Source of the DNA: Rhodanobacter humi
GTDB lineage: Bacteria > Pseudomonadota > Gammaproteobacteria > Xanthomonadales > Rhodanobacteraceae
Direction: 5' to 3'
Assembly (NCBI RefSeq): GCF_041107455.1
Contig: NZ_JBGBPY010000001.1
Coordinates: 2,418,001 to 2,482,000 of the forward strand
Length of the DNA: 64,000 nt
The position numbers were made by a program, and so were the translations under genes. The notes under the pieces are model-generated. The model searched no databases and was not told the origin of the DNA. It was given only the letters and a program-made list of their open reading frames with translations. Shown here in pieces: positions 1-64,000 of the stretch. Every line of letters begins with the position of its first letter. Position 1 is the stretch's first letter.

Positions 1-484
1 TTGCGATGTCGATTCATGCGCCTCGGTGCGGGGATGGCCGGGAAGCCGCGTAATTGCGTGCTTTGCGGGCGTGCATGCGATCGCCGGGATTCGTCGAAAA
101 TCGAACGTAATTGCGTTTCAAATGCGTTGTTTCATGCGCCGCTGCTCAACATGAAGCGCGTGTAAATGATTAGTGTGTCGCCGGTTTGGATTTGCGCTTT
201 CTGATATTGACGAGTGCAAATTCGATTGCTTAGTTTCGGACGATTCGCCATGGGGAGCATCGGCGAATGGTTCCGGATGGCACCTGCGGGGGCGGGTCCT
301 GTCAAGCGAAGCCCAAGGCCGACCGAGAGAGGGAATTTCTCAGGGGGACGGCTGCTGCAGCGGGCGCTCGGGAATCGTCTGGCAAGCAGAAAACGGCGTC
401 GCACGCGGGTGCGACATGTCATTGCCACGGGGTCACGCGACCGCGTCAGGTCCGTTCGCCCCGAAAAAAACTGGGGAGTTATCC
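1..484. other. Leader/intergenic region before the S53 peptidase gene
   Basis: No gene I can support lies here. The stretch from about 50 to 250 is less GC-rich than coding DNA and may hold a promoter, but I cannot pick convincing -35/-10 boxes. A perfect 7-bp hairpin (GTCGCAC, loop GCGG, GTGCGAC) sits at 398-415. A Shine-Dalgarno GGGGAG at 473-478 precedes the peptidase ATG at 485. The reading frame stays open upstream of that ATG, but the translated residues do not look like protein. Confidence 0.5.
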
Positions 485-2998
485 ATGCATCACGTTCGTT
501 TGAAAGCACTGGCCGCCGCCATCGCCATGGCCGCGGCCTCTTCGGTGTGCGCCGGTACGGCCCACACCACCAGCACTGCACAGTTCGCCACGGTGCGGCA
601 CGCCACCAAGTTGCACACCGGCGACCGCGTCGTCGGCGCGCTGGAAGTCGCGCAATCGATGCACGTCGCGGTATCGCTGAATCTGCGCAACAAGGCGCAG
701 CTGGATGCGTTCATCGCCAACCCGCACCATCCCAACCTCACGTCCGCGCAGTTCAACGCGCTGTACGCGCCGACCCAGGCGCAGGCGCAGCAGGTGGCCG
801 ACTTCCTGAGGAAGTCCGGCTTCGGCAACGTCACCATCGAGCCGAACCGCCAGCTGGTGACCGCCAGCGGCCGCGCCGACACGGCGGCCTCCGCGTTCCG
901 CACCTCGCTGGTGCGCGTGCACACGCATGACGGGCGCAATGCCTATGCCACCGCCAGCGACGTGAAGATCCCGGTTGCGTTGCAAGGCATCGTGAACGAG
1001 GTGCTGGGCCTGCAGACCGTGCACACCTTCCATGTGCTGAACCCGGTCCACGTCAATGCGGCCGGCGGCACCGCCGGCGCGCACAACCCGGCCGACTTCG
1101 CCGCGATCTACAACGCGGGCAGCACGGCGACCGGCGCGACGATCCCGGTGGGCATCATCGCCGAAGGCAGCATGACGAACGTGCAGAGCGACTTCAGCTC
1201 GTTCCTCAGCCAGAACCCGGGCCTCGGCAGCATCCCGATGAACGTGGTGACGGTGGACGGCGGCAGCAGCGACACCAGCGGCGACGGCGAGTGGGACCTG
1301 GACAGCCAGGACATCGCCGGCATCTCCGGCGGCGTGAAGTCGCTCACCCTGTACACCACCTCCAGCCTGAACACGCAGCCGCTGGTGGATGATTTCAACA
1401 AGGCGGTCACCGACAACACGGTGCGCATCATCAACGTCTCGATCGGCGGTTGCGAAACCGGCTCGGAGACGAACGGCGCGGCCACCGGCGACAACATCTT
1501 CGAGCAGGCCGATGCGCAGGGCCAGACCTTCTCGATCTCCTCCGGCGACAGCGGCGCGGACGAGTGCGGCACCGGCGGCATCGTGCCGAGCTGGCCGGCC
1601 GATTCGCAGTACGTGGTGGCGGTGGGCGGCACCGAGCTGTACACCTCGGGCACCACCTGGACCAACGAGACGGTGTGGAACAACCTGAGCTCCAACGAAG
1701 GCGCGACCGGCGGCAGCCCCAGCACCTTCGAGGCGCAGCCGAGCTGGCAGAAGGGCGTGGGCCAGAACGCCGGCAGTTCCTATCGAGGCCTGCCCGACGT
1801 GGCCTTCGACGCCAGCCCGGTCAGCGGCGCCAACGTGATCGTGGACGGCGCCAGCCAGCAGATCGGCGGCACCAGCCTGGCCTCGCCGCTGTTCGTGGGC
1901 GTGTGGGCGCGCGTGCTGGCGGCCAAGCCCTCGCTGGGCTTCGCCGCGCCGCTGATCTACGCGGACGCCGCGTCGCATTACTCGACTGACTTCCACGACG
2001 TCACCTCGGGCAACAACAGCGGCGAGACCGCCGCCGTGGGCTGGGACTACACCACCGGCTTCGGCTCGATCAACATCGCGAACTTCGTGGCCAACGTCGC
2101 CGGCAGCGGCGGCAGCGTGACGGTGCCGACCGCCAGCAACGGCGCGGTAAGCACCAACCAGAACACCGCGGTGTCCGGCACGCTGTCGGCCTCGGCCGGC
2201 GGTGCCAGCATGACGTTCGCGGTGGTGGCCCAGCCCACCCATGGCACGGTGACGATCACCAATGCCGCCACCGGCGCGTTCACCTACACGCCGGCCACGG
2301 GTTACAGCGGCAGCGACTCGTTCACCTTCGACGCCAAGGACAGTGCGGGCACTTCGAACGTGGCCACTGAGAGCATCACCGTGAATGCGGCAAGCGGCGG
2401 CACGCCGGTGGCCAACTTCACCGACACGACGAGCGGCCTGACGGCGAGCTTCACCAACACCTCGACCGACACCGGCGGCACCATCAGCAGCTACGCCTGG
2501 ACGTTCGGCGACGGCGGCACTTCCACCAGCGCCAGCCCGAGCCACACCTACACCGCGGCGGGCACCTATACCGTCTCGCTGAAGGTGACCGACAACACCG
2601 GTGCGACCAGCACCAAGAGCGGTTCGGTGACGGTGACCGCCCCCAGCGGCGGCACGTTCAGCAACAACACCAGGAAGGCCATCAACGACAACGCCACCAT
2701 CACCAGCAACATCAGCGTGACCGGTGAGCCGGGTGCGGCGCCGGCGACGCTGCAGGTGCACGTGAACATCACGCACAACTGGTCGGGCGATCTGGAGATC
2801 GACCTGGTCGCGCCGAACGGCGCCTACGCGGTGCTGCAGTCGCCGGACTACAACGACGACGGCAACATCAACACCACGTACACGGTGAACGCCTCCTCGG
2901 TGCAGGGCAACGGCACCTGGAAGCTGCGCGTGATCGACAACGACCCGTGGTACAGCGGCGACTACGGCACGCTCAACAGCTGGAGCCTGACGTTCTGA
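485..2998 (+). CDS. Secreted S53 (sedolisin/pseudomonalisin-type) serine-carboxyl peptidase with Ig-like, PKD and P domains
   Basis: An 837-residue secreted endopeptidase of the kumamolisin/sedolisin family, expected to work in the extracellular medium, usually at acid pH. A signal peptide ends near residue 23 (VCA-G). A pro-kumamolisin domain follows (about 35-180), then the catalytic domain (about 185-545) with the family's E-x3-D pair (E269, D273 in GEWDLDS), the oxyanion Asp (D355 in SGDSGAD) and the catalytic Ser (S464 in GGTSLASP). The calcium-site signature FHDVTSGNN ... GWDYTTGFG is complete. C-terminal to it are an Ig/cadherin-like module (about 545-635), a PKD domain (about 640-720) and a proprotein-convertase P domain (about 722-837). 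The ATG at 485 has GGGGAG six bases upstream and begins the signal peptide. All catalytic residues are present, so activity is expected. The C-terminal cassette is shared with the next gene. Confidence 0.93.
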   Translation: MHHVRLKALAAAIAMAAASSVCAGTAHTTSTAQFATVRHATKLHTGDRVVGALEVAQSMHVAVSLNLRNKAQLDAFIANPHHPNLTSAQFNALYAPTQAQAQQVADFLRKSGFGNVTIEPNRQLVTASGRADTAASAFRTSLVRVHTHDGRNAYATASDVKIPVALQGIVNEVLGLQTVHTFHVLNPVHVNAAGGTAGAHNPADFAAIYNAGSTATGATIPVGIIAEGSMTNVQSDFSSFLSQNPGLGSIPMNVVTVDGGSSDTSGDGEWDLDSQDIAGISGGVKSLTLYTTSSLNTQPLVDDFNKAVTDNTVRIINVSIGGCETGSETNGAATGDNIFEQADAQGQTFSISSGDSGADECGTGGIVPSWPADSQYVVAVGGTELYTSGTTWTNETVWNNLSSNEGATGGSPSTFEAQPSWQKGVGQNAGSSYRGLPDVAFDASPVSGANVIVDGASQQIGGTSLASPLFVGVWARVLAAKPSLGFAAPLIYADAASHYSTDFHDVTSGNNSGETAAVGWDYTTGFGSINIANFVANVAGSGGSVTVPTASNGAVSTNQNTAVSGTLSASAGGASMTFAVVAQPTHGTVTITNAATGAFTYTPATGYSGSDSFTFDAKDSAGTSNVATESITVNAASGGTPVANFTDTTSGLTASFTNTSTDTGGTISSYAWTFGDGGTSTSASPSHTYTAAGTYTVSLKVTDNTGATSTKSGSVTVTAPSGGTFSNNTRKAINDNATITSNISVTGEPGAAPATLQVHVNITHNWSGDLEIDLVAPNGAYAVLQSPDYNDDGNINTTYTVNASSVQGNGTWKLRVIDNDPWYSGDYGTLNSWSLTF

Positions 2999-3087
2999 TG
3001 CATGGCGGCGCGCAGCGATGCGCGCCGCTTCTTTCCCGGACTGAAAGCCCGCCGGGCATGCGGCGCAGGGAACTCAGAAAAGCAGTT

Positions 3088-3117
3088 GTCGTACCCGCGA
3101 AAGCGGGCGTGACGTCC
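3088..3117. repeat. REP-like extragenic palindrome, single copy
   Basis: In the gap between the two secreted-protein genes, CCCGC-GAAA-GCGGG (stem 3094-3107) is flanked by bases resembling the ends of the two palindromes at 9481-9559 (GTCGTAC on the left, GTGACGTCCA on the right). It is probably a member of the same dispersed element family. Confidence 0.6.
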
Positions 3118-3208
3118 AGGCCTTTGCCTGTGCCGTCCCTGGAAAAAACCGAACGCATGTGCGGGGGCGCATGTTTGCAAACACCTGTTTCCTGATTGGG
3201 GAGATCAC

Positions 3209-4945
3209 ATGAAAAGCATCGTGTTGAAGACACTCGCGGCATCCGTGTTGCTGGGTCTGATGGCCGGCCCGGCGTTCGCCCAGACCGACGCGGCCACGAA
3301 CCCGCAGGGCAATCCCTACTCGCCCGCCCACGGGCACAGCTACCGCCACGGCGTGATTCCCACCCGGGCGGTGCACGAGAAGATGAAGCATTACAAGGAA
3401 ACGCACACGCCCGCCGTGATGACGGCGGCGACCGGCGCCAACACGCTCAGCTACGCCGGCGGCATCGACGGCGTCGGCGTGATGGACGGCCACGTGAAGG
3501 TGTACATCGTGTACTACGGCAACCAGTGGGGCTCGCAGAGCACGAACGCGAATGGCGACGACGTGTTCTCCGGCGACTCCTACGGCGCGGCGGCCCAGGC
3601 CGAGGAGATGTTCAAGGGCATCGGCACCGGCGGCGAACTGTGGTCGGCCGACCTGACCCAGTGGTGCGACGGCCCGAACGTGGCCAGCGGCGCCACCAGC
3701 TGCCCGTCGAACGCGAGTTTCGTGCCGTACCAGAGCGGTGGCGTGTACGCCGGCTCCTGGTACGACAATGGGGCCGCGGCACCCAGCGCACCGACCGCGA
3801 CCGATCTGGCCAACGAGGCGATCGCGGCGGCCGCGCACTTCGGCAATACTGCGGCCGGCTCGAACCGCTACACCTACTACATCATCATGTCGCCGCACGG
3901 CACCGACCCGGACAACTACCAGAGTCCGACCCAGGGCTACTGCGCGTGGCACAACTACACGACCTCGTCGTACGGCGACATCGCCTACAGCAACCAGCCG
4001 TACAACATGGATCAGGGCTCGGGCTGCGGCGTGGATTTCGTCAATGCCAGCCCAGGCGGCGACCTGGACGGCTGGACGATGACGCTGGGCCACGAGTGGC
4101 ACGAGATGATGTCGGACACCTATCCGGCGGGCGGCTGGACGAACCAGGTCAGCGGTTCGGCCGACAACGGCATGGAGAACTCCGACGAGTGCGCGTGGAT
4201 CGCGGCGGGCCAGCCCGGTGGCGCGGCGAACGTGAGCATGAGCACCGGCACGTTCACCGAGCAGGCCAGTTGGTCGAACGACACCAACGCCTGCGCGATC
4301 ACGCATCCGATCGTGGGCGGCAGTGGCGGCGGCAGTACGCCGGTGGCGAACTTCACCGACACGGCGAACGGCCTCACCGTGAACTTCACCGACAGCTCCA
4401 CCGACACGGGCGGCACGATCAGCTCGTACTCGTGGAACTTCGGTGACGGCAGCGCGGCGGCGACCACGGCCAACCCCAGCCACACCTATGCGGCGGCCGG
4501 CAGCTACAACGTCACCGAGACGGTGACCGACAGCACCGGCGCGAGCAACAGCAAGACCGCGTCGGTGACCGTGTCCGCTGCGGGCGGTGGCGGCGGCACC
4601 TTCAGCAGCACCGACACGCCGGTGACGATAGCCGACAACGCCACGATCCAGGACGGCATCGCGGTGAGCGGCCAGTCGGGGAATGCCCCGTCCACGTTGA
4701 AGGTGAACGTGAACATCACCCACAACTGGTCGGGCGACCTGGAACTCGACCTGATCGCGCCGGACGGCACCTCGTACACGCTGCAGTCGCCGGACTACAA
4801 CAACGACGGCAACATCAACACCACTTACACGGTGAATGCCTCGGCGGATCAGGCGAACGGCACTTGGCAGCTGCAGGTGATCGACAACGACCCGTACTAC
4901 AGCGGCGACGCGGGCACGCTCAACGGCTGGAGCCTGCAGTTCTGA
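3209..4945 (+). CDS. Secreted EXORDIUM/PHI-1-like protein with C-terminal PKD and P domains
   Basis: A 578-residue secreted protein of uncertain activity. It has a signal peptide (cut near PAFA-Q, residue 25), a core of about 350 residues, a PKD domain (about 375-465) and a P domain (about 466-578). In the core, KVYIVYYGNQWG followed later by GHEWHEMMSD (H295, E296, E299, D303) and ENSDECAW resembles the plant EXORDIUM/PHI-1 family, where a Tyr-Gly-x-Trp segment and an HELAE motif followed by E-x2-D-x-C recur. The motif reads HExxE rather than the zinc-peptidase HExxH, so calling it a classical metalloprotease is not justified. A strong Shine-Dalgarno (GGGGAGA) precedes the ATG. The tail closely matches that of the upstream S53 peptidase, which suggests a shared cassette for secretion, maturation or substrate binding. 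The EXORDIUM assignment is motif recall, not a search. Confidence 0.6.
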   Translation: MKSIVLKTLAASVLLGLMAGPAFAQTDAATNPQGNPYSPAHGHSYRHGVIPTRAVHEKMKHYKETHTPAVMTAATGANTLSYAGGIDGVGVMDGHVKVYIVYYGNQWGSQSTNANGDDVFSGDSYGAAAQAEEMFKGIGTGGELWSADLTQWCDGPNVASGATSCPSNASFVPYQSGGVYAGSWYDNGAAAPSAPTATDLANEAIAAAAHFGNTAAGSNRYTYYIIMSPHGTDPDNYQSPTQGYCAWHNYTTSSYGDIAYSNQPYNMDQGSGCGVDFVNASPGGDLDGWTMTLGHEWHEMMSDTYPAGGWTNQVSGSADNGMENSDECAWIAAGQPGGAANVSMSTGTFTEQASWSNDTNACAITHPIVGGSGGGSTPVANFTDTANGLTVNFTDSSTDTGGTISSYSWNFGDGSAAATTANPSHTYAAAGSYNVTETVTDSTGASNSKTASVTVSAAGGGGGTFSSTDTPVTIADNATIQDGIAVSGQSGNAPSTLKVNVNITHNWSGDLELDLIAPDGTSYTLQSPDYNNDGNINTTYTVNASADQANGTWQLQVIDNDPYYSGDAGTLNGWSLQF

Positions 4946-4992
4946 CCGGGGGCGCGGTGCGCAGGGAGGCGCGCCGCCGATATTCGAACCAG

Positions 4993-5020
4993 GCCCGGCC
5001 GGTGACGGCCGGGCTTTTTT
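4993..5020 (+). terminator. Rho-independent terminator
   Basis: A 9-bp perfect GC stem (4993-5001 with 5006-5014, loop GTGA) is followed by six T residues at 5015-5020, 48 bases after the stop of the EXORDIUM-like gene. Confidence 0.9.
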
Positions 5021-5053
5021 CTCCGTATTCGTCCCGCATGCGACCATGCACGG

Positions 5054-6301
5054 ATGACGACGAACGACACACCACGCCTGGCCATCATCGGCGGCGGCCC
5101 GGCCGGCCTGATGGCGGCGGAGGCCGCGTGCGCCGCCGGCGTTGCAGTCGACCTGTACGACGCGATGGGCTCGGTGGGCAGGAAATTCCTGCTCGCCGGC
5201 AAGGGCGGCCTCAACCTCACCCACGGCGAGCCGTTCGCGCGCTTCGTCGAGCGCTACGGCGAACGCCGCGGCGAGATCGCGCGCTGGCTGCGCGCGTTCG
5301 ATGCCGAGGCCTTGCGCGCCTGGGCGCGCGGGCTGGGCGTGGAGACCTTCGTCGGCAGCTCGGGCCGGGTGTTCCCCGCCGACATGAAGGCGGCGCCGCT
5401 GCTGCGCCGCTGGCTGCACCGGCTGCGCACCGACGGCGTGGCCTTCCACATGCACCATCGCTGGCTGGGCTGGCAGGACGACGGCGCGTTGCGCTTCGCC
5501 ACGCCGGATGGCGAGTGCCTCGTTGCGGCCGACGCCGTGGTGTTGGCGCTGGGTGGCGCCAGTTGGCCGAAGCTCGGTTCCGATGGCGCGTGGCTGGCGC
5601 CGTTGCACGCCGCCGGCATCGACATCGCCCCCTTGCAGAGTGCGAACTGTGGTTTCGAGATTGCCTGGAGCGAGCACCTGCGCACGCGTTTCGCCGGCGC
5701 GCCGCTCAAGGCGGTGACGGCGCACTGGACCGATCGCCACGGCGCCGCGCAGGCGCGGCAGGGCGAATGCGTGCTCAGCGAATACGGCATCGAGGGCAGC
5801 CTGGTCTACGCGATCGGCGCGGAGTTGCGCGAGCGGATAGTGCAGGATGGCGAGGCGCTGCTGCGGCTCGATCTGGCGCCGGGCCTGCCGCAGGGCGCGC
5901 TCGCCGAGCGACTCGCCGCCCCGCGCGGCAAGCACAGCCTGGGCGACTGGCTGCGCCGCCGCGCGCATCTCGATGCCGCCAAGTGCGCGCTGGTATTCGA
6001 AGGCGCGGACAAGGCCGCGCTGGCTGATCCGTCTGCGCTCGCGGCGCGGATCAAGGCGCTGCCACTGCGGCTGCGCGCACCGCGCCCGCTGGCCGAGGCG
6101 ATCAGCACGGCCGGCGGCGTGCGGCTGGAGGCGCTCGACGAGCAGCTGATGCTGCGCGCGCGGCCGGGCACGTTCTGCGCCGGCGAGATGCTGGACTGGG
6201 AGGCGCCCACCGGCGGCTACCTGCTTACCGCCTGCTTCGCGAGCGGTCTGCTCGTCGGGCGCGGCGCGGCGCAATGGCTGCAGCGCCAGGCTGGCATTTG
6301 A
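5054..6301 (+). CDS. BaiN/YhiN-family (HI0933-like) FAD-dependent oxidoreductase, TIGR03862-type
   Basis: A 415-residue cytoplasmic flavoprotein. The N-terminal Rossmann fingerprint IIGGGPAGLMAAE binds the FAD ADP moiety. The family signature GRKFLLAGKGGLNLTH follows within the first 60 residues, and a C-terminal FAD contact segment (CAGEMLDWEAPTGGYLL) is intact. The HI0933/YhiN group has no agreed substrate; BaiN relatives in gut bacteria reduce bile-acid enones. The N-terminal GLNLTH wording points to the proteobacterial subgroup annotated as TIGR03862 flavoproteins. The gene stands alone, 33 bp after a strong terminator and convergent with a GNAT gene, so its context says nothing about its substrate. 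Confidence 0.85.
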   Translation: MTTNDTPRLAIIGGGPAGLMAAEAACAAGVAVDLYDAMGSVGRKFLLAGKGGLNLTHGEPFARFVERYGERRGEIARWLRAFDAEALRAWARGLGVETFVGSSGRVFPADMKAAPLLRRWLHRLRTDGVAFHMHHRWLGWQDDGALRFATPDGECLVAADAVVLALGGASWPKLGSDGAWLAPLHAAGIDIAPLQSANCGFEIAWSEHLRTRFAGAPLKAVTAHWTDRHGAAQARQGECVLSEYGIEGSLVYAIGAELRERIVQDGEALLRLDLAPGLPQGALAERLAAPRGKHSLGDWLRRRAHLDAAKCALVFEGADKAALADPSALAARIKALPLRLRAPRPLAEAISTAGGVRLEALDEQLMLRARPGTFCAGEMLDWEAPTGGYLLTACFASGLLVGRGAAQWLQRQAGI

Positions 6302-6439
6302 GCTGTTTGAGTCGAGTCGCTCCCGCGCTTTCTCCCTTTTGCATCCGGGGAGGGTCGAGGTGAGGCGCGGGGGTCGCGATGGATGTTTCTGCTTGCCGCG
6401 GGGCTTTGGCCGGGCCGTCTTGTCGCTCTCGATCAACGA

Positions 6440-7039
6440 TCAGCGCTGGATCAAGCGCGCCAGCCGCAGCTCCAGCCACTGGCTGACATCCCCCCATTCG
6501 CGGTCGAGGATGGAATAGCACACGGTGTCGCGCAGGCTGCCGTCGGGTCGGCGCCGGTCGGCGCGCAGCACGCCGTCACGGTGCGCACCGAGGCGCTCGA
6601 TCGCGCGCTGCGAATCGAGGTTGCGGTGGTCGGTGTGCAACAGCACCGCCACGCAGCCCAGCGTGTCGAACGCATGCGCCAGCAGCAGGCGCTTGCAGGC
6701 GGTGTTGAGGTGGCTCTTCTGCCAGCGCCTGGCGTACCAGGTGTAGCCGATCGCCAGCCGCGGCAGTTCGGGCGTGAGGTCGTAGTAGCGGGTACTGCCC
6801 ACGATCTCGCCGCTGCCCGGTTCGCGCACCACGAACGGCAGCATCGTGCCGTCGCGCTGGCCTTCCAGCGCCTTCTCCACGTAGGCCGCGACCTGGCCGG
6901 GGGCAGGGACGCTGGTGAACCACAGCTTCCACAGCTCGCCATCGGCGGCGGCGGCCTCCAGCGCGGGAACGTGATCGAGGCTGAGCGGTTCCAGCGCGAC
7001 ATGCGCGTCGCGCAGCAGGACAGGGTCGGCGAAGGGCAT
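6440..7039 (-). CDS. GNAT family N-acetyltransferase (RimJ/RimL-like)
   Basis: A 199-residue acyltransferase of the GNAT fold, expected to transfer acetyl from acetyl-CoA to an amine (protein N-terminus or small molecule). The segment IVGSTRYYDL and the later ATSTR-like beta bulge with HTDHRNLDSQRAIERLG fit the RimJ/RimL subgroup, in which N-x2-S-x3-I-E-x-L-G contacts CoA. The start at 7039 (MPFADP) was chosen because upstream in-frame sequence is translated noise overlapping the next gene. It lies 11 bp downstream of the DUF465 gene on the same strand, so the two are probably co-transcribed. The substrate is unknown. Confidence 0.82.
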   Translation of the reverse strand: MPFADPVLLRDAHVALEPLSLDHVPALEAAAADGELWKLWFTSVPAPGQVAAYVEKALEGQRDGTMLPFVVREPGSGEIVGSTRYYDLTPELPRLAIGYTWYARRWQKSHLNTACKRLLLAHAFDTLGCVAVLLHTDHRNLDSQRAIERLGAHRDGVLRADRRRPDGSLRDTVCYSILDREWGDVSQWLELRLARLIQR

Positions 7040-7050
7040 AGCTGGGCGCG

Positions 7051-7257
7051 TCAGGCGTCGAGGTCGGGGATCAGTTTGCTTTCCAGCCGCGCGATGTGGT
7101 CCTTCAGCAGCAGCTTGCGTTTCTTCAGGCGGGTGAGCTGCAGTTCGTCGCGGCCGATCGCGCTCGCCAGCTGGTTGATCGCGCTGTCGAGGTCGCGATG
7201 CTCCAGCCGCAATTCGGCGAGCAGCTGGGCGGTTTCGGCGTGATCCTGTACCTGCAT
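7051..7257 (-). CDS. YdcH-like DUF465 small coiled-coil protein
   Basis: A 68-residue acidic/basic helical protein. The C-terminal block LKKRKLLLKDHIARLE matches the conserved end of the DUF465/YdcH family, whose members are short coiled-coil proteins of unknown role common in proteobacteria. It starts 101 bp from the divergent ttcA and runs into the GNAT gene. No catalytic residues are expected; a scaffolding or structural role is a guess. Confidence 0.85.
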   Translation of the reverse strand: MQVQDHAETAQLLAELRLEHRDLDSAINQLASAIGRDELQLTRLKKRKLLLKDHIARLESKLIPDLDA

Positions 7258-7358
7258 GGCGGTGTGCGGCGCTGCGGACGGTATTCCTAGTGTAACGCCG
7301 CCGGAAGCAGGCGGAGCAGGGCGGGTACAATGGGCGTCCCGTCGCCCCCAAGTTCGCC

Positions 7359-8177
7359 ATGTCCGCGCTGCCCGAAATCGTTTCCACGCCCGCCGCCGAG
7401 GTCGAGCGCCTCGCCACGCGGCTGCGCCACCAGGTCGGCAAGGCGATCACGGATTTCCGCATGATCGAGGACGGCGACAAGGTGATGGTGTGCCTGTCCG
7501 GCGGCAAGGATTCCTACACCCTGCTGGACATCCTGCTGCAGCTGCAGGCGAAGGCGCCGGTACGCTTCGAGCTGATCGCGGTGAACCTGGACCAGAAGCA
7601 GCCGGACTTCCCGGAACACGTGCTGCCGGAGTACCTGACGTCGCGCGGCGTGCCGTTCCACATCATCGAGCAGGACACCTACAGCACGGTGACCCGGGTG
7701 ATCCCGAAGGGCAAGACCATGTGCAGCCTGTGCTCGCGGCTGCGCCGCGGCGCGCTGTACACCTGGGCGGCGGCGAACGGCATCACCAAGATCGCGCTGG
7801 GCCACCACCGCGACGACATCCTCGCCACCTTCTTCCTCAACCTGTTCCACCAGGCCAGCCTGAAGGCGATGCCGCCCAAACTGCGCTCGGACGACGGCCG
7901 CCACGTGGTGATCCGCCCGCTGGCTTACTGCCGCGAGGGCGAGATCGCCGAATACGCGGCGCTGCGGGAGTTCCCCATCATCCCCTGCAACCTGTGCGGC
8001 TCGCAGGAGAACCTGCAGCGCAAGCAGGTGCGGCGCATGCTGGACGAGTGGGAGCGCGAGCATCCCGGCCGCAGCGAGACGATGTTCCGCGCGCTGGGCA
8101 ACGTGGCGCCGTCGCAGCTGGCCGACCGCGGGCTGTTCGATTTCGCGGGGCTGTCAGCGGCCGGCGGCGAAATCTGA
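7359..8177 (+). CDS. ttcA: tRNA 2-thiocytidine(32) synthetase TtcA
   Basis: A 272-residue enzyme that thiolates C32 of certain tRNAs, using ATP, a sulfur donor and a [4Fe-4S] cluster. The PP-loop SGGKDS lies at residues 47-52. The paired cysteines C122 and C125 ([10 protein letters not shown]) and the later IPCNLCGSQ cysteine are the TtcA cluster ligands. Length and motif order match full-length gammaproteobacterial TtcA. The ATG at 7359 follows a short intergenic region shared with the divergent DUF465 gene. The next gene, an aminotransferase, starts 63 bp after the stop. Confidence 0.95.
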
Positions 8178-8240
8178 GATCATCGGGTGTCCGTCCGATT
8201 GGACGTCCATACTTCCATACGAAGAAAAGCGAGAAATCAC

Positions 8241-9443
8241 GTGTCCATCTTTGCTTCCGTTGAAATGGCCCCGGGCGATCCCATCCTCGGCCTCACCGAA
8301 ACCTACCTCGCCGATCCGCGCAAGGAGAAGGTGAACCTGGGCGTGGGCATCTACGTGGACGAGCAGGGCAAGGTGCCGGTGCTGGACGCGGTGCGCCAGG
8401 TGGAACAGGCGCTGGCGCGCGACAACCTGCCGCGCAGCTACCTGCCGATCGACGGTCTGCCAGCGTACAACCGCGCCACGCAGAAGCTGTTGTTCGGCGA
8501 GGGCGCGCCCATCCTCGACGCGGGCCGCGTGGCCACCGCGCAGACCATCGGCGGCAGCGGCGCGCTGCGCGTGGGCGCGGATCTGCTCAAGCAGGTGCTG
8601 GGCGCGAACGCGAAGCTGGCGATCAGCAACCCCAGCTGGGGCAACCACCACGTGGTGTTTCGCACCGCCGGCTTCCAGCTGATCGACTACCGCTACTACG
8701 ACGACGCCAGCCACGGCCTCGATTTCGCCGGCATGCTGGCGGACCTGGCCAAGCTGGAGCCCGGCACCGTGGTGCTGCTGCACGCCTGCTGCCACAACCC
8801 CACCGGCGTGGACCTGGACGCCACGCAGTGGGCGCAGGTGGTGGCGCTCTTGAAGGATCGCGGCCTGCTGCCCTTCGTCGACATGGCCTACCAGGGCTTC
8901 GACAAGAACGCCACAGCGGACGCCACCGCGGTGCGCCTGCTGGCCGACTCGGGTATCCCTGCCTTTGTGGTGGCGAATTCCTACTCCAAGTCGTTCTCGC
9001 TGTACGGCGAGCGCGTGGGCGCGCTCAGCTTCGTGGGCGCCGACCGCGACGAGGCCGCGCGCCTGCTGTCGCGCATCAAGACCACCGTGCGTGCCAATTA
9101 CTCCAGCCCCGCCACGCACGGCGGCAAGCTGGTGGCGGGCGTGCTGGAAAGCGCCGAACTGCACGCGCTGTGGGAGCAGGAGCTGGGCGCGATGCGCAGC
9201 CGCATCCACACGATGCGCGCGGCCTTCGTGGACAAGCTCGCCGCGCTGGGCGCGCCGGACTTCGGCTTCATCAACAAGCAGGCCGGCATGTTCTCCTACT
9301 CGGGCCTGAGCAAGGCGCAAGTGGATCGCCTGCGCGAGGAGTTCGCGATCTACGCGCTCGGGAGCGGCCGCATTTGCGTGGCCGCGCTCAATACCGGCAA
9401 TATCGACTACGTGACCAAGGCCGTCGCGGCCGTGTGCCGCTGA
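8241..9443 (+). CDS. Aromatic-amino-acid/aspartate aminotransferase (class I)
   Basis: A 400-residue PLP-dependent transaminase of the AspC/TyrB type, interconverting aspartate, aromatic amino acids and their keto acids. The sequence opens with the family start SIFASVEMAPGDPILGL, contains NLGVGIYVDEQGK, the HACCHNPTGVD segment and the PLP lysine in SYSKSFSLYGERVG, and ends with the usual C-terminal arm. I chose the GTG at 8241, giving the canonical first residues, over the in-frame codon at 8187; GAAGAAAAGCGAGA upstream is a plausible ribosome site. TyrB versus AspC specificity cannot be set by eye. A palindrome TGGACGTCCA lies 32 bp upstream of the start. Confidence 0.9.
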   Translation: MSIFASVEMAPGDPILGLTETYLADPRKEKVNLGVGIYVDEQGKVPVLDAVRQVEQALARDNLPRSYLPIDGLPAYNRATQKLLFGEGAPILDAGRVATAQTIGGSGALRVGADLLKQVLGANAKLAISNPSWGNHHVVFRTAGFQLIDYRYYDDASHGLDFAGMLADLAKLEPGTVVLLHACCHNPTGVDLDATQWAQVVALLKDRGLLPFVDMAYQGFDKNATADATAVRLLADSGIPAFVVANSYSKSFSLYGERVGALSFVGADRDEAARLLSRIKTTVRANYSSPATHGGKLVAGVLESAELHALWEQELGAMRSRIHTMRAAFVDKLAALGAPDFGFINKQAGMFSYSGLSKAQVDRLREEFAIYALGSGRICVAALNTGNIDYVTKAVAAVCR

Positions 9444-9480
9444 TCCTTGGCAAATACGGCGAGGCTTGGACAATCCGTGG

Positions 9481-9559
9481 CGTCATGCCTGCGAATGCGG
9501 GCATCCATGTCGATCTTCGCCGAGCAGCAAAATGGATTCCCGCTTGCGCGGGAATGACG
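9481..9559. repeat. Paired REP-like palindromes (BIME-type) between aminotransferase and rdgC
   Basis: Two 27-base imperfect palindromes face each other. The first (9481-9507) begins CGTCATGCC and ends GGGCATCCA. The second (9533-9559) begins TGGATTCCC and ends GGGAATGACG and has a perfect ATTCCCGC/GCGGGAAT stem. The head-to-head arrangement is that of REP doublets mobilised by REP-associated tyrosine transposases. No such transposase gene is in this window. Confidence 0.85.
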
Positions 9560-9620
9560 TCGCCACCGAGTCTGGCATGTGGCCGCCGCAAGGCGGCCTT
9601 CGCATCTGCATGGATACCCA

Positions 9621-10538
9621 ATGTTCTTCCGCAACCTCACCCTGTTCCGTTTTTCTCCCGCCGTCGCGGATGACCTGAAACGTCTGGACGAGGCGTTGGG
9701 CGAGCACCGCCTGCGCCCCTGCGGTCCGCTGGAAATGTTCACCAAGGGCTTCGTGCCGCCGGTCGGCCGCGGCGACGACGCGCCGCTCACCCACGTGGTG
9801 AAGCACTGCACCATGGTCACCGTGGGCGGCGAGGACAAGTTGCTGCCCGCCGCGGTGGTCAACGACGAGCTGCAGCGCAAGGTGCAGAAGATCGCCGAAG
9901 AGGAAGGCCGCAAGGTCGGCGGGCGCGAGCGCAAGCGCCTCAAGGAAGACCTGCTCACCGAACTGCTGCCGCGCGCCTTCGTGCGCACGTCGCGGATGTC
10001 GGCCTACGTGGACACGAAGCACGGCTGGCTGGTGCTCGACACCTCCAGCCGCAAGTCGGCCGAGAACGCGCTCACGCAAATTCGCGAGGCGCTGGGCAGC
10101 TTCCCCGCGGTACCGCTGGCGCCGGAGGAAGGCCCGCGCGTGCTGATGACCGACTGGCTCGCCAACGGCACGCTGCCCGCCGGCCTCGCGCTCGGCGACG
10201 AAGTGGAACTGCGCGACCCCGCCACCGCCACCGGCGCGATCGCCAAGTGTCGTCGTCAGGATCTCGATGCGGAAGAAGTGAAGGAGCACCTGCGCAACGG
10301 CAAGCAGGTGTTCCAGCTCGGCCTGGTGTTCGACGACCGCATGAGCTTCGTGCTGGGCGAGGACCTGATCGTGCGCAAGCTGAAGTTCCTCGACGTGGTG
10401 CTGGACGAGATGGGCGACGGCCACGAGGACGCCCAGGCCGAGGCCGATGCCAGCTTCGCCCTGCTCACCCTGGAACTGGAGCGCCTGCTGGCCAAGCTGG
10501 AGGAATGGTTCGGTTTGCCGCGTCCCAGCGAAGGTTGA
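9621..10538 (+). CDS. rdgC: Recombination-associated protein RdgC
   Basis: A 305-residue DNA-binding protein that forms a ring dimer around double-stranded DNA and limits RecA loading. The start MFFRNLTLFRF and the segments KGFVPPVGRGDD and RSSR-like ADTKHGWLVLDTSSRK are typical of the family, as is the C-terminal LGLVFDDRMSFVLGEDL stretch. The ATG at 9621 gives the canonical N-terminus; an in-frame codon 14 triplets earlier falls in the REP region and is rejected. The gene is single, followed by a 131-bp gap before the metallopeptidase gene. Confidence 0.94.
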   Translation: MFFRNLTLFRFSPAVADDLKRLDEALGEHRLRPCGPLEMFTKGFVPPVGRGDDAPLTHVVKHCTMVTVGGEDKLLPAAVVNDELQRKVQKIAEEEGRKVGGRERKRLKEDLLTELLPRAFVRTSRMSAYVDTKHGWLVLDTSSRKSAENALTQIREALGSFPAVPLAPEEGPRVLMTDWLANGTLPAGLALGDEVELRDPATATGAIAKCRRQDLDAEEVKEHLRNGKQVFQLGLVFDDRMSFVLGEDLIVRKLKFLDVVLDEMGDGHEDAQAEADASFALLTLELERLLAKLEEWFGLPRPSEG

Positions 10539-10669
10539 GATTGGCGTCAGAACGGGCTTTCCGCAAGCCGTGACCGCCGACCCTTGCGCCGGGACGCGGT
10601 TCTCCCCACATACTGTCCCTCCGGGCACGTCGACCCACGGCGGCGCCCGGACGTACAGGCAGCAGGCAC

Positions 10670-11440
10670 ATGGCGCAGCATCTCGAAGGCGACTGGCTGG
10701 AACTGGCGACCGCAGGCGGCAACACCATCCGCGTGCTCAAGGCCGCCCACCCGCGTGCGCGGCGCTTGCGCCTCACCGTCACGCCCAAGGGCGCGCGCGT
10801 GACCTATCCCGACGGCACCCATCCCGCCCAGGTCAGCGCCTTCCTGCGCCACCACGCCGACTGGCTGGAGCAGAAGCTCGACGAGCTGAACCTGATCGTC
10901 AAGCCGCTGCCGCCGCTGCGCGTGGGCCATGCCACCACGCTGCCGCTGCGCGGCGAGCTGGCCACGCTGGACTGGGCCGACGGCGCCTATCCGAAGATCG
11001 AGACGCAGGCCGAAGGCCTCACCCTGGTGATCCCGCGCCCGCACACCCGCGCCCTGCCGGTGGCACGCGGCCTGCTGGCCTCGCATTTCGAATCGCTGAT
11101 CCGCCGCGACGTGTCGCGCTGGCTCGCGTTCTACGTGCCGCAGCTCGGCCTCGCGCCCACCGCGCTGAAGGTGCGGCCGATGAAGAGCCTGTGGGGCAGC
11201 CTGGACACCCGCGACCGCATCAACCTCGACCTCGCGCTGGCGCTCGCGCCGCCCGCCGCGCTGCGCTACGTGCTGGTGCATGAACTCTGCCACCTCAAGG
11301 TGCGCAGCCACGCACCGCGCTTCTGGGCGCAGGTGGAAGGCTTGCTGCCCGACTGGCGCGAGCAGCGCGACTGGCTGCGCGGCAATGGCGCCACGCTGAA
11401 AGCCGAGCTGGATCGGCTGGTGGCGGATGTGGCGGATTGA
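10670..11440 (+). CDS. YgjP-like (DUF45) M48-type metallopeptidase domain protein
   Basis: A 256-residue protein with a C-terminal zinc motif HELCH (H204, E205, H208) followed by the family's H-x2-RFW signature (HAPRFW). The mid-region KVRPMKSLWGSLDTRDRINLD is the conserved beta-rich part of YgjP/DUF45 proteins. The family is SprT-like in fold and presumed to be a metal-dependent peptidase, but no substrate is established. The length fits. It sits downstream of rdgC with its own upstream gap, so co-transcription is uncertain. Confidence 0.88.
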   Translation: MAQHLEGDWLELATAGGNTIRVLKAAHPRARRLRLTVTPKGARVTYPDGTHPAQVSAFLRHHADWLEQKLDELNLIVKPLPPLRVGHATTLPLRGELATLDWADGAYPKIETQAEGLTLVIPRPHTRALPVARGLLASHFESLIRRDVSRWLAFYVPQLGLAPTALKVRPMKSLWGSLDTRDRINLDLALALAPPAALRYVLVHELCHLKVRSHAPRFWAQVEGLLPDWREQRDWLRGNGATLKAELDRLVADVAD

Positions 11441-11574
11441 GGGATCGCCGGGACGACAGCGACTTTCGTCACTGCCGCGCCGCGTCTCTGCTCTGGCGAT
11501 TCAATTGACCTATGGACTGTGGGTGTCTGCCATGGGTCGGAAGCGGACATCCCGAGTTTCATCGGCCCACACAC

Positions 11575-12009
11575 TTACTTCGCAAAACTCACGTTGCCTC
11601 GCACACCACGAGGGTCTGAGGGAAGGCAAATGGCCAAGGCGCTCCTTGTTGGATGGCGCGGGTCGGAAAAGTCGCCAACGCTTACGATCAAGCCATTCGG
11701 CCCCTCATAGACCGCCAAACCGCCGCTCCCAAGAGACAGAGATCGAATTAGGTATCTCTTGCTTGGCGCTTCACAACTAAGGCCAAGTGAAGGGCCAGCC
11801 GTGCTGTGATCCAGTACGAATGCGTTGCTCTCCAACTCCCGTAGCGCTTGTGGATCACCGCGTAAATCGAGGAAGTTCGCGGCAGGCACCCGGCTGTACT
11901 CCGTACCCCAGTCCCGAATGGAAGCCGGCTGTAGCCAACCATCTTGGGAATGCACGAACTGGCTTGGCAAGAGAAGTGCAACTCCAAGTATGAGCATCGG
12001 GCATTTCAT
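11575..12009 (-). CDS. Small secreted protein of unknown function
   Basis: A 144-residue orphan with a clear signal peptide (MKCPMLILGVALLLPSQFVHS-Q). I do not recognise the mature part. It contains one WGTEYSR segment and two cysteines (in LGLSCEAPS and LAICLPSD) that could form a disulfide. The start at 12009 has AAGGTGG upstream. The gene is visibly less GC-rich than its neighbours and uses codons such as CTT, CTA and ATA that they avoid, which suggests recent acquisition or weak selection. It lies alone, on the opposite strand to its neighbours. Confidence 0.65.
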   Translation of the reverse strand: MKCPMLILGVALLLPSQFVHSQDGWLQPASIRDWGTEYSRVPAANFLDLRGDPQALRELESNAFVLDHSTAGPSLGLSCEAPSKRYLIRSLSLGSGGLAVYEGPNGLIVSVGDFSDPRHPTRSALAICLPSDPRGVRGNVSFAK

Positions 12010-12178
12010 GGTTGCCACCTTTTCAGTTCGTCCATTCCGTCCATTCGCCTCCCTGGAATATGAGTCCACTTTGGGTCGAAAACGGGTATTGAGTATACGA
12101 GTCGCCTGACAACCGTCACTCGATCAAGGCGCAGCGCCGGCGCATGCTGACGGCATCGCTCTCGTGGATACCGCCACC

Positions 12179-12757
12179 ATGTCCTTTCCCTTCGGCATCG
12201 TCATTTCCCTGATCTGGCTGGCCTGGCTGCTGTACTGGTTCGTCAGCGCGTTCGGCACCAAGCGGGCCGCGCGGGTGGACAGCCTGGGCACGATGCTGGT
12301 GTACCGGGTGCCGCTGCTGCTGGGTTTCATCCTGTTGTTCACGGACCGCCCTTGGGCGGGACTGGAATGGTTGTGGCGAGCCTTCCTGCCGGCCGCGGTG
12401 GGTTGGGCTTGGTTGGGCCTGTTCCTGCTGTTGCTCGGCGTGGGTTTCGCCTGCTGGGCGCGTGTGGCGCTGGGGCGCAACTGGAGCGGCACGGTGCAGC
12501 TGAAGCAGGATCACGAGCTGGTCGTGGTCGGCCCGTATCGCTGGGTACGCCATCCGATCTACACCGGCATGCTGCTGGGCCTGCTCGGCACGGCGCTGGT
12601 GATCGGCGAGTGGCGCGGCCTGCTGGCGCTGGCGCTGGTTGTCGCCGCGTTCTGGTTCAAGCTGCGCCACGAGGAAGTCTGGATGCGCGAGCGTTTCGGT
12701 GCTGCTTACGTGGACTATATGCGGCGCACCAAGGCGCTGATTCCCGGCATCGTGTGA
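12179..12757 (+). CDS. Isoprenylcysteine carboxyl methyltransferase-family membrane protein
   Basis: A 192-residue integral membrane protein with about five hydrophobic segments. The C-terminal block GPYRWVRHPIYTG, followed by E-x-W-x3-F-G-x2-Y-x2-Y (EVWMRERFGAAYVDYMRR), is the SAM-binding signature of the ICMT/PEMT superfamily. Bacterial members methylate various membrane-associated substrates or have no known substrate. I prefer the ATG at 12179 to a GTG five codons earlier, although neither has a good ribosome site. No partner gene is evident. Confidence 0.85.
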   Translation: MSFPFGIVISLIWLAWLLYWFVSAFGTKRAARVDSLGTMLVYRVPLLLGFILLFTDRPWAGLEWLWRAFLPAAVGWAWLGLFLLLLGVGFACWARVALGRNWSGTVQLKQDHELVVVGPYRWVRHPIYTGMLLGLLGTALVIGEWRGLLALALVVAAFWFKLRHEEVWMRERFGAAYVDYMRRTKALIPGIV

Positions 12758-12860
12758 CATCGCGACCAAGGCGAATGGACGTCCATCCGTACTTGTGCGG
12801 GCAAGGGCGTGCGGCGCATGCTCGGACGGTTCTTCCCAGGCCGTCGGAGCGATGCCGGAC

Positions 12861-13169
12861 ATGAAGCATTACTGCTGTCGGTTGCTGGCGCCGCGTTCCA
12901 CGTTCCCCGGCGACATGACGCCGGCCGAGGCGGCGGCGATGCACGAGCATGTGGGCTATTGGCGCGAGCGCATGCGCGAGGGCAAGGTGGTGGTGTTCGG
13001 GCCAGTACTCGACCCGGCGGGCCCGTGGGGTCTGGCCGTGTTGCAACTGCCGGACGACGGGGAGCCCGGTGCGCTGATCGACCACGATCCGGTGATCCGC
13101 GCCGGCATCGGCTTCCGCTTCGAGATCCACCCGATGCAGGCCGTGTTGCCGGAGCCGTCGCGCGACTAG
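12861..13169 (+). CDS. YciI-family (YCII-related) protein
   Basis: A 102-residue protein with the DGPWG-like core GPVLDPAGPWGLAVLQ and the conserved acidic-histidine arrangement of the YCII fold (DHDPVIRAGIGFRFEIHP). YciI relatives are ferredoxin-like proteins, and some are dehydrochlorinase-like. In many proteobacteria and actinobacteria a YCII gene sits directly before an ECF sigma factor of the DUF6596 type. Here the place of that sigma factor is taken by a remnant (13255-13599). An ATG nine bases upstream is too close to GGAG at 12846-12849, so 12861 is the likelier start. Confidence 0.82.
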   Translation: MKHYCCRLLAPRSTFPGDMTPAEAAAMHEHVGYWRERMREGKVVVFGPVLDPAGPWGLAVLQLPDDGEPGALIDHDPVIRAGIGFRFEIHPMQAVLPEPSRD

Positions 13170-13254
13170 CGGCATGCGCTGTCGAAACGGCCGGCGGCGG
13201 CGCGTCTTGGCCGTGGGCGATGCGAGGTGGCGCCGCCCTCACCGGGAGCCATGC

Positions 13255-13599
13255 CATGCACTACAGCATCGCATCGGCACCCTCGTGGGCCGTGCCGCCG
13301 CAGTGGCCGAAGCACGCGATGCGGAACACGGCTGGGCGCTACTGCAGGCGATCCCGGCCGAGGCCGTGCGCGACTACCAACCCTGTTGGGCGCTGGCCGC
13401 GCACCTGCTCGCGCGTCTGCAGCGCCGCGACGAAGCGGATGCGGCCCGCGAGCGCGCGATCGGCCTGTGCGAAGACCCGGCGATGCGCACATTCTTGCGG
13501 CAGCAAGGGGTGCCGTCCGCACTGAGTTCCGGTACGGAAGACAACGCCGGCGCGCCACGATTGAACCAAAACGGCCGAAACGGGCATGAACACATGTAG
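13255..13599 (+). pseudogene. C-terminal remnant of an ECF sigma factor (DUF6596/SigJ-like)
   Basis: The frame ending at 13599 encodes LVGRAAAVAEARDAEHGWALL, then HLLARLQRRDEADAARERAI and DPAMRTFLRQQ. This is the helical C-terminal tail of DUF6596 ECF sigma factors, whose consensus is an LNRAVAVAE segment followed by TPR-like ADLLRRLGR, EA-x3-YERAL and ERRFL segments. Neither sigma region 2 nor region 4 precedes it; only about 85 bp separate it from the YciI stop. The upstream in-frame residues (13174-13254) are arginine-rich noise. The most economical reading is a deleted sigma factor gene whose YciI partner survives. This is recalled family resemblance and needs a profile search. Confidence 0.55.
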
Positions 13600-13799
13600 G
13601 GATCGGGCGATCCCTGGGATCGGTATTGCCATCCCGCCGGTCCGGTGACGGCGGAATGGGCAAGCACGGCAAGGACGGGAGACCGCGTTCGCGGCAGGTT
13701 TGCGCTCGCCCTCGTACAGGCCTCCTGCTCGTGCGTCGCGCGCTGGCGCGCGACGTCGTGGCCTCGTCTCGCCACGCAACCCGAACGGAGGAACCCTCC

Positions 13800-14888
13800 A
13801 TGTCACGCATTCCGATTTCCGCGCCGATCCTGCGCCGTCTCGCCACCGCCCTCGTCGTGGCCGGCGTTGCCGCGGTCAGCTTGCAGGCGAAGCCGGCGTT
13901 CGCCCGCGGTGGCGACAGCGGCAACATCCTCGTCGCCGACCAGTTCAACAACCGCGTCGTCGAGATCAATCGCCGGACGCACCAGGTGGTGTGGCAGTTC
14001 GGCAACGGCTCCGATTTGCCGGGTCCGCACAGCATCGTGGGCACCAACGACGCCGAGCGCTTCGGCACGCTCACCCTGATCTCCGGCACCGGCACGCCGC
14101 CGGGGCTGCCCGGCTGCAGCGACACGGTGAACGGCTGTCCCGACAATCGCGTGATCGTGGTTGATCCGCACGGCGACATCGTCTGGCAATACGGCCAGGC
14201 CGGCGTGGCGGGCGCCGGTCCGGACCAGCTCAACACGCCGGTGCAGGCGCTGTTCCTGGTCAGTTTCCCCGGCCACTACGGACCGCACGTGCTGATCGCC
14301 GACCAGGCCAACCAGCGCATCATCCTGGTCAACCTGCGCAAGCAGGTCGTGTGGCAGTACGGCACCACTGGCGTCAGCGGCAATGGGCCGAACCAGCTCA
14401 ACAACCCGAACAGCGCCGAGCTGCTGGCCAACGGCCACGTCCTGATCGCCGACGAGAACAACAACCGCGTGATCGAGGTCACCCGGGCCGGTGCGCTGGT
14501 GAAGCAGTTCACCGCGCTGGGCACAGTGAGCGGTGCGGCGTTCGCCAGCCGCCTGCCGAACGGCGACACGCTGATCACCGATTCCAACAACAACCGTATC
14601 GTGGAGGTGGATGCGAACGACCACCCGGTGTGGCAGTACTTCACCAACACCGAGGCGGGCAGCAACCCCACGCCCCTGCCCACGCGTGCGGTGCGGCTGC
14701 GCAACGGCGACACCCTGATCAGCGACCAGTTCAACGACCGCGTGATCGAGGTCAACATGCTGGGCAAGACCGTGTTCACGCAAGGCGCGCTGAACCTGCC
14801 CGGCAGCGGCTACGACCAGCTCAACGGACCCTATGACGCCAAGCAGATCGGCGATTTCACCGGGCTGACGCCGCCGTTTGGTTACTGA
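13800..14888 (+). CDS. Secreted NHL/PQQ-type beta-propeller repeat protein
   Basis: A 362-residue exported protein. The signal peptide ends near KPAFA-R (residue 35). The mature part has at least five repeats built on I-L-[IV]-A-D-x-[FANE]-N-[NQ]-R-[VI]-[VI]-E-[VI], each followed about 15 residues later by VWQ[FY]. This is the six-blade propeller pattern of NHL-like or arylsulfotransferase-like proteins. No catalytic residues are obvious, so a binding or scaffold role is inferred. The ATG at 13800 has a textbook GGAGG nine bases upstream. The gene is single and is followed by a perfect 15-bp palindrome before the convergent hydrolase. Confidence 0.75.
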   Translation: MSRIPISAPILRRLATALVVAGVAAVSLQAKPAFARGGDSGNILVADQFNNRVVEINRRTHQVVWQFGNGSDLPGPHSIVGTNDAERFGTLTLISGTGTPPGLPGCSDTVNGCPDNRVIVVDPHGDIVWQYGQAGVAGAGPDQLNTPVQALFLVSFPGHYGPHVLIADQANQRIILVNLRKQVVWQYGTTGVSGNGPNQLNNPNSAELLANGHVLIADENNNRVIEVTRAGALVKQFTALGTVSGAAFASRLPNGDTLITDSNNNRIVEVDANDHPVWQYFTNTEAGSNPTPLPTRAVRLRNGDTLISDQFNDRVIEVNMLGKTVFTQGALNLPGSGYDQLNGPYDAKQIGDFTGLTPPFGY

Positions 14889-14973
14889 GGCGCGTGCATG
14901 GATCGACATCGGAACACGCGACGCTTGTTCGATGTCTCCAGCCTAACAAGCGAAAAGCGCCCCCTCACCCCGA

Positions 14974-15006
14974 CCCTCTCCCCCAAGCGATGCTTGGGGG
15001 AGAGGG
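14974..15006. repeat. Perfect 15-bp extragenic palindrome between convergent genes
   Basis: The arms 14974-14988 and 14992-15006 are perfect complements around a GAT loop (CCCTCTCCCCCAAGC and its reverse complement). The flank CCCCTCACCCCGA on the left recurs, inverted and degenerate, near 6345-6366. It probably works as a bidirectional stop between the propeller and hydrolase genes, although no T tract follows on either strand. Confidence 0.75.
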
Positions 15007-15042
15007 AGACGGGCGCGGCGCGCTCTTCCGAATCTCGGCGGT

Positions 15043-16029
15043 TCAGTGCGACAGCGCGAACGCGGTGAGGATCTGCGCGGTTTCCTCGGGCTTCTCCAGC
15101 TCGGGCATGTGGCCGCAGCCGTTGAGCGTGCTGGTGCTGATCGCGCTGGCGTGCGTCAGGCCGTTGCGCAGGCTGTCCAGCGCGGAGATGTCGATCACCT
15201 TGTCGTCCTTGCACCACAGGCCCAGCACCGGCATGGTCAGCTGGTCGAGCCGGTTCTGCACGGCGAGGTATTGCGAGGGTTCGCGCAGTTCGCCCAGCAC
15301 CTTGGCGATGAAGGCGTGGTCCTTCACGTTGCGCGCCACCAGCACGTCGACGAAGCGCCCGGGGATATCGGGACGCTGGTCGAACACCAGGTCGGCGGCA
15401 TGCCAGAAGCCGGCGCGATCGGAGAACACGAACGGGTCCTTGCCGGCCAGCGTCTCGCGGGCGAATGCGTTCTCCTTGAACTTCAACCCGAACGCGTCGA
15501 CCAGCGCCAGCTCGCCCACGTGCTCGGGATGTTCGGCGGCGTAGACGCCTGCAATCGCGCCGCCCATCGAGTGGCCCACCAGCAGGAAGCGACCCAGGCC
15601 CAGGGTCTGCACGAAGGTCTGCAGGCGCGCGGCCTGGGCGTCGATGTTGTAGCTCGCGTTCACGTCGCGCGAGGACTCGCCCCAACCCGGCAGGTCGGGA
15701 ATGACCAGGTGGAAGTGCGGCGTGAGTTGCTTGGCCACCTCCAGCCACACCTCCTTGCTGTCGGCGAAGCCGTGCAGCAGCACGATGGTGGGGCCTTCGC
15801 CGCCCTCGTAATACGACCAGCGCGTGTCGCCGGCCTGCACCGTGTGCTTCTCCAGGTGCGCGGCCATCGCCTCGCGCGCGATGTTCGCGCGGAACAGCCA
15901 CTGCGGCGCGAACAGGTAGCTGCCGCCCAGCAGCACGACCAGCGCCACCACCACGATGGCGAGGAATTTCAGGCGGCGAAACAGCATGCGCTGCCAGAGC
16001 GGGCGGGTGGAGGGGTTGGTGTTGGGCAT
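15043..16029 (-). CDS. Membrane-anchored alpha/beta hydrolase
   Basis: A 328-residue hydrolase with an N-terminal membrane anchor (about residues 20-45). Oxyanion-hole LLHGF (84-88), nucleophile elbow GHSMGG (Ser154), an acid in the WCKDDKVID region and a catalytic His in GCGHMPELEKPE complete the triad. The layout resembles lipase/esterase or meta-cleavage hydrolase relatives; no specific substrate can be read. It lies 57 bp downstream of the M1 aminopeptidase on the same strand and is likely co-transcribed with it. Confidence 0.88.
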   Translation of the reverse strand: MPNTNPSTRPLWQRMLFRRLKFLAIVVVALVVLLGGSYLFAPQWLFRANIAREAMAAHLEKHTVQAGDTRWSYYEGGEGPTIVLLHGFADSKEVWLEVAKQLTPHFHLVIPDLPGWGESSRDVNASYNIDAQAARLQTFVQTLGLGRFLLVGHSMGGAIAGVYAAEHPEHVGELALVDAFGLKFKENAFARETLAGKDPFVFSDRAGFWHAADLVFDQRPDIPGRFVDVLVARNVKDHAFIAKVLGELREPSQYLAVQNRLDQLTMPVLGLWCKDDKVIDISALDSLRNGLTHASAISTSTLNGCGHMPELEKPEETAQILTAFALSH

Positions 16030-16086
16030 GAGCGTCAGTGTTCGCGGAAATGGGTGGTCCTCCGCATGCGGAGGAAAGAGCAGGGT

Positions 16087-17943
16087 TTACCTATGCGCCC
16101 TTTTTGCCGAGGCAAAAAAGGCCTCCACCGCCTGCTGGGTCAGCGGGTGGTAGCCGCCCTTTGCCTTGGCGTAAACCTGCTCGGCATAGGCGAGGCCCTC
16201 CGGTGTCTTCGCGAACGCGCCGTACACCGGCAGGGTGAGGTAGAGCCGGCCGATGCGGGTCATGTGCTCGGCGGCGGCGGGCCACACGGCCTTGTCGCCG
16301 GCGGCGATGGCGTGCACGTACCAGCGCATGCCGATTTCGGCGTTGTGCGTGCCGGTGAGGTGCCAGGCGGCGTCGATGGCCTGCATGTCGGCGAGCTTGG
16401 GCGCGTCGGGCAGGCGGTCGAGGAAGTACATCCACTCCTGCGTGTTCCAGCCTTTGGCATCGAGCTTCGCGGCCGGCAGCATGCCGGCGAGGAAGGCGGT
16501 GCGCTCCTTGTCGATGGCGTCGAACTGCGGCGAGTCGGGGATAGGCGCATCCTTCGGGATGCCGGTGCCGTAGACCCAGTCCTGCACCTCGGCCCAGCTC
16601 ATCTTGCCCGGGTATTTGTCGATCAGGTTGGGCTTGAGGTCGGCCAGCATTTGTTCGGTGATGATGCTGTGCCAGGCGTGGCGGTCGAAGTAGCCCTTGA
16701 GCCAGGCGTCGAAGTCCTGGCGGCCGAACTTCTGCTCCAGTGTGCGCAGGAACCACGAGCCCTTGCTGTAGGCCACGTCGGAGAGCGAGTCGTCGCCGCC
16801 GAGGCCCTTGGGGTCGGGCGCGAGCTTCTGCGCGTTCGCGGGCATCGCGCCGATGTCTTTCTGCAGTGCGCGGATCGCCAGCAGGTCTTCCTCGGTGGCC
16901 TGGCGCTGGCCGTACAGCGCCTCGGTGATGCGGCCCTGCACGTAGGTGGTGAAGCCCTCGTTCAACCAGATGTCACGCCAGGCAGCGGCGGTGACCAGGT
17001 TACCGCTCCACGAGTGCGCCAACTCGTGCGAGATCACGCTGACCAGGCTCTTGTCGCCCACGATGATCGTCGGCGTGGCGAAGGTCATGTTCGGGTTTTC
17101 CATGCCGCCGTAAGGGAAGGATGGCGGCAGCACCAGCAGGTCGTAGCGGCCCCAGCGATACGGGCCGTACAGCGACTCGGCGGTGGCGATCATCTTCTCG
17201 GTGTCGGAGAACTCGCGCGCGGCGCCGTCCACCACCGAAGGCTCGGCATACACCGCCGAGCGCGGGCCGGTTTCCTTCACCGCGATGTCGCCGGCGGCGA
17301 TCGCCAGCAGGTAGGAGGGAATCGGGTGCGGTTGGGAAAAATCGAACAATCCGTCAAGAGGATGCTTCGCGTCGTTCAGCGCGCTCATCACCACGCGGAG
17401 GTTCTTCGGCGCGCTGACGTGGGCGTCGTAGGTGAAGCGGATCGCCGGCGAATCCTGCAGCGGCACCCAGGAGCGCGCGTGGATGGATTCGGACTGCGAG
17501 AACATGAAGGGTGCTTTTTTGTCCGCCGTCTGCGCGGGCGGCAGCCACTGCAGGCCGGTGGCGCCGGGCGAGGTGACGTAGCGGATGCGCACCTGCGCCG
17601 GGTGTCTGGGTGCCTCGATGGTGAGCTTGCTGCCCAGCTCCTTGTCGGCCGGCGCCAGCGCGTACTTCAGCGCGAGGGTCTTGCCGTTCGCGTCCACCGC
17701 CTCGACCGAGGCGATCTTCAGCGCGCTGGTGTCCAGCACCAGGGCGGGCGCCTTGGGATTCTTCCAGTCCAGCCTCAGCGTGGCCACGCCGTCCAGCTGC
17801 TTGTGCGGGAAGTCGATCTTGAGATCGAGGTCCAGGTGGGTCACCACCACCTGATCGGGCTGGGCGTAGGAGTTGGGGTCGTTGGCGCGGGCGGCCAGCG
17901 GCAGCACGAGGGCGCCGAGGGCGAGGACGGGAAGCAGGCGCAT
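16087..17943 (-). CDS. M1 family metallo-aminopeptidase (leukotriene A4 hydrolase-like)
   Basis: A 618-residue exported zinc aminopeptidase. The signal peptide is MRLLPVLALGALVLPLAARA. The substrate-anchoring GGMENP lies at 279-284 and the zinc site HELAH at 306-310 with E329 in NEGFTTY. The C-terminal alpha-helical domain (about 470-618) resembles that of LTA4 hydrolase/Ape2-type enzymes. It would release N-terminal residues from peptides in the periplasm. The start at 17943 was chosen because it opens the signal peptide and has GGAG about 12 bases upstream; the 48 upstream in-frame codons overlap the divergent promoter region. All catalytic residues are intact. Confidence 0.93.
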   Translation of the reverse strand: MRLLPVLALGALVLPLAARANDPNSYAQPDQVVVTHLDLDLKIDFPHKQLDGVATLRLDWKNPKAPALVLDTSALKIASVEAVDANGKTLALKYALAPADKELGSKLTIEAPRHPAQVRIRYVTSPGATGLQWLPPAQTADKKAPFMFSQSESIHARSWVPLQDSPAIRFTYDAHVSAPKNLRVVMSALNDAKHPLDGLFDFSQPHPIPSYLLAIAAGDIAVKETGPRSAVYAEPSVVDGAAREFSDTEKMIATAESLYGPYRWGRYDLLVLPPSFPYGGMENPNMTFATPTIIVGDKSLVSVISHELAHSWSGNLVTAAAWRDIWLNEGFTTYVQGRITEALYGQRQATEEDLLAIRALQKDIGAMPANAQKLAPDPKGLGGDDSLSDVAYSKGSWFLRTLEQKFGRQDFDAWLKGYFDRHAWHSIITEQMLADLKPNLIDKYPGKMSWAEVQDWVYGTGIPKDAPIPDSPQFDAIDKERTAFLAGMLPAAKLDAKGWNTQEWMYFLDRLPDAPKLADMQAIDAAWHLTGTHNAEIGMRWYVHAIAAGDKAVWPAAAEHMTRIGRLYLTLPVYGAFAKTPEGLAYAEQVYAKAKGGYHPLTQQAVEAFFASAKRAHR

Positions 17944-18149
17944 GCAGCGGCTCCGGCAGGGAAACGGAAGCGCGGAGTATGCCACCGACGCGCCGGCGGC
18001 CGCCCGTGGCGGAAGGCCCGGACGGGCATCGGCACGGCCCGCCCGCGGCCGCCGGGACGGCTGTTTCTCGACGGCAAAAAGGTGCAAGCTTCCGGCATGG
18101 ACGCCACCGCCTGTCGCGCCCCGGTGGCTTACGGTTTGCAGAGGGAAGC

Positions 18150-20282
18150 ATGCTGGTCGACGCGGATCCGATGGGGTTCGGCTACTTCACCGCCGCGCTG
18201 ATCGCCACCACCGGCATCGCGCTCGCTTCCGGCGTGCAGTTCGTGGTGATCGGCCTGTGGCGCCGGCGCGAAACCATCCATCTTTCCTACGCGATGCTGT
18301 GCCTCTGCCTCGCCGGCTTGGCGCTGGGCAACCTGCTGTTGCGCACCGCCGGCGGCCTGGCCGAGGCGACCACCGCGCTGCGCTGGATGATAGTGATGTC
18401 GACGCTGTCCTTCCTGCCGTTCGTGGTGTTCATCGGCGCCTATACCGGCACGGCGATCGCCTGGCGCGCGAAGCTGGTGCTGGGCGCGCTGACGCTGCTG
18501 TTCCTCTGGCTCAACTGGGTGATGCCGTTCACCCTGTTCTACACGCAGCTGGTGGCGACACTGGGCGACGTGCTGCCCTGGGGCGAGTACTTGTATGGCG
18601 TCACCGGTGCGATCTCGGTCTGGGGCTGGGCATTCCATCTGGCGAGCTACGCAATGTTCCTGTGGGCGCTGTGGCGCGCGTGGCGGCAGTACCGCCGTGG
18701 CGAGTCGATGCTGGCCCTGTTGCTGGGCATCTGCCTGCTCGTGCAGTTCGCGGCCTTGCTGTGGGGCGACATCGCGATCGACTGGCTCGGCGTGCGCTCG
18801 CCGTACCTGGATGCCTTCGCCTTCCTGCCCTTCGTGCTGCTGATGAGCCTGTCGCTGGCGGCGCAGCTGCGCCAGCGCTCGATGCAGCTGGAGCGCGCGC
18901 GGCAGGATCTGGAGGCCGAGGCGCACACGCGCCGCGAAGCCGAGTTGAGCCTGCGCCACATCGCCTACCACGACAGCCTGACCGGCCTGCCCAACCGCGC
19001 CCACTTGCTGGACCGCCTCGCCGAGTGGCATGCCGACGCGCTGGCGCGTGGGCAGCACGGTGCACTGCTGCTGATCGACCTGGACAACTTCAAGACCATC
19101 AACGACGGCCTGGGCCATCATGTCGGCGACCATCTGCTGCAGGCGATCGCCGACCGCCTGCTCGCGGTGGTGCCGACGGGAGCGGTGCTTGCGCGCCTCG
19201 GTGGCGACGAGTTCGTGCTGCTGCTGGAACGGTTGCAGGGCACGCCGGACGACATGCAGGCGCGGGCGCAGCAGGTCGCTACCGACATGCTCGCGCGCCT
19301 GGCGGAGCCGGTGAGCGTGGGCAGTCGCGTGCTGGCCGTGGGTGCCAGCGTCGGCGTGGCGATATTCCCCGCCGGCGAGCAGGACGTGGCCGATCTGCTG
19401 CGCCGGGCCGACATCGCGCTGTACCGGGCCAAGGCCGCCGGTCGCGGCACGGTGCGCCTGTTCCTGCCGCCGATGCAGCAGGAAGCCGATACGCGCCTGA
19501 CGTTGGAACGCGGTCTGCGCGCGGCACTGGAGCAGGGCAGCATGGATGCGCAGTTCGCCCTGCATTTCCAGCCGCAGCTCAGCCCGCGGGGCGAATTGCT
19601 GGGCGCCGAAGCGCTGTTGCGCTGGCGCCATCCGCACCTGGGCGACCTGCCGCCGGCCGAGTTCATCCCGATGGCCGAGGAAACCGGACTGATCCACGCG
19701 CTCGGCAACTGGGTGGTCGGTGCGGCCTGCGCCAGCATCCGAGGATGGGACCGCGACGGCGTGCCGTTTCGCGGGCGCCTGGCGGTGAACGTGAGCGCGT
19801 GGCAACTGGTGCAGCCACGGCTCGCCGCGCTGTTCGAGGCGCAGGTGCGCGCGGCGGGCATCGAGCCCGCGCGGCTCACGCTGGAGCTGACCGAGAGCGC
19901 GCTGCTGCAGGATTTCGACAGCGCGCTGGCGACCATGCAGCAACTCGTCGCGGCCGGTTTCAAACTCGCGCTGGACGACTTCGGCGTGGGCTACTCCGCG
20001 CTGAGCTACCTGCAGCGGCTGCCGCTGGACATGCTCAAGATCGACCGCTCCTTCGTCAGTGAGTTGACGCCCGAGGTCACCAGGCCGCTGGCGGGTTTCA
20101 TCATCGACGTGGCCCACCGGCTCGGCATCGTCGCGGTGGCCGAAGGCGTGGAAACCGTTTCCCAGCGCCAGACCCTGGAGCAGATGGGTTGCGACGGCCT
20201 GCAGGGCTACCTGATCTGCCGCCCGCTGGACGATGCCGGTTTCCGCCGGTGGCTGGGCGAACACGAGCTGCGTCCGGCCTGA
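18150..20282 (+). CDS. Membrane-bound GGDEF-EAL cyclic-di-GMP enzyme
   Basis: A 710-residue protein with about seven transmembrane helices (residues 10-245), a short coiled linker (REAELSLRHIAYHD), a GGDEF domain (about 285-445) and an EAL domain (about 465-705). The cyclase motif GGDEF (351-355) is exact, and no RxxD inhibitory site stands just before it. The EAL motif E487-A-L, DDFGVGYSALSYL and EGVET are present, so both activities are possible. The membrane part is a sensor of unknown ligand. The ATG at 18150 follows GAGGGA. It is divergent from the M1 peptidase gene. A Crp/Clp-type site elsewhere in the window is relevant, because Clp of xanthomonads responds to c-di-GMP. Confidence 0.93.
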   Translation: MLVDADPMGFGYFTAALIATTGIALASGVQFVVIGLWRRRETIHLSYAMLCLCLAGLALGNLLLRTAGGLAEATTALRWMIVMSTLSFLPFVVFIGAYTGTAIAWRAKLVLGALTLLFLWLNWVMPFTLFYTQLVATLGDVLPWGEYLYGVTGAISVWGWAFHLASYAMFLWALWRAWRQYRRGESMLALLLGICLLVQFAALLWGDIAIDWLGVRSPYLDAFAFLPFVLLMSLSLAAQLRQRSMQLERARQDLEAEAHTRREAELSLRHIAYHDSLTGLPNRAHLLDRLAEWHADALARGQHGALLLIDLDNFKTINDGLGHHVGDHLLQAIADRLLAVVPTGAVLARLGGDEFVLLLERLQGTPDDMQARAQQVATDMLARLAEPVSVGSRVLAVGASVGVAIFPAGEQDVADLLRRADIALYRAKAAGRGTVRLFLPPMQQEADTRLTLERGLRAALEQGSMDAQFALHFQPQLSPRGELLGAEALLRWRHPHLGDLPPAEFIPMAEETGLIHALGNWVVGAACASIRGWDRDGVPFRGRLAVNVSAWQLVQPRLAALFEAQVRAAGIEPARLTLELTESALLQDFDSALATMQQLVAAGFKLALDDFGVGYSALSYLQRLPLDMLKIDRSFVSELTPEVTRPLAGFIIDVAHRLGIVAVAEGVETVSQRQTLEQMGCDGLQGYLICRPLDDAGFRRWLGEHELRPA

Positions 20283-20292
20283 TCGCCCACGC

Positions 20293-20769
20293 TCAACCCC
20301 ACAGCGCCGGCTTGGCCACCATCAGCCAGAACGTGGCGAGCACGGCGAGAAATGCCGGCCAGCCCAGCGCGAACCACCAGCGCATGCTGCGGTAATACGC
20401 GGCGGGCAGTGGAGTGCCCTCGCACCAGGCCGCCTGCGCCAGTTCGCATGCGCGCCATTGCAACCACACCACCGGCAGCCAGCAGGCACCGGCGAGCAGG
20501 TACAGCGCAATGGCTGCCTGCAACCAGGGCGCACCGAAGCCGAAACCCATCTCGCGCATCAGCAGCAGCCCGGTGACGGGTTGCGCGATCACCGCCGGCG
20601 CGGTGAACAGGAAATCCGCGCGCACCGTCAGCCGCGCCACGCTGGCGATGGCGGCGACCTGGCCGCCACGGTGGGTGAACCACATGAAGAACGCGGTGCC
20701 CAGACCGGTGCCGAACAGCAGGGTCGAGGAGAGGATGTGCAGGGTCTTCAGCAGCACGTAGGTATTCAC
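20293..20769 (-). CDS. DUF2269-family integral membrane protein
   Basis: A 158-residue four-helix membrane protein. The opening NTYVLLKTLHILSSTLLFGTG and the PAVIAQPVTGLLLM segment match the DUF2269 family, which has no established activity. Its GTG start at 20769 overlaps the stop of the upstream SDR gene by four bases (GTGA), so translation is probably coupled. SDR/DoxX-like proteins with a DUF2269 partner recur in proteobacteria, suggesting they form one membrane redox or quinone-linked unit, which is an inference. Confidence 0.85.
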   Translation of the reverse strand: MNTYVLLKTLHILSSTLLFGTGLGTAFFMWFTHRGGQVAAIASVARLTVRADFLFTAPAVIAQPVTGLLLMREMGFGFGAPWLQAAIALYLLAGACWLPVVWLQWRACELAQAAWCEGTPLPAAYYRSMRWWFALGWPAFLAVLATFWLMVAKPALWG

Positions 20770-22058
20770 CGGCGCTCCTCCGTGACCAGCAGTAGCGCCA
20801 GCGCGGCAAGCAGCGGCAGGTTCTTGGCCAGCCCGCCGAACGGTGCCAGCCATTGCGCCGGCCACAGCAACCCGATGCCCAGCGTGTAGCCCGCCAGCAT
20901 CACCAGCATCGCCGCCAGCACCCGCCGGAGACGCCAGCGCAGCAGGCACAGCACGCCAAGCAGCAGATCGGTGCCGCCGGTGAGTCGTGCCAGCACCAGC
21001 GCCGCGTGGCCGGAGAGCGGGCCGTCGATCGTCAGCACCGACACCTCGTCGGTCGTTGCCGTCCAGCCCACGACACCCGAGGCGATCCACAACAGCGCCA
21101 TCAGCAGGCGCAGCATCGGCAGTCCGAAATACAGGCGCGCGTGCCAGCGATCCTGTACCTGGCTGGGCGCTTCGCCGAGTGCGCGCAGCAAGGGTCGCGG
21201 CGCGACGCCGAGCTCGTCGCGCAGGCGTGTCGATGCATCGGCCGCGCCGGTGTTGCCGCGTTCTAGCATGCGCATCATGGTGCGGCACAGGGGGCCGTCG
21301 CCGAACCGATCGCCGAGCGCGGCGACCAGTCGAGCCCAGCCCAGCGGCACCGACCAGACCCGGAGGCGGCCGAAGCCCAGCCAGCGGCGCCAGGCGGCGA
21401 GGTAATCGCGCAGGCTCATCACCTCGGGACCGACCAGTTCGATGATCTGCCGGGTGCACGCCGGTCGCTCCAGCGCTGCGGCCACGGCGGCGCCCACGTC
21501 CTCGGCGGCTACCGGCTGCACGTGCTGTCCGCCGCCTTGCGGCAGTGGCACCGCCCCCGGCAGGGCCGACAGCGCGCGCAATAGCGAAGTGCCGCCGTAG
21601 GAACCGCGCGCGCTGTAGACCAGCGACGGGCGAAGCACCAGCCAGTCCAGATCCAGCGCGGCCAGCGCCGCATCGCCGCGATGCTTGGAGGCGACGAATT
21701 CGCCATCGGCAGGGTCGCCCAGCGCCGAAACCTGGATGACCCTGCGAATGCCGCGTTGTTGGCAGGCCAGAAACAGTGCGAGCGGCGCCTGTTCGTGGAT
21801 GGCGACAAACGTGCTGGCGCCGTTTTCGCGCAGGATGCCGGCGGCGTTCACCACCGCGTCGATGCGGTCCAGTCGCGGCAACCAGTCCTCGCTGCGCAGG
21901 TCGCGCGCCATGTCGCAGGCGACGGCCGTTACGCCGGGAAAGCGCGAGTCGACGCGTGCGCCGCGCACTGCGCAAACCACCTCATGGCCGGCCGCGACAA
22001 GCGTCGCGACGATATGCGCGCCGATGAAACCGTAGGCTCCGGTGACCAGCACGCGCAT
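20766..22058 (-). CDS. NAD(P)-binding SDR-family protein fused to a DoxX-like membrane domain
   Basis: A 430-residue fusion. Residues 1-about 290 form an extended-SDR/NAD(P)-binding domain (VTGAYGFIGAHIVATL, then VNAAGIL and a SKHRGDAAL segment replacing the usual YxxxK). The C-terminal 130 residues carry four hydrophobic helices with DoxX-like features (GGTDLLLGVLCLLRW). The protein resembles the complex-I NDUFA9-like and YbjT groups. The canonical catalytic Tyr is not evident, so the domain may bind nucleotide without dehydrogenase chemistry. An AGAGG site precedes the ATG at 22058. It is coupled to the DUF2269 gene. Confidence 0.85.
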   Translation of the reverse strand: MRVLVTGAYGFIGAHIVATLVAAGHEVVCAVRGARVDSRFPGVTAVACDMARDLRSEDWLPRLDRIDAVVNAAGILRENGASTFVAIHEQAPLALFLACQQRGIRRVIQVSALGDPADGEFVASKHRGDAALAALDLDWLVLRPSLVYSARGSYGGTSLLRALSALPGAVPLPQGGGQHVQPVAAEDVGAAVAAALERPACTRQIIELVGPEVMSLRDYLAAWRRWLGFGRLRVWSVPLGWARLVAALGDRFGDGPLCRTMMRMLERGNTGAADASTRLRDELGVAPRPLLRALGEAPSQVQDRWHARLYFGLPMLRLLMALLWIASGVVGWTATTDEVSVLTIDGPLSGHAALVLARLTGGTDLLLGVLCLLRWRLRRVLAAMLVMLAGYTLGIGLLWPAQWLAPFGGLAKNLPLLAALALLLVTEERR

Positions 22059-22101
22059 CGTTCGACCTCTCTGGCAACAGCCGGGGAGTATGCCATCGGC
22101 C

Positions 22102-23055
22102 TCAGCCGTAGCGATCCGCCAGCTTGTCGGTGGCCTGCACCAGTGCATCGACGATGGCCGGATCGGCCGCGCTGTGGCCGGCCAGCACGATGCGCAGCTC
22201 GGCCTCGGGCCAGGCCGCGTGCAGGTCGAGTGCGGTCTTCACCGGGCAGATGATGTCGTAGCGGCCGTGCACGATGGTGGCGGGTATGCGGCGGATTTTC
22301 GGCACGTCGCGCAGCAGCTGGTCCGGTTCGAGGAACATGCCGTGGCGGAAGTAGTGCGCTTCGAGGCGCGCGAGGCTCACCGCCTTGTGGGGGTCGTCGA
22401 AATCGCCGCCGGCGTCCGGGTCGTGGAGCAGGGTGGTGCTGCCGCCCTCATAGGCGCTCCAGGCCTGCGCGGCGGCGAGGCGCATGGCTTCGTCGTCGCC
22501 GTCGAGGCGCTTCCAGTAGGCCTCGATCATCGCGCCGCGCTCGGCCTCCGGAATGAAGTCGCGGAAGCGCGCCCAGCGCTCGGGGAAGATGTACTGCGCG
22601 CCGCCGTCCGTTTCGTTGAACCAGCGCAGCTCCTCCGGTCGCGCGAGGAAGATGCCGCGCAGTACCAGGCCCAGCACGCGCTCGGGGTGCGCTTCGGCAT
22701 ACGCCAGCGCCAGCGTGGAACCCCACGAACCGCCGAACACCACCCAGCGTTCGATGCCCAGTTCCTCGCGCAGCGCCTCGATGTCGGCGACGAGATGTGC
22801 GGTGGTGTTGTCGACGAGGTCGGCGAACGGCGTGGACTGCCCCGCGCCGCGCTGGTCGAACAGCACCACATGCCAGCGTGCCGGATCGAAGAAGCGGCGA
22901 TGGTACGGCGCGATGCCTGCGCCGGGGCCGCCGTGCAGGAACACCACCGGCAGCGCGTCGGGCGTGCCGCATTCCTCCACGTGCAGGCTGTGGCGCGCAT
23001 CCACTTTGATGCGGCGGGTGCGGAAGGGTTCGATCTCGGGGTACAGCTCGCGCAT
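22102..23055 (-). CDS. pip: Prolyl aminopeptidase (proline iminopeptidase, S33)
   Basis: A 317-residue cytosolic peptidase removing N-terminal proline. HGGPGAG forms the oxyanion hole, GGSWGS holds the nucleophile Ser110, and VHGRYDIICP and LAGHSA supply the Asp and His. The spacing and the DQRGAGQS segment are diagnostic of proteobacterial Pip. The ATG at 23055 has AGGAG just upstream; the earlier in-frame start would run into the inverted repeat at 23070-23146. It ends 43 bp before the SDR start on the same strand. Confidence 0.95.
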   Translation of the reverse strand: MRELYPEIEPFRTRRIKVDARHSLHVEECGTPDALPVVFLHGGPGAGIAPYHRRFFDPARWHVVLFDQRGAGQSTPFADLVDNTTAHLVADIEALREELGIERWVVFGGSWGSTLALAYAEAHPERVLGLVLRGIFLARPEELRWFNETDGGAQYIFPERWARFRDFIPEAERGAMIEAYWKRLDGDDEAMRLAAAQAWSAYEGGSTTLLHDPDAGGDFDDPHKAVSLARLEAHYFRHGMFLEPDQLLRDVPKIRRIPATIVHGRYDIICPVKTALDLHAAWPEAELRIVLAGHSAADPAIVDALVQATDKLADRYG

Positions 23056-23069
23056 GGGATGCTCCTCAT

Positions 23070-23146
23070 GTAGGAGCGCACCCTGTGCGCGAATGCTCTT
23101 GCCCTGATCGGGACACAAGGCAATCGCGCACAGGGTGCGCTCCTAC
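23070..23146. repeat. 23-bp perfect inverted repeat (REP doublet type)
   Basis: The arms 23070-23092 and 23124-23146 are perfect complements, beginning GTAGGAGCGCACCCTGTG, with a 31-bp spacer. The TAGGAGCGCAC...GTGCGCGA wording is that of a repeat common in Pseudomonas and Xanthomonadales genomes. It fills almost the whole gap between the phosphoesterase and pip, and could fold as an mRNA hairpin protecting or separating the two transcripts. Confidence 0.9.
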
Positions 23147-23156
23147 CGGTCTGTAT

Positions 23157-24854
23157 TCAGGCGAATTGCAGCGCCTCGGTGAGGTCCCCCGGCGCCGGGC
23201 CGCCCGCGTCGCGCATCGCCTGGTCGCGCAGCGCGATGCCGGGCAGCGGCTGCAGCCCGAAGCGGCGGTTGAGGAAGCGCTGGATCGAGCCGGTGTCGTA
23301 GACGGTGTGCTCGACGTGGCCGCGCTTCGCGTGCGGCGAGACCACCAGTGCGGGGATGCGCGTGCCGGGCCCCCAGCGGTCGCCCTTGGGCGGTGCCATG
23401 TGGTCCCACCAGCCGCCGTTCTCGTCCACGGTGATCACCACCAGGGTGTGCGGCCACAGCGGACTCCGCTGCAGTGCCTCGACGATCTGCACGATGTGCG
23501 CATCGCCCGCGGCCACGTCGGAATAGCCCGCATGCATGTTGAGGTCGCCCTGCGGCTTGTAGAACGCCACCGCGGGCAGGGTGCCGTGCTTGATGTCGGC
23601 GAAGAGGCGGTTGCTGGCCGCGCCGCTGCCGGTGCCGCCGTCGCGCAGGTGCCGCGCGCGCGCGGCGCTGCCGGGCGCGAAGGCCGCGAAATAGTTGAAC
23701 GGCTGGTGGTGTTCCTGGAAGTTGGGGCCGTAGGGGAAGCTGTCGTGCGTGCCGCGCACGCCCTTGCCGTCCAGTGCCAGCTGCCAGCCGCCCGCGTACC
23801 AGGCCCAATCCACGCCCGCGGCGCTCAGCCGGTCGCCGATGGTGGCGTGCACCTGCGGCGGCAGCGTGCTGGGGTCGGCGGGATCGGCCAGCAGCGGGTT
23901 CTTCGGGTCCTTGGTGAAGGCCGGCGCATAAGGTGGCCCCATCGTGTTCACCGCCCAGAAGTCGGGCGTGAGCGCCATGCGCGAGGCGAACTTCGGCCGG
24001 CCCTGCATCGCGCTGGCGGGCGAATCCTCGGCCAGCTTCGGACGGATGCCGGTGGGGTCGTCGCCATCCAGTTCGGTGATCTGGAATTTCGCCGGCCCCT
24101 GGTCCGCGTGCGGGAAGAACGGCGGCTGCGCGGCGACCAGGTACTGGTGGTTGAGGAAGGAGCCGCCGAAGGCGCCCATGAAGAAGTTGTCGCACAGTGT
24201 GTACTGCTTCGCCAGCTGCCACAGCGCGAGCTTGTCCGCGCTGTCGCCGTAGCGGCCCATCACCAGCGCGCCGCTGTCGCCCCAGGCCACGAAGCCGTCG
24301 TTCCTGCCGCCGTTGATCTGCAACTGGTTGGTGTAGAAGCTGTGGATCAGGTCGCGGGTGACCAGCGCCTGCGGCAGCGGCTGGCCGTCGGGCGTGGTGA
24401 GTGCGAACGGCGCGTTGGCGAGGCCGCGGATCGCGTCCTCGGCGATCTGGTACTCGCGGCCGTCCAGCACCTGCTTGTGCGGCATCAGGCCGTGCCAGAT
24501 CGGCGGCAAGCTGTCGAGCAGGCCGCCGTCGCGGTCGCGCTGGCGGTAGCGCTCCGGTGCCAGCGCGGACAGCGGCTGCGCGAGGCCGGGGAAATCCCCG
24601 AACAGGTTGTTGAAGCTGCGGTTCTCCGCGTAGATCACCAGTACGTGGCGGATGTGCTTGCGCAGCGCGGCATCCAGTGCCCCGTCGGTGCCGCCGGCGA
24701 TGTACGCGGCCTGGCTGTTCGCGGCGGTCTTGCAGCCGCCCATGGCCAGCGCGGCACCGGCCAGCGCGATGCCGCCCAGCAGCCGGCGGCGCGCGGGATC
24801 GTCGGGTGCGTCGCCGGTGGCGACAGGCGGAACGGGCGGCAGCTTCTCGGTCAT
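23157..24854 (-). CDS. AcpA/phospholipase C-like phosphoesterase (alkaline phosphatase superfamily)
   Basis: A 565-residue exported phosphoesterase. The N-terminus has an RRRLL start, a hydrophobic core and a cysteine in AMGGC, so it may be a Tat-exported lipoprotein. The nucleophile region YAENRSFNNLFGDFPG, the metal ligands in VITVDENGGWWDHM and the SPHAKRGHVEHTVYD end are those of the AcpA acid phosphatase/phospholipase C group. The substrate (phospholipid, phosphomonoester or other) is undetermined. The start at 24854 opens the export signal. It is upstream of pip but separated from it by the 23-bp inverted repeat. Confidence 0.88.
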   Translation of the reverse strand: MTEKLPPVPPVATGDAPDDPARRRLLGGIALAGAALAMGGCKTAANSQAAYIAGGTDGALDAALRKHIRHVLVIYAENRSFNNLFGDFPGLAQPLSALAPERYRQRDRDGGLLDSLPPIWHGLMPHKQVLDGREYQIAEDAIRGLANAPFALTTPDGQPLPQALVTRDLIHSFYTNQLQINGGRNDGFVAWGDSGALVMGRYGDSADKLALWQLAKQYTLCDNFFMGAFGGSFLNHQYLVAAQPPFFPHADQGPAKFQITELDGDDPTGIRPKLAEDSPASAMQGRPKFASRMALTPDFWAVNTMGPPYAPAFTKDPKNPLLADPADPSTLPPQVHATIGDRLSAAGVDWAWYAGGWQLALDGKGVRGTHDSFPYGPNFQEHHQPFNYFAAFAPGSAARARHLRDGGTGSGAASNRLFADIKHGTLPAVAFYKPQGDLNMHAGYSDVAAGDAHIVQIVEALQRSPLWPHTLVVITVDENGGWWDHMAPPKGDRWGPGTRIPALVVSPHAKRGHVEHTVYDTGSIQRFLNRRFGLQPLPGIALRDQAMRDAGGPAPGDLTEALQFA

Positions 24855-25017
24855 GGCGGCGTACTCGTCAGCAGCGAGAGGTGGAGAGTATGCACGCCGC
24901 GCGTGGGCGTATGTTCCGACGGAAGTGTCGCATTCACATGACGCCGACAGGCGTCGGCGCGACGGGACAGGCATGGTTCATCGACGGACCGCACGCGGGC
25001 CTGCATGCACGCCCCCG

Positions 25018-25533
25018 TCAGTCCAGCGGCAGCTTGCGCGCGGCGTCCCACATCGCGCGGGTGAGCGCGCGGTTCGCGTGCGGCGCCTGCAGCACGACCA
25101 GGGTGGTGGTGCTGACGCTGGCGTGGATCTTCAGCAGGCGGTCGAGCACGCTTTCCAGGTGGCCGATGGACATCGCCACCACGCGCAGCAGGGCGGAATC
25201 CTCGCCGGCGAGGCGACGGCAGTCCAGCACCTCGGGGATGTCGGCGACGATCTGGCCGATGCGCGCGCAGATGCCGCCGTCGCAGCGCAGCCGCACCATC
25301 GCCTCGATGCGGTAGCCCAGCCGCTTCGGCTCCACCACCGCGCGATAGCCGGTGATCACGCCGGCTTCCTCCAGCCGCTTCACGCGCTCGGCCACAGCGG
25401 GCGCGGAGAGCTTCACCTTGCGGCCCAGCTCGGCGTAGCCGAGGCGCGCGTCGCGCTGCAGGGCTTCCAGGATGTGCCAGTCCTTGGCGTCCAGATCAGG
25501 TTTCGATTCCAAGGCAGTGTGCTCCAGTTTCAT
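25018..25533 (-). CDS. Lrp/AsnC family transcriptional regulator
   Basis: A 171-residue regulator with an N-terminal helix-turn-helix (DWHILEALQRDARLGYAELG ... LSAPAVAERVKRLEEAGVI) and a C-terminal RAM ligand-binding domain. Such proteins form octamers that sense amino acids. It is divergent from the EamA exporter gene across 100 bp, an arrangement typical of an Lrp-type regulator controlling its neighbour. The start at 25533 matches the usual family length plus a short N-terminal tail; the upstream in-frame region overlaps the exporter promoter. Confidence 0.92.
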   Translation of the reverse strand: MKLEHTALESKPDLDAKDWHILEALQRDARLGYAELGRKVKLSAPAVAERVKRLEEAGVITGYRAVVEPKRLGYRIEAMVRLRCDGGICARIGQIVADIPEVLDCRRLAGEDSALLRVVAMSIGHLESVLDRLLKIHASVSTTTLVVLQAPHANRALTRAMWDAARKLPLD

Positions 25534-25633
25534 TTCGATCGACGGCGAAACATTCCGTCGGCCTGTTGATGCATTATTCCGCGGCATCGCCCGCAAGGCT
25601 AGGATGCGCACTCCCCGGCACAGAATCCGCCCC

Positions 25634-26560
25634 ATGGTTTCCACCGAACGCCTCGATGCGCGGGCTCTCGTCTGCATCGCCATCGCCCTGCTCACCTGGT
25701 CGTCGGCGTATGCCGCGATCGCCTATGCGCTGGCCTCGTTCACGCCGGGCGAAGTGGCGTTCTCGCGCCTCGCGATCGGCTCGCTGTGCTTCGCGGCGCT
25801 GCTGGCGGCGAAACGCGTGCCGCTGCCGGCGCGGCGCGACTGGCCGCAGCTCGTGCTGCTGGGCCTGATCGGCCTCACCACCTATCACATCTGCCTCAAC
25901 TGGGCGGAAACGCGCATCGCCAGCGGCACGGCTTCCATCATCATCTGCCTGGTGCCCGCGGCGACCGCGGCGCTGTCGGCGCTGTGGCTGCGCGAGCGCT
26001 TGAGCCTGCGCACCTGGGTCGGCCTGGGCGTGGCGCTGGTCGGCACGGTGCTGGTGGTGCTGGCCAGCGGCCAGAAGGTGGAGGTGGACCCCAAGGCGCT
26101 GCTGGTGCTGGTCTGCGTGCTGGCCTCGGCGATCTATTTCGTGGGGCAGAAACCGCTGTTCGCGCGCTCCAGCACACTGGCGGTGACCGCCTTCACCTTC
26201 TTCGCGGGCACCCTGGGCTGCCTGCCGTTCACGGGCGGCCTGCCGCAGGCACTGGCGGCGGCGCCGTGGTCGCACGTTGCCGCGCTGCTGTGGCTGGGCA
26301 TCGCGCCGAGTTTCCTCGGCTACCTCGCGTGGAACGTGGCAGTGCACCGCGCCAGCGCCTCGCGGGTGTCCAGCTTCATCTACCTGTCGCCGCCGATCGC
26401 CATCGTGATCGGCTGGGTATGGCTGGGCGAGGTGCCCGGCGCGATGGTGCTGGTCGGCGGTGCGATCGTGATCGGCGGCGTGGTGCTGGCGAACGCGCGG
26501 CGCTCTCCGCCAGAGCCCCGCCCCGCGCCAGGCGCGGCGACATGCGAGCCGGGTGCGTGA
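25634..26560 (+). CDS. EamA-type DMT-superfamily exporter
   Basis: A 308-residue inner-membrane transporter with ten predicted helices in two EamA halves. The segment GTASIIICLVPAATAALSALWL ends the first half, and the RVSSFIYLSPPIAIVIGWVWLGE segment is a typical EamA C-terminal signature. Such proteins export amino acids or metabolites. Being divergent from an Lrp regulator supports an amino acid-related substrate, by inference. The gene is coupled to a cupin gene by a GTGA overlap. Confidence 0.9.
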   Translation: MVSTERLDARALVCIAIALLTWSSAYAAIAYALASFTPGEVAFSRLAIGSLCFAALLAAKRVPLPARRDWPQLVLLGLIGLTTYHICLNWAETRIASGTASIIICLVPAATAALSALWLRERLSLRTWVGLGVALVGTVLVVLASGQKVEVDPKALLVLVCVLASAIYFVGQKPLFARSSTLAVTAFTFFAGTLGCLPFTGGLPQALAAAPWSHVAALLWLGIAPSFLGYLAWNVAVHRASASRVSSFIYLSPPIAIVIGWVWLGEVPGAMVLVGGAIVIGGVVLANARRSPPEPRPAPGAATCEPGA

Positions 26561-26853
26561 GCCATCACGATCTTTCCGCGCTGGCCGCGCAGTTGCCCGA
26601 GGCATGGCGCTCCGTCGTATTGGCGGGCATCGGCACGGCGCGACTCAAGCTGTTGCGCATGGACGGTGCGCCGTATGCCGAGGAAAGCCACGGCTGCACC
26701 GAAGTCCTGCTGGTGATCGACGGCGTGCTCAGGCTGACCGTGGCCGGACAGCCAGTGAGCGTGCGCGGCGGCGAGCTTTACGTGGTGCAGGCGGGCACGC
26801 CGCATGCCGTGGCGGAGGGTAGCACTGGCACGTTGCTGATCGTCGATACCTGA
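26557..26853 (+). CDS. Small cupin-domain protein
   Basis: A 98-residue single cupin. The residues ESHGCTEVLLVIDGVLRL and the later GGELYVVQAGTPHAV correspond to cupin motifs 1 and 2, although the usual G-x5-H-x-H-x3/4-E ligand set is reduced (one His in the first motif). It may bind a metal or small ligand weakly. The GTG at 26557 overlaps the exporter's stop codon, so it is probably translated with it. An ATG five codons upstream is an alternative start. Confidence 0.82.
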   Translation: MSHHDLSALAAQLPEAWRSVVLAGIGTARLKLLRMDGAPYAEESHGCTEVLLVIDGVLRLTVAGQPVSVRGGELYVVQAGTPHAVAEGSTGTLLIVDT

Positions 26854-26879
26854 AGATTTCCACCGGTCTGGAGGTTGCC

Positions 26880-27569
26880 GTGTACGAGCTCTACATCGCC
26901 AACAAGAACTACTCCTCGTGGTCGCTGCGGCCGTGGCTGCTGCTGCGCGAGCGCGGCATCGCGTTCGACGAGAAGCTGGTGCCGTTCCTCGGCGGCGTCG
27001 GCGCGAACTGGGACGAGTTCCGCGCGTTCTCGCCCAGCGGCAAGGTGCCCTGCCTGCGCGACGGCGACACCGTGGTGTGGGATTCGCTGGCGATCACCGA
27101 GTATGTGGCCGAACGCGATCCCGGCGTGTGGCCGGCCGATGTGCGGGCGCGCGCGTGGGCGCGCTGCGCCGCCGCCGAGATGCACTCCGGTTTTCCCGAG
27201 CTGCGCAGCGTCTGCACGATGAACTGCGGCGTCCGCGTGCGCATCGAGGCGCCCGGCGCGGCGTTGCGCAAGGACGTCGCCCGCATCGACGAGCTGTGGA
27301 ACGAGGGGTTGGCGCGCTTCGGCGGCCCCTTCCTCGCCGGCGCCGCGTTCAGTGCGGTCGATGCGTTCTACGCGCCGGTGGCGTTCCGCATCCAGAGTTA
27401 CGGATTGCAGCTCGGCGAGGTCGCGATGGCTTATGCACGGCATCTGCTCGACCTGCCCGCGATGCGCGAGTGGTATGCCGCCGCACTGGCCGAAACGTGG
27501 CGCGATCAGGAACACGAGGACGAGGCGCATCGCGCCGGCACCTGGCTGCAGGATCTGCGCGCGGCCTGA
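26880..27569 (+). CDS. Glutathione S-transferase family protein
   Basis: A 229-residue GST-fold protein. The N-terminal thioredoxin-like domain has YIANKNYSSWSLRPWLLL, with the likely catalytic Ser in the SSWS turn, and the cis-proline/Ser motif SGKVPCLRDGD with W-D-S-L-A-I for glutathione binding. The C-terminal helical domain follows. The sequence fits the YfcF/zeta-like proteobacterial GSTs. The GTG start has a perfect GGAGG (26870-26874). It follows the cupin by 26 bp and may be the third gene of that operon. Confidence 0.9.
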   Translation: MYELYIANKNYSSWSLRPWLLLRERGIAFDEKLVPFLGGVGANWDEFRAFSPSGKVPCLRDGDTVVWDSLAITEYVAERDPGVWPADVRARAWARCAAAEMHSGFPELRSVCTMNCGVRVRIEAPGAALRKDVARIDELWNEGLARFGGPFLAGAAFSAVDAFYAPVAFRIQSYGLQLGEVAMAYARHLLDLPAMREWYAAALAETWRDQEHEDEAHRAGTWLQDLRAA

Positions 27570-27578
27570 ATCACCGAT

Positions 27579-27616
27579 GCGCCGGTCGTCGCGGTTGTGT
27601 CCGCGACGACCGGCGC
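27579..27616. terminator. Bidirectional terminator-like hairpin
   Basis: A perfect 16-bp GC-rich stem (27579-27594 with 27601-27616, loop TTGTGT) lies between the convergent GST and repeat-protein genes. There is no T tract, so efficiency on either strand is uncertain, but its position suggests it ends both transcripts. Confidence 0.75.
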
Positions 27617-27625
27617 CAGTGCGGA

Positions 27626-28246
27626 TCAGCGCTTCGCCTGGTTGTGCTTGACGCGATGGATGCGCTTGCTGTCGCGGTTGTCGGCGCGCTGGATGCGCTT
27701 CTGTTCGCGCGGGCCGACGCGGCCGTTGTTGGTGCCCGCCACGTGTTCCATGTGGTCGACGTGCGCCTGGCGGCCCTGCATGCGTGCGTCCTCGCGGTTG
27801 GTGAGCTGGCCGGACTTCACGCCGTTGGCGAGGCGCTGCTCCTGGTTCGCGTTGCGCTGCACGTCGGCCTGCAGGCGGCGCGACGAGGCCGAGTCCGGGT
27901 TGCCCTTGATCGCGTCGTGCTTGTCCTTGTAGATCGCCTTGCTGTCGCGGTTCTGCATGCGCTGGATCTGTGTGTTCTCGGCCTTGGTCATCGGGCCGTT
28001 GCGCATGTCGCGCTGCTCGGTGCGGTCCAGGTTCGCCTCGCGCTGTTCCAGGTTGGACGCCTGGCGCGTGTTGAGCTGGCCGGACTTCAGGCCCTGGTCG
28101 ATGCGCTGCTGCTGGTTCGCGTCGCGCTGGGTGTCGCTGGCCGCGTTCTGGGCCGGTGCGCTCTGCGCCTGTACGGCGGTCACGCCGCCCAGCCCGCACA
28201 GGCCCAGCAGGCCGACAACCAGCCACTTCTGCGTATGGTTCTGCAT
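27626..28246 (-). CDS. Periplasmic protein made of two divergent internal repeats
   Basis: A 206-residue exported, highly charged protein. After a signal peptide (cut near AVQA-Q, residue 27) the chain consists of two related blocks of about 75 residues. Each runs as QR-[DN]-ANQ-[QE]-QR, GLKSGQL or GVKSGQLT, then E/R-rich helix, an R-[MA]-[QD]-NRDSK segment and a K-H-[DN] end. No cysteines or catalytic residues are seen, and the composition (Gln, Arg, Asn, Asp, Lys) predicts helices or coiled coil. I know no named family. A structural, nucleic-acid-binding or stress role is possible but unproven. It is convergent with the GST gene across a strong hairpin. Confidence 0.8.
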   Translation of the reverse strand: MQNHTQKWLVVGLLGLCGLGGVTAVQAQSAPAQNAASDTQRDANQQQRIDQGLKSGQLNTRQASNLEQREANLDRTEQRDMRNGPMTKAENTQIQRMQNRDSKAIYKDKHDAIKGNPDSASSRRLQADVQRNANQEQRLANGVKSGQLTNREDARMQGRQAHVDHMEHVAGTNNGRVGPREQKRIQRADNRDSKRIHRVKHNQAKR

Positions 28247-28379
28247 GGTGTTCTCCTCCTCCTCGTGGTGCCGCCCGTTGCACGGGCGGTCTGGAGCGGA
28301 GAACGGGGCGCCAAGCGGGCCGACGACACGCCGACCGGCACCTGTTCAGGCGCCAGTCGAACTGCGGGCACGACCCGGC

Positions 28380-28994
28380 TCAGGCTAGCGGAGTGACCCG
28401 CAGCACGGCCGGATCGTCGGCATGTTCCAGCAGCAGCCGGCGCACGCGGTCCTGCCAGGCCACGCCGAACGCGGCGCGCTGCGCGGCGGTGGCGTTCGGC
28501 TGCATCGCGGCGCCCATCAGGGCGCGTGCCTGCGGCGATGGCGGCACGCTGGAGAGGTCCAGCGCCACCGCCACCGACTTGTCGTTGTCGCGGCGGGTGA
28601 AACGGACCGCCTCGCCGTCCGGCGCATCCGCGAAGCCCAGCAATCCTTGTCGCACGAATCGGCCGGCTATGCCGTGGAAGCCGTTCCCTGCGGCGGCGCC
28701 GGTGACCAGGGTGAGCACCTGCGCGATCACGCCGGTGACGCCTTCGTCCTCCGCTGCCGGCATCTGTACCGTGATGCCGCCGCGTTCGGCCGGCTCGTCC
28801 GGATACAGCGCGCGCAGCGCCGCGCGTGCGGTCAGCCACGCGCCGGCCACGGTGGGGCAGGAGTGCCCGGCCAGGCGCACCGCGTCGAGGTAGCGGTATT
28901 CCAGCAGGCCGCCCTCGGCCGCGCCGAGCAGGTCGGCCAGCGGATCGCGCACGACGATGCGCGGCGCCTCGTCGAAAAAGGCGGGGTGCTTCAT
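28380..28994 (-). CDS. FmdE-domain protein (metal-binding)
   Basis: A 204-residue cytosolic protein. The segment VRLAGHSCPTVAGAWL is the core signature of the FmdE family, named after a formylmethanofuran dehydrogenase operon protein; the His and Cys are the expected metal ligands. Methanogenesis enzymes are absent, as in other bacteria that carry FmdE. The start ATG overlaps the stop of the upstream DUF2249 gene (TGATG), so the two are translated together. Its function is unknown, perhaps metal trafficking or a molybdenum-linked step. Confidence 0.75.
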   Translation of the reverse strand: MKHPAFFDEAPRIVVRDPLADLLGAAEGGLLEYRYLDAVRLAGHSCPTVAGAWLTARAALRALYPDEPAERGGITVQMPAAEDEGVTGVIAQVLTLVTGAAAGNGFHGIAGRFVRQGLLGFADAPDGEAVRFTRRDNDKSVAVALDLSSVPPSPQARALMGAAMQPNATAAQRAAFGVAWQDRVRRLLLEHADDPAVLRVTPLA

Positions 28995-29260
28995 CACTCT
29001 TCCGGCAGGCCGGTGATGCCGAAATCGATCACCACTGCGTCGGCGTCGCGCTGGCGGTAGGTCACCGTGAGGTGTTCGCCGAGGCGTTCGCGCAGCTGGG
29101 CGATCAGCGGGATCGGATCGTGGTCGTTGACGAAGCGCATCGTCTCGCCCGAGCGCAGCGCGCCGATCGCGCCGAAGATCGCCGAGTGGCGGAAACGCCG
29201 CGCCACGCCGCGGGCGTCGAAGAGGTGGGTGTGCTGGTCGAAAACGGTATCGGGGGACAT
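28994..29260 (-). CDS. DUF2249-domain protein
   Basis: An 88-residue protein whose FDARGVARRFRHSAIFGAIG, then GETMRFVNDHDPIPL and D-A-x-V-I-D-F-x-I-T, match DUF2249. This small TusA-like fold often lies near denitrification or redox genes in other bacteria. Its stop overlaps the start of the FmdE-domain gene. The ATG at 29260 was chosen over one 15 codons upstream because the family starts here. Confidence 0.8.
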   Translation of the reverse strand: MSPDTVFDQHTHLFDARGVARRFRHSAIFGAIGALRSGETMRFVNDHDPIPLIAQLRERLGEHLTVTYRQRDADAVVIDFGITGLPEE

Positions 29261-29339
29261 CGGCGTGTGCTCGCGGGAAAGGGAGCACAACCATATGCCG
29301 CGCACCGCGGCGCACCACTGACCTGGATCAACCGCGTTG

Positions 29340-29978
29340 TCAGTCGGCTGCCACCGCGCTCATGCGCCGCAGGGCGCGGCGGCGGCCGATCGCGGCATAG
29401 ACGCGGGCGAGCAGCGGGATCGTCAGCAGGAAGAAGTTGTTGTTGCCCGGCATGTGCGGCGCCGCCAGCAGCGCGGCGGTAGCCGCCGTGGGCAGCGTCA
29501 GTGCGCGCCAGCGCAGCGCGTTGACTTCCTCAGGCGGTACCCCGGCGCGCACCCGCCCGGGCCGGAGCGCGAGCTGGAACAGCAGCAACTGCAGCAGCCC
29601 GGCGGCGAGCAGGGTGGCCGAGTAGAACATCTCTGGCACGCGTGCGAGCGGATTGGAGCTCATCAGCGCGGTGGCGAAGGGCATGAAGGCGATCACCATC
29701 AGCAGCAGCATGTTCGGCCACATCAGGCGGGGCTCGTAGCCGTCCAGCACGCCGAACAGCCGGTGGTGCGCAATCCACAATGCGCCGATGGTGAGAAAGC
29801 TCAGCATGAAGCCCATGAAGCTCGGGATCAGGTGCGCCAGCGCAGCGAGGTAGGCGGTATCGTCCAGGGTGTCCAGTCGCGGCACGTGCACCTCGATCAC
29901 CAGCAGCGTGATCGCGATGGCGAACACGGCGTCGGAGAAAGCCTTCAGGCGTTCCAGTTGCTGCGTTCCTTGGCTCAT
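29340..29978 (-). CDS. TMEM175-family (DUF1211) potassium channel-like membrane protein
   Basis: A 212-residue six-helix membrane protein. The first helix carries RLKAFSDAVFAIAITLL, the R-x3-FSD hallmark of TMEM175 channels, and GALWIAHHRLF follows. Bacterial members have one six-helix repeat and form tetrameric potassium-permeable channels. It starts only 10 bp downstream of ubiE and is probably in the plsB-ubiE transcript. Confidence 0.9.
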   Translation of the reverse strand: MSQGTQQLERLKAFSDAVFAIAITLLVIEVHVPRLDTLDDTAYLAALAHLIPSFMGFMLSFLTIGALWIAHHRLFGVLDGYEPRLMWPNMLLLMVIAFMPFATALMSSNPLARVPEMFYSATLLAAGLLQLLLFQLALRPGRVRAGVPPEEVNALRWRALTLPTAATAALLAAPHMPGNNNFFLLTIPLLARVYAAIGRRRALRRMSAVAAD

Positions 29979-29988
29979 GTGTCGTCCT

Positions 29989-30741
29989 TCAGAACTTGTA
30001 CGCCCGGTGGATCGCCACGATGCCGTTCGAGAGGTTGCGCACCTCGACCTTGCCGAAGCCGGCGCGTTCCATCATGCCTTTCAGCGTGGCCTGGCCCGGG
30101 TGCTTGCGGATCGATTCGGCCAGGTACTGGTAGCTGTCGGCGTCGCCGGCGAACAGGCGGCCGAGTTTCGGCAATACCTTGAAGGAGTGGAAGTCGTAGA
30201 GCTTGTTGAGCAGCTCGCTCTGCACGCGTGAGAACTCCAGCACCAGCAGGCGGCCGCCGGGCTTGAGCACGCGGCAGATGTCGGCCAGCGCCCTGTCCTT
30301 GTCGGTGACGTTGCGCAGGCCGAAGGCCATGGTCACCGCATCGAACGAATTGTCCGGGAATGGCAGCGCTTCGGCGTTGAGCTGGGCCCAGCGCAGGCCG
30401 CCGACCAGGCCGCGGTCGGTGAGGCGGTCGCGGCCCACGCCGAGCATCGCGGCGTTGATGTCGCCGACGACGAGTTCGCCCTGCTCACCCACCACGGGCT
30501 TGAGCAGCGCGGCGATGTCGCCGGTGCCGCCGGCGAGGTCGAGCACGCGGTCGCCCTTGCGCACGCCGCTGATCGCCACGAAGTGGCGCTTCCACAGGCG
30601 GTGGATGCCGAACGACATCAGGTCGTTCATCAGGTCGTAGTTCTTCGCCACCGAGGTGAACACTTCGCCGACCAGCTTCTGCTTGTCGGCGACGGGCACG
30701 TCGCGGTAACCGAAATGGGTGGTGGAAGGCTGCTCGTTCAT
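29989..30741 (-). CDS. ubiE: Ubiquinone/menaquinone C-methyltransferase UbiE
   Basis: A 250-residue SAM-dependent methyltransferase of ubiquinone biosynthesis. It has the family N-terminus ([12 protein letters not shown]), the [11 protein letters not shown] motif, the SAM-binding [10 protein letters not shown] and the C-terminal [13 protein letters not shown]. All are diagnostic of UbiE. It follows plsB by 28 bp on the same strand. Confidence 0.97.
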
Positions 30742-30769
30742 GGCGTCATAAAACCCAATGGAAATGTCG

Positions 30770-33448
30770 TCACAGCGGCAGGTCGCGCTGTGTGCCTTCG
30801 GTTTCGTCCGCGCTTGCGTCGGCATCGGCGGGGTGCGTGCGATGACCCTCGTGCTCGGCCTCCACGTGGCGCTGGTGCAGTTCCGCACCGGCATCGGCGG
30901 GAGCGACGAGAGGCACCGGCGCGGCAGGCTCGGGCGCCGGCTCGTCGGCCGCGACCTCGCGGTCGCCACCGGGGGTGATCTTGAGGATGGAATGGCGCAT
31001 CTCGCGCGACAGGATCACCCGTGCGTCGCGCACCATGTCGTCGAGCGCGCTGTTGTAGTCCAGTTTGCCGGCCTCGTCGGTCCACACCACGCGGCGCTCG
31101 CGCAGCTTCTGGATGAAGCCGCGGAACAGCGCCTTGTCGAAGAACTCCGGCGCGTTGAGCTCGTTGAGCAGGGATAGCCGCTGCGCGGTGAGCGTGCAGG
31201 TGGTTTCCAGCTCGGTGGCGGTGAGCGCGTGCGGGCCGTGCTTGGCCAGCGCGGCGATCGCGATGTAGTAGCGCTCGAAGGCCTGGATCAGGCTGCGCGC
31301 GATGATGCGGAGCTGGAACGCGCTGTCGTCCTGGCCGGGCGCGCGCTCCAGCATGCGGCCTTCGCCGGTGGTTTCGAGCAGGCCGCGGCGCACGAAGAAG
31401 TCGATCGTGGCCTGCAGCTGCGCGCCGAAGCCTTCCTCGTCCCAGGCCAGGAACAGTTCGCCCTGCAGGAACGGGTAGATGATGCGGCCCAGCCGCTGCA
31501 CCGAGGCGCGCGACATGCGCCGGTTGTTGAGGAAACAGCAGGCCACCCACGCGCCGGCGGCGACCAGGTGCAGCACGTTGTTGCGGAAGTAGCTGAGCAG
31601 CACCGCCTGCTCGCCCTCCACGTCGAGCACGTCGCCCAGCGGATGCTTGATGCGGCGGATCCAGCCCATCTGCTCGCCGTAGGCGATGATGCCGGCCGGG
31701 TCCGTCGGGGTCAGCGTGACGCGGTCGGAATAGGGCAGCTCCAGCAGCAGCGACTTGGTGAGTTCCAGCTGCGCCAGCAGGTCGTTCTCGGCCATCGCGT
31801 GCTTGGGCGTGGCCAGCAGGGTGAGTGCGAGCAGGTTGATCGGGTTGACGTCGGCGGCGCGGTTGACGTTGACCTGGATCCGCTCGGCGAGCTGGTCGAT
31901 CACGCCGCCCAGCCATTCGGGGCGGCTGTCGGGGTCGGCGCTGGCGCTGCGCCAGTCCTTGCTGGCCGCATCCAGCAGCGGATTCAGCTCGATCGGCTCG
32001 CCGAAGTTGATCGTGACGTGGCCGTAGCGCTGCTTGAACAGCCCGCCGATGCCGCGCAGCAGGGCGAACAGGGTTTCCTTCTCCTTGGGCTGGCCGCTGA
32101 GCTCGCCCGCGTAGCTCTTGCCTTCCATCAACTTCTCGTAGCCGATGTACACCGGCTGGAACAACACCGGCCGGCGCGGCGCACGCAGGAACGCGCGCAC
32201 GGTCATCGACAGCAGGCCGGCGCGCGGCGCCAGCAGGCGGCCGGTGCGCGAGCGGCCACCCTCGATGAAGTATTCCATCGGCACGCCGCGATCGATCAGC
32301 TGCGCCATGTACTCGTTGAAGATCACCGAGTACATCGCGTTGCCCTTGAACGTGCGGCGCATGAAGAACGCGCCGCCGCGGCGCAGGATCGGCCCGATCA
32401 CCGGCAGGTTGAGGTTGACGCCCGCGGCGATGTGCGGCGGCACCACGCCGGACATGTGCAGTTGGTAACTCAGCAGCAGGTAGTCGGCGTGGCTGCGGTG
32501 GCTGGGCACGTAGACCACTTCGTAGCCCGGCGCGGCGGCGCGGGCCTTGTCGAAGTGGTGCATCGCGATGCCGTCGTACAGCTTGTTCCAGAAGTTCGAC
32601 AGCAGGAACGACACCGAACGTACCACCGGGTGCGAATAGTCGGCGGCGATCTCCAGCATCATCTTCTGCGCGCGACGCCAGGCCTTGGCCTCGCTGATCT
32701 TCTCCTTCGCCGCGGTGGCGGCGATCGCCGCGCGCACCGGCTCGGCGCGCAGCACGTCGTCGACCACGGTGCGCCGGTGCGAGAGATCGGGGCCGATCAC
32801 CGCGGCGCGGATGCGGTGGAAATGGGTGCGCAGCACGCGCGCCAGCTTGCGCGCGAAGCGCGGCGGCGGCAGCTCGCCGGATTCGGCCAGCACTTCGCGC
32901 AGCGACACCGGCGCGGCGAAGTGCACCGTGGTGTCGCGGCCGTTCAGCAGCAGCGCCAGCAGGCGGCGGAAGCGGCCCACCATCACCCAGTTCTCGGAGA
33001 ACAGCACGCTGAACCAGCCCGATTCGCGGTTCGGCGCGCGGCCCACGTAGATCGACACCGGCACGATCTGGATGTCGCGCTCGGGCAGGCCTTCCAGCGA
33101 TTGCACCAGTTGGCCCAGCGGCTCGTTCGGCGAGCGGTGGCGCTTGCGCCCGAACAGCCAGCCGTCGCGGCGCATCAGCGCGAACACCGAGCGCCGGCGG
33201 CGGGTGCCGGCCAGCGGCTGCAGCGGGCTGGGCAGGCCGGCCTCGCGGCAGGCGCGGTCGAGGATCAGCGCGTCGGAGAAACCGTCGCGCTCGATCACGT
33301 AGCAGACCGGCACGCCGGCCTTGAGCAGGGTGGCCGGTTCCGCCGGGTCGCGGCGGATGCGCACCCAGGGTTGCAGCAGCTGACCCGCCAGGTGGAACCA
33401 CCAGGGGGCGCGGCGGCGAGGGGAATCCGCGATGGAGATGTTCTGCAT
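30770..33448 (-). CDS. plsB: Glycerol-3-phosphate 1-O-acyltransferase PlsB
   Basis: An 892-residue inner-membrane enzyme that makes lysophosphatidate from acyl-ACP or acyl-CoA and glycerol 3-phosphate, the first step of phospholipid synthesis. The H-x4-D acyltransferase motif is at H317-D322 (HRSHAD); downstream are [22 protein letters not shown] and [11 protein letters not shown], which bind substrate. The length is close to other gammaproteobacterial PlsB. The C-terminus ends in a low-complexity Ala/Pro/Glu tail that may not be conserved. The long antisense frame across this gene is a GC-bias shadow. Confidence 0.96.
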
Positions 33449-33592
33449 CCGCCTATTCTACCGGCTGGCTCGTAAAACCATGCTCGCGCGTGTGGTGGGC
33501 TGACCGGCCTCCCTTTCTCCCGGGTTGGGCCGGGGGAGACGGTGAGAGCGAGGAGCGCATTGGGGGTTCCCGCAAGCCGCCATCTCTCCCAT

Positions 33593-33620
33593 CTCCTCCC
33601 CCGCCAGCGGGGGGAGGGAG
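33593..33620 (-). repeat. Imperfect extragenic palindrome after the lipoprotein gene
   Basis: CCTCCCCC (33595-33602) pairs with GGGGGAGG (33610-33617) around a GCCAGC-type loop, directly after the lipoprotein stop on the minus strand. It resembles the CT/GA-rich palindromes at 14974-15006 and inside tdk, and may act as a terminator. Confidence 0.5.
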
Positions 33621-34565
33621 TCAGTTCTTCGTGGCAGTGCTGGCCGCGGGAGCCGGGAGCGCCGTCAGCGCCGTGCTGCCCGCCGTGGCCGGCTGCTGCA
33701 GGCGTTCGTGCGCCTCATGCACGTTGTTGATCAGCGATTCGCTGTACCAGCGGCCGTCCTGCTGCACCAGGGTGGATTCGGCGGAAAGCGGCTTGCCGAG
33801 CAAGGTGTAGTCGATCTTCACCACCGCGCGGCCGTCCTTGCTGGAGAGCGTGCTGAGCTTGACCGAGTTCAGCGTGTCGTCCACCGACAGGCCGTAGATC
33901 GCCAGCAGTTGCTTGAGGCCCGCGTAACCGGTGGCGTATTTCGCCATCGCGGCGTCGAAATCCATGCTGCGCAACTGGTCCGGACTCTTGAGGTCGAGCT
34001 TGCGCGCGGTGGCCACCACCACGCCCACGGCCTGCTTGGCCCTGGCCTGGTCGAACCACGGCGCCTGCTTCGCCCACGGCACCAGCACGTCGATCAACTG
34101 GTTCGCCTGGGTCTTCTGCTCGCCGTCCAGGCTCTTGTTCTGCGCCACGCCGTTCTTCAGCAGGGCGTCGCCCACGCTGATCATGACCGGCAGCTGGTCC
34201 TTGTACTGCTGCTCCATCTGGTCGAGCTTGGGTTGCAGTTCGGCGTAGAGCTTGTTCTCCGCGTCCGGGCCGGTGAGCTTCTGCACGGCCTCGTCGAACT
34301 TCGCCTTGTCCGCGGCGCTGACCGGCGGCTGGTTCGCGTTGTGGCGACTCCAGTCCGCGCGCAGGGTGGCGTACTCGGCCGGCGGCAGGGCGTGCTTCCA
34401 CAGGCCGTTGAAGTCGCCCGCCTTGAGCAGGTCGATCGAACCCTGCACGGCCGCCTCCGGCGTGCTGCCGCCGACCTGGCTGGCTTCGTCCTGGTGGTGG
34501 CACGCAGCCAGCGCCAGCACGGCGACGAGGGGCAGCAGGCTGCGGCGGAGGGGGCGGAAGCGCAT
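33621..34565 (-). CDS. Lipoprotein of unknown function
   Basis: A 314-residue lipoprotein. The signal LLPLVAVLALAAC gives an acylated Cys at the end. The mature chain is mainly helical with SLDGEQKTQANQL and AIYGLSVDDTLNSVKLSTLS, and closes with a beta-rich segment YTLLGKPLSAESTLVQQDGRWYSE, similar in feel to NTF2-like or DUF4878-like ends that read how a protein is modified; I cannot assign a family. The ATG at 34565 opens the signal peptide. The same frame remains open upstream through the 66-bp repeats, but that part is not part of the protein. Confidence 0.75.
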   Translation of the reverse strand: MRFRPLRRSLLPLVAVLALAACHHQDEASQVGGSTPEAAVQGSIDLLKAGDFNGLWKHALPPAEYATLRADWSRHNANQPPVSAADKAKFDEAVQKLTGPDAENKLYAELQPKLDQMEQQYKDQLPVMISVGDALLKNGVAQNKSLDGEQKTQANQLIDVLVPWAKQAPWFDQARAKQAVGVVVATARKLDLKSPDQLRSMDFDAAMAKYATGYAGLKQLLAIYGLSVDDTLNSVKLSTLSSKDGRAVVKIDYTLLGKPLSAESTLVQQDGRWYSESLINNVHEAHERLQQPATAGSTALTALPAPAASTATKN

Positions 34566-34682
34566 GGGCAAGTCTCGTGGTGCGGGGAGATGGACGCGCC
34601 GACCGGCGCGGCGACGGATCAGGGTAAGCGGCGCTGCAAAGAGGGACAAGAGTCGCCCGCAGGAATCTGCGGTGCTGTATTG
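34566..34682. other. Gap between the lipoprotein start and the tandem repeats
   Basis: Probably the 5' leader of the lipoprotein gene. I see no clear ribosome site or box-like promoter, and no hairpin stronger than background. The segment 34620-34680 is less GC-rich than the coding regions on either side. Confidence 0.4.
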
Positions 34683-34946
34683 AAAAGTGTGGCCACGGAC
34701 GGCCACCCGTTTGACGTTCGCGATCGGGGATGATCGCAAAGGCAACGTAAAAGTGCGGCCATGGATGGCCGCCCGTGTGACGTCCGCGATCAGGGACGAT
34801 CGCAAAGGCAATGTAAAAGTGCGGCCATGGGTGACCACCCGTTTGATCTTCGCGATCAGGGACGATCGCAAAGGCCATGTAAAAGTGCGGCCATGGATGA
34901 CTACCCGTTTGATCTTCGCGATCAGGGACGATCGCAAAAACAAAAG
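34683..34946. repeat. Four tandem copies of a 66-bp repeat
   Basis: The phrase AAAAGTGxGGCCA recurs at 34683, 34749, 34815 and 34881, exactly 66 bp apart each time. The first three copies run to the next; the fourth ends near 34946. Each unit holds two small dyads, GCGGCCATGGATGGCCGC (second copy) and GCGATC/GATCGC around AGGGAC. Because 66 is a multiple of three, both strands stay open. The units differ by a few substitutions, mostly one or two per dyad, so the array is not brand new. Confidence 0.95.
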
Positions 34947-34976
34947 AAAAGCCCCGCGGGCGTAGCCTCGCGGGGC
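34936..34976 (-). terminator. Rho-independent terminator for the acid phosphatase gene
   Basis: On the minus strand, GCCCCGCG (34969-34976) pairs with CGCGGGGC (34951-34958), followed by a T-rich tract (complement of 34935-34950). It lies 137 bp after the acid phosphatase stop and abuts the tandem repeats. Confidence 0.85.
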
Positions 34977-35112
34977 AATCCGGCTGAGCCGGTGGGAAAT
35001 GGCCTTGCCTGCGGAAACGTTTCGGTCAGCAGCAGGTAGGCGAGGCAGATATTACCGGGCCGTTAAACCTGAGGCAACACTTTTGTTTTGTTCTATAACT
35101 TCATGTTTTATC
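34977..35112. other. AT-rich gap after the acid phosphatase gene
   Basis: The 3' region of the acid phosphatase transcript. The part at 35075-35125 is visibly AT-rich for this genome. I see no reading frame or RNA gene. Confidence 0.4.
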
Positions 35113-36000
35113 TCAATAATACCGTAGAGCGCCGAGCTTCTGCTGACGTCGCTGCGCCGGCGGCGCGCTCCAGTCGTTGTTGAACAGCGCCGGCTCCCAA
35201 CTGCCGTAGGTGGGGTTGGGCAGCACGAACCAGCGTGTGCCGACCCAGTCCATGTAGCCGGCGATGGCCTGCTTGCGGCCGGCCTCGGTGTTGGCGACGA
35301 CATCGACGAAATCGCCCAACTGGTCGCCGAACTGCATCAGCACGCGGTACTTGCGGCTGACCAGTTGGCGGCGGCAGCCCTTCTCGGTGCCCACCTGCTC
35401 GCAGCCCGGCAGCACCGTGCCCAGGCCGAGGAAAGCTTCGGGACCGGACACCGGGAAGCCCAACTTGCGCAGGTTCGCCAGGGTGGCCGTGTCCAGGTCC
35501 TGCGCGCGGTTGGAGAGGTAGATCACCGCGATGCCGTGTTCGGCGGCGTAGCGGGTGAAGGCCAGCGCGCCGGGCATGGCGCGGGCGCGTTCTTCCTTGC
35601 ACCAGGCAGCCCAGCTGGCCTCGTCGTACTGGCCGCCGCTCTTCACCAGGCGGGCCTGGTAGGGCGAGTTGTCCAGCACGGTCTCGTCGATGTCCAGCAC
35701 CACGGCGGGCGGCAGGCCGGCGATCGGCATCGTGCGATCCTCTTTCGCCAGCGCATCCCATTGCGGGTCGTGCAGCGCGGTCAGCAGGCGCGACTGGGCA
35801 TTGCGGAAGGTCTGGATGTAGATCAGATCGTGTTCGATCGCGGTCTGCGCCCACACCACCGCGTTGAGGTTGTCGTTGGCGGTGGCTGATGTCGCTGCTG
35901 CTGCGGCGGCGGCCGGTGCGGTCGCGGGGTGCGGGGGTGTGGCGGCGCAGCCGGCGAGCAGGGTGAACGTGGCCAGGGCCAGCGGCAGGTGAAGTCGCAT
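35113..36000 (-). CDS. HAD-family acid phosphatase, lipoprotein e(P4)/class C type
   Basis: A 295-residue outer-membrane lipoprotein (signal ending LLAGC). The HAD motif I DIDETVLDN carries the nucleophile Asp and the acid/base Asp. Motif II YLSNRAQDLD and motif IV GDQLGDF complete the site. The layout matches the e(P4) class C acid phosphatases, which release phosphate from nucleotides such as NMN in the periplasm. A poly-alanine stretch (about residues 30-38) follows the lipobox. The terminator is at 34936-34976. It is divergent from the AI-2E permease gene. Confidence 0.93.
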   Translation of the reverse strand: MRLHLPLALATFTLLAGCAATPPHPATAPAAAAAAATSATANDNLNAVVWAQTAIEHDLIYIQTFRNAQSRLLTALHDPQWDALAKEDRTMPIAGLPPAVVLDIDETVLDNSPYQARLVKSGGQYDEASWAAWCKEERARAMPGALAFTRYAAEHGIAVIYLSNRAQDLDTATLANLRKLGFPVSGPEAFLGLGTVLPGCEQVGTEKGCRRQLVSRKYRVLMQFGDQLGDFVDVVANTEAGRKQAIAGYMDWVGTRWFVLPNPTYGSWEPALFNNDWSAPPAQRRQQKLGALRYY

Positions 36001-36126
36001 GGGGTGGATATCTCCGGACGGAACGACGAGTTTTGCAGGATTTTACGACAGTGAGATGTCTGGGGCTGGCTGCGGCCGTCGCCGGCTGACAGACTGGCGG
36101 CCATACCCATCTTCGCCGGAGCCCGC

Positions 36127-37161
36127 ATGCACGATCCGACGTCCGCTGCGTCCCGCGCCAGCTCGCCCGCCATCCGCGCCACCAGTTATGCACTGGCCGC
36201 GCTGGCGCTGTGGCTGGTGCTGCAGTTGCACCTGCTCTCCGCCCTGCTGGCGGGCCTGCTGGTGTACGAACTGGTGCAGGCGGCGGTGCCGCTGCTGGGT
36301 CGGCGCATTCCCGGCGATCGCGCCCGGATGGTGGTGGTGGCCGTGCTGGGCGCGCTGGTGGTGGGCCTGCTGGTGCTGCTGATCCTCGGCGCGATCAGCT
36401 TCTTCCGCAGCGAGCTGGGCAATCCCGAACTGCTATGGCAGCAGCAATTGATGCCACTGGTGGAGAAGGCGCGTCAGCAGTTGCCGGCGACGCTGGTCGA
36501 CCACCTACCCGACAGCGTGGACGACTTGCGCGACGGCGTGGTCGAGCTGGCGCGCAAGCACGCGGTCGAGCTGCAGCTGGCGGGCAAAGAGGCGGCGCGC
36601 GCGTTCGTGCACATCCTGATCGGCCTGGTGCTGGGCGCGATCGTGGCGCTCAGCCGCACCCGCCCGGCGCACCAGGTGGGGCCGCTGGCGGCGGCGCTGG
36701 GCCAGCGCAGCCATCGGCTGGCCCAGGCGTTCCACGACATCGTGTTCGCCCAGATCAAGATCTCGCTGGTCAACACCGCGCTCACCGCAATCTTCCTGCT
36801 CGGCGTGCTGCCGCTGATGGGCATCCACGTGCCGCTGTCGAAGACGCTGGTGGCGATCACCTTCATCGTCGGGCTGTTGCCGGTGGTGGGGAATCTGCTC
36901 TCCAACACCGCCATCACGATCGCCGCGCTGTCGGTCTCGCTGGGCGTGGGCATCGCCGCGCTCGGCTTCCTGATACTGATCCACAAGCTGGAGTACTTCC
37001 TCAACGCGCGCATCGTGGGTTCGCAAATCCATGCGGCGGCGTGGGAACTGCTGATTGCGATGCTGCTGCTGGAAGCCGCCTTCGGCCTGCCCGGTGTGAT
37101 CGCCGCGCCGATCTATTACGCCTATCTCAAGGGCGAGCTCGAAGCGCAGCGGCTAATTTGA
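36127..37161 (+). CDS. AI-2E transporter-family (PerM-like) permease
   Basis: A 344-residue inner-membrane protein with about eight helices. The C-terminal segments FIVGLLPVVGNLLSNTAITI and the later EYFLNARIVGSQIHAAAWELL are the conserved core of the AI-2E transporter/PerM family. Members include sodium/proton antiporters and autoinducer-2 exporters, so the name does not prove AI-2 transport. The gene is single, between a divergent phosphatase and the TonB receptor leader. Confidence 0.9.
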   Translation: MHDPTSAASRASSPAIRATSYALAALALWLVLQLHLLSALLAGLLVYELVQAAVPLLGRRIPGDRARMVVVAVLGALVVGLLVLLILGAISFFRSELGNPELLWQQQLMPLVEKARQQLPATLVDHLPDSVDDLRDGVVELARKHAVELQLAGKEAARAFVHILIGLVLGAIVALSRTRPAHQVGPLAAALGQRSHRLAQAFHDIVFAQIKISLVNTALTAIFLLGVLPLMGIHVPLSKTLVAITFIVGLLPVVGNLLSNTAITIAALSVSLGVGIAALGFLILIHKLEYFLNARIVGSQIHAAAWELLIAMLLLEAAFGLPGVIAAPIYYAYLKGELEAQRLI

Positions 37162-37322
37162 TGAGGCTCGGTGGGCAGGGGCATTTCGAGCGAATAGCAA
37201 AATCCTGATGCGCAAGAAAACGACGAAAATGTAGAAAGGTTGTTGTTGTCGCGTTAAAACTTGTGTAAAACAAGGCAGCTGCACACGTGAGAAAGCATCG
37301 GCCAGTGGGGACTGGATCGATC

Positions 37323-37345
37323 ACGCGTCGGAACATGCGACGCGT
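37323..37345. promoter_or_regulatory. 8-bp inverted repeat upstream of the TonB receptor
   Basis: ACGCGTCG (37323-37330) and CGACGCGT (37338-37345) are perfect complements around GAACATG, 61 bp before the receptor ATG. It could be an operator or a 5' leader hairpin. The preceding AT-rich tract (37230-37275, with TTAAAACTTGTGTAAAAC) is the likeliest promoter region. Confidence 0.5.
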
Positions 37346-37405
37346 TTGTGCAGATTTCCGGCTTCGCGCCGGGCTTGTTGCATTGCACACCAGGGAGTTC
37401 AAGTA

Positions 37406-40330
37406 ATGATCAAGTCGAAACTGTCCATGGCAGTGGTCGCGGCGCTGGCGTTTGGTGCCACTTCCGTCTACGCGCAAGACGCCCAGACCGCGGCGTCGTC
37501 AACCCAGCAGCAGGACCAGAACGGCAACCAGGCGCCCAGCGCCAAAAACGCCAAAAAACTGGAGGCGGTCACTGTCACCGGCTCGCTGATCCCGCAGACC
37601 CAGATCGAGACCGCCACGCCGGTCATCACAATCACCGCCGATCAGATGAAGGCGCGCGGCTTCACTTCCGTGGCGCAGGCACTCCAGCAGGCCTCGTTCG
37701 CCACCGGCAGCGTGCAGGGCATGCAGGACACCAACTCCTTCACAACGACGGCCGAGACGCTGAGCATGTTCGGCCTGCCGGTGGGTTTCGTGAAGTATCT
37801 GGTGGATGGCCGCCCGATGGGCAGCTTTCCGGGACTTTACAACGGCAGCGACACCTTCAACAGTATCAGCGGCATTCCGATGGACCTGGTCGACCACGTC
37901 GACATCCTGCCTGGCGGCCAGTCGTCGCTGTACGGTTCGGACGCGATCGCTGGCGTGATCAACATCGTGCTGAAGAAGCACGTGGACGCACCAACCATCG
38001 ACGTACGTTACGGCTGGTATGGCGATGGTGGCGGTGCCAGTCGTCGCATCAGCTTCGCGGACAGCTTCACGCTGGGCAAGTGGACTTCGCTGGTCGGCGC
38101 GCAGTTCGAGAGCACGCAGCCGATCTGGCGCCGCGACCGCAGCCTTACCAGCACCTACAACACGCATGGCACCAGCCCGGAAACCGCTTCGCGCGACTAC
38201 CTGGTCCTGACCGCCTATTCGAACGACGGCACCAAGCCGGGCTACCAGTTCATGGACCCGAACAATTGCGCCAACGTGTCCAGCCAATGGGGCGGCACGG
38301 AAACCAAGCAGCACCGTACCCCGCAAGGTGATTATTGCGGCTCCTTCTACACGCCGGGTGCAGGTACCCTGACGCTGGACAGCAAGCAGGTGAATGCATA
38401 CACGCACAACACGTTCGACATCAACGACAACGTGCAGCTGTACGGCGACCTGCTCTACAACTATTCGGAGAAGAAGTTCACCAACGGCTCCAGCACCACG
38501 TGGTGGGGCACCAGCGTGGCGACGACGCAGGGGGCTGGCTATTTCTGGGATCCCACGGTGCATGGCGGCAGCCTGATGCTTCTGCAGCACGGGTTCGCCC
38601 CGGAAGAGGTGGGTGGCTACCGCAACATCATGAGCAAGGAGTACGAGAACTCCTACATGCTGACGTTGGGCGCGCGCGGCACCTTCGGACAGTCGAACTG
38701 GGACTACGACTTGGGCTTCACCCATTCGGACGACAAGTTGATCGACCGCAGCTTCCAGCGCCTGGCCGGGCCGATGGAGGCGTATTTCTCCAAGCATGTG
38801 CTGGGACCGCAGCTGGGCACGTATTCTGGTTATCCGGTGTTCGAGCCGAACTATGCAGCCATGTACAACCCGGTGTCGCCGACCGACTTCAAGGGCTTCA
38901 CCGGCTATTCCACCAGCCATGCCAAGACCTGGGACAACATGCTGCGTGGCCAGGTGACCAACAGTTCGTTGTTTGCCCTGCCTGGCGGGGACGCCGGCGT
39001 GGCAGTGGTGCTGGAAGGCGGCAATCAGGGCTGGGATTCCACGCCGGATCCAAGGTTGATGCAGAACACCACGGTGGACTACGGCAACGGCTTCACGTAT
39101 TCCACGCCGTACTACTGGGGTACCAGCGCTACGCCGGGCGCCGGCCACCGCTCGCGCTACGCGGCGACCACCGAGTTCAAGCTGCCGCTGCTGCAGCAGC
39201 TGACCATGGACGTCTCGGGTCGTTACGACAGCTACAAAGTGGGTAGCGGCACGGTCAGCCATGGCACCTACATGATCGGTCTGGAATACCGCCCGTTCGA
39301 CTCCCTGCTGTTGCGCGGGCGCTACGGCACGGCCTTCAAGGTGCCGACGCTGTCCGACGAATTCCAGCGCCCCAGCAACTACTACAACAGCGTCACCGAC
39401 TACCTGAACTGCGGACGGCTCGGCTTCAGCGGCGCCAACATCGCCAAGTGCCCGAGTCTGTATGAAAGCGTGCAGTTCAAGGGTACGACGATGGGCAACC
39501 CGGCGCTGAAGCCGATCACGGCCACAGTGTGGACTTATGGCGTTGTATGGGCGCCGGTCGAGCGCATGTCGGTCAGCGTGGATTACCTGCACTGGAACAT
39601 CAGCAACGAAGTCAACCAGATGAGCGCCGATGGCTTGTCCAACGACGAATACCTGTGCGACATCGGCACGATCGCTCCGACTTCGGAGACCTGCAAGGTT
39701 GCCTTCAGCCTAATCCAGCGCGGTCCCGGCAGAACGCAGAACGGTATCGCCCTGCTGGGCAACATAAGCGGCATCACTACGCCGAAGGTCAACGTGAGTC
39801 GCGAGCAAGTCAACGCGATCAATGCCCACTTCGACTACGGCATGGAGATCGGCGCGTACGGCAAGCTGGTGTGGGCCGCCTCGTATTCGGATCTGCTCAA
39901 GCACAGCTACCAGGACTACCCGCAGGACGCGCCGATCGACCTGCTGCGTCATCCGGGCTGGAGTACCGATTTCAAGAGCAAGGCCAATGCCTCGCTGACC
40001 TGGATGAAAGACAAGTGGAGCACCACGCTGTACGTCAATCGCTACGGGCGCACGCCGAACTATCTGGCCAGCCATCTCGACAACTACACCGACAAGGGTA
40101 CCGGCAGGCTCGGGGCCTGGACGCTGTGGAACGCCAGCGTGACCTACAACCCGATGAAGAACCTGGGCATCTCGCTCCAAGTCAGCAACCTGTTCAACAA
40201 GATGCCGCCGGTGGACAACAGCTACCCGGGTACCACGTGGGGGCCGTACAACTCGGACAACTACAACCCGTATGGCCGCGCGTTTTACCTGGAGGCGAAC
40301 TACAAGTTCGGCAACGGCTCCGGTAGCTGA
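37406..40330 (+). CDS. TonB-dependent outer-membrane receptor
   Basis: A 974-residue receptor with a signal peptide (cut near SVYA-Q, residue 24), a TonB-box-like LEAVTVTGS, a plug domain (about 55-175, with DHVDILPGGQSSLYGSDAIAG and VINIVLKK) and a 22-strand barrel ending YLEANYKFG. The substrate is unknown; the length and the QIETATPVITIT plug start resemble Xanthomonadales receptors that take up oligomeric carbon sources, siderophores or peptides. The ATG at 37406 has CAGGGAG upstream. No adjoining TonB, sugar or siderophore gene hints at the ligand. Confidence 0.93.
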   Translation: MIKSKLSMAVVAALAFGATSVYAQDAQTAASSTQQQDQNGNQAPSAKNAKKLEAVTVTGSLIPQTQIETATPVITITADQMKARGFTSVAQALQQASFATGSVQGMQDTNSFTTTAETLSMFGLPVGFVKYLVDGRPMGSFPGLYNGSDTFNSISGIPMDLVDHVDILPGGQSSLYGSDAIAGVINIVLKKHVDAPTIDVRYGWYGDGGGASRRISFADSFTLGKWTSLVGAQFESTQPIWRRDRSLTSTYNTHGTSPETASRDYLVLTAYSNDGTKPGYQFMDPNNCANVSSQWGGTETKQHRTPQGDYCGSFYTPGAGTLTLDSKQVNAYTHNTFDINDNVQLYGDLLYNYSEKKFTNGSSTTWWGTSVATTQGAGYFWDPTVHGGSLMLLQHGFAPEEVGGYRNIMSKEYENSYMLTLGARGTFGQSNWDYDLGFTHSDDKLIDRSFQRLAGPMEAYFSKHVLGPQLGTYSGYPVFEPNYAAMYNPVSPTDFKGFTGYSTSHAKTWDNMLRGQVTNSSLFALPGGDAGVAVVLEGGNQGWDSTPDPRLMQNTTVDYGNGFTYSTPYYWGTSATPGAGHRSRYAATTEFKLPLLQQLTMDVSGRYDSYKVGSGTVSHGTYMIGLEYRPFDSLLLRGRYGTAFKVPTLSDEFQRPSNYYNSVTDYLNCGRLGFSGANIAKCPSLYESVQFKGTTMGNPALKPITATVWTYGVVWAPVERMSVSVDYLHWNISNEVNQMSADGLSNDEYLCDIGTIAPTSETCKVAFSLIQRGPGRTQNGIALLGNISGITTPKVNVSREQVNAINAHFDYGMEIGAYGKLVWAASYSDLLKHSYQDYPQDAPIDLLRHPGWSTDFKSKANASLTWMKDKWSTTLYVNRYGRTPNYLASHLDNYTDKGTGRLGAWTLWNASVTYNPMKNLGISLQVSNLFNKMPPVDNSYPGTTWGPYNSDNYNPYGRAFYLEANYKFGNGSGS

Positions 40331-40358
40331 TGCTGGAAACCATGGTCGAATGACCGGA

Positions 40359-40386
40359 CGGCCCCGCTTCGGCGGGGTCGTTTTTC
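40359..40386 (+). terminator. Rho-independent terminator
   Basis: A 9-bp stem (40359-40367 with 40372-40380, TTCG loop) is followed by TTTTTCTT, 29 bases after the receptor stop. Confidence 0.92.
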
Positions 40387-40437
40387 TTGCGCGGCATACA
40401 AGCGAGCGGTGCGGTCGCCGTGATCGCGACGATCTCA

Positions 40438-42015
40438 TCAGTCGGGCAGCGCGATGCCCCGCCCGTCCAGCACGTCGCGCAATCCATCCAGCAGCGGTTC
40501 GTACTTGCGCCAGCGCTGCAGCGCGTTGCGATAGACCGGCTTGCGCACCTGCACCGCGCTGGCGGTATTCACCGGGGCAGCATTCCGTTCGAAACGCAGG
40601 CAGTCGTCGTGCCAGGACAGACCGCAGAATTCGAGCAACTGGCGCGAACTGGCTTCCTGACTCTCCACGAGGTCCTCGTATCGCACTTCCAGAATACGGC
40701 CGGGGAAAGCGCGCTGCCAATGCGCGATCAGGCGGTCGAATAGCGCGTAGTAGCGGCCGGTATCGAGCAGATCGAACGAATAAGCGTAGTACGGCGACGA
40801 CGGGGCAAACAGCTGGCGGAAGTTGCTGAGGCAGGTATCCAGCGGATCGCGGCGCAGGCAGACGATCTTTGCGTTCGGCAGCGCGCGGGCGATCCAGCCC
40901 GCATACAGGAAGTTGTGCGGAAGCTTGTCGATGAAACGCGGCGTGTGGCCTGTGGCCGGGCGTGTGCTGGTGAGGTAGTCCGCGCCCACGGCGGCCCAGT
41001 CCAGATCGCGTGCGCACTCGATGGTGTCAGTATCGAGCAGCAGCGGCGTGCGGCTGCCCGAGGCGCGCTTCAGCGCCACGCCGAAATTCATCAGTTCGCC
41101 GGCCGAGTGCACGTCGGGATGGCTGGAGATGATGCGTTCCACCAGGGTGGTGCCGCTGCGCGGCATGCCGATAACGAAGATCGGTTCATGCGAGGCGTGG
41201 CCGGGCGTGGCGATCTGCGGCTCGGGAAACGCCGCCGCGATCGTTGCGAACAGCGCCTCGTCCTGCTCGATGCGATAGCCGCGGCCCTTGCCGGCGGCGG
41301 CTTTGCCTAGCGTGTAATGCGCGAAGGCGGCTGGGTAGTCCGCGCAGTCCTCGCACTCCTTGGCCAGCGCCATGTGCAGGTAGATCTGTGCTTCCTGGTC
41401 GTCGTCGCGGCCGGCCAGTAGGGCTTCCATGCGTGCGATGTGGTTGCTGTCTGCGGTTTGCCGGCGCAACTGCGCCAGGGTGAGGTGGGCCTTCCACCAG
41501 CGCGGGTCGACCCGGATGCAGGACTCCAACTCGGCTTCGGCGGATGCGAGTTCGCCGGTCGCCACCAGTGCGGTGGCGAGGTTGAAGCGATGGGGCGCGT
41601 GTTCCGGCGTGAGCTCCACGGCGCGTCGGAATGCCGTGACGGCCTCGGCGTGGGCATGGTTCTGGGTGAAGATCACGCCCAGCGTGTCCAGCGTGGCGGC
41701 GTCGGTGGGCGCCAGCGCCATCGCGCGATCTGCCGCCTCGCGCGCCTCGCGGGTCATCTTGACCAAGGTCAGCGCCTTGGCAAATTGCACGGCGAAGTCC
41801 GCCCGTCGCGGCTCGAGTTCGGCGGCGAGATGCAGATGGGAGAGCGCCATCGGCATGTTCTGCAGCTCCGTCTCGGCCACACCGGCGATGTAGCGCAGCA
41901 GCGGGTGCCGTGGCATCTGGGGCAACAGGTGGTTGGCCAGTTGCCGTGTTCGTAGCCAGTCGCGCCGATTGAAGGCCTGGCTGAGTTCGGCGAGCGGCGG
42001 CGTGGTGTCGGTCAT
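40438..42015 (-). CDS. TPR-containing sulfotransferase (third of three tandem paralogues)
   Basis: A 525-residue two-domain protein. Residues 1-about 265 form TPR-like helical repeats; from about 275 a PAPS-dependent sulfotransferase domain starts with EPIFVIGMPRSGTTL, the 5'-phosphosulfate loop (283-290). ISSHPDVHSAGEL, RFIDKLPHNFLYAG and CLRRDPLDTCLSNF are the remaining conserved blocks. The fold transfers sulfate from PAPS to hydroxyl, amine or tyrosine acceptors. It closes a run of three genes on the same strand with gaps of 65-106 bp. The acceptor is unknown. Confidence 0.9.
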   Translation of the reverse strand: MTDTTPPLAELSQAFNRRDWLRTRQLANHLLPQMPRHPLLRYIAGVAETELQNMPMALSHLHLAAELEPRRADFAVQFAKALTLVKMTREAREAADRAMALAPTDAATLDTLGVIFTQNHAHAEAVTAFRRAVELTPEHAPHRFNLATALVATGELASAEAELESCIRVDPRWWKAHLTLAQLRRQTADSNHIARMEALLAGRDDDQEAQIYLHMALAKECEDCADYPAAFAHYTLGKAAAGKGRGYRIEQDEALFATIAAAFPEPQIATPGHASHEPIFVIGMPRSGTTLVERIISSHPDVHSAGELMNFGVALKRASGSRTPLLLDTDTIECARDLDWAAVGADYLTSTRPATGHTPRFIDKLPHNFLYAGWIARALPNAKIVCLRRDPLDTCLSNFRQLFAPSSPYYAYSFDLLDTGRYYALFDRLIAHWQRAFPGRILEVRYEDLVESQEASSRQLLEFCGLSWHDDCLRFERNAAPVNTASAVQVRKPVYRNALQRWRKYEPLLDGLRDVLDGRGIALPD

Positions 42016-42080
42016 CAGGTAGGGTTGTCAAGGCGGAAAGGCTAACGTTACCGCGTGCGGCGCGGGGGCGGCGAGACGCC

Positions 42081-43658
42081 TCAGACCGTCGATTCGATTC
42101 CGGCCGCGCGCAGCAGGATGCGCAGTGGCTCCAGCTCGTGTTCGTAGTGATGCCAGCGACCGACCGAGGAACGGAACATCGGCTGTCGTACCTGCAGGCT
42201 GCTTGCGGTGGCCACCGGAGCGGCGTTGCGCTCGAAGCGCAGGCAGGCGTCGTGCCAGCCCAGGCCGCAGTGTTCCAGCAGGTGGCGGGTCTCGGCTTCC
42301 TGGTTTTCGACCAAGGCTTCGTAGCGTAGTTCGAGGATGCGCCCCGGTAACAGCTTTCGCCAATGCGCCATCAACCGGTCGAACAGGATGTAGTAGCGCC
42401 CCGTGTCGAGCAGATCGAACGTGTGGTGGTAGTAAGGCAGCTTCTCCGCGAACAGCTGGCGGAAATTGCCCAGGCAGGTGTCCAACGGGTCGCGCCGCAG
42501 GCAGACCAGCTTCGCGTTCGGCAGTGCATGGGCGATGAACCCCGCGTAGAGGAAATTGAACGGGAACTTGTCGACGAAGCGCGGCGTGTGTCCGGTGCCG
42601 GGGCGTGTGCTGGCGAGATAGTCCGAGCCCAGTCGCCGCCAGTCGAGTCCGCGTGTGTGTGCGGCCGGATCGGGATCGAGCCAGAACGGCGCCGAGCTGT
42701 TCCAGGCGCGGCGCACCGCCATGCCGAAGTTCTGCAACTCGCCCGCGGCATGCACGTCCGGATGGCTGGAAAGAATCCGTTCCACCAGGGTAGTGCCGCT
42801 GCGTGGCAGACCGAACACGAAGATCGGCTCCGTGCTGGGCTCGGCGTGTGCGAATGATGTCGGCTCGGGAAACGTGTGTTCCATGGTGGTGAAGATCGCG
42901 GCGTCCTGCTCCGGCGAGTAGTCGATCGTTTCGCGGCCGGCAGCGTTGCCTTGCATGTAGTGGGTGAATGCCTGCGGATACTCGCCGAGGTCCTCGTGCT
43001 CCTTGGCCAATGCGAAATGCAGGCAGAGACGCGCCTCGCGATTGCTGGCGTGTTGCGCCAGCAAGGCTTGCAGGCGCGGTACGTGCTGCCCGGCCAGCGT
43101 CTGTTTGCGCAGGTTCGACAAGGCCAGGTGTGCGCGCCAGAACTGCGGATCCATAGCCAAGCAAGTTTCGATCTCGCGTTCGGCGCCCAAAGAGTCGCCG
43201 GCGTGCGCCAAGGCGGTGGCCAGGTTGTAGCGGCGAGAGGGCTGTACGGGATCAAGCGACGCGGCTTGTCTGAAGGCGTCGGCCGCGGCAGTGTGAGCAA
43301 GCGATTCCGCATAGACGTTGCCAAGCAGGTCGAGCGTCCGGGCGTCATTCGGGCCGAGCGCCATGGCCCGGTCGGCGGCCGCTTTCGCCGCACTTCCTTG
43401 TCGTGCCGTGGCGAGGGCACGCGCATAGTTTGCGGCGAATTCCACGCGTGCGGGGTCCAGTTCAGTGGCGCGACGGAGATGCTGCAGGGAATGCAGCAGA
43501 TCGCGCTGCTCCAGGTGCGCGATGCCGACGAGGTAATGAACCCCGGCGTGCTGCGTTGCCAGCGGCAACAGCGGGGAGGCGAGTGCGAGCACTCTCGGCC
43601 AGTCGCGTCGGTTGAACGCAGCAACGAGCTGTGCGTAGAGCTGCTCGGGATAGGTCAT
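42081..43658 (-). CDS. TPR-containing sulfotransferase (second of three)
   Basis: A 525-residue paralogue with exactly the length of its downstream neighbour. TPR helices fill residues 1-about 270, and the PAPS loop GLPRSGTT is at 283-290, preceded by EPIFVF. The blocks LSSHPDVHAAGEL, RFVDKFPFNFLYAG and CLRRDPLDTCLGNF are conserved, so activity is expected. The start at 43658 gives MTYPEQLYAQL, aligned with the other copies; a possible extension upstream is rejected because it is outside the alignable part. Confidence 0.9.
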   Translation of the reverse strand: MTYPEQLYAQLVAAFNRRDWPRVLALASPLLPLATQHAGVHYLVGIAHLEQRDLLHSLQHLRRATELDPARVEFAANYARALATARQGSAAKAAADRAMALGPNDARTLDLLGNVYAESLAHTAAADAFRQAASLDPVQPSRRYNLATALAHAGDSLGAEREIETCLAMDPQFWRAHLALSNLRKQTLAGQHVPRLQALLAQHASNREARLCLHFALAKEHEDLGEYPQAFTHYMQGNAAGRETIDYSPEQDAAIFTTMEHTFPEPTSFAHAEPSTEPIFVFGLPRSGTTLVERILSSHPDVHAAGELQNFGMAVRRAWNSSAPFWLDPDPAAHTRGLDWRRLGSDYLASTRPGTGHTPRFVDKFPFNFLYAGFIAHALPNAKLVCLRRDPLDTCLGNFRQLFAEKLPYYHHTFDLLDTGRYYILFDRLMAHWRKLLPGRILELRYEALVENQEAETRHLLEHCGLGWHDACLRFERNAAPVATASSLQVRQPMFRSSVGRWHHYEHELEPLRILLRAAGIESTV

Positions 43659-43763
43659 GGCTTCCGGGCTTCGCGGCGGTCGGTCGGATGAATCTGGCTG
43701 CCCATCGCTGCAGTGTAGCGCCGCGGAATCAGTGTGCCATCGCGATCGTCCCGGCAAGACGCC

Positions 43764-45353
43764 TCACTCCGCCTTCCCGATGCCGGCCCCGGCCAGCAGC
43801 CAGCGCAGGTCGCGCAACTGGGTCTCGTAGTGTCGCCAATGCCCCACGGCGTCGCGATAGATCGGCACACGTACCTGCCAGGCGTTGGGTGTGTTGACCG
43901 GCGTGGTGTTGCTTTCCGAGCGCAGGCAGGCGTCGTTCCAGGGCAGCTCGCAGAAGTCCAGCAGTTCGCGTGCGGTGGCTTCCGTATTCTCGACCAGCGA
44001 CTCGTACTGCACCTCGTGGATGCGTCCGGGCAGCACCTGGCGCCAGTGCGCCAGCAGGCGGTCGAACTGGATGTAGTAGCGGCCGATGTCGTCGAGGCCG
44101 AAGGAGTAGTCGTAGAACCCCGATGTCTGCTCGAACAGGTGGCGGAAGTTGCCGATGCAGGCGTCCAGTGGGTCGCGGCGCAGGCAGACGATTTTCGCGT
44201 TCGGCAGCGCGCGGGCGATGAAGCCGGCGTAGAGGAAGTTGTGCGGCATCTTGTCGATGAAGCGCGGCGTTTCTCCCGTGACCGGTCGCGTGCTGGCGAG
44301 ATAGGCCGCGCCCAGTTGCTGCCAGTCGACATGGCGGGTGCGGGCGGCGATGTCCGCTTCGCCCAGCAGCGCGGCGGGACAACCGGAGGCCCGCTGCAGC
44401 AGGGTGGGGAAGTTCTGCAGCTCGCCGGTGGAACACACGTCGGGGTGGCTGGAGAGGATGCGGTCCAGCAAGGTGGTGCCGGTGCGCGGCAGGCCGATGA
44501 TGAAGATCGGTTCGCGCGTGGGGTCGCCCGTGGCGGTTTCCGCATCGGCGGCGGGAAAGGCGCGGATCAGCGCATCGAACATCGCCTCGTCGCGCGCGAA
44601 CGCATAGGGCCGCATGCGCCGGCCGGCCGCCTTGCCGAGCGTGTAGTGCTTGAACGCGGCTGGATAGTCGGCGAGGTCGTCGCATTCCTTGCCCAGCGCG
44701 ATGTTGAGCAGGAGCTGCGCGCCGGGATCGTCGCCGTGGCGTTGCAGCAGTTCGTGCAGCCGTGCGATGTGGTTGTGCTCAATGGTTTGCCGTTGCAGCT
44801 GGGCGAGCAACAGGTGCGCGTACCAATGGCGCGGTTCGAGCCGGATGCAGGCTTCCAGCTCCTGCTCGGCGCCTTCGGTGTCTCCCAGCGCATTCAGGGC
44901 GTAGGCGAGGTTGAGGCGGGCGATCGCGTGCTCGGGCGACAGCGCCACGGCGCGGCGGAAGGCGTTGGCCGATTGCATCAGGGCGTTGGCGTGCCGGTAG
45001 ACCATGCCCAGCGTGTCCAGGGTCATCGCGTCGTTGGGCGACAGGGTCATCGCGCGATCCGCGACCAGGCGCGCCTCGCGGAACCGGCGTGTCTGCGCCA
45101 GCGCCTTCGCGTATTGCGCGACGTAGTCGGCGCGACGCGGTTCCAGGTGGGTGGCCTTCAGCAGGTGCTCCAGCGCCTTCTGAAGCTGCTGCACCTGCTG
45201 CGTCTGCATGCAGGCGATGCCGACCATGAAATGCACGCGCGCGTCGTTCGGCGCGATGGTCAGCAACTGCGCGGCGCGCTGCTGCACCCGCGGCCAGTCG
45301 TTCTGGTTGAAGGCGGCGACGAGCTTGGTATAAGCCCGGGTCGAGTCGATCAC
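43764..45353 (-). CDS. TPR-containing sulfotransferase (first of three)
   Basis: A 529-residue paralogue. TPR helices (NDWPRVQQRAAQLL onward) precede the sulfotransferase domain with GLPRTGTT, a Ser-to-Thr change in the PAPS loop relative to the other two copies. RFIDKMPHNFLYAG and CLRRDPLDACIGNF are intact. The GTG at 45353 follows GGGGAAT, a fair ribosome site, and 77 bp separate it from rep. Divergence among the three suggests distinct acceptors or carriers rather than simple gene dosage. Confidence 0.9.
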   Translation of the reverse strand: MIDSTRAYTKLVAAFNQNDWPRVQQRAAQLLTIAPNDARVHFMVGIACMQTQQVQQLQKALEHLLKATHLEPRRADYVAQYAKALAQTRRFREARLVADRAMTLSPNDAMTLDTLGMVYRHANALMQSANAFRRAVALSPEHAIARLNLAYALNALGDTEGAEQELEACIRLEPRHWYAHLLLAQLQRQTIEHNHIARLHELLQRHGDDPGAQLLLNIALGKECDDLADYPAAFKHYTLGKAAGRRMRPYAFARDEAMFDALIRAFPAADAETATGDPTREPIFIIGLPRTGTTLLDRILSSHPDVCSTGELQNFPTLLQRASGCPAALLGEADIAARTRHVDWQQLGAAYLASTRPVTGETPRFIDKMPHNFLYAGFIARALPNAKIVCLRRDPLDACIGNFRHLFEQTSGFYDYSFGLDDIGRYYIQFDRLLAHWRQVLPGRIHEVQYESLVENTEATARELLDFCELPWNDACLRSESNTTPVNTPNAWQVRVPIYRDAVGHWRHYETQLRDLRWLLAGAGIGKAE

Positions 45354-45430
45354 GGTATTCCCCCTGGCGCCGGGGCAGAGAGGCGGCCGGACGCCATCCA
45401 CACAATGAAAGGCAGGCGTCCGGTCGTCAA

Positions 45431-47410
45431 CTAGGCGCCCGCGAGCATCGCCTTGATCCGCGCCATGTGCGATTCGGCCGTCTCGCGGGTCATTTCCTTG
45501 TCCGCCTCGGGGTCCTTGCCCTGCCAGTGCAGGTCGCCCTGCGGCAGCTCGTGCAGGAAGCGGCTGGGCTGGTTGCTGTGCACCTCGCCGTAGCGCTTGG
45601 TCCTGGCCGACCACGACAGCGTGAGCAGTTCCTTGGCGCGGGTGATGCCCACGTACATCAGCCGACGTTCCTCGTCGATGCGGCCCTCGTCGATCGCGCC
45701 GTCGTGGGGCAGGGTGCCGTCCTCGCAGCCCACGATGAAGACGAAGCGGAACTCCAGGCCCTTGGCCGCGTGCAAGGTCATCATGCGCACTGCGTTGCCG
45801 GGGTCGTCGCGGTCGGCGTGTGAAAGCAGGGCGAGCTGGGCGGCGAGGTCGCCGGCGCTGTCGCCCTTCTGCATCGCGCGGAACCAGTCGGTGAGCTCGC
45901 GCAGGTTGCCGAGCTTGCGCTCGCGCACGGAGACATCGGGCGTGGCGGCAGCGAGCTGCGCCGCGTAGCCGGTGCGCTTCAGGAGGCGGTCGACCAGGTC
46001 GGCCGCGCCCTCGTGCAGCGCGGCACTGCGCAGTTCGTCCATCAGCTCGGAGAAACCCGCCAGCGCGGCGGCCGGACGCGGCGAGAGCTGGCGCAGCACG
46101 GCGTCGCTGCGGGTGGCTTCGAGCAGCGAGCAGTGCTTCGTCTGCGCGAACTGGCCCAGCTTTTCCAGCGTGGTGGCGCCGATCTCGCGCTTCGGCACGT
46201 TCACCACGCGCAGGAAGGCGGCGTCGTCGCTGGGATTGGTCAGCAGGCGCAGATAGCACAGCACGTCCTTCACCTCGGCGCGGTCGAGGAAGGAGAGTGC
46301 ACCAGTGAGGTGGTAGGGAATGCGCGCGAGCCGCAGCGCCTTCTCCAGCGGCCGCGCCTGGAAATTGCCGCGGTAGAGGATCGCGATGTCGTGCCAGCGC
46401 GCCTTGTGCTTCTCGGCCAGGGTGGCGGCGATCGAGGCGATCTTCTCGGCCTCGTGCTCGGCCTCCTTGCACTCCAGCACGCGGATCGGCGCGCCTTCCG
46501 GGTGCTCGCTCCACAGCTTCTTCTCGTGCGCGTGCGGATTGTTCGCGATCAGCGCGTTCGCCGCGCGCAGGATGCGCTTGCCGCAGCGGTAGTTCTGCTC
46601 CAGCTTGATCACGCGCAGGTTCGGCCAGTCGCGGCCGAGCTGGTCGATGTTCTCGGGGTTCGCGCCGCGCCAGGCGTAGATGCTCTGGTCGTCGTCGCCC
46701 ACGCAGGTGATGCGGCCGCGCTCGCCGGTCAGTGCCTTGAGCAGGCGGTACTGCGCGTCGTTGGTGTCCTGGTATTCGTCCACCAGCAGATAGCGCAGGC
46801 GCTCGCGCCAGGCGGCGCGGCAGTCGTCGTCCGCTTCCAGGATGCGCAGCGGAAGGCGTATCAGGTCGTCGAAATCGACGGCGTTGAAGGCGCTCAGGCG
46901 CGCCTGGTACATCTCGTAGATGGTGGCCGCCTCCAGCTCGCGCGGACTGCGAGCGGCGGCCAGCGCCTCCTCCGGCGTGAGGCCGGCGTTCTTGGCGCGG
47001 CCCAGCAGGTTGCGCAGGCCGAACAGCACGTCGGGCTTGGCGCCCTTCGGCGCCAGCTCCTTGACGATGCCCTCGCTGTCGTCGGCGTCCAGCACCGAGA
47101 AGCCCCGGCGCAGGCCGGCGCGCGCGTGCTCGATCTGCAGGAACTTCAGACCCAGCGCGTGGAAGGTGCACACGGTGAGCGCGGCGGCGTCCTCGCTCGA
47201 CACCAGCTTGCCCACGCGCTCGCGCATCTCGCGCGCGGCCTTGTTGGTGAAGGTGATCGCGGCGATCTTCGACGCCGCCAGCTTCCGCCGCTGGACCAGA
47301 TGGGCGATCTTCTGCGTGATCACGCTGGTCTTGCCCGAGCCGGCGCCCGCCAGCACCAGCAGCGGGGTGTCGCAGTGTTCGACGGCGGCCAGTTGTTGCG
47401 GGTTGAGCAT
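45431..47410 (-). CDS. rep: ATP-dependent DNA helicase Rep
   Basis: A 659-residue superfamily 1 helicase that unwinds DNA 3'-5' and restarts blocked replication forks. Walker A GAGSGKT, motif Ia [10 protein letters not shown], motif II DEYQDT, QNYRC in motif IV and the C-terminal [17 protein letters not shown] are all intact. The length and the RMRERVGKL-like opening fit Rep rather than UvrD (longer). It is divergent from tdk and directly upstream of the sulfotransferase run. Confidence 0.94.
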
Positions 47411-47507
47411 GGAGCGAAGGCGATGTGGGGCGGCGGCCGATGGTAGCAGAGGGATCGGTGGCGGCCCGGCGGGTTACCATGCGCGATCCGGCACCCGGCG
47501 CATACCC

Positions 47508-48242
47508 ATGGCCAAGCTCTATTTCTATTACTCGGCAATGAATGCCGGCAAGACCACCACCCTGCTGCAGAGTGCGTACAACTACCACGAGCGCGGCATG
47601 CGCACGCTGATTCTGAAGCCGGATATTGATACGCGCGAGCATGACAGACCCCCATCCGGCCCTGCGGGCCACCTTCCCCCGCAGGCGGGGGAAGGGAAAC
47701 AGACGCAGCCTGCGGCTGCGGACACCACGATGGTGGCCTCGCGCATCGGCCTGAAGGCGAACGCGCGGCGCTTCGCCGGCGAGGAGAACCTGTTCGCCCT
47801 GGTCGAGGCCGACATCGCGGCGCACGGCACGCTGAACTGCGTGTTCGTGGACGAGGCGCAATTCCTCGCCCGGGCGCAGGTGTGGCAGCTTTCCGACGTG
47901 GTGGACAAGCTGCGCGTGCCGGTGCTGGCCTACGGTCTGCGCACCGACTTCCGCGGCGAACTGTTCGAAGGCAGCCGTTATCTGCTGGCCTGGGCCGACG
48001 AGCTGCAGGAGATCAAGACGATCTGCCATACCGGCAGCAAGGCCACCATGGTGGTGCGCGTGGACGAGCAGGGCCGTGCGGTCACCGACGGCCCACAGGT
48101 TGAGATCGGCGGCAACGACCGCTATGTCTCGGTGAGCCGCGCCGAGTTCAAGAAGATCACTGAAGGCCACGGCCGCATCGAGCTGCAGCAGAGCGTGCTG
48201 CCGCTACAAAATCCGCGCCCCGCGGATTTTGAAAACAAGTAA
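47508..48242 (+). CDS. tdk: Thymidine kinase Tdk with an in-frame palindromic insertion
   Basis: A 244-residue type II thymidine kinase, longer than the usual 190-210. The P-loop AMNAGKTTT, the VDEAQFL Walker B region, [18 protein letters not shown] and the lasso [11 protein letters not shown] are intact, so it could still be functional. Between IDTREHD and VASRIGL about 27 residues ([17 protein letters not shown]...) have been added, corresponding to 47643-47729. The chain ends [10 protein letters not shown], also encoded by a palindrome (48208-48230). The Zn-ligand Cys of E. coli Tdk are replaced (ICHTG, VSRAEF), so no zinc site is expected. The ATG at 47508 has a weak ribosome site. Confidence 0.93.
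47643..47729. repeat. Palindromic element inserted in frame within tdk
   Basis: Three hairpins lie in a row: GGCCC/GGGCC (47658-47670), the perfect 11-bp CCTTCCCCCGC (47672-47682) with its complement at 47685-47695, and CGCAGC/GCTGCG (47704-47720). The CT/GA-rich, CCCCCATCCGGCC-like wording resembles an extragenic repeat known from Xanthomonadales. The added length is a multiple of three and no stop is introduced. Confidence 0.8.
48208..48230. repeat. 10-bp palindrome at the 3' end of tdk
   Basis: AAAATCCGCG (48208-48217) and CGCGGATTTT (48221-48230) are perfect complements around CCC. It overlaps the last tdk codons and supplies the PRPADF residues. The stop follows at 48240-48242. It may also act as a 3' stabiliser or terminator. 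Confidence 0.75.
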
Positions 48243-48309
48243 CGAGCTTCGGCTCTACCCGGCATTGAATGCTTCCACCAAAAATCGCCTTCCGACCCCA
48301 GGCAACCCG

Positions 48310-49083
48310 ATGACCGAAACCCAGCAAACCCCCGAGTGGCCACGCCCCTACTGGCAACCCGGCGCCGGCGAGGACGCGCTGCTGCAGTTCTACGTGTTCG
48401 GCAAGTTCGAGCGCGAGCTGGTGATCCCCGCGCAGCGCTACGGCAGCCCCGGCCTGCCCGCGGGCGTGGAGCTCAAGCGCTTCCAGAACCTCGAACTGCG
48501 CAAGTGGGAGGGTTATCCGCTCAACGGCTCGCTGGGCGAGATCCTGCGCGAGGATGCGCCGGAAACCTTCGAGCAGGCACGCATCGCGCCCGAGGTGCTG
48601 GTGGTGCGCGGGCAGCTGGCCGATCGCGCCAGCCTGGACTACCTGCGCGACACCCTGGGTGTGCTTGCCGCCCTGCTCGACATCGGCGGCCGCGCGATCC
48701 TCGACCCGCAGATTCTCGGCCTGTTCGGCGCCGAGGCGTGGCGCGAGCGCTACCTGGTGCCGGGCGGCGCGCCGCCGCGCAACCACGTGTTGATCCTGCG
48801 CAGCGAGGAGCCGGGCAGCGACCGTTCCTGGGTGCACACCCGCGGCATGCGCAAGTTCGGCCGCCCCGACCTCAGCTTCCGCCAGATCCCCGCGCACGAG
48901 CTGGATCGCGCTGGCGTGCTGTGCGAGAAGCTGGTCGAGATGCAGGCGCTGGGCACCCGCTTCGTGGCGGGCCAGGCGCTGGAAGTGGAAGGCATGCCGC
49001 AGGCGCTGGTCGCGCAGCCGGGCGGTCGCCTCGACGATCCCGAGTTCAACAACCGGCACGTGGAATTCCGCTGGCCGTTTTGA
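48310..49083 (+). CDS. Conserved hypothetical protein
   Basis: A 257-residue protein without signal peptide or membrane segment. I see alternating basic and acidic stretches, GKFERELVIPAQRYGSPGLP, RFQNLELRKWEGYPLNG, and RGMRKFGRPDLSFRQIPAHE, but no known catalytic motif. The RK-F/Y-GRPDLS wording recalls DUF2314-like proteins, but that is weak. It follows tdk by 67 bp on the same strand and is convergent with the deacetylase gene. Confidence 0.6.
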   Translation: MTETQQTPEWPRPYWQPGAGEDALLQFYVFGKFERELVIPAQRYGSPGLPAGVELKRFQNLELRKWEGYPLNGSLGEILREDAPETFEQARIAPEVLVVRGQLADRASLDYLRDTLGVLAALLDIGGRAILDPQILGLFGAEAWRERYLVPGGAPPRNHVLILRSEEPGSDRSWVHTRGMRKFGRPDLSFRQIPAHELDRAGVLCEKLVEMQALGTRFVAGQALEVEGMPQALVAQPGGRLDDPEFNNRHVEFRWPF

Positions 49084-49091
49084 ACAGGTTC

Positions 49092-50168
49092 TCAGGAAAC
49101 CCGGCTGACGGTGGGGTAGCTCACCAGCTTGGGCAGGGTCAGCATGGCTGCGAACCAGCCGCCGTCCATCTCGCGTTCGACCGGTAGCCGCCGCAACGCG
49201 TAGCGATCGATCGCGTGCGCTGGGTTGGTGCCGCAGATGTAGCTGCATGCCGCGCGGTAGCCGGCCGCCATGGCTGCCTCGACCACCCGCGCGTCGAACG
49301 AGGCATCGCCGCCGACCGGGTAGGAGAGCAGCGTGACGGGCGCGCCGAGTTCGCGTTCCAGCGTGGCCCGGGAGTCGCGCAGTTCCGCTTCCAGCGCGGG
49401 CTGGGGCAGCTTGGCCAGCATGCGGTGATGCACGCCGTGCGAGCCGATCTCGCAGCCGGCCGCGTGCATTTCGCGCAACTGCGCCCAGCTCATCGGGCGG
49501 CAGTCGGCATGGCCGGCCGCGGAGGGCAGGTCCCAGGCCTGCTCCAGGCGTGCGATCAGCGCCATCTGGTGGTCGTCGTCGAGATCCTTCAGCCGATCCA
49601 GCACGTGCTGCGCCAGGTCCCGGCGCGCCGCGCGGTCAGTCGGCATGGACCGCGCCAGGTCCAGTTCGGGCAGCGCCAGCTCGCCGACCGGCGCGCGCAG
49701 GATCATGTGCACCAGCCAGTCGTAGGCAAAGGGGCGGCCGCTGTCGATGTGCCCGGTGGAGACGAAGAAGGCGGCCGGTATCTCCAGTTCGCGCAGGACG
49801 GGAAAGGCGTGGTGGTAGTTGTCGTCGTAGCCGTCGTCGAAGGTCACCACCACCGCGTCGGGTGGCAGCCGCTCGCCGGCGTCGATCGCCGCCACCACCT
49901 GTCCCAGCGACATCGGCCGGAAGCGCCGCTTGAGCAGCTGCATCTGCTGCCGGAAGCACTCTGCCGAGGCACTGACCAGGCCAAGGTCGAAGTCGAAGCG
50001 GTCCGGCGCCACGGTCAGCACGCGGTGATAGGCCAGCAGTCGCAGGTCCCGGTACAGGCAACGGCGTGCCTGTTGCAGCAGGCGCAGCAGGCCGGCGTGA
50101 TGGCACAGCCGGCCCAGGTGTCCGCGCAGGCCGAACGGCGTTTCGCGATGTCCGGCGTGATTCAGCAT
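49092..50168 (-). CDS. Polysaccharide deacetylase (NodB domain, CE4)
   Basis: A 358-residue CE4 carbohydrate esterase that removes N-acetyl or O-acetyl groups from a polymer. The NodB motifs VVTFDDGYDDNYHHAFPVL and EIGSHGVHHRML are present; the first Asp and the two His ligands are intact. No signal peptide is obvious, but residues 30-45 could anchor it. It is divergent from the AsnB-ACP-ligase operon, and polysaccharide deacetylases occur next to such amidotransferase/ligase genes in exosortase-type exopolysaccharide clusters. The start at 50168 gives MLNHAGHRE; the upstream in-frame region is noise. Confidence 0.88.
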   Translation of the reverse strand: MLNHAGHRETPFGLRGHLGRLCHHAGLLRLLQQARRCLYRDLRLLAYHRVLTVAPDRFDFDLGLVSASAECFRQQMQLLKRRFRPMSLGQVVAAIDAGERLPPDAVVVTFDDGYDDNYHHAFPVLRELEIPAAFFVSTGHIDSGRPFAYDWLVHMILRAPVGELALPELDLARSMPTDRAARRDLAQHVLDRLKDLDDDHQMALIARLEQAWDLPSAAGHADCRPMSWAQLREMHAAGCEIGSHGVHHRMLAKLPQPALEAELRDSRATLERELGAPVTLLSYPVGGDASFDARVVEAAMAAGYRAACSYICGTNPAHAIDRYALRRLPVEREMDGGWFAAMLTLPKLVSYPTVSRVS

Positions 50169-50392
50169 GGCGCCTGTGCCGGGCGATCGGCCCGGTCGGG
50201 CGCCGCCGACCGGTTCCGGGCGTGCCCGCTTCGGTCGATGGCGCGGCACGGGCCTGCACGCCGGCCCGCCGGCGAGGCGCCGTGGCCCGACATGGCGATG
50301 AGTGCTTCCTGCATCACGTCGTGTGACACGTCGACGAACCCCCTGGCCGACTGCCGCCCGCCTGCCGGCAAGCGGACTACCCCTGTCCAAAG
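50169..50392. other. Divergent intergenic region, deacetylase side
   Basis: No gene. It holds several short GC palindromes (for example CGTGTGACACG near 50323-50333) and presumably the deacetylase promoter. I cannot identify its -35/-10 boxes. Confidence 0.4.
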
Positions 50393-50408
50393 TGTGATGT
50401 AAATCACG
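50393..50408. promoter_or_regulatory. Crp/Clp-type operator
   Basis: TGTGATGTAAATCACG matches the Crp consensus TGTGA-N6-TCACA at nine of ten positions, and the flanks extend the dyad (AAAG before, CTTT after) to a near-perfect 24-bp palindrome. A TTCTAT/TATAGG stretch 18-25 bp downstream could be a -10 box, placing the operator near -35 to -41 like a class II activator site. The xanthomonad homologue is Clp, which responds to c-di-GMP. It lies 237 bp before asnB. Confidence 0.8.
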
Positions 50409-50644
50409 CTTTCTTGATGCATTCTATAGGCACAGACACGTGTCCGGGGAAGCGCCTGCGCAACCGGCCGCGGCACATGGGGTAGGGGGCCACCATGCCG
50501 ACCAGGTCATTGATCGCATCGGTTTCCCATGGCTGGCTGGCGCCGACCATGGGTGGCGGGAGTGTGGCCGCATCGGCAGGAATCGGGCATGCGCTGCAGC
50601 CGTCACCCGCGATCGGTCGGGCGCGGCCCTGAGGAAACGAAGCG
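50409..50644. other. Long 5' leader of the amidotransferase operon
   Basis: About 210 bases separate the putative -10 box from asnB. It contains the inverted repeat CCCATGG (50526-50532) and CCATGGG (50547-50553), and GAGGAAACGAAGCG just before the ATG as ribosome site. No open frame here looks like a protein and I recognise no riboswitch. Confidence 0.45.
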
Positions 50645-52585
50645 ATGTGCGGCATAGCCGGTTTCCTCGGTCCCCCGGATGCACCCGCCGCGGCGCAGGC
50701 CACGCTGCAGCGGATGATCCGCACCCTGCACCATCGCGGGCCGGACGGCTACGGCTTCCATGTCGACGGCGGCGCCGGGCTCGCGCACGCGCGGCTGGCA
50801 GTGATCGACCTGGCCACCGGGGCGCAGCCGATCGCGAACGAACGGCGCAACGTGTGGACGGTGTTCAACGGCGAGATCTTCAACTACCGCAGCCTGCGCG
50901 CGGAGCTGCAGCAGCGCGGCCACCGCTTCGCCACGGCGTCGGACACCGAGGTGATCGTGCACCTGTACGAGGAGCACGGTGACCGGTTCGTCGAGCACCT
51001 CAACGGCCAGTTTGCGATCGCGCTGTGGGACGCCGAGCGGCAGCGCCTGGTGCTGGCGCGCGACCGCTGCGGCGTGCGGCCGCTGTACCACGTGCGCGCG
51101 GGCGGCCGGCACTGGTTTGCCTCGGAGATCAAGGCGCTGCTCGCCGTGCGCCCGGAGCTGGCGCGGCTCGATCCGCAGGGGCTGGCGCAGGCCTTCACGT
51201 TCTGGGGGCCGATCGAGCCGGGCAGCGTGTTCGCCGGCGTCGAGTGCCTGCCGCCGGGGCATCTGCTGGCGATCGAGGGCGACGGTCGCGAGACGCTGAG
51301 CCGCTACTGGGACTGGTCGTTTCCCGAGCAAGGCGCGCCGCAGCGGCGCTGGCAGTCGGTGGAGCAGGCCGCCGGCGAACTGCGCGAGCTGCTCGCCGAT
51401 GCCGTGCGCCTGCGCCTGCAGGCCGACGTGCCGCTGGGCGCCTATCTCAGCGGCGGGCTGGATTCCTCCGCCGTGGTGGCGTTGATGCGCGAGGCGGGCG
51501 CGGCATCGACGCGCACGTTCTCGATCGCCTTCGACGAGGCCGAGTTCGACGAAAGCGCACACCAGCAGGCGATGGTGCGTCACCTGGGCTGCGAGCACAC
51601 CACGCTGCACTGCACGCGCCGCGCGATCGGCGAGGCCTTCCCGCAGCTGATCCGGCACGCCGAGGCGCCGGTGCTGCGCACCGCCGGCGTGCCACTGATG
51701 CTGCTGGCGCAACAGGTGCGCCAGGCCGGCTACACGGTGGTGCTCACCGGCGAAGGTGCGGACGAGGTGTTCGGCGGCTACGACCTGTTCAAGGAGGCCA
51801 AGGTGCGGCGCTTCTGGGCGCGCCAGCCGGACTCGCGTTTCCGACCGCTCCTGCTCGGCCGTTTGTACGGCTATCTGGAAAACTCGCCGGTGCGGCACGC
51901 GGCGCTGGCGCAATCGTTCTTCGGCCGCGGCATGGAGGGCATCGACCGGCCGGTCTTCGCGCACGTGCCGCGCTGGACGAGCTCGCGGCATGCGCTGCGC
52001 TTCCTCGCGCCCGAGCTGCGCGCCGGCATCGACGGCTGGGATCCGCTGGCCTGGTACGAGCAGCGCCTGCCGCCGGCGATCGCACGCTGGAGCCCGTTGG
52101 CGCGCGACCAGTACGTGGAGGCCAAGACCCTGTTGGCCGCCTACCTGCTGCCATCGCAGGGCGACCGTCCCGCGATGGCGCATTCGATCGAGGGGCGCTT
52201 TCCCTTCCTCGACCATCGCGTGGTCGAGTTCGCGAACGCGCTGCCCGCGCACTGGAAGATCCGCGGCATGACCGAGAAATACCTGCTGCGCAAGGCGCTT
52301 GCCGGCCTGCTGCCGGCGGACATCCTCGCGCGCACCAAGCAGCCATACCGCGCGCCTGACCAGTCCAGCTTCTTCGTCGACGGCGAACCGCTGGACTACG
52401 TGGCCGACCTGCTGAGCGCCGAACGCATCCGCGCCGCGGGCTGGTTCGACGCGGCCGTGGTGGGGCGCCTGTTCGAAAAATGCCGGCACGGGCGCGCGAT
52501 CGGCTTCGCCGACAACCAGGCCTTCGTCGGCATCCTCTCGACCATGCTGATCGACGAACTTTTCCTGCGGCGGGCCGCCGCATGA
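50645..52585 (+). CDS. AsnB-type glutamine-hydrolysing amidotransferase
   Basis: A 646-residue class II amidotransferase. The N-terminal glutaminase starts MCGIAGF (Cys2 nucleophile) with LHHRGPDGYG and FNGEIFNYR; the C-terminal ATP-PPi domain has SGGLDSS (269-275) and EGADEVFGGY. It would amidate a carboxylate with glutamine nitrogen through an acyl-AMP. True asparagine synthetases are shorter (about 550); the extra length and the ACP/ligase partners match the 'amidotransferase 1' of exosortase-A loci, so the acceptor is probably not aspartate. Its stop is 18 bp before the ACP gene. The operator at 50393 lies upstream. Confidence 0.93.
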   Translation: MCGIAGFLGPPDAPAAAQATLQRMIRTLHHRGPDGYGFHVDGGAGLAHARLAVIDLATGAQPIANERRNVWTVFNGEIFNYRSLRAELQQRGHRFATASDTEVIVHLYEEHGDRFVEHLNGQFAIALWDAERQRLVLARDRCGVRPLYHVRAGGRHWFASEIKALLAVRPELARLDPQGLAQAFTFWGPIEPGSVFAGVECLPPGHLLAIEGDGRETLSRYWDWSFPEQGAPQRRWQSVEQAAGELRELLADAVRLRLQADVPLGAYLSGGLDSSAVVALMREAGAASTRTFSIAFDEAEFDESAHQQAMVRHLGCEHTTLHCTRRAIGEAFPQLIRHAEAPVLRTAGVPLMLLAQQVRQAGYTVVLTGEGADEVFGGYDLFKEAKVRRFWARQPDSRFRPLLLGRLYGYLENSPVRHAALAQSFFGRGMEGIDRPVFAHVPRWTSSRHALRFLAPELRAGIDGWDPLAWYEQRLPPAIARWSPLARDQYVEAKTLLAAYLLPSQGDRPAMAHSIEGRFPFLDHRVVEFANALPAHWKIRGMTEKYLLRKALAGLLPADILARTKQPYRAPDQSSFFVDGEPLDYVADLLSAERIRAAGWFDAAVVGRLFEKCRHGRAIGFADNQAFVGILSTMLIDELFLRRAAA

Positions 52586-52603
52586 CCCTGACCGGAGCAC
52601 GTG

Positions 52604-52870
52604 ATGTCGACTGAAGCCGCGAGCGTGGAAGCACGCGTCCGCCACTACATCCTGGAGAACCTGCTGTTCAGCGACGACGGCAGCGAGTTGCCGAACGACG
52701 CCTCGCTGCTGGATCGCGGCATCATCGACTCCACCGGCGTGCTGGAAGTGGTGATGTTCCTCGAGGAGGCGTTCGGCATCCGGGTCAAGGCCAGCGAGAT
52801 GCTGCCGGAGAACTTCGACTCGGTGAACAACATCGTGCGCTTCGTCGAGCGCCAGCGGAGCGTCGCGTGA
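52604..52870 (+). CDS. Acyl carrier protein (phosphopantetheine-binding)
   Basis: An 88-residue carrier protein. The attachment site is GIIDSTGVLEVVMFLEE, with the phosphopantetheine Ser in DST where DSL is usual. Helices 1-3 and the acidic recognition helix are normal (FGIRVKASEMLPENF). The ATG at 52604 follows GGAG; a GTG at 52601 is in frame but too close. The stop overlaps the ligase GTG (GTGA), a strong sign of translational coupling. The gene is embedded in a biosynthetic operon rather than a fatty-acid (fab) locus, so it carries a specialised acyl or aminoacyl group. Confidence 0.9.
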   Translation: MSTEAASVEARVRHYILENLLFSDDGSELPNDASLLDRGIIDSTGVLEVVMFLEEAFGIRVKASEMLPENFDSVNNIVRFVERQRSVA

Positions 52871-54432
52871 AAGACCGGATCGCGCCGCGCCGCCTGCTGC
52901 ACGAGGCATTACTGGAGCACGGCGCCGCTCCGGTTCGCGCGCGGCGCACGGCGGTGGTGGTCGAGGGTCAGGCGTACAGCTATGCCGAGCTGCTCGACCG
53001 TGCCCTGCGCCTCGCGGGCGCGCTGCGGCAACGCGGCGTGCAGCGCGGCGATCGCGTGGCGATCTACATGGACAACACCTGGCCTTGCGCGGTGGCGATC
53101 TTCGCGGTGCTGCTGGCCGGTGGCGCGTTCATGGTGGTCAACCCGCTGACCAAGTCGGACAAGCTCGGCTACATGCTCGACGACAGTGGTGCGCGCGTGC
53201 TGCTCAGCGATGGGCATATCGCGCAGGAGTTCCTGCCGCTGCTGGCTGCGCGGCCGGCCTTGCGCGTGATCGCCTCGGGCAAGTTCCCCGAGGGACATGC
53301 CATCGAGGCGTTCGACGCGGTGATCGCCACGGGCGCGCCGTTGGCCGCGCCATCCGCCACCATCGCGCCGGACCTGGCCGCGCTGATCTACACCTCGGGC
53401 TCCACCGGGCAGCCCAAGGGGGTGATGCACACGCACCAGTCCATGCTGTTCGCGGCCGGCAGCCTGATCGAATACCTGCGTCTCGGTCCTGACGAACACA
53501 TCCTGTGCGCGCTGCCGCTGGCCTTCGACTATGGTCTTTACCAGTGGCTGATGGCGGTGCAACTGGGCGCCACCCTGGTGCTGGAACGTTCCTTCGCGTT
53601 CCCCGCGCAGGTGTTCGCGCGCATGCGCGAGTTCGAGGTGACGGTGTTCCCCGGCGTACCCACGATCTTCGCGATGCTGCTGTCCGCGCATCGCGGCGAG
53701 CCGCTGTGCTTTCCTGGCGTGACGCGGGTGACGAACACTGCCGCCGCACTGCCCGACGAGCAGGCGCTGCGGCTGCGCGAGATCTTCCCGCAGGCGCTGA
53801 TCTACAAGATGTACGGGCTCACCGAGTGCAAGCGGGTTTGCTACCTCGAACCCGAGTTGCTGGAAGCCAAGCCTGGTTCCGTGGGCAAGGCGATTCCCGG
53901 CACCGAGGTGTACCTGCGTTCGCCCGCGGGCGGGCCGGTGCCGCCGGGCGAGGCGGGCATTTTGCACGTGCGCGGCCCGCACGTGATGCTGGGCTACTGG
54001 AACCGTCCCGACCTCAGCGCGCAGATGCTGCGGCCCGGCCCGCTGCCGGGCGAGCGCGTGCTGTGCACGCACGACTGGTTCCGCATGGACGCCGAAGGCT
54101 TCCTCTACTTCGTCGGGCGCAGCGACGACATCATCAAGACCCGCGGCGAGAAGGTGAGCCCGGTCGAGGTGGAGAACGCGCTGCACGCGATCGACGGCGT
54201 GCACGAGGCGGCGGTGGCGGGCGTGCCCGACGAGCTGCTGGGCCAGGCGATCCGCGCCTGGGTGGTGCTGCAGCCCGGTGTGGCGCTGAGTCCCGGGCAG
54301 ATCCGCGCGCAATGCATGAAGCGGCTGGAGAACTTCATGGTGCCGCAACAGATCGTGATCTGCGCGGAACTGCCGCGCACCGCCACCGGCAAGGTCAGCC
54401 GCAAGGCCTTGCTCGAACAGCTGCCGGGCTGA
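52867..54432 (+). CDS. AMP-forming acyl-CoA/ACP ligase
   Basis: A 521-residue adenylate-forming enzyme. The A3 core TSGSTGQPKGVMHTH, A5 MYGLTEC, A7 DWFRMDAEGFLYFVGRSDD and A8/A10 KTRGEKVSPVEVE with TATGKVSRKAL are complete. It would activate an acid as acyl-AMP and load it onto CoA or the adjoining ACP. Coupled to the ACP gene by GTGA, it most likely loads that carrier. The length is close to the ligase of exosortase-A loci (about 515). Confidence 0.93.
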   Translation: MKDRIAPRRLLHEALLEHGAAPVRARRTAVVVEGQAYSYAELLDRALRLAGALRQRGVQRGDRVAIYMDNTWPCAVAIFAVLLAGGAFMVVNPLTKSDKLGYMLDDSGARVLLSDGHIAQEFLPLLAARPALRVIASGKFPEGHAIEAFDAVIATGAPLAAPSATIAPDLAALIYTSGSTGQPKGVMHTHQSMLFAAGSLIEYLRLGPDEHILCALPLAFDYGLYQWLMAVQLGATLVLERSFAFPAQVFARMREFEVTVFPGVPTIFAMLLSAHRGEPLCFPGVTRVTNTAAALPDEQALRLREIFPQALIYKMYGLTECKRVCYLEPELLEAKPGSVGKAIPGTEVYLRSPAGGPVPPGEAGILHVRGPHVMLGYWNRPDLSAQMLRPGPLPGERVLCTHDWFRMDAEGFLYFVGRSDDIIKTRGEKVSPVEVENALHAIDGVHEAAVAGVPDELLGQAIRAWVVLQPGVALSPGQIRAQCMKRLENFMVPQQIVICAELPRTATGKVSRKALLEQLPG

Positions 54433-54441
54433 AGGAGATCC

Positions 54442-55329
54442 ATGGACACGTTGTACCGCTCGTTGCGCAACCACCTTGCCGGCTCCCTGCAGACACTGCC
54501 GGACAAGCCGCGCGAAAATCCCGACAACGCCTTGCGGGCGCTCTGGTATGCCGCCGCCGGCCAGCCGCGTTCGGTGGTGACGGCCGGCGAGGGCGAGCTG
54601 CCCCTGCTGGACGACGATGTCGGTCGGCGCCGGCTGCAGCAATTCATCCAACGGCGCCTCGCCGGCGAACCGCTGGCCCATCTCACCGGGCGCGCCCATT
54701 TCATGGGACTGGACATGCTGAGCGGGCCCGCGGCGCTGATCCCGCGCGTGGAAACCGAGCAGCTCGCGCAGGCCGGCATCGAACTGCTGCTTGAGGAGCT
54801 GCGGCATCCCGCCGCCCGCGTGATCGACGTCTGCACCGGCTCAGGCAACCTCGCGTTTGCCATCGCCCACCATGTACCCGACGCCGCAGTCTTCGCCGCC
54901 GACATCAGCGCCGAGGCGCTGGCTCTGGCCGAACACAACCGCCGGCATCTGGGGCTGGAGCGGGTGGAGCTGCGCCGCGGCGACCTGCTGGAGCCCTTCG
55001 GCGACGGGTTCGACGGCACGATCGATCTCGTCCTCTGCGCGCCGCCCTACATCCTGAGCGGCAAGGTGGAACAGATGGCGCCGGAGATCGCCGAGCACGA
55101 GCCGCGGCTGGCCTTCGACGGCGGCCCGCTGGGCGTGACCATCCTGCTGCGCCTGCTGGAGGAATCGCCGCGCCTGCTGCGCCCCGGCGGCTGGCTGGCG
55201 CTGGAAGTCGGGCTGGGCCAGGGGCCGGCACTGGGACGACGGCTGCTGCGCGATCCGCATTACGATGCGGTGCGGCAGCTGGCCGATGCACGCGGCGACG
55301 TGCGGGTGATCCTCGCCCGCCGTGCCTGA
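54442..55329 (+). CDS. PrmC/HemK-like methyltransferase with altered NPPY motif
   Basis: A 295-residue SAM methyltransferase that follows PrmC in layout: N-terminal helical bundle (RRLAGEPLAHLTGRAHFMG), then LIPRVETE, VIDVCTGSGNLAFAI, and the C-terminal APEIAEHEPRLAFDGG. PrmC methylates the Gln of the GGQ loop in release factors and uses NPPY to hold the Gln amide. Here the motif reads CAPPY (LVLCAPPYI), with Asn replaced by Ala. Loss of the amide-binding Asn suggests a changed acceptor, fitting its place in this operon rather than in translation. The ligase stop is 10 bp upstream. Confidence 0.85.
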   Translation: MDTLYRSLRNHLAGSLQTLPDKPRENPDNALRALWYAAAGQPRSVVTAGEGELPLLDDDVGRRRLQQFIQRRLAGEPLAHLTGRAHFMGLDMLSGPAALIPRVETEQLAQAGIELLLEELRHPAARVIDVCTGSGNLAFAIAHHVPDAAVFAADISAEALALAEHNRRHLGLERVELRRGDLLEPFGDGFDGTIDLVLCAPPYILSGKVEQMAPEIAEHEPRLAFDGGPLGVTILLRLLEESPRLLRPGGWLALEVGLGQGPALGRRLLRDPHYDAVRQLADARGDVRVILARRA

Positions 55330-55353
55330 GCGTCAACGCGAAGGAGCACGCAC

Positions 55354-56331
55354 ATGGATGGACTGAACGCCAAGGTCTTCGAGCTGGACTGGGAGGCCGA
55401 AACCGCACGCATCGCCGCGCGCCTGCGCGAGGCCACCGCCCGCGTGCTGCACAAGCGCGGCCTGGTGGTGGCGATCTCCGGCGGCGTGGACAGTGCCGTG
55501 TGCGCCGCGCTGGCGGTGCGCGCGCTGGGGCCGGACAAGGTGTTCACCCTGATCCTGCCGGAACGCGACTCGGCTTCCTCCAGTGCGCGCAACGCCCGCG
55601 TGCTGGCCGAACACCTCGGCGTGCGCACTGAGACCGTCGACATCGCCCCGGCACTGGCCGCGATCGGCTGCTACGCCGCGCGCGACGAGGCGGTGCGCCG
55701 GCTGCTGCCCGACTACACCAGTGACTGGCGCATGAAGATCGCCATCGCCGGCGGCAGCGCGGGCGCCATCAATCACTTCATGCTGATCGCCGAGTCGCCC
55801 GAAGGCATGCGCCACGAATGCACGCTGCCGCTGCCCGAATACCTGCAGATCGTCGCCGCCACCAGCTACAAGCAGCGCCTGCGCAAGACGCTGGAATACT
55901 TCCACGCCGATCGCCTGAACTACGCCGTGGTCGGCACGCCCAACCGGCTGGAATACGACCAGGGTTTCTTCGTGAAGAACGGCGACGGCTCGGCCGACGT
56001 GAAGCCGATCGCGCACCTGTACAAGACCCAGGTCTACGGGCTGGCGAAGCACCTCGGCCTGCCCGACTGCGTGGCCACCGCCGCGCCCACCACCGACACC
56101 TACAGCCTCGCCCAGGGCCAGGACGAGTTCTACTTCGCGCTGCCCTGGGCGCAGATGGACCTCGCGCTGTGGGCGCTGGAACATCGGCGTCCAGCCGGCG
56201 AACTGGCGACCGCGCTGGGCATCGCCGAAGCCGCGGCGGCGGCGGTCTACACCGACATCGAGCGCAAGCGCAGCAGCACGCGCTACCTGCACCTGGCGCC
56301 GCTTCTGCTGGGGCCGGAGTCATCGACGTGA
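55354..56331 (+). CDS. NAD synthetase-like ATP-PPi amide ligase (NadE family)
   Basis: A 325-residue protein of the N-type ATP pyrophosphatase family. The PP-loop VAISGGVDSAVCAALAV and the GTPNRLEYDQGFFVKNGDGS segment are the NadE hallmarks; no glutaminase domain is attached. NadE makes NAD from deamido-NAD and ammonia. Its presence in this operon, next to AsnB, ACP and ligase, suggests either NAD supply for the pathway or, more interestingly, amide formation on a pathway intermediate. Ribosome site GGAG. Whether it is the cell's only NadE cannot be seen here. Confidence 0.88.
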   Translation: MDGLNAKVFELDWEAETARIAARLREATARVLHKRGLVVAISGGVDSAVCAALAVRALGPDKVFTLILPERDSASSSARNARVLAEHLGVRTETVDIAPALAAIGCYAARDEAVRRLLPDYTSDWRMKIAIAGGSAGAINHFMLIAESPEGMRHECTLPLPEYLQIVAATSYKQRLRKTLEYFHADRLNYAVVGTPNRLEYDQGFFVKNGDGSADVKPIAHLYKTQVYGLAKHLGLPDCVATAAPTTDTYSLAQGQDEFYFALPWAQMDLALWALEHRRPAGELATALGIAEAAAAAVYTDIERKRSSTRYLHLAPLLLGPESST

Positions 56332-57383
56332 CGGACGGCGATCAAGCCGCCACCTACCGGACCGCGCTGGCCGAGCTGCCGCGCGATCGTGCGGAGGTGC
56401 TGGCGTTCTGGCGCGACAATCTCGGCGATCCCGCGCGGCACGCGGGCAAGTACGACGGGTTCTACCTCGGCGGCCCGTTCGGGCCGGCCCTCCTGCAGCT
56501 GCTCCGCCACGGCGATGCCGTGATCGGCACCTGCGGCGTGGGCGCGCGGCGCATGCTGTGGCAGGGACGCGAGATCCGCGCGGGCCTGCTCGCGGACATG
56601 GCGGTGGACGCGCGCCACCGCACGCTGGGTCCGGCGCTGATGCTGCAGGAGGCGCTGGTCGCCGCGGCGGCGGGGCGCTACGACCTGCTCTACGGTTTCC
56701 CCAACCGCAAGTCGCTGCCGGTGGTGCGGCGGCTGGGCTACGCGGTGCTCGGCGAGCTGTCGCGCCATGCACGGGTGCTGCAGCACGCCCACTATCTGCG
56801 GCGGCGCCTGCCGCATTGGCTGGCCGCGTTGCTGGGGAACGCGCTCGATGCGTGGCACATCTTGCTGGATGGCTTGCGTGCGCTGCCGGGCCGAAGCGTG
56901 ACGGCGACCTGGTCGGAGCAGGCCGACCCCCGGATGGATGCGCTGTGGCAGGCCTCGCCGCATGGCGATGGCCTGCTCGGCGTGCATGACGCGGCGTTGG
57001 CGCGCTGGCGTTTCGACCAGTCGCCGCTGGCCAGCGTGCGTTATCTGCTGCTTGGCGACCGACGCGACGGCGCGCTGCGGGCATGGTTCGCCTGCGAGCG
57101 CAGGGATCGCGTGCTGCAGGTGCGCGACTACTGGTCGGAGCGCGGCGTGGAAGGCATCGACCACCGGCTGGTGCTGGCGCTGGTGCGCGCGGCGCGGCGC
57201 GAAGGCTGCGCCTCGGTCACGCTGGAATGCGCGGCCCCGGCGGCGCGGATGGCGGGCTGGCGTCGCGCCGGGTTCGTCCTGCGCGAGGGCCAGCCCGTGG
57301 TCGGCAAGTGGCTGGGCGCCAGCCCGGCCCCGGCCGGGCTGGCGCGGGACTGGCACCTGACCGAGGCCGACGCGGACGAGTGA
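56328..57383 (+). CDS. GNAT-like acyltransferase, last gene of the amidotransferase operon
   Basis: A 351-residue protein with two GNAT-like halves. The first (about 1-190) has the GNAT beta-strand/acyl-CoA segment LLADMAVDARHRTLGPALMLQ and DLLYGFPNRKSLPVVRRLGY; the second (about 200-351) repeats the fold with HRLVLALVRAARREG. FemAB-like or GNAT proteins accompany exosortase-A loci, so this could acylate or aminoacylate a pathway product. The GTG at 56328 overlaps the nadE stop by four bases (GTGA), indicating coupled translation. The substrate is unknown. Confidence 0.78.
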   Translation: MTDGDQAATYRTALAELPRDRAEVLAFWRDNLGDPARHAGKYDGFYLGGPFGPALLQLLRHGDAVIGTCGVGARRMLWQGREIRAGLLADMAVDARHRTLGPALMLQEALVAAAAGRYDLLYGFPNRKSLPVVRRLGYAVLGELSRHARVLQHAHYLRRRLPHWLAALLGNALDAWHILLDGLRALPGRSVTATWSEQADPRMDALWQASPHGDGLLGVHDAALARWRFDQSPLASVRYLLLGDRRDGALRAWFACERRDRVLQVRDYWSERGVEGIDHRLVLALVRAARREGCASVTLECAAPAARMAGWRRAGFVLREGQPVVGKWLGASPAPAGLARDWHLTEADADE

Positions 57384-57385
57384 GC

Positions 57386-57419
57386 GCGGCGAGCGCGGCC
57401 AACCGGCCGTCCTCGCCGC
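57386..57419. terminator. Bidirectional terminator-like hairpin
   Basis: GCGGCGAG (57386-57393) and CTCGCCGC (57412-57419) form the outer stem, with an inner GGCC/GGCC stem, between the convergent GNAT and nitroreductase genes. No T tract follows. Confidence 0.55.
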
Positions 57420-57438
57420 ATGCCGCGCGTGTGCCGGC

Positions 57439-58038
57439 TCAGCCCGCGACGATGAAGCGCTGGCCGTCGTCCATGAAGGCCTTCTCGCCGAAGCCGCTTT
57501 CGTGCGAACCGAACGGCATCTGCGCACGCAGCTTCCACGACGCCGGCACGTTCCAGGTTGCGCGGGCGGCGTCGTCCACCAGCGGGTTGTAGTGCTGCAG
57601 GCTGGCGCCGATGCCGGCATCGGTCAGCGCCAACCACACCGCGAACTGCGCCATGCCGGCCGAGTGCTCGGACCACACCGGGAAGTTGTCCGCGTACAGC
57701 GCGAACTTCTCCTGCAAGCCCTTCACCACGTCCTGGTCTTCGTAGAACAGCACGGTGCCTGCGCCGGCGGCGAAGCTGTCGAGCTTGGCGGCGGTCTGCG
57801 CAAAGGCCTCGGCTGGCACGACCTTGGCGAGAGCCTCCTTGGCCAGCGCCCAGAACTTCACGCTCTGCTCGCCGAACAGGATCACGGCGCGCGAGCTCTG
57901 CGAATTGAACGACGACGGCGTGTGCTTGATGGCCTGCTGGATGAGGTTGTTCAGGGCGTCCTTGTCCATGTTCACGTTGCGGCCCAGCGCGTACTGGGTG
58001 CGGCGCTTCTTGAGGTGTTCGATCACGGCGTTGCTCAT
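57439..58038 (-). CDS. Nitroreductase-family oxidoreductase (Frm2/Hbn1-like)
   Basis: A 199-residue FMN-dependent nitroreductase-type enzyme. The N-terminus RRTQYALGRNVN, TPSSFNSQSSRAVIL, and the later SAGMAQFAVWLALTDAGIG are typical of the fatty-acid-repressed Frm2/Hbn1 group that reduces nitroaromatics or quinones. Two in-frame ATGs (58044, 58038) exist; GGAGGA directly abuts the first, leaving no spacer, so 58038 with about six bases of spacing is the start. The gene is single. Confidence 0.9.
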   Translation of the reverse strand: MSNAVIEHLKKRRTQYALGRNVNMDKDALNNLIQQAIKHTPSSFNSQSSRAVILFGEQSVKFWALAKEALAKVVPAEAFAQTAAKLDSFAAGAGTVLFYEDQDVVKGLQEKFALYADNFPVWSEHSAGMAQFAVWLALTDAGIGASLQHYNPLVDDAARATWNVPASWKLRAQMPFGSHESGFGEKAFMDDGQRFIVAG

Positions 58039-58270
58039 GGACATTCCTCCGTAAAAAGAAAAGCCGAATCCGCGGAACGGCGGGGCCGTTCCGGACTCGT
58101 GTACGTGTTCGGGATGGCGCCTATGTTGGGCGCGCTGTGCCGCGCCGGCTAGCCGGCAATCCGTGGTTACTCCGTTTCCCGAGGGAAACGCTGGCGGGGT
58201 CGCGGGAGCACATCCAGCGTGCGATGGCCTTGGCTCCGATCGACGTGGAGCCGCGCTCCCGCAGGCAACT
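58039..58270. other. Gap between nitroreductase and mutM
   Basis: No gene. Two palindromes stand out: the perfect 14-mer GCCGGCTAGCCGGC (58144-58157) and a 7-bp stem CGTTTCC/GGAAACG (58173-58190). The latter may end the mutM transcript; the former is unexplained. Confidence 0.45.
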
Positions 58271-59098
58271 TCAGTGTTGGCAGTGCGGGCACCAGAACGT
58301 GGAGCGCTGCCCCAGCACCGCCTGCCGGATCGGCGTGCCGCAAACCTTGCACGGCTCGCCCGCGCGGCCGTAGACCATCAGCTCGCGGAAGAAATAGCCG
58401 GGCGCGCCGTCGGGGGCGAGGAAGTCGCGCAACGTGGTGCCGCCGCGTTCGATCGCATGCGCGAGGATGCGCTTCACCTCGGCGGCGAGCCGTGCGTAGC
58501 GGGCGCGCGACACGCTGCCCGCTTCGCGGCGCGGGGCAATGCCGGCGGCGAACAGCGCCTCGCTGGCGTAGATGTTGCCCACGCCGACCACGATGGCGTT
58601 GTCCATCAGGAATACCTTTACGGCCGCGCTGCGGCCGCGCGAGGCGCGCCACAGCAGGTCGCCATCGAAGGCGTCGGTGAGCGGCTCCGGGCCGAGCTTC
58701 GCCAGCAGTTCGTGGGTGGTGCCGGGTGCTTGCCAGAGCAGGCAGCCGAAGCGGCGCGGGTCGGTGAAACGCAGCACGCGCGGGCCTTCGTGCGCGCCGC
58801 GCGCCAAAGCGATGTCCACGTGGTCGTGTGGACCGAGCGGTGCGTCGGGCGGCAGCACGCGCAGCATGCCGCTCATGCCCAGGTGCAGCAGGGCGCTGCC
58901 GACCTCGGTGTGCAGCAGCAGGTATTTCGCGCGGCGCTCCACCGCCGCGATGCGCTGGCCGGGCAGCAGCTCGGCAACCTCGCGCGGAATCGGCCAGCGC
59001 AGGTCCGGCCGACGCAGCACCACCGCCGTCACGCGTCGGCCGACCACGTGCGGGGCGATGCCGCGGCGGGTGGTTTCGACTTCGGGGAGTTCGGGCAT
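58271..59098 (-). CDS. mutM: Formamidopyrimidine-DNA glycosylase MutM/Fpg
   Basis: A 275-residue base-excision repair enzyme that removes 8-oxoguanine and ring-opened purines. The catalytic N-terminus [12 protein letters not shown] (Pro2, Glu3) and the C-terminal zinc finger with CKVCGTPI and [10 protein letters not shown] are intact. The ATG at 59098 overlaps the stop of the upstream DUF4340 gene (TGATG), making mutM the last gene of a five-gene transporter-type operon, an unusual setting. Confidence 0.96.
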
Positions 59099-59592
59099 CA
59101 GTGCGCCCCGGACAGCTCGACGTGCTCCGCCTTGGGCGCCTGCGGCATGAAGCGCAGCGAGACCAGCGCCACGCGCGCGCCGACCTGCACGTAGCACTGC
59201 GGGCCGGTGGCCGACATCGTGCCGAAGGCGAGGCGCTGGCCGTCGAGGCTCAGCACGGTCTGCGGCGGCGCAAGGCCGATCTTCGCGGCGTCGAAGTCGA
59301 CGGCGGCGCGCCATTGCAACACCGGGGCGGCAGCGGCAGCGGTCAGGCCATCGAGGTAGCGGTCGTCGACGCGCTGGCCATCGGCGCGCCACCAATGGCC
59401 GTCGCGTTTCGCGTAGTGCACGGCGGGCGCGTCGCCGAGTTGCAGCGTCACCGCGGTGATCGCCGCGGGATCGAGCGCAAGCAGGGTGCCCGGCGCGGTG
59501 CGTTCGTCGCGCTGCCATTGCCACAGTGCCAGCGCGATCAGCACGGCGACGCCGAGCAGGAGCAGCAGGCGTGAGCGCGCGGCCCGCTTCAT
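59098..59592 (-). CDS. DUF4340-like membrane-anchored protein
   Basis: A 164-residue protein with an N-terminal anchor ([18 protein letters not shown]) and a periplasmic part with [21 protein letters not shown] and [15 protein letters not shown]4340 proteins accompany GldG-like ABC exporters. It overlaps the stop of the GldG-like gene by four bases (ATGA) and the start of mutM. Probably an accessory subunit. Confidence 0.82.
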
Positions 59593-60941
59593 GCGCGGCG
59601 GCGGCGCCAGGCGATCAGGCCGCCGATCGCGAGCAGCAGCAGCGGCAACACCAGCATGAAGCCGAGGCTGACGAGGTTGAGCTCGGCCTGGTCGATGCGC
59701 AGCACGCGGTCGGGCACGCCCTGGCGGGGCAGGTCGACCAGGGCGTCGTCGCCCAGCAGCCAGTTGAAGATGCGTTCGCCCAGCGCGCGGTTGCCGCCGG
59801 TGCCGAGGTAGGCGTTGGAGAGGAAATCGCCGTCGCCGACCACCACCGCGCGCTGCTCGCGCTTGTCGGGGCTGGGCGAGAGGCGGTCCAGCGAGAGGCC
59901 GAAGTCCAGCGGGCCCTTGAACTCGCCGGCGGCGTCGTCGTAGCGGATCTCGGAGGGATGCGCGCTGTCGATGGCGTGGAACTCGGTCCAGCTCTGCGCG
60001 CTGGAGCGCAGCAGCGGCGTGGCCGTCCAGCCACCCGCGCCGGTGCGCGCCAGCGCGGCCACCTGCGGGAAGCGCGTGGCGAGCTGGAAGCCGCGGGTGA
60101 TCGGGTTGGGCGGGTACTGCGCCACCGCCAGCAGGCGCGGATCGGCCAGGCCGAGCGCCGCGCCGCTGCCGTCCACCAGCACGCCGGGCAGCACTTGGAC
60201 GCCCAGCGCCTTGGCCAGCGGATCAAGGCCGAGGTCGCCGTCCGCCGGGTCGCGCAGCCACAGCAGGTTGCCGCCGTCCTGCACGTAGGCGACCAACGCC
60301 TGCACCGCGCCCGCGGGCAGCGCCACGGTGGGGCTGGCCAGCACCACCAGGTCGGTGCCCTGCGGCACGGCGGCCGCCTGCGCGAAGCTCAGCGGCACCG
60401 CGCGCAGGCCGCTCTGCGCGAGCTGGCCCATCAGCGTGCCCATGTCGGGCTTGCCCTGGCCGCCGGGCAGGCGCTCGCCGTCGCCGGTGACGAAGGCGAC
60501 GATGCGGTCGTTGCCGCGGATCAGCCGCTCCAGCGCGTTGGTCACGCTGGCTTCGGAAAGTTCGGTCAGCCGCTGCTCGTGACCGCGGTAGTGCAGGATC
60601 AGCTCGCCGTCCACGGCGATGCCCAGTTCGCGCATCCGTGCCGGATCCTGCTGCGGATCGACGAAGCGCAGCGCGAGGTCGGGCTTGGCCTGCCGATAGC
60701 GCTGCAGGAAGCCGGCGACCTGTGCACGCAGATCGCCCTGCGGGCTCGCGTAGCTGACGATTTCCACCGGGCCGTCCAGCTTCGACAGCACCGCGCGGCT
60801 CTGCGGCGACAGGCTCACGCGTCCGTTCGCGGTCCAGTCGGCCACATGGGCGTAGCGCGTGCCGAGGTAACCGATCGCGCCGGCGCCGACGAACAGCAGC
60901 AGGGTGAACAGCCAGCCGTCCAGATGTCCAGACCATTTCAT
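59589..60941 (-). CDS. GldG-like ABC-transporter auxiliary protein
   Basis: A 450-residue protein with an N-terminal helix, a large periplasmic domain of the GldG/ABC_transp_aux (DUF7088-like) type and a C-terminal helix ([23 protein letters not shown]). Markers are [29 protein letters not shown] and [19 protein letters not shown]. In Flavobacterium GldA, GldF and GldG form the gliding ABC complex; proteobacterial forms have no known cargo. The start at 60941 is 2 bp after the permease stop. Confidence 0.88.
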
Positions 60942-60942
60942 G

Positions 60943-61698
60943 TCAGCCGCGCTCCTTGTCGGCCGCGAGCCGGCGCGTGGCCAGCGCAAGGCAGACCACG
61001 ATCAGCAGCACGAACCACAGGATGTCGGCGGTGGAGACCAGTCCGCGCAGCAGGTTCTGCTCGTGCGTGCTCATCGCCAGCCAGTTGATCGCGCCGTCGT
61101 CGATGCCGGCCATCTGTGCGCCGAGGTTCACCGTCCACAACGCCAGGCCGAGCAGCAGCGCCACCGCGGCGGCGATCGCCGGATGCGCGGTGAAGGTGGA
61201 AGCGGCCACGGCCAGCGCGGCCAGCGCGGCCAGCATCAGGGCGATGCCCAGCGTGGCGGCGGCGAGCTTGCCCCAGTCCGGCGTGGTGGCGTGCGCCAGC
61301 GACAACGGCATCGCCAGGGTCAGCAGCAGCCATGCCAGCAGCCACAGCAGCAGCACGGCGTACTTGCCCAGCACGATGCGCGAAGCAGGCAGGCCCGCGG
61401 CGAACAGCAGCGGCAGCGTGCCGTTGCGGCGTTCGCCGGCCAGCGTGGACATGGCGAGCAGCGGCACCACCAGGAAGGCGAGCTGCGCGAGCTGGCCCAG
61501 CAGCGGCACGGCCACCAGGTCCACGTAGCCGGGACCGTCCGGCAGCGCGGCGCGCTGGATCTCGCCGGCGAGGAAGTCGCCCAGCAGGCGGGTGAAGCAC
61601 CAGCCCAGCCAGGCCAGGCTCAGCGCCAGCAGCACCCAGGCCAGCGGCTGCACGCGCAGGCGGCGCAGTTCGAGACGGAACATGGCGAGGAAACTCAT
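60943..61698 (-). CDS. ABC transporter permease (GldF-like)
   Basis: A 251-residue permease with about six helices, ABC2-membrane type. The cytoplasmic ERRNGTLPLLFAAGLP turn is typical. It ends 2 bp before the GldG-like gene, and its ATG lies in the stop region of the ATPase gene (overlap of four bases), so the three subunits are made together. The cargo is unknown. Confidence 0.88.
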   Translation of the reverse strand: MSFLAMFRLELRRLRVQPLAWVLLALSLAWLGWCFTRLLGDFLAGEIQRAALPDGPGYVDLVAVPLLGQLAQLAFLVVPLLAMSTLAGERRNGTLPLLFAAGLPASRIVLGKYAVLLLWLLAWLLLTLAMPLSLAHATTPDWGKLAAATLGIALMLAALAALAVAASTFTAHPAIAAAVALLLGLALWTVNLGAQMAGIDDGAINWLAMSTHEQNLLRGLVSTADILWFVLLIVVCLALATRRLAADKERG

Positions 61699-62456
61699 GC
61701 GGCGTGCGCCGCCGGGGTGGCGCCCTGCATGGCGATCTCGAAGAAGCGGCGCTCCAGCGCGGCGTGGTCGTCGGCGCGCACCGGGCCGTCGTGGCGCAGG
61801 CGGCCTTCGTGCAGGATCGCCACGCGGTCGCACACAGCGGTGACCTCGACCAGCACGTGGGTGGACAGGATCACCGCGGTGCCCGCGGCGGCCTGTTCGC
61901 GGATCAGCGCACGCAGCACGGTGACCTGCACCGGATCGAGCGCGTTGGCCGGTTCGTCCAGCACCAGCAGGGCGGGGCGGTGCAGCAGCGCGCAGGCGAG
62001 GCCGAGGCGCTGGCGCTGGCCCTGCGACAACGTGCCCGCCAGCCGCCGCGCCAGCGGCTGCAGTTCCAGCCGCGCCAGCGTCGCGTCACGGGCCGCGCGC
62101 AACGCCGTGGCGGCAAGGCCGCGCAGGCGACCGTGGGCGTCCAGATGCTCGGTCACGGTGAGCTCCGGCCACACCGGCGCCCGCTCGGGCAGCCAGCCGA
62201 TCAGGCGACGCGCCAGCTCGGGGCGTTCCAGGAAATCCTCGCCGTTCAGGCGGATCGCGCCGCTGTCCGGCCGCAAGGCGCCGGCGATCATGGCCAGCGT
62301 GGTGGACTTGCCTGCACCGTTGACGCCCAGCAGGCCCAGCACCTGGCCGGGCGGCAGCGCCAGGCTCAGATCCTGAACGGCCGTGCGCCCGGCGCGGCGG
62401 CGGGCGAGGCGATCGAGCTGCAGTACGGGTGGCGCGGAGGCATGGACGGCGGTCAT
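61695..62456 (-). CDS. ABC transporter ATP-binding protein (GldA-like)
   Basis: A 253-residue ATPase with Walker A GVNGAGKST, signature LSQGQRQRL and Walker B LLVLDEP, then STHVLVE. It energises the permease and GldG-like subunits downstream. It is the first gene of a five-gene overlapping operon ending in mutM, and is divergent from the desaturase gene across 175 bp. Confidence 0.92.
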   Translation of the reverse strand: MTAVHASAPPVLQLDRLARRRAGRTAVQDLSLALPPGQVLGLLGVNGAGKSTTLAMIAGALRPDSGAIRLNGEDFLERPELARRLIGWLPERAPVWPELTVTEHLDAHGRLRGLAATALRAARDATLARLELQPLARRLAGTLSQGQRQRLGLACALLHRPALLVLDEPANALDPVQVTVLRALIREQAAAGTAVILSTHVLVEVTAVCDRVAILHEGRLRHDGPVRADDHAALERRFFEIAMQGATPAAHAA

Positions 62457-62631
62457 TGCGCGATTGTCGATGCGGCCCCATCTTCACACAACCATCGGCG
62501 TTCACGGTTGGCGCTTAACGAAAGCCCAAGTGCCCGCGTCATACCATCGTCGAATCGCCTGCCAACATGCTGGCGAGTACGGCAAGCCCTCACCTAGACT
62601 GCAACACGAACCCGTTCCGAGTCCCGATCCG

Positions 62632-63822
62632 ATGCTCGATACCGTGCTGAATTTCCTGTCCAACGGCCTCACCCACGCCGGCTGGGTGGGCATGCTGGTC
62701 TACCTGCTGGTGGCGACCCAGCTCACCATCTTCACGGTGACGCTGTACCTGCACCGCAGCCAGACCCATCGCGGCGTGGACTTCCATCCGGCGCTGGCGC
62801 ACTTCTTCCGCTTCTGGGGCTGGATCAGCACCGGCATGGTCACCAAAGAGTGGGTGGCGGTGCACCGCAAGCACCACGCCAAGGTGGAGACCGAGGAAGA
62901 TCCGCACAGCCCGGTGATCTACGGCATCAAGAAGGTGTTCTGGGACGGCGTGTCGCTGTACCGCGACGCCTGCCATTCCAAGGAAGACATGCAGCAGTAT
63001 GGTCGCGGCACGCCGGACGACTGGGTCGAGCACAAGCTCTACGGCGCGCACCCGTACTGGGGTCCGTCGCTGATGCTGCTGATCAACCTCGCGCTGTTCG
63101 GCGTGATCGGCGCGGCGATCTGGGCCGTGCAGATGATCTGGATCCCGTTCTGGGCCGCCGGCTTCGTCAACGGCGTCGGCCACTGGGCCGGCTACCGCAA
63201 TTTCGAGAGCGCCGACACCTCGCGCAACCTGCTGCCGTGGGGTTTCTGGATCGGCGGCGAAGAGCTGCACAACAACCACCACGCCTTCCCCAGCTCGGCG
63301 AAGTTCGCGCTGCGCAAGTGGGAGTTCGACATCGGCTGGGCGGCGATCTGCGCCTTCCGCGCCGTGGGCCTGGCCAAGGTGCTGCGCGTGGCGCCCACGC
63401 TGGACGTGCGCCCGAACGTGCCGCTGCCCGACGCCGAGACGCTGAAGGCCGTGCTCACCCATCGCTTCCAGGCGATGACCGACTACTACCGCAACGTGAT
63501 CGTGCCTACCCTGCGCGACGAGGCGGCCCATGCCGGCGAGAGCCTCAAGTCGGTGCCGCGTCGCGTGCGCCTCGCACTGGCCGACGGCGGCCGCTGGCTG
63601 GACAGCGACGGCAGCAGCAAGCTGCAGGCCGTGCTGGCCAAGCGCCCGACCCTGAAGACCGTGTGCGATTTCCGCACCCGCCTTGCCGCCTTGATGGAGC
63701 AGCGCGGCGCCGAGCAGGCGCTGAAGGGCCTGCAGCAGTGGATCGTCGAGGCCGAGCAGAGCGGCATCCGCGCGCTGCAGGATTTCGCAGCCCGGCTCAA
63801 GGGTTACGCGGTCGCGGCCTGA
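62632..63822 (+). CDS. Membrane fatty acid desaturase (DesA/acyl-CoA desaturase type)
   Basis: A 396-residue membrane di-iron desaturase. The three histidine boxes HRSQTH, HRKHH and HNNHH are complete. Four hydrophobic spans precede a long cytoplasmic C-terminus (about 240-396) rich in charged helices that is not part of the catalytic core. It would insert a cis double bond (probably delta-9) into acyl chains, aiding membrane fluidity. The ATG at 62632 opens MLDTVLNFLS. A terminator follows at 63849-63880. Confidence 0.92.
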   Translation: MLDTVLNFLSNGLTHAGWVGMLVYLLVATQLTIFTVTLYLHRSQTHRGVDFHPALAHFFRFWGWISTGMVTKEWVAVHRKHHAKVETEEDPHSPVIYGIKKVFWDGVSLYRDACHSKEDMQQYGRGTPDDWVEHKLYGAHPYWGPSLMLLINLALFGVIGAAIWAVQMIWIPFWAAGFVNGVGHWAGYRNFESADTSRNLLPWGFWIGGEELHNNHHAFPSSAKFALRKWEFDIGWAAICAFRAVGLAKVLRVAPTLDVRPNVPLPDAETLKAVLTHRFQAMTDYYRNVIVPTLRDEAAHAGESLKSVPRRVRLALADGGRWLDSDGSSKLQAVLAKRPTLKTVCDFRTRLAALMEQRGAEQALKGLQQWIVEAEQSGIRALQDFAARLKGYAVAA

Positions 63823-63848
63823 TCCGCGCGACCGTGCCGCAAATGATT

Positions 63849-63880
63849 AGGCCCGCCTCGATGGCGGGCCTTTCTGTTTG
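63849..63880 (+). terminator. Rho-independent terminator
   Basis: A 9-bp stem (63849-63857 with 63863-63871) ends in a T-rich tract TTCTGTTT, 27 bp after the desaturase stop. Confidence 0.88.
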
Positions 63881-63893
63881 AGCGTCGTTCGGG

Positions 63894-64000
63894 CTAGAGC
63901 TGATCCGGCCCCTTGCGCAGCCAGCGGTCGATCAGCGCCTTTTCGTAGCGCAGGTTGTCGCTGCCCGAGGTGTTGCTGCTGTCGGCCATGAAACCCGGGT
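63894..64000 (-). CDS. C-terminal fragment of a protein truncated by the window edge
   Basis: The minus strand is open from the edge to a TAG at 63894, encoding at least GFMADSSNTSGSDNL followed by RYEKALIDRWLRKGPDQL. The hydrophilic helical tail looks like a real C-terminus and lies convergent with the desaturase terminator. I do not recognise the family; the in-frame ATG at 63989 could also be a very small gene's start, but that is less likely. Confidence 0.4.
   Translation of the reverse strand, partial: PGFMADSSNTSGSDNLRYEKALIDRWLRKGPDQL

Follow-up and report, generated by a model that had tools for sequence, protein, structure and literature searches.

A carrier-protein operon of Rhodanobacter humi as a candidate acyl-tailoring cassette for exopolysaccharide

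Organisation of the operon

Six intact genes, encoding an AsnB-type amidotransferase, a discrete acyl carrier protein (ACP), an AMP-forming ligase, a PrmC-like methyltransferase, a NadE-like amide synthetase and a GNAT-like acyltransferase, follow one another in a 64-kb stretch of the Rhodanobacter humi genome (64,000 nucleotides; the window). Open reading frame calls give junction spacings of +18, −4, +9, +24 and −4 bp, and both −4 junctions (ACP/ligase and NadE-like/GNAT-like) are GTGA overlaps. A tight operon of this form, with no gap above +24 bp, had been proposed from the sequence alone, and the calls agree. The gene families named in that sequence-only reading are likewise upheld by profile scores and catalytic motifs, the GNAT more tentatively, by its motif, a weak profile match and a structural model, and the divergent gene upstream is a polysaccharide deacetylase, as described there. 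The ACP frame is also open from a GTG one codon upstream of its assigned start. The start codon of the deacetylase is uncertain, its frame being open as far as 50390, and no signal peptide was recognised in it by eye or by tool prediction.

Table 1. Coordinates and diagnostic features of the operon and its upstream region.
Feature	Position	Strand	Details
Polysaccharide deacetylase (PF01522)	49092..50165	-	87.6 bits against a cut-off of 23.1; divergent from the operon
Crp/Clp-type site TGTGATGTAAATCACG	50393..50408		between the divergent deacetylase and AsnB genes
AsnB-type glutamine amidotransferase	50645..52585	+	646 aa; Asn_synthase 323 bits; Cys2, SGGLDSS
ACP, discrete carrier protein	52604..52870	+	88 aa; PP-binding 21.6 bits against a cut-off of 20.8; DST phosphopantetheine motif
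Ligase, discrete adenylation enzyme	52867..54432	+	521 aa; AMP-binding 306 bits; TSGSTG, A10 Lys509
PrmC-like methyltransferase	54442..55329	+	295 aa; TIGR03534 200.4 bits against a cut-off of 199.1
NadE-like amide synthetase	55354..56331	+	325 aa; NF002048 452 bits against a cut-off of 313; SGGVDS; lacks a glutaminase domain
GNAT-like acyltransferase, probably tandem	56328..57383	+	351 aa; GTG start overlaps the NadE stop; RxxGxA

The strong Crp/Clp-type site previously noted ahead of the operon stands, and such sites are rare across the genome. It is the sole position in the window with at most one mismatch. Across the 4.15-Mb genome, TGTGAN6TCACR is matched at 8 positions and TGTGAN6TCACA, allowing up to one mismatch, at 19 (a reversed-pattern control gave 9 per strand); the site belongs to both sets. 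Among seven relatives examined at up to two mismatches, a Crp-like match lies 200–255 bp 5′ of AsnB in three (L001, L003 and L005) and in none of the other four (L002, L006, L019 and L026). No sigma-70-type promoter turned up in a promoter scan, which returned a single terminator-like site where shuffled sequences gave 2.5 on average.

Ligase pocket and carrier protein

Pocket positions of the ligase were mapped by motif, with GrsA numbering. The pocket comprises D221, Y222, T291 and K322-R323. In VinN, the available text of PMC11253843 gives D230, the bulky F231, S299, K330-R331 and a loop shortened by one residue. All of these VinN-type features are found in the window ligase, which has Thr at position 299 where VinN has Ser. 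Relative to LgrA, the loop in the ligase family profile is shorter by one residue than in the first A domain and by two than in the second. The best single-domain chain in the profile search was VinN (3wvn, 367 bits); the multi-domain LgrA reached 490 bits in total, with 262 for its better domain. The best solved matches to the ACP were peptidyl, D-alanyl and PltL carrier proteins. Judged by sequence, both proteins belong to the amino-acid/NRPS type, and loading of the carrier by the ligase is well supported.

Across 93 aligned ligases (only those of 430–560 aa were tabulated), the arginine at the VinN position, R323, and M315 are present in 93 of 93. The invariant arginine suggests that the substrate is a dicarboxylate. 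Of the 93 ligases, 38 have the amino-binding Asp and 55 lack it. As the window pocket has Asp221 besides Arg323, an amino-dicarboxylate such as L-aspartate is proposed as its substrate.

The PrmC-like methyltransferase accompanies the pocket Asp

Where a locus has an Asp-type ligase (38 loci), its fetched stretch includes a PrmC-like gene in 33 cases; where all ligases are non-Asp (52 loci), it does so in none. A locus with two ligases was counted as Asp-type if either is, and the methyltransferase was counted anywhere in the stretch, which in L092 and L093 means 9–10 kb from the operon. Owing to the length filter, no ligase was counted at seven loci, all with PrmC (L004, L016, L029, L032, L044, L051 and L063). 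A check of six of these genomes (L016, L029, L032, L044, L051 and L063), made once the association had been noticed, found exactly one ligase in each at E 1e-60, always Asp-type. On a tree of the 93 ligases with the pocket columns masked, the Asp state changed at least five times and PrmC never moved in the opposite direction; the association comprises few independent events, and with three pairs on supported branches a sign test is not significant. Should the function proposed below hold, it would yield a simple genomic rule, by which a pocket Asp accompanies the methyltransferase. At the chosen threshold, no column of NadE, AsnB or ACP tracked the pocket class.

In the window protein, APPY replaces the NPPY catalytic motif. 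NPPY is kept in 14 of the 32 family members in which the site aligned and lost in 18; it is retained in six listed alphaproteobacterial PrmC relatives, so its loss does not extend to the whole family. Nor is this gene the best HemK-family copy of its genome, scoring 166.5 bits against 259.6 and 245.1 for its PrmC/PrmB-type paralogues.

NadE-like, AsnB and GNAT-like proteins

The NadE-like protein has the fold and the ATP-pyrophosphatase motif of NAD synthetase, and the residues that contact deamido-NAD and ATP are mostly kept, so its substrate may be nucleotide-linked. From the alignment, the C-terminal HK of archaeal NadE is replaced. The protein also has a conserved insert at about residues 105–165. 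A separate NadE is encoded elsewhere in the genome (a 588-aa frame at C1:1223836). The closest solved relative of the AsnB-type enzyme by sequence is the hydroxyamidotransferase 7ylz.

Neither Pfam nor NCBIfam has a match to the GNAT-like gene at E 0.001. In a PDB set, its family profile matched GNAT acetyltransferases only weakly (best E 4e-4), and its AlphaFold2 model is confident (pLDDT 93.9), with modelled secondary structure that probably represents a tandem GNAT fold. A paralogue with 37% identity is encoded within the EPS/NRPS locus of the same genome.

Conservation of the gene set

Relatives of the locus were found through NadE, and the best 80 of 582 were compared; some of the fetched stretches are cut by contig ends. 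Near-duplicate rows (L092/L093, L048/L117 and L007/L119) mean that Fisher values from this sample are not probabilities. Among these best 80, a same-strand run with the NadE-like gene includes ACP in 72, the ligase in 70, AsnB in 43, GNAT in 39 and PrmC in 32, in two main gene orders. AsnB is absent from the fetched stretch in 20 of the same 80 loci, and GNAT, by profile, in 31; deacetylase-like genes lie inside it in 31. The complete six-gene run is confined to a handful of these best 80 loci, all of Rhodanobacter/Dyella type. The co-conservation that the sequence-only reading proposed checking holds for the widely clustered NadE/ACP/ligase core and not for all six genes together. The wider conserved unit, found well beyond the genus, is NadE-ACP-ligase with AsnB, which the PrmC-like and GNAT genes join variably.

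A census of 299 Pseudomonadota genomes found NF002048 in 12, the source genome included. In all 11 others, ACP and ligase lie in the NadE cluster, and AsnB is within the fetched stretch in 10. Four-gene operons are free-standing on rhizobial plasmids, and two others carry an extra gene of ~370 aa in front. Sinorhizobium keeps the four core genes on their own, and its GNAT, PrmC-like and polysaccharide-type genes lie ~9–10 kb off.

Exopolysaccharide context

No assembly markers for exopolysaccharide (EPS) occur in the scanned 24 kb around the operon. The genome does have an XrtA-type EPS locus, at a distance of 95 kb from the operon and some 42 kb beyond the window, whose EpsB_2 scores above cut-off. 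This locus contains NRPS/PKS genes, a UDP-sugar dehydrogenase and the GNAT paralogue, which adjoins a C-A-T / A-T-KS-AT-T-aminotransferase assembly line. Its EpsB_2 has one of the genome's 19 Crp-like places ~105 bp upstream. Of the two kinds of gene that the sequence-only reading proposed seeking beyond the window, EPS genes were found and an exosortase was not.

EPS assembly markers are present in 25 of the best 80 fetched loci (of 582 relatives); by strict markers, the split is 5 of 32 PrmC loci as against 20 of 48 others. From a reading of coordinates, 19 of 29 Xanthomonadales genomes have the cassette ~30 kb or less from their only EpsB_2 above cut-off. All 17 genomes without PrmC at the cassette are among these, as against 2 of the 12 that have PrmC there, as the window does. 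In four Luteimonas genomes with PrmC, the ligase absent from the cassette count sits within 450 bp of EpsB_2. The tie to EPS is stronger than the window alone could reveal; it is strong for cassettes that lack PrmC and indirect for the window's own PrmC class.

Comparison with known systems

The nearest context is the exosortase-A (XrtA/PEP-CTERM) EPS module, with which the cassette shares the broad ligase and AsnB families and, in many relatives, an EPS setting; some cassettes adjoin XrtA-type EPS genes, and L013 has the decarboxylase TIGR03099 above cut-off. Membership of the documented module is rejected because an exosortase is lacking and the family scores fall below cut-off. The exosortase gene that the sequence-only reading did not see in the window is missing genome-wide (0 PF09721 matches), as it is from all 29 Xanthomonadales cassette genomes searched, the source genome included. 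In a broader census of 60 genomes (49 of the 80 loci and 11 phylum genomes), an exosortase was present in 19 and absent from 41. The window ligase scores 412.1 against the TIGR03098 cut-off of 592.35 and its AsnB 441.2 against 816.9 for TIGR03108; six cassette ligases scored 362–491 against 592, and three AsnBs 441–444 against 817. The cassette is thereby distinct from the documented exosortase-A families, to which it also adds NadE, PrmC and GNAT.

DltA/DltC and the prolyl pair PltF/PltL resemble the cassette in combining a discrete A-domain enzyme with a small carrier, but amidation and methylation are absent there. The Dlt transferase is an MBOAT enzyme, whereas the cassette would use a GNAT. 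In β-amino-acid loading for vicenistatin, VinN is served by VinL, presumably a discrete carrier as in the cassette. The ligases share a discrete architecture and the Asp, aromatic, Ser/Thr and Lys-Arg residues with a short loop, as far as the available part of PMC11253843 describes them. The operon differs in having amide-forming enzymes in place of a PLP decarboxylase or PKS starter function, and the Asp is missing from 55 of the 93 related ligases.

In glutarimide loading modules, an AsnB-type enzyme adjoining a discrete carrier protein, as in the operon, is the proposed catalyst for amidation of a carrier-bound acid at its free carboxylate (PMC4853412, available text). Those modules differ in that a malonyl transacylase rather than an AMP ligase loads the carrier in a polyketide setting, with neither NadE nor PrmC in the description available from PMC4853412; none of the operon's six genes encodes a malonyl acyltransferase. 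A further likeness is the large floc EPS cluster of Zoogloea/Aquincola, whose AsnB-type genes are two asparagine synthetase genes in the portion of PMC9012009 available.

No description of the cassette was found in the open-access literature searched, and the search terms were absent from PMC1569441. PMC2922099 deals with a different system, to judge from the available part of that paper.

Proposed function and alternatives

Our preferred reading, held tentatively, is that the operon is an acyl-tailoring cassette serving exopolysaccharide through a carrier-bound amidated acid. The ligase would bind a dicarboxylic acid through Arg323, adenylate one of its carboxylates and load it onto the carrier protein; in the source genome, this acid may be an amino-dicarboxylate, for instance L-aspartate, whose amino group Asp221 would bind, with activation as in VinN. 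The NadE-like enzyme, AsnB or both would then amidate the second, free carboxylate with ammonia from the AsnB glutaminase, a use of AsnB that would have a precedent in the glutarimide modules (PMC4853412, as available). The PrmC-like enzyme might methylate the amino-acid product, perhaps on its amine, and the GNAT would pass the completed acyl group on from the carrier to an amine, most likely one on an EPS sugar that the deacetylase, a candidate partner, has freed. The gene set, its conservation, the extra paralogues, the pocket residues, the co-distribution of PrmC with Asp and the nearness to EPS genes in many relatives can be read directly from the genomes; from them we infer the identity of the substrate, the order of steps and the acceptor, together with the choice of amide-forming enzyme and the site of methylation. 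The sequence of loading, amidation, modification and transfer first suggested for the operon fits the pocket and synteny data. Against this reading stand the sparse EPS proximity of the PrmC class, the lack of NadE, AsnB or ACP columns that track the pocket class, the loci without AsnB or GNAT, the Sinorhizobium arrangement, the deamido-NAD residues kept in NadE, the few independent Asp/PrmC events, a deacetylase near only 31 of 80 loci and the NPPY retained in the alphaproteobacterial relatives.

Alternatively, the product may be a soluble or lipid-linked small molecule, such as an amidated aminoacyl metabolite or an NRPS/PKS building block, with the EPS linkage reflecting shared regulation or genomic islands; this is a possible but less probable explanation. 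It is consistent with NRPS/PKS-type genes in the fetched stretches of L003, L020, L036, L047, L061 and L066, with the GNAT paralogue beside the assembly line in the source genome's EPS locus, with the stand-alone rhizobial operons and with the distance of most PrmC-type cassettes from EpsB_2. Furthermore, in 11 of the 12 PrmC Xanthomonadales genomes, a condensation domain lies within 26 kb of EpsB_2, and in the twelfth (G300) ~12 kb from the cassette, as against only 2 of 17 non-PrmC genomes, a Fisher contrast inflated by kinship. Yet the other 15 of those 17 genomes lack a condensation domain near EpsB_2 while all 17 cassettes lie within ~30 kb of it, and the operon carries neither an exporter nor a release enzyme. 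AsnB-type enzymes of other polysaccharide loci are thought to form uronamides, and the operon's AsnB might do so on EPS while ligase, ACP, NadE and GNAT acylate separately, the six genes forming an EPS-modification regulon rather than one pathway. A UDP-sugar dehydrogenase in the source genome's EPS locus and the looser attachment of AsnB than of the other three core genes (absent from 20 of the best 80 of 582 relatives, and in the NadE run in 43 as against 70–72 for ligase and ACP) point that way; the adjacency of AsnB to ACP in many loci, including rhizobial operons without sugar genes inside, argues against it, and we consider it unlikely.

It appears very improbable that the NadE-like protein is a spare NAD synthetase and the PrmC-like protein a spare release-factor methyltransferase, both sharing the transcript by chance. 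Both exceed curated cut-offs, the latter narrowly (Table 1), and the presumed deamido-NAD and ATP contacts mostly persist. Nevertheless, a plain housekeeping role is judged unlikely because other NadE and HemK-family copies exist in the genome and because of the cassette gene context, the NadE subfamily clustering with ACP and ligase in 11 of 11 distant genomes examined; the loss of NPPY in 18 of 32 aligned family members and the tracking of the ligase pocket by PrmC also speak against it.

An extension of the acyl-tailoring reading, which is speculative and on balance doubtful, envisages a widespread, undescribed peptide-like decoration of EPS. A carrier-bound acid of aspartate type (succinate type where the Asp pocket is lacking) would receive its amide from a repurposed NAD synthetase acting with an AsnB homologue, and a methyl group from a release-factor methyltransferase likewise repurposed, before being placed on amino sugars. 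Rhodanobacteraceae and Luteimonas would combine this with the NRPS/PKS line of their EPS locus, yielding a peptidyl-polysaccharide hybrid. If the acyl-tailoring reading is right, a large number of genes that currently carry the labels NAD synthase, asparagine synthase, long-chain-acyl-CoA ligase or release-factor methyltransferase would form one surface-polymer pathway of Pseudomonadota, the housekeeping folds of NadE and PrmC would gain a new chemical role, and part of XrtA-type EPS chemistry would become testable.

By the titles alone of two metagenome-assembled records (L054 and L080), this pathway would perhaps extend to Chloroflexi and Gemmatimonadota.

Operon genes and paralogues

The six genes of the operon lie where the sequence-only reading had placed them, all complete and tightly packed, and their families are as it named them, except that the last gene product has no Pfam or NCBIfam match at E 0.001. 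GNAT acetyltransferases are weak hits of a profile built from this product's relatives, and the order of secondary-structure elements in the high-confidence AlphaFold2 model of the product (pLDDT 93.9) is read as two putative GNAT domains. The window spans C1:2418001-2482000 of its 4.15-Mb source genome (G000), whose closest named relatives place it near Rhodanobacter. G000 encodes a second NAD synthetase elsewhere, and two of its HemK-family genes outscore the operon's PrmC-like gene. The PrmC-like protein carries APPY at PrmC's NPPY site. Among the 32 family members with this site aligned, the motif is NPPY (14), APPY (9), LPPY (7), SPPY (1) or IPPY (1); NPPY is retained in the six relatives from Alphaproteobacteria that this comparison lists. 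The nitroreductase-family gene directly after the operon is present in one of the 80 loci described below, that of the closest relative (L001), and is probably unrelated to the operon.

Positions of the operon and associated features
Feature	Position	Remark
Six-gene operon	window 50645-57383 (+)	
Nitroreductase-family gene	window 57439-58044	convergent
Second NAD synthetase	G000 C1:1223836	588-aa frame
Exopolysaccharide (EPS) locus	G000 ~C1:2333-2376 kb	EpsB_2 above cut-off
NRPS/PKS line in EPS locus (L122, L126)	G000 C1:2349897-2366824	~102-119 kb before operon

Co-conservation of the cassette

A similarity search with the NadE-like protein in a one-genome-per-species collection supplied the loci for comparison. 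In the best 80 of at least 582 relatives, the same-strand run with NadE, interrupted in some loci by contig ends, includes ACP in 72, ligase in 70, AsnB in 43, GNAT in 39 and PrmC in 32; AsnB occurs anywhere in the fetched stretch in 60. Two gene orders are found repeatedly: (AsnB)-ACP-ligase-(PrmC)-NadE-(GNAT) and (GNAT)-(AsnB)-ligase-ACP-NadE-(PrmC). To reach beyond close relatives, 299 Pseudomonadota genomes were searched with the NadE subfamily model NF002048, which is present in 12, G000 among them. ACP and ligase share one gene cluster with this NadE in all 11 other genomes, and AsnB lies within the fetched stretch in 10 of them. Furthermore, the four-gene core asnB-acp-ligase-nadE occurs on named rhizobial plasmids. 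These genes are thus far from being grouped by chance, with the NadE-ACP-ligase trio as their core.

The four-gene operon adjoins minCDE, on different sides, in Sinorhizobium (L092) and Rhizobium (L107) plasmids. Betaproteobacterial versions (L053, L066, L068, L070 and L074) also have a FabH-like ketosynthase III, along with a second small protein that looks carrier-like by eye and has no Pfam match. An approximately 860-910 aa protein adjoins the NadE-like gene in L110, L114 and L116; the one scanned (L110) comprises AMP-binding and thioesterase domains. A glucose/sorbosone dehydrogenase gene (cluster c8, e.g. L008:6872-8083) lies near the cassette in 17 of 81 stretches compared. NF002048 also matches in the control genome, Methanosarcina acetivorans.

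The ligase pocket and its carrier

The best solved matches of the operon ACP are amino-acid carriers. Two multi-domain synthetases head the ligase profile search, one of them the NRPS LgrA (490 bits in total, 262 for the better domain); VinN is the highest-scoring chain with a single domain (367 bits). The substrate of VinN is 3-methylaspartate, whose second carboxylate is held by R331. According to PMC11253843, D230 of VinN anchors the amino group, F231 and S299 are larger than their GrsA counterparts, and K330-R331 are borne on a shortened loop. With pocket positions mapped by motif in GrsA numbering, the corresponding residues of the window ligase are D221, Y222, T291 and K322-R323. In the ligase family profile the loop is shorter than in LgrA, by one residue relative to its first adenylation domain and by two relative to its second.

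An alignment of 93 ligases shows R323 and M315 to be invariant; at position 221, 38 of them have Asp and the other 55 have Ser, Ala, Gly, Thr or Asn. These residues suggest that the substrate would bear a second carboxylate in every case, with an amino group restricted to the Asp class. No column of the NadE, AsnB or ACP alignments tracks the pocket class, which fits enzymes acting on the common carboxylate but does not count as evidence for this.

The PrmC-like gene and Asp-type ligases

In the 90 loci for which a ligase (430-560 aa) was counted, METHYLTRANSFERASE tracks Asp: 33 of 38 Asp-type loci have the PrmC-like gene within the fetched stretch, versus 0 of 52 non-Asp loci. Of the five Asp-type exceptions, L014, L062 and L079 carry a second, non-Asp ligase beside NadE, and in L052 and L055 the ligase is encoded on the opposite strand. 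For six of the seven PrmC loci lacking a counted ligase, the genome was searched and yielded exactly one ligase at E 1e-60, of Asp type in 6/6. A ligase tree with the pocket masked requires at least five changes of Asp state. Supported branches give three independent pairs, too few for significance to be reachable, in which PrmC changes in the same direction in 2.1 on average, shows no difference in 0.9 and never changes in the opposite direction. Methylation in itself may extend beyond the Asp class, because non-Asp loci have another methyltransferase near AsnB (cluster c12, ten loci).

Proposed pathway

Each cassette enzyme is of a known kind. What the sequences themselves show is the gene content, the motifs, the co-distribution and, for many relatives, proximity to EPS genes. 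It is proposed that a dicarboxylate, aspartate-like in the window's class, would be joined to the carrier by one end and amidated at the other, with the roles possibly split between AsnB and NadE. The carrier-loaded acid would be methylated, at a putative site, when it is an amino acid. The GNAT would then move the acyl group onto an amino sugar, the putative acceptor, whose amino group the deacetylase would free. Such last steps would be reminiscent of Nod-factor assembly, which follows a deacetylase and N-acyltransferase logic. For AsnB-type amidation of a carrier-bound acid, glutarimide loading modules are a proposed precedent (PMC4853412). The sequence-only reading had considered the system possibly undescribed; a search of the open-access literature, with most subscription journals outside it, found no paper describing the cassette.

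Relation to exopolysaccharide loci

Of the exosortase and EPS genes sought beyond the window, an EPS locus was found in G000 and an exosortase was not. A search of 28 further Xanthomonadales cassette genomes likewise found no exosortase; of all 60 cassette genomes examined, 19 have one. The G000 locus also contains tyrosine-kinase, two hydrolase and outer-membrane relatives of the XrtA set below their cut-offs, and export, chain-length and flippase genes named by eye. A Crp-like pattern with no more than one mismatch is found at 19 places in G000, including one ahead of the operon and another ~105 bp upstream of EpsB_2, counted from its called start.

In many relatives the cassette lies near EPS genes. 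Each of 29 Xanthomonadales genomes has exactly one above-cut-off XrtA-type EpsB_2, within ~30 kb of the cassette by coordinates in 19; in the remaining ten it is on a different contig, or 95 kb (G000) or ~187 kb (G322) away. This nearness holds in 17/17 genomes without PrmC at the cassette versus 2/12 with it. Among the best 80 of at least 582 relatives, EPS assembly markers occur in 25 loci and any EPS marker in 34, with strict markers in 20/48 loci without PrmC versus 5/32 with PrmC. The EPS link of the window's PrmC-containing class is thus an indirect one. Four Luteimonas genomes have a PrmC-type cassette with no ligase; there, the missing ligase lies within 450 bp of EpsB_2.

NRPS/PKS genes near EpsB_2

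The NRPS/PKS line of G000 reads C-A-T; C-A-T-C-A-T; A-T-KS-AT-T-aminotransferase. Of the 29 Xanthomonadales genomes, 16 have condensation domains, and in 13 these lie no more than 26 kb from EpsB_2. Where PrmC accompanies the cassette, such a domain is always found (12/12 genomes), close to EpsB_2 in 11 and ~12 kb from the cassette in one (G300), versus the same placement in 2/17 genomes without PrmC at the cassette; this association is partly one of common ancestry. The cassette may supply the NRPS or work alongside it. A GNAT of the operon's GNAT family lies between NRPS and EpsB_2 in G000, G299, G302 and G315, and a GNAT in the G000 EPS locus has 37% identity to that of the operon. The NRPS/PKS line, with a cupin-like gene beside it, sits inside the XrtA-type EPS locus of G000, a genome with no exosortase.
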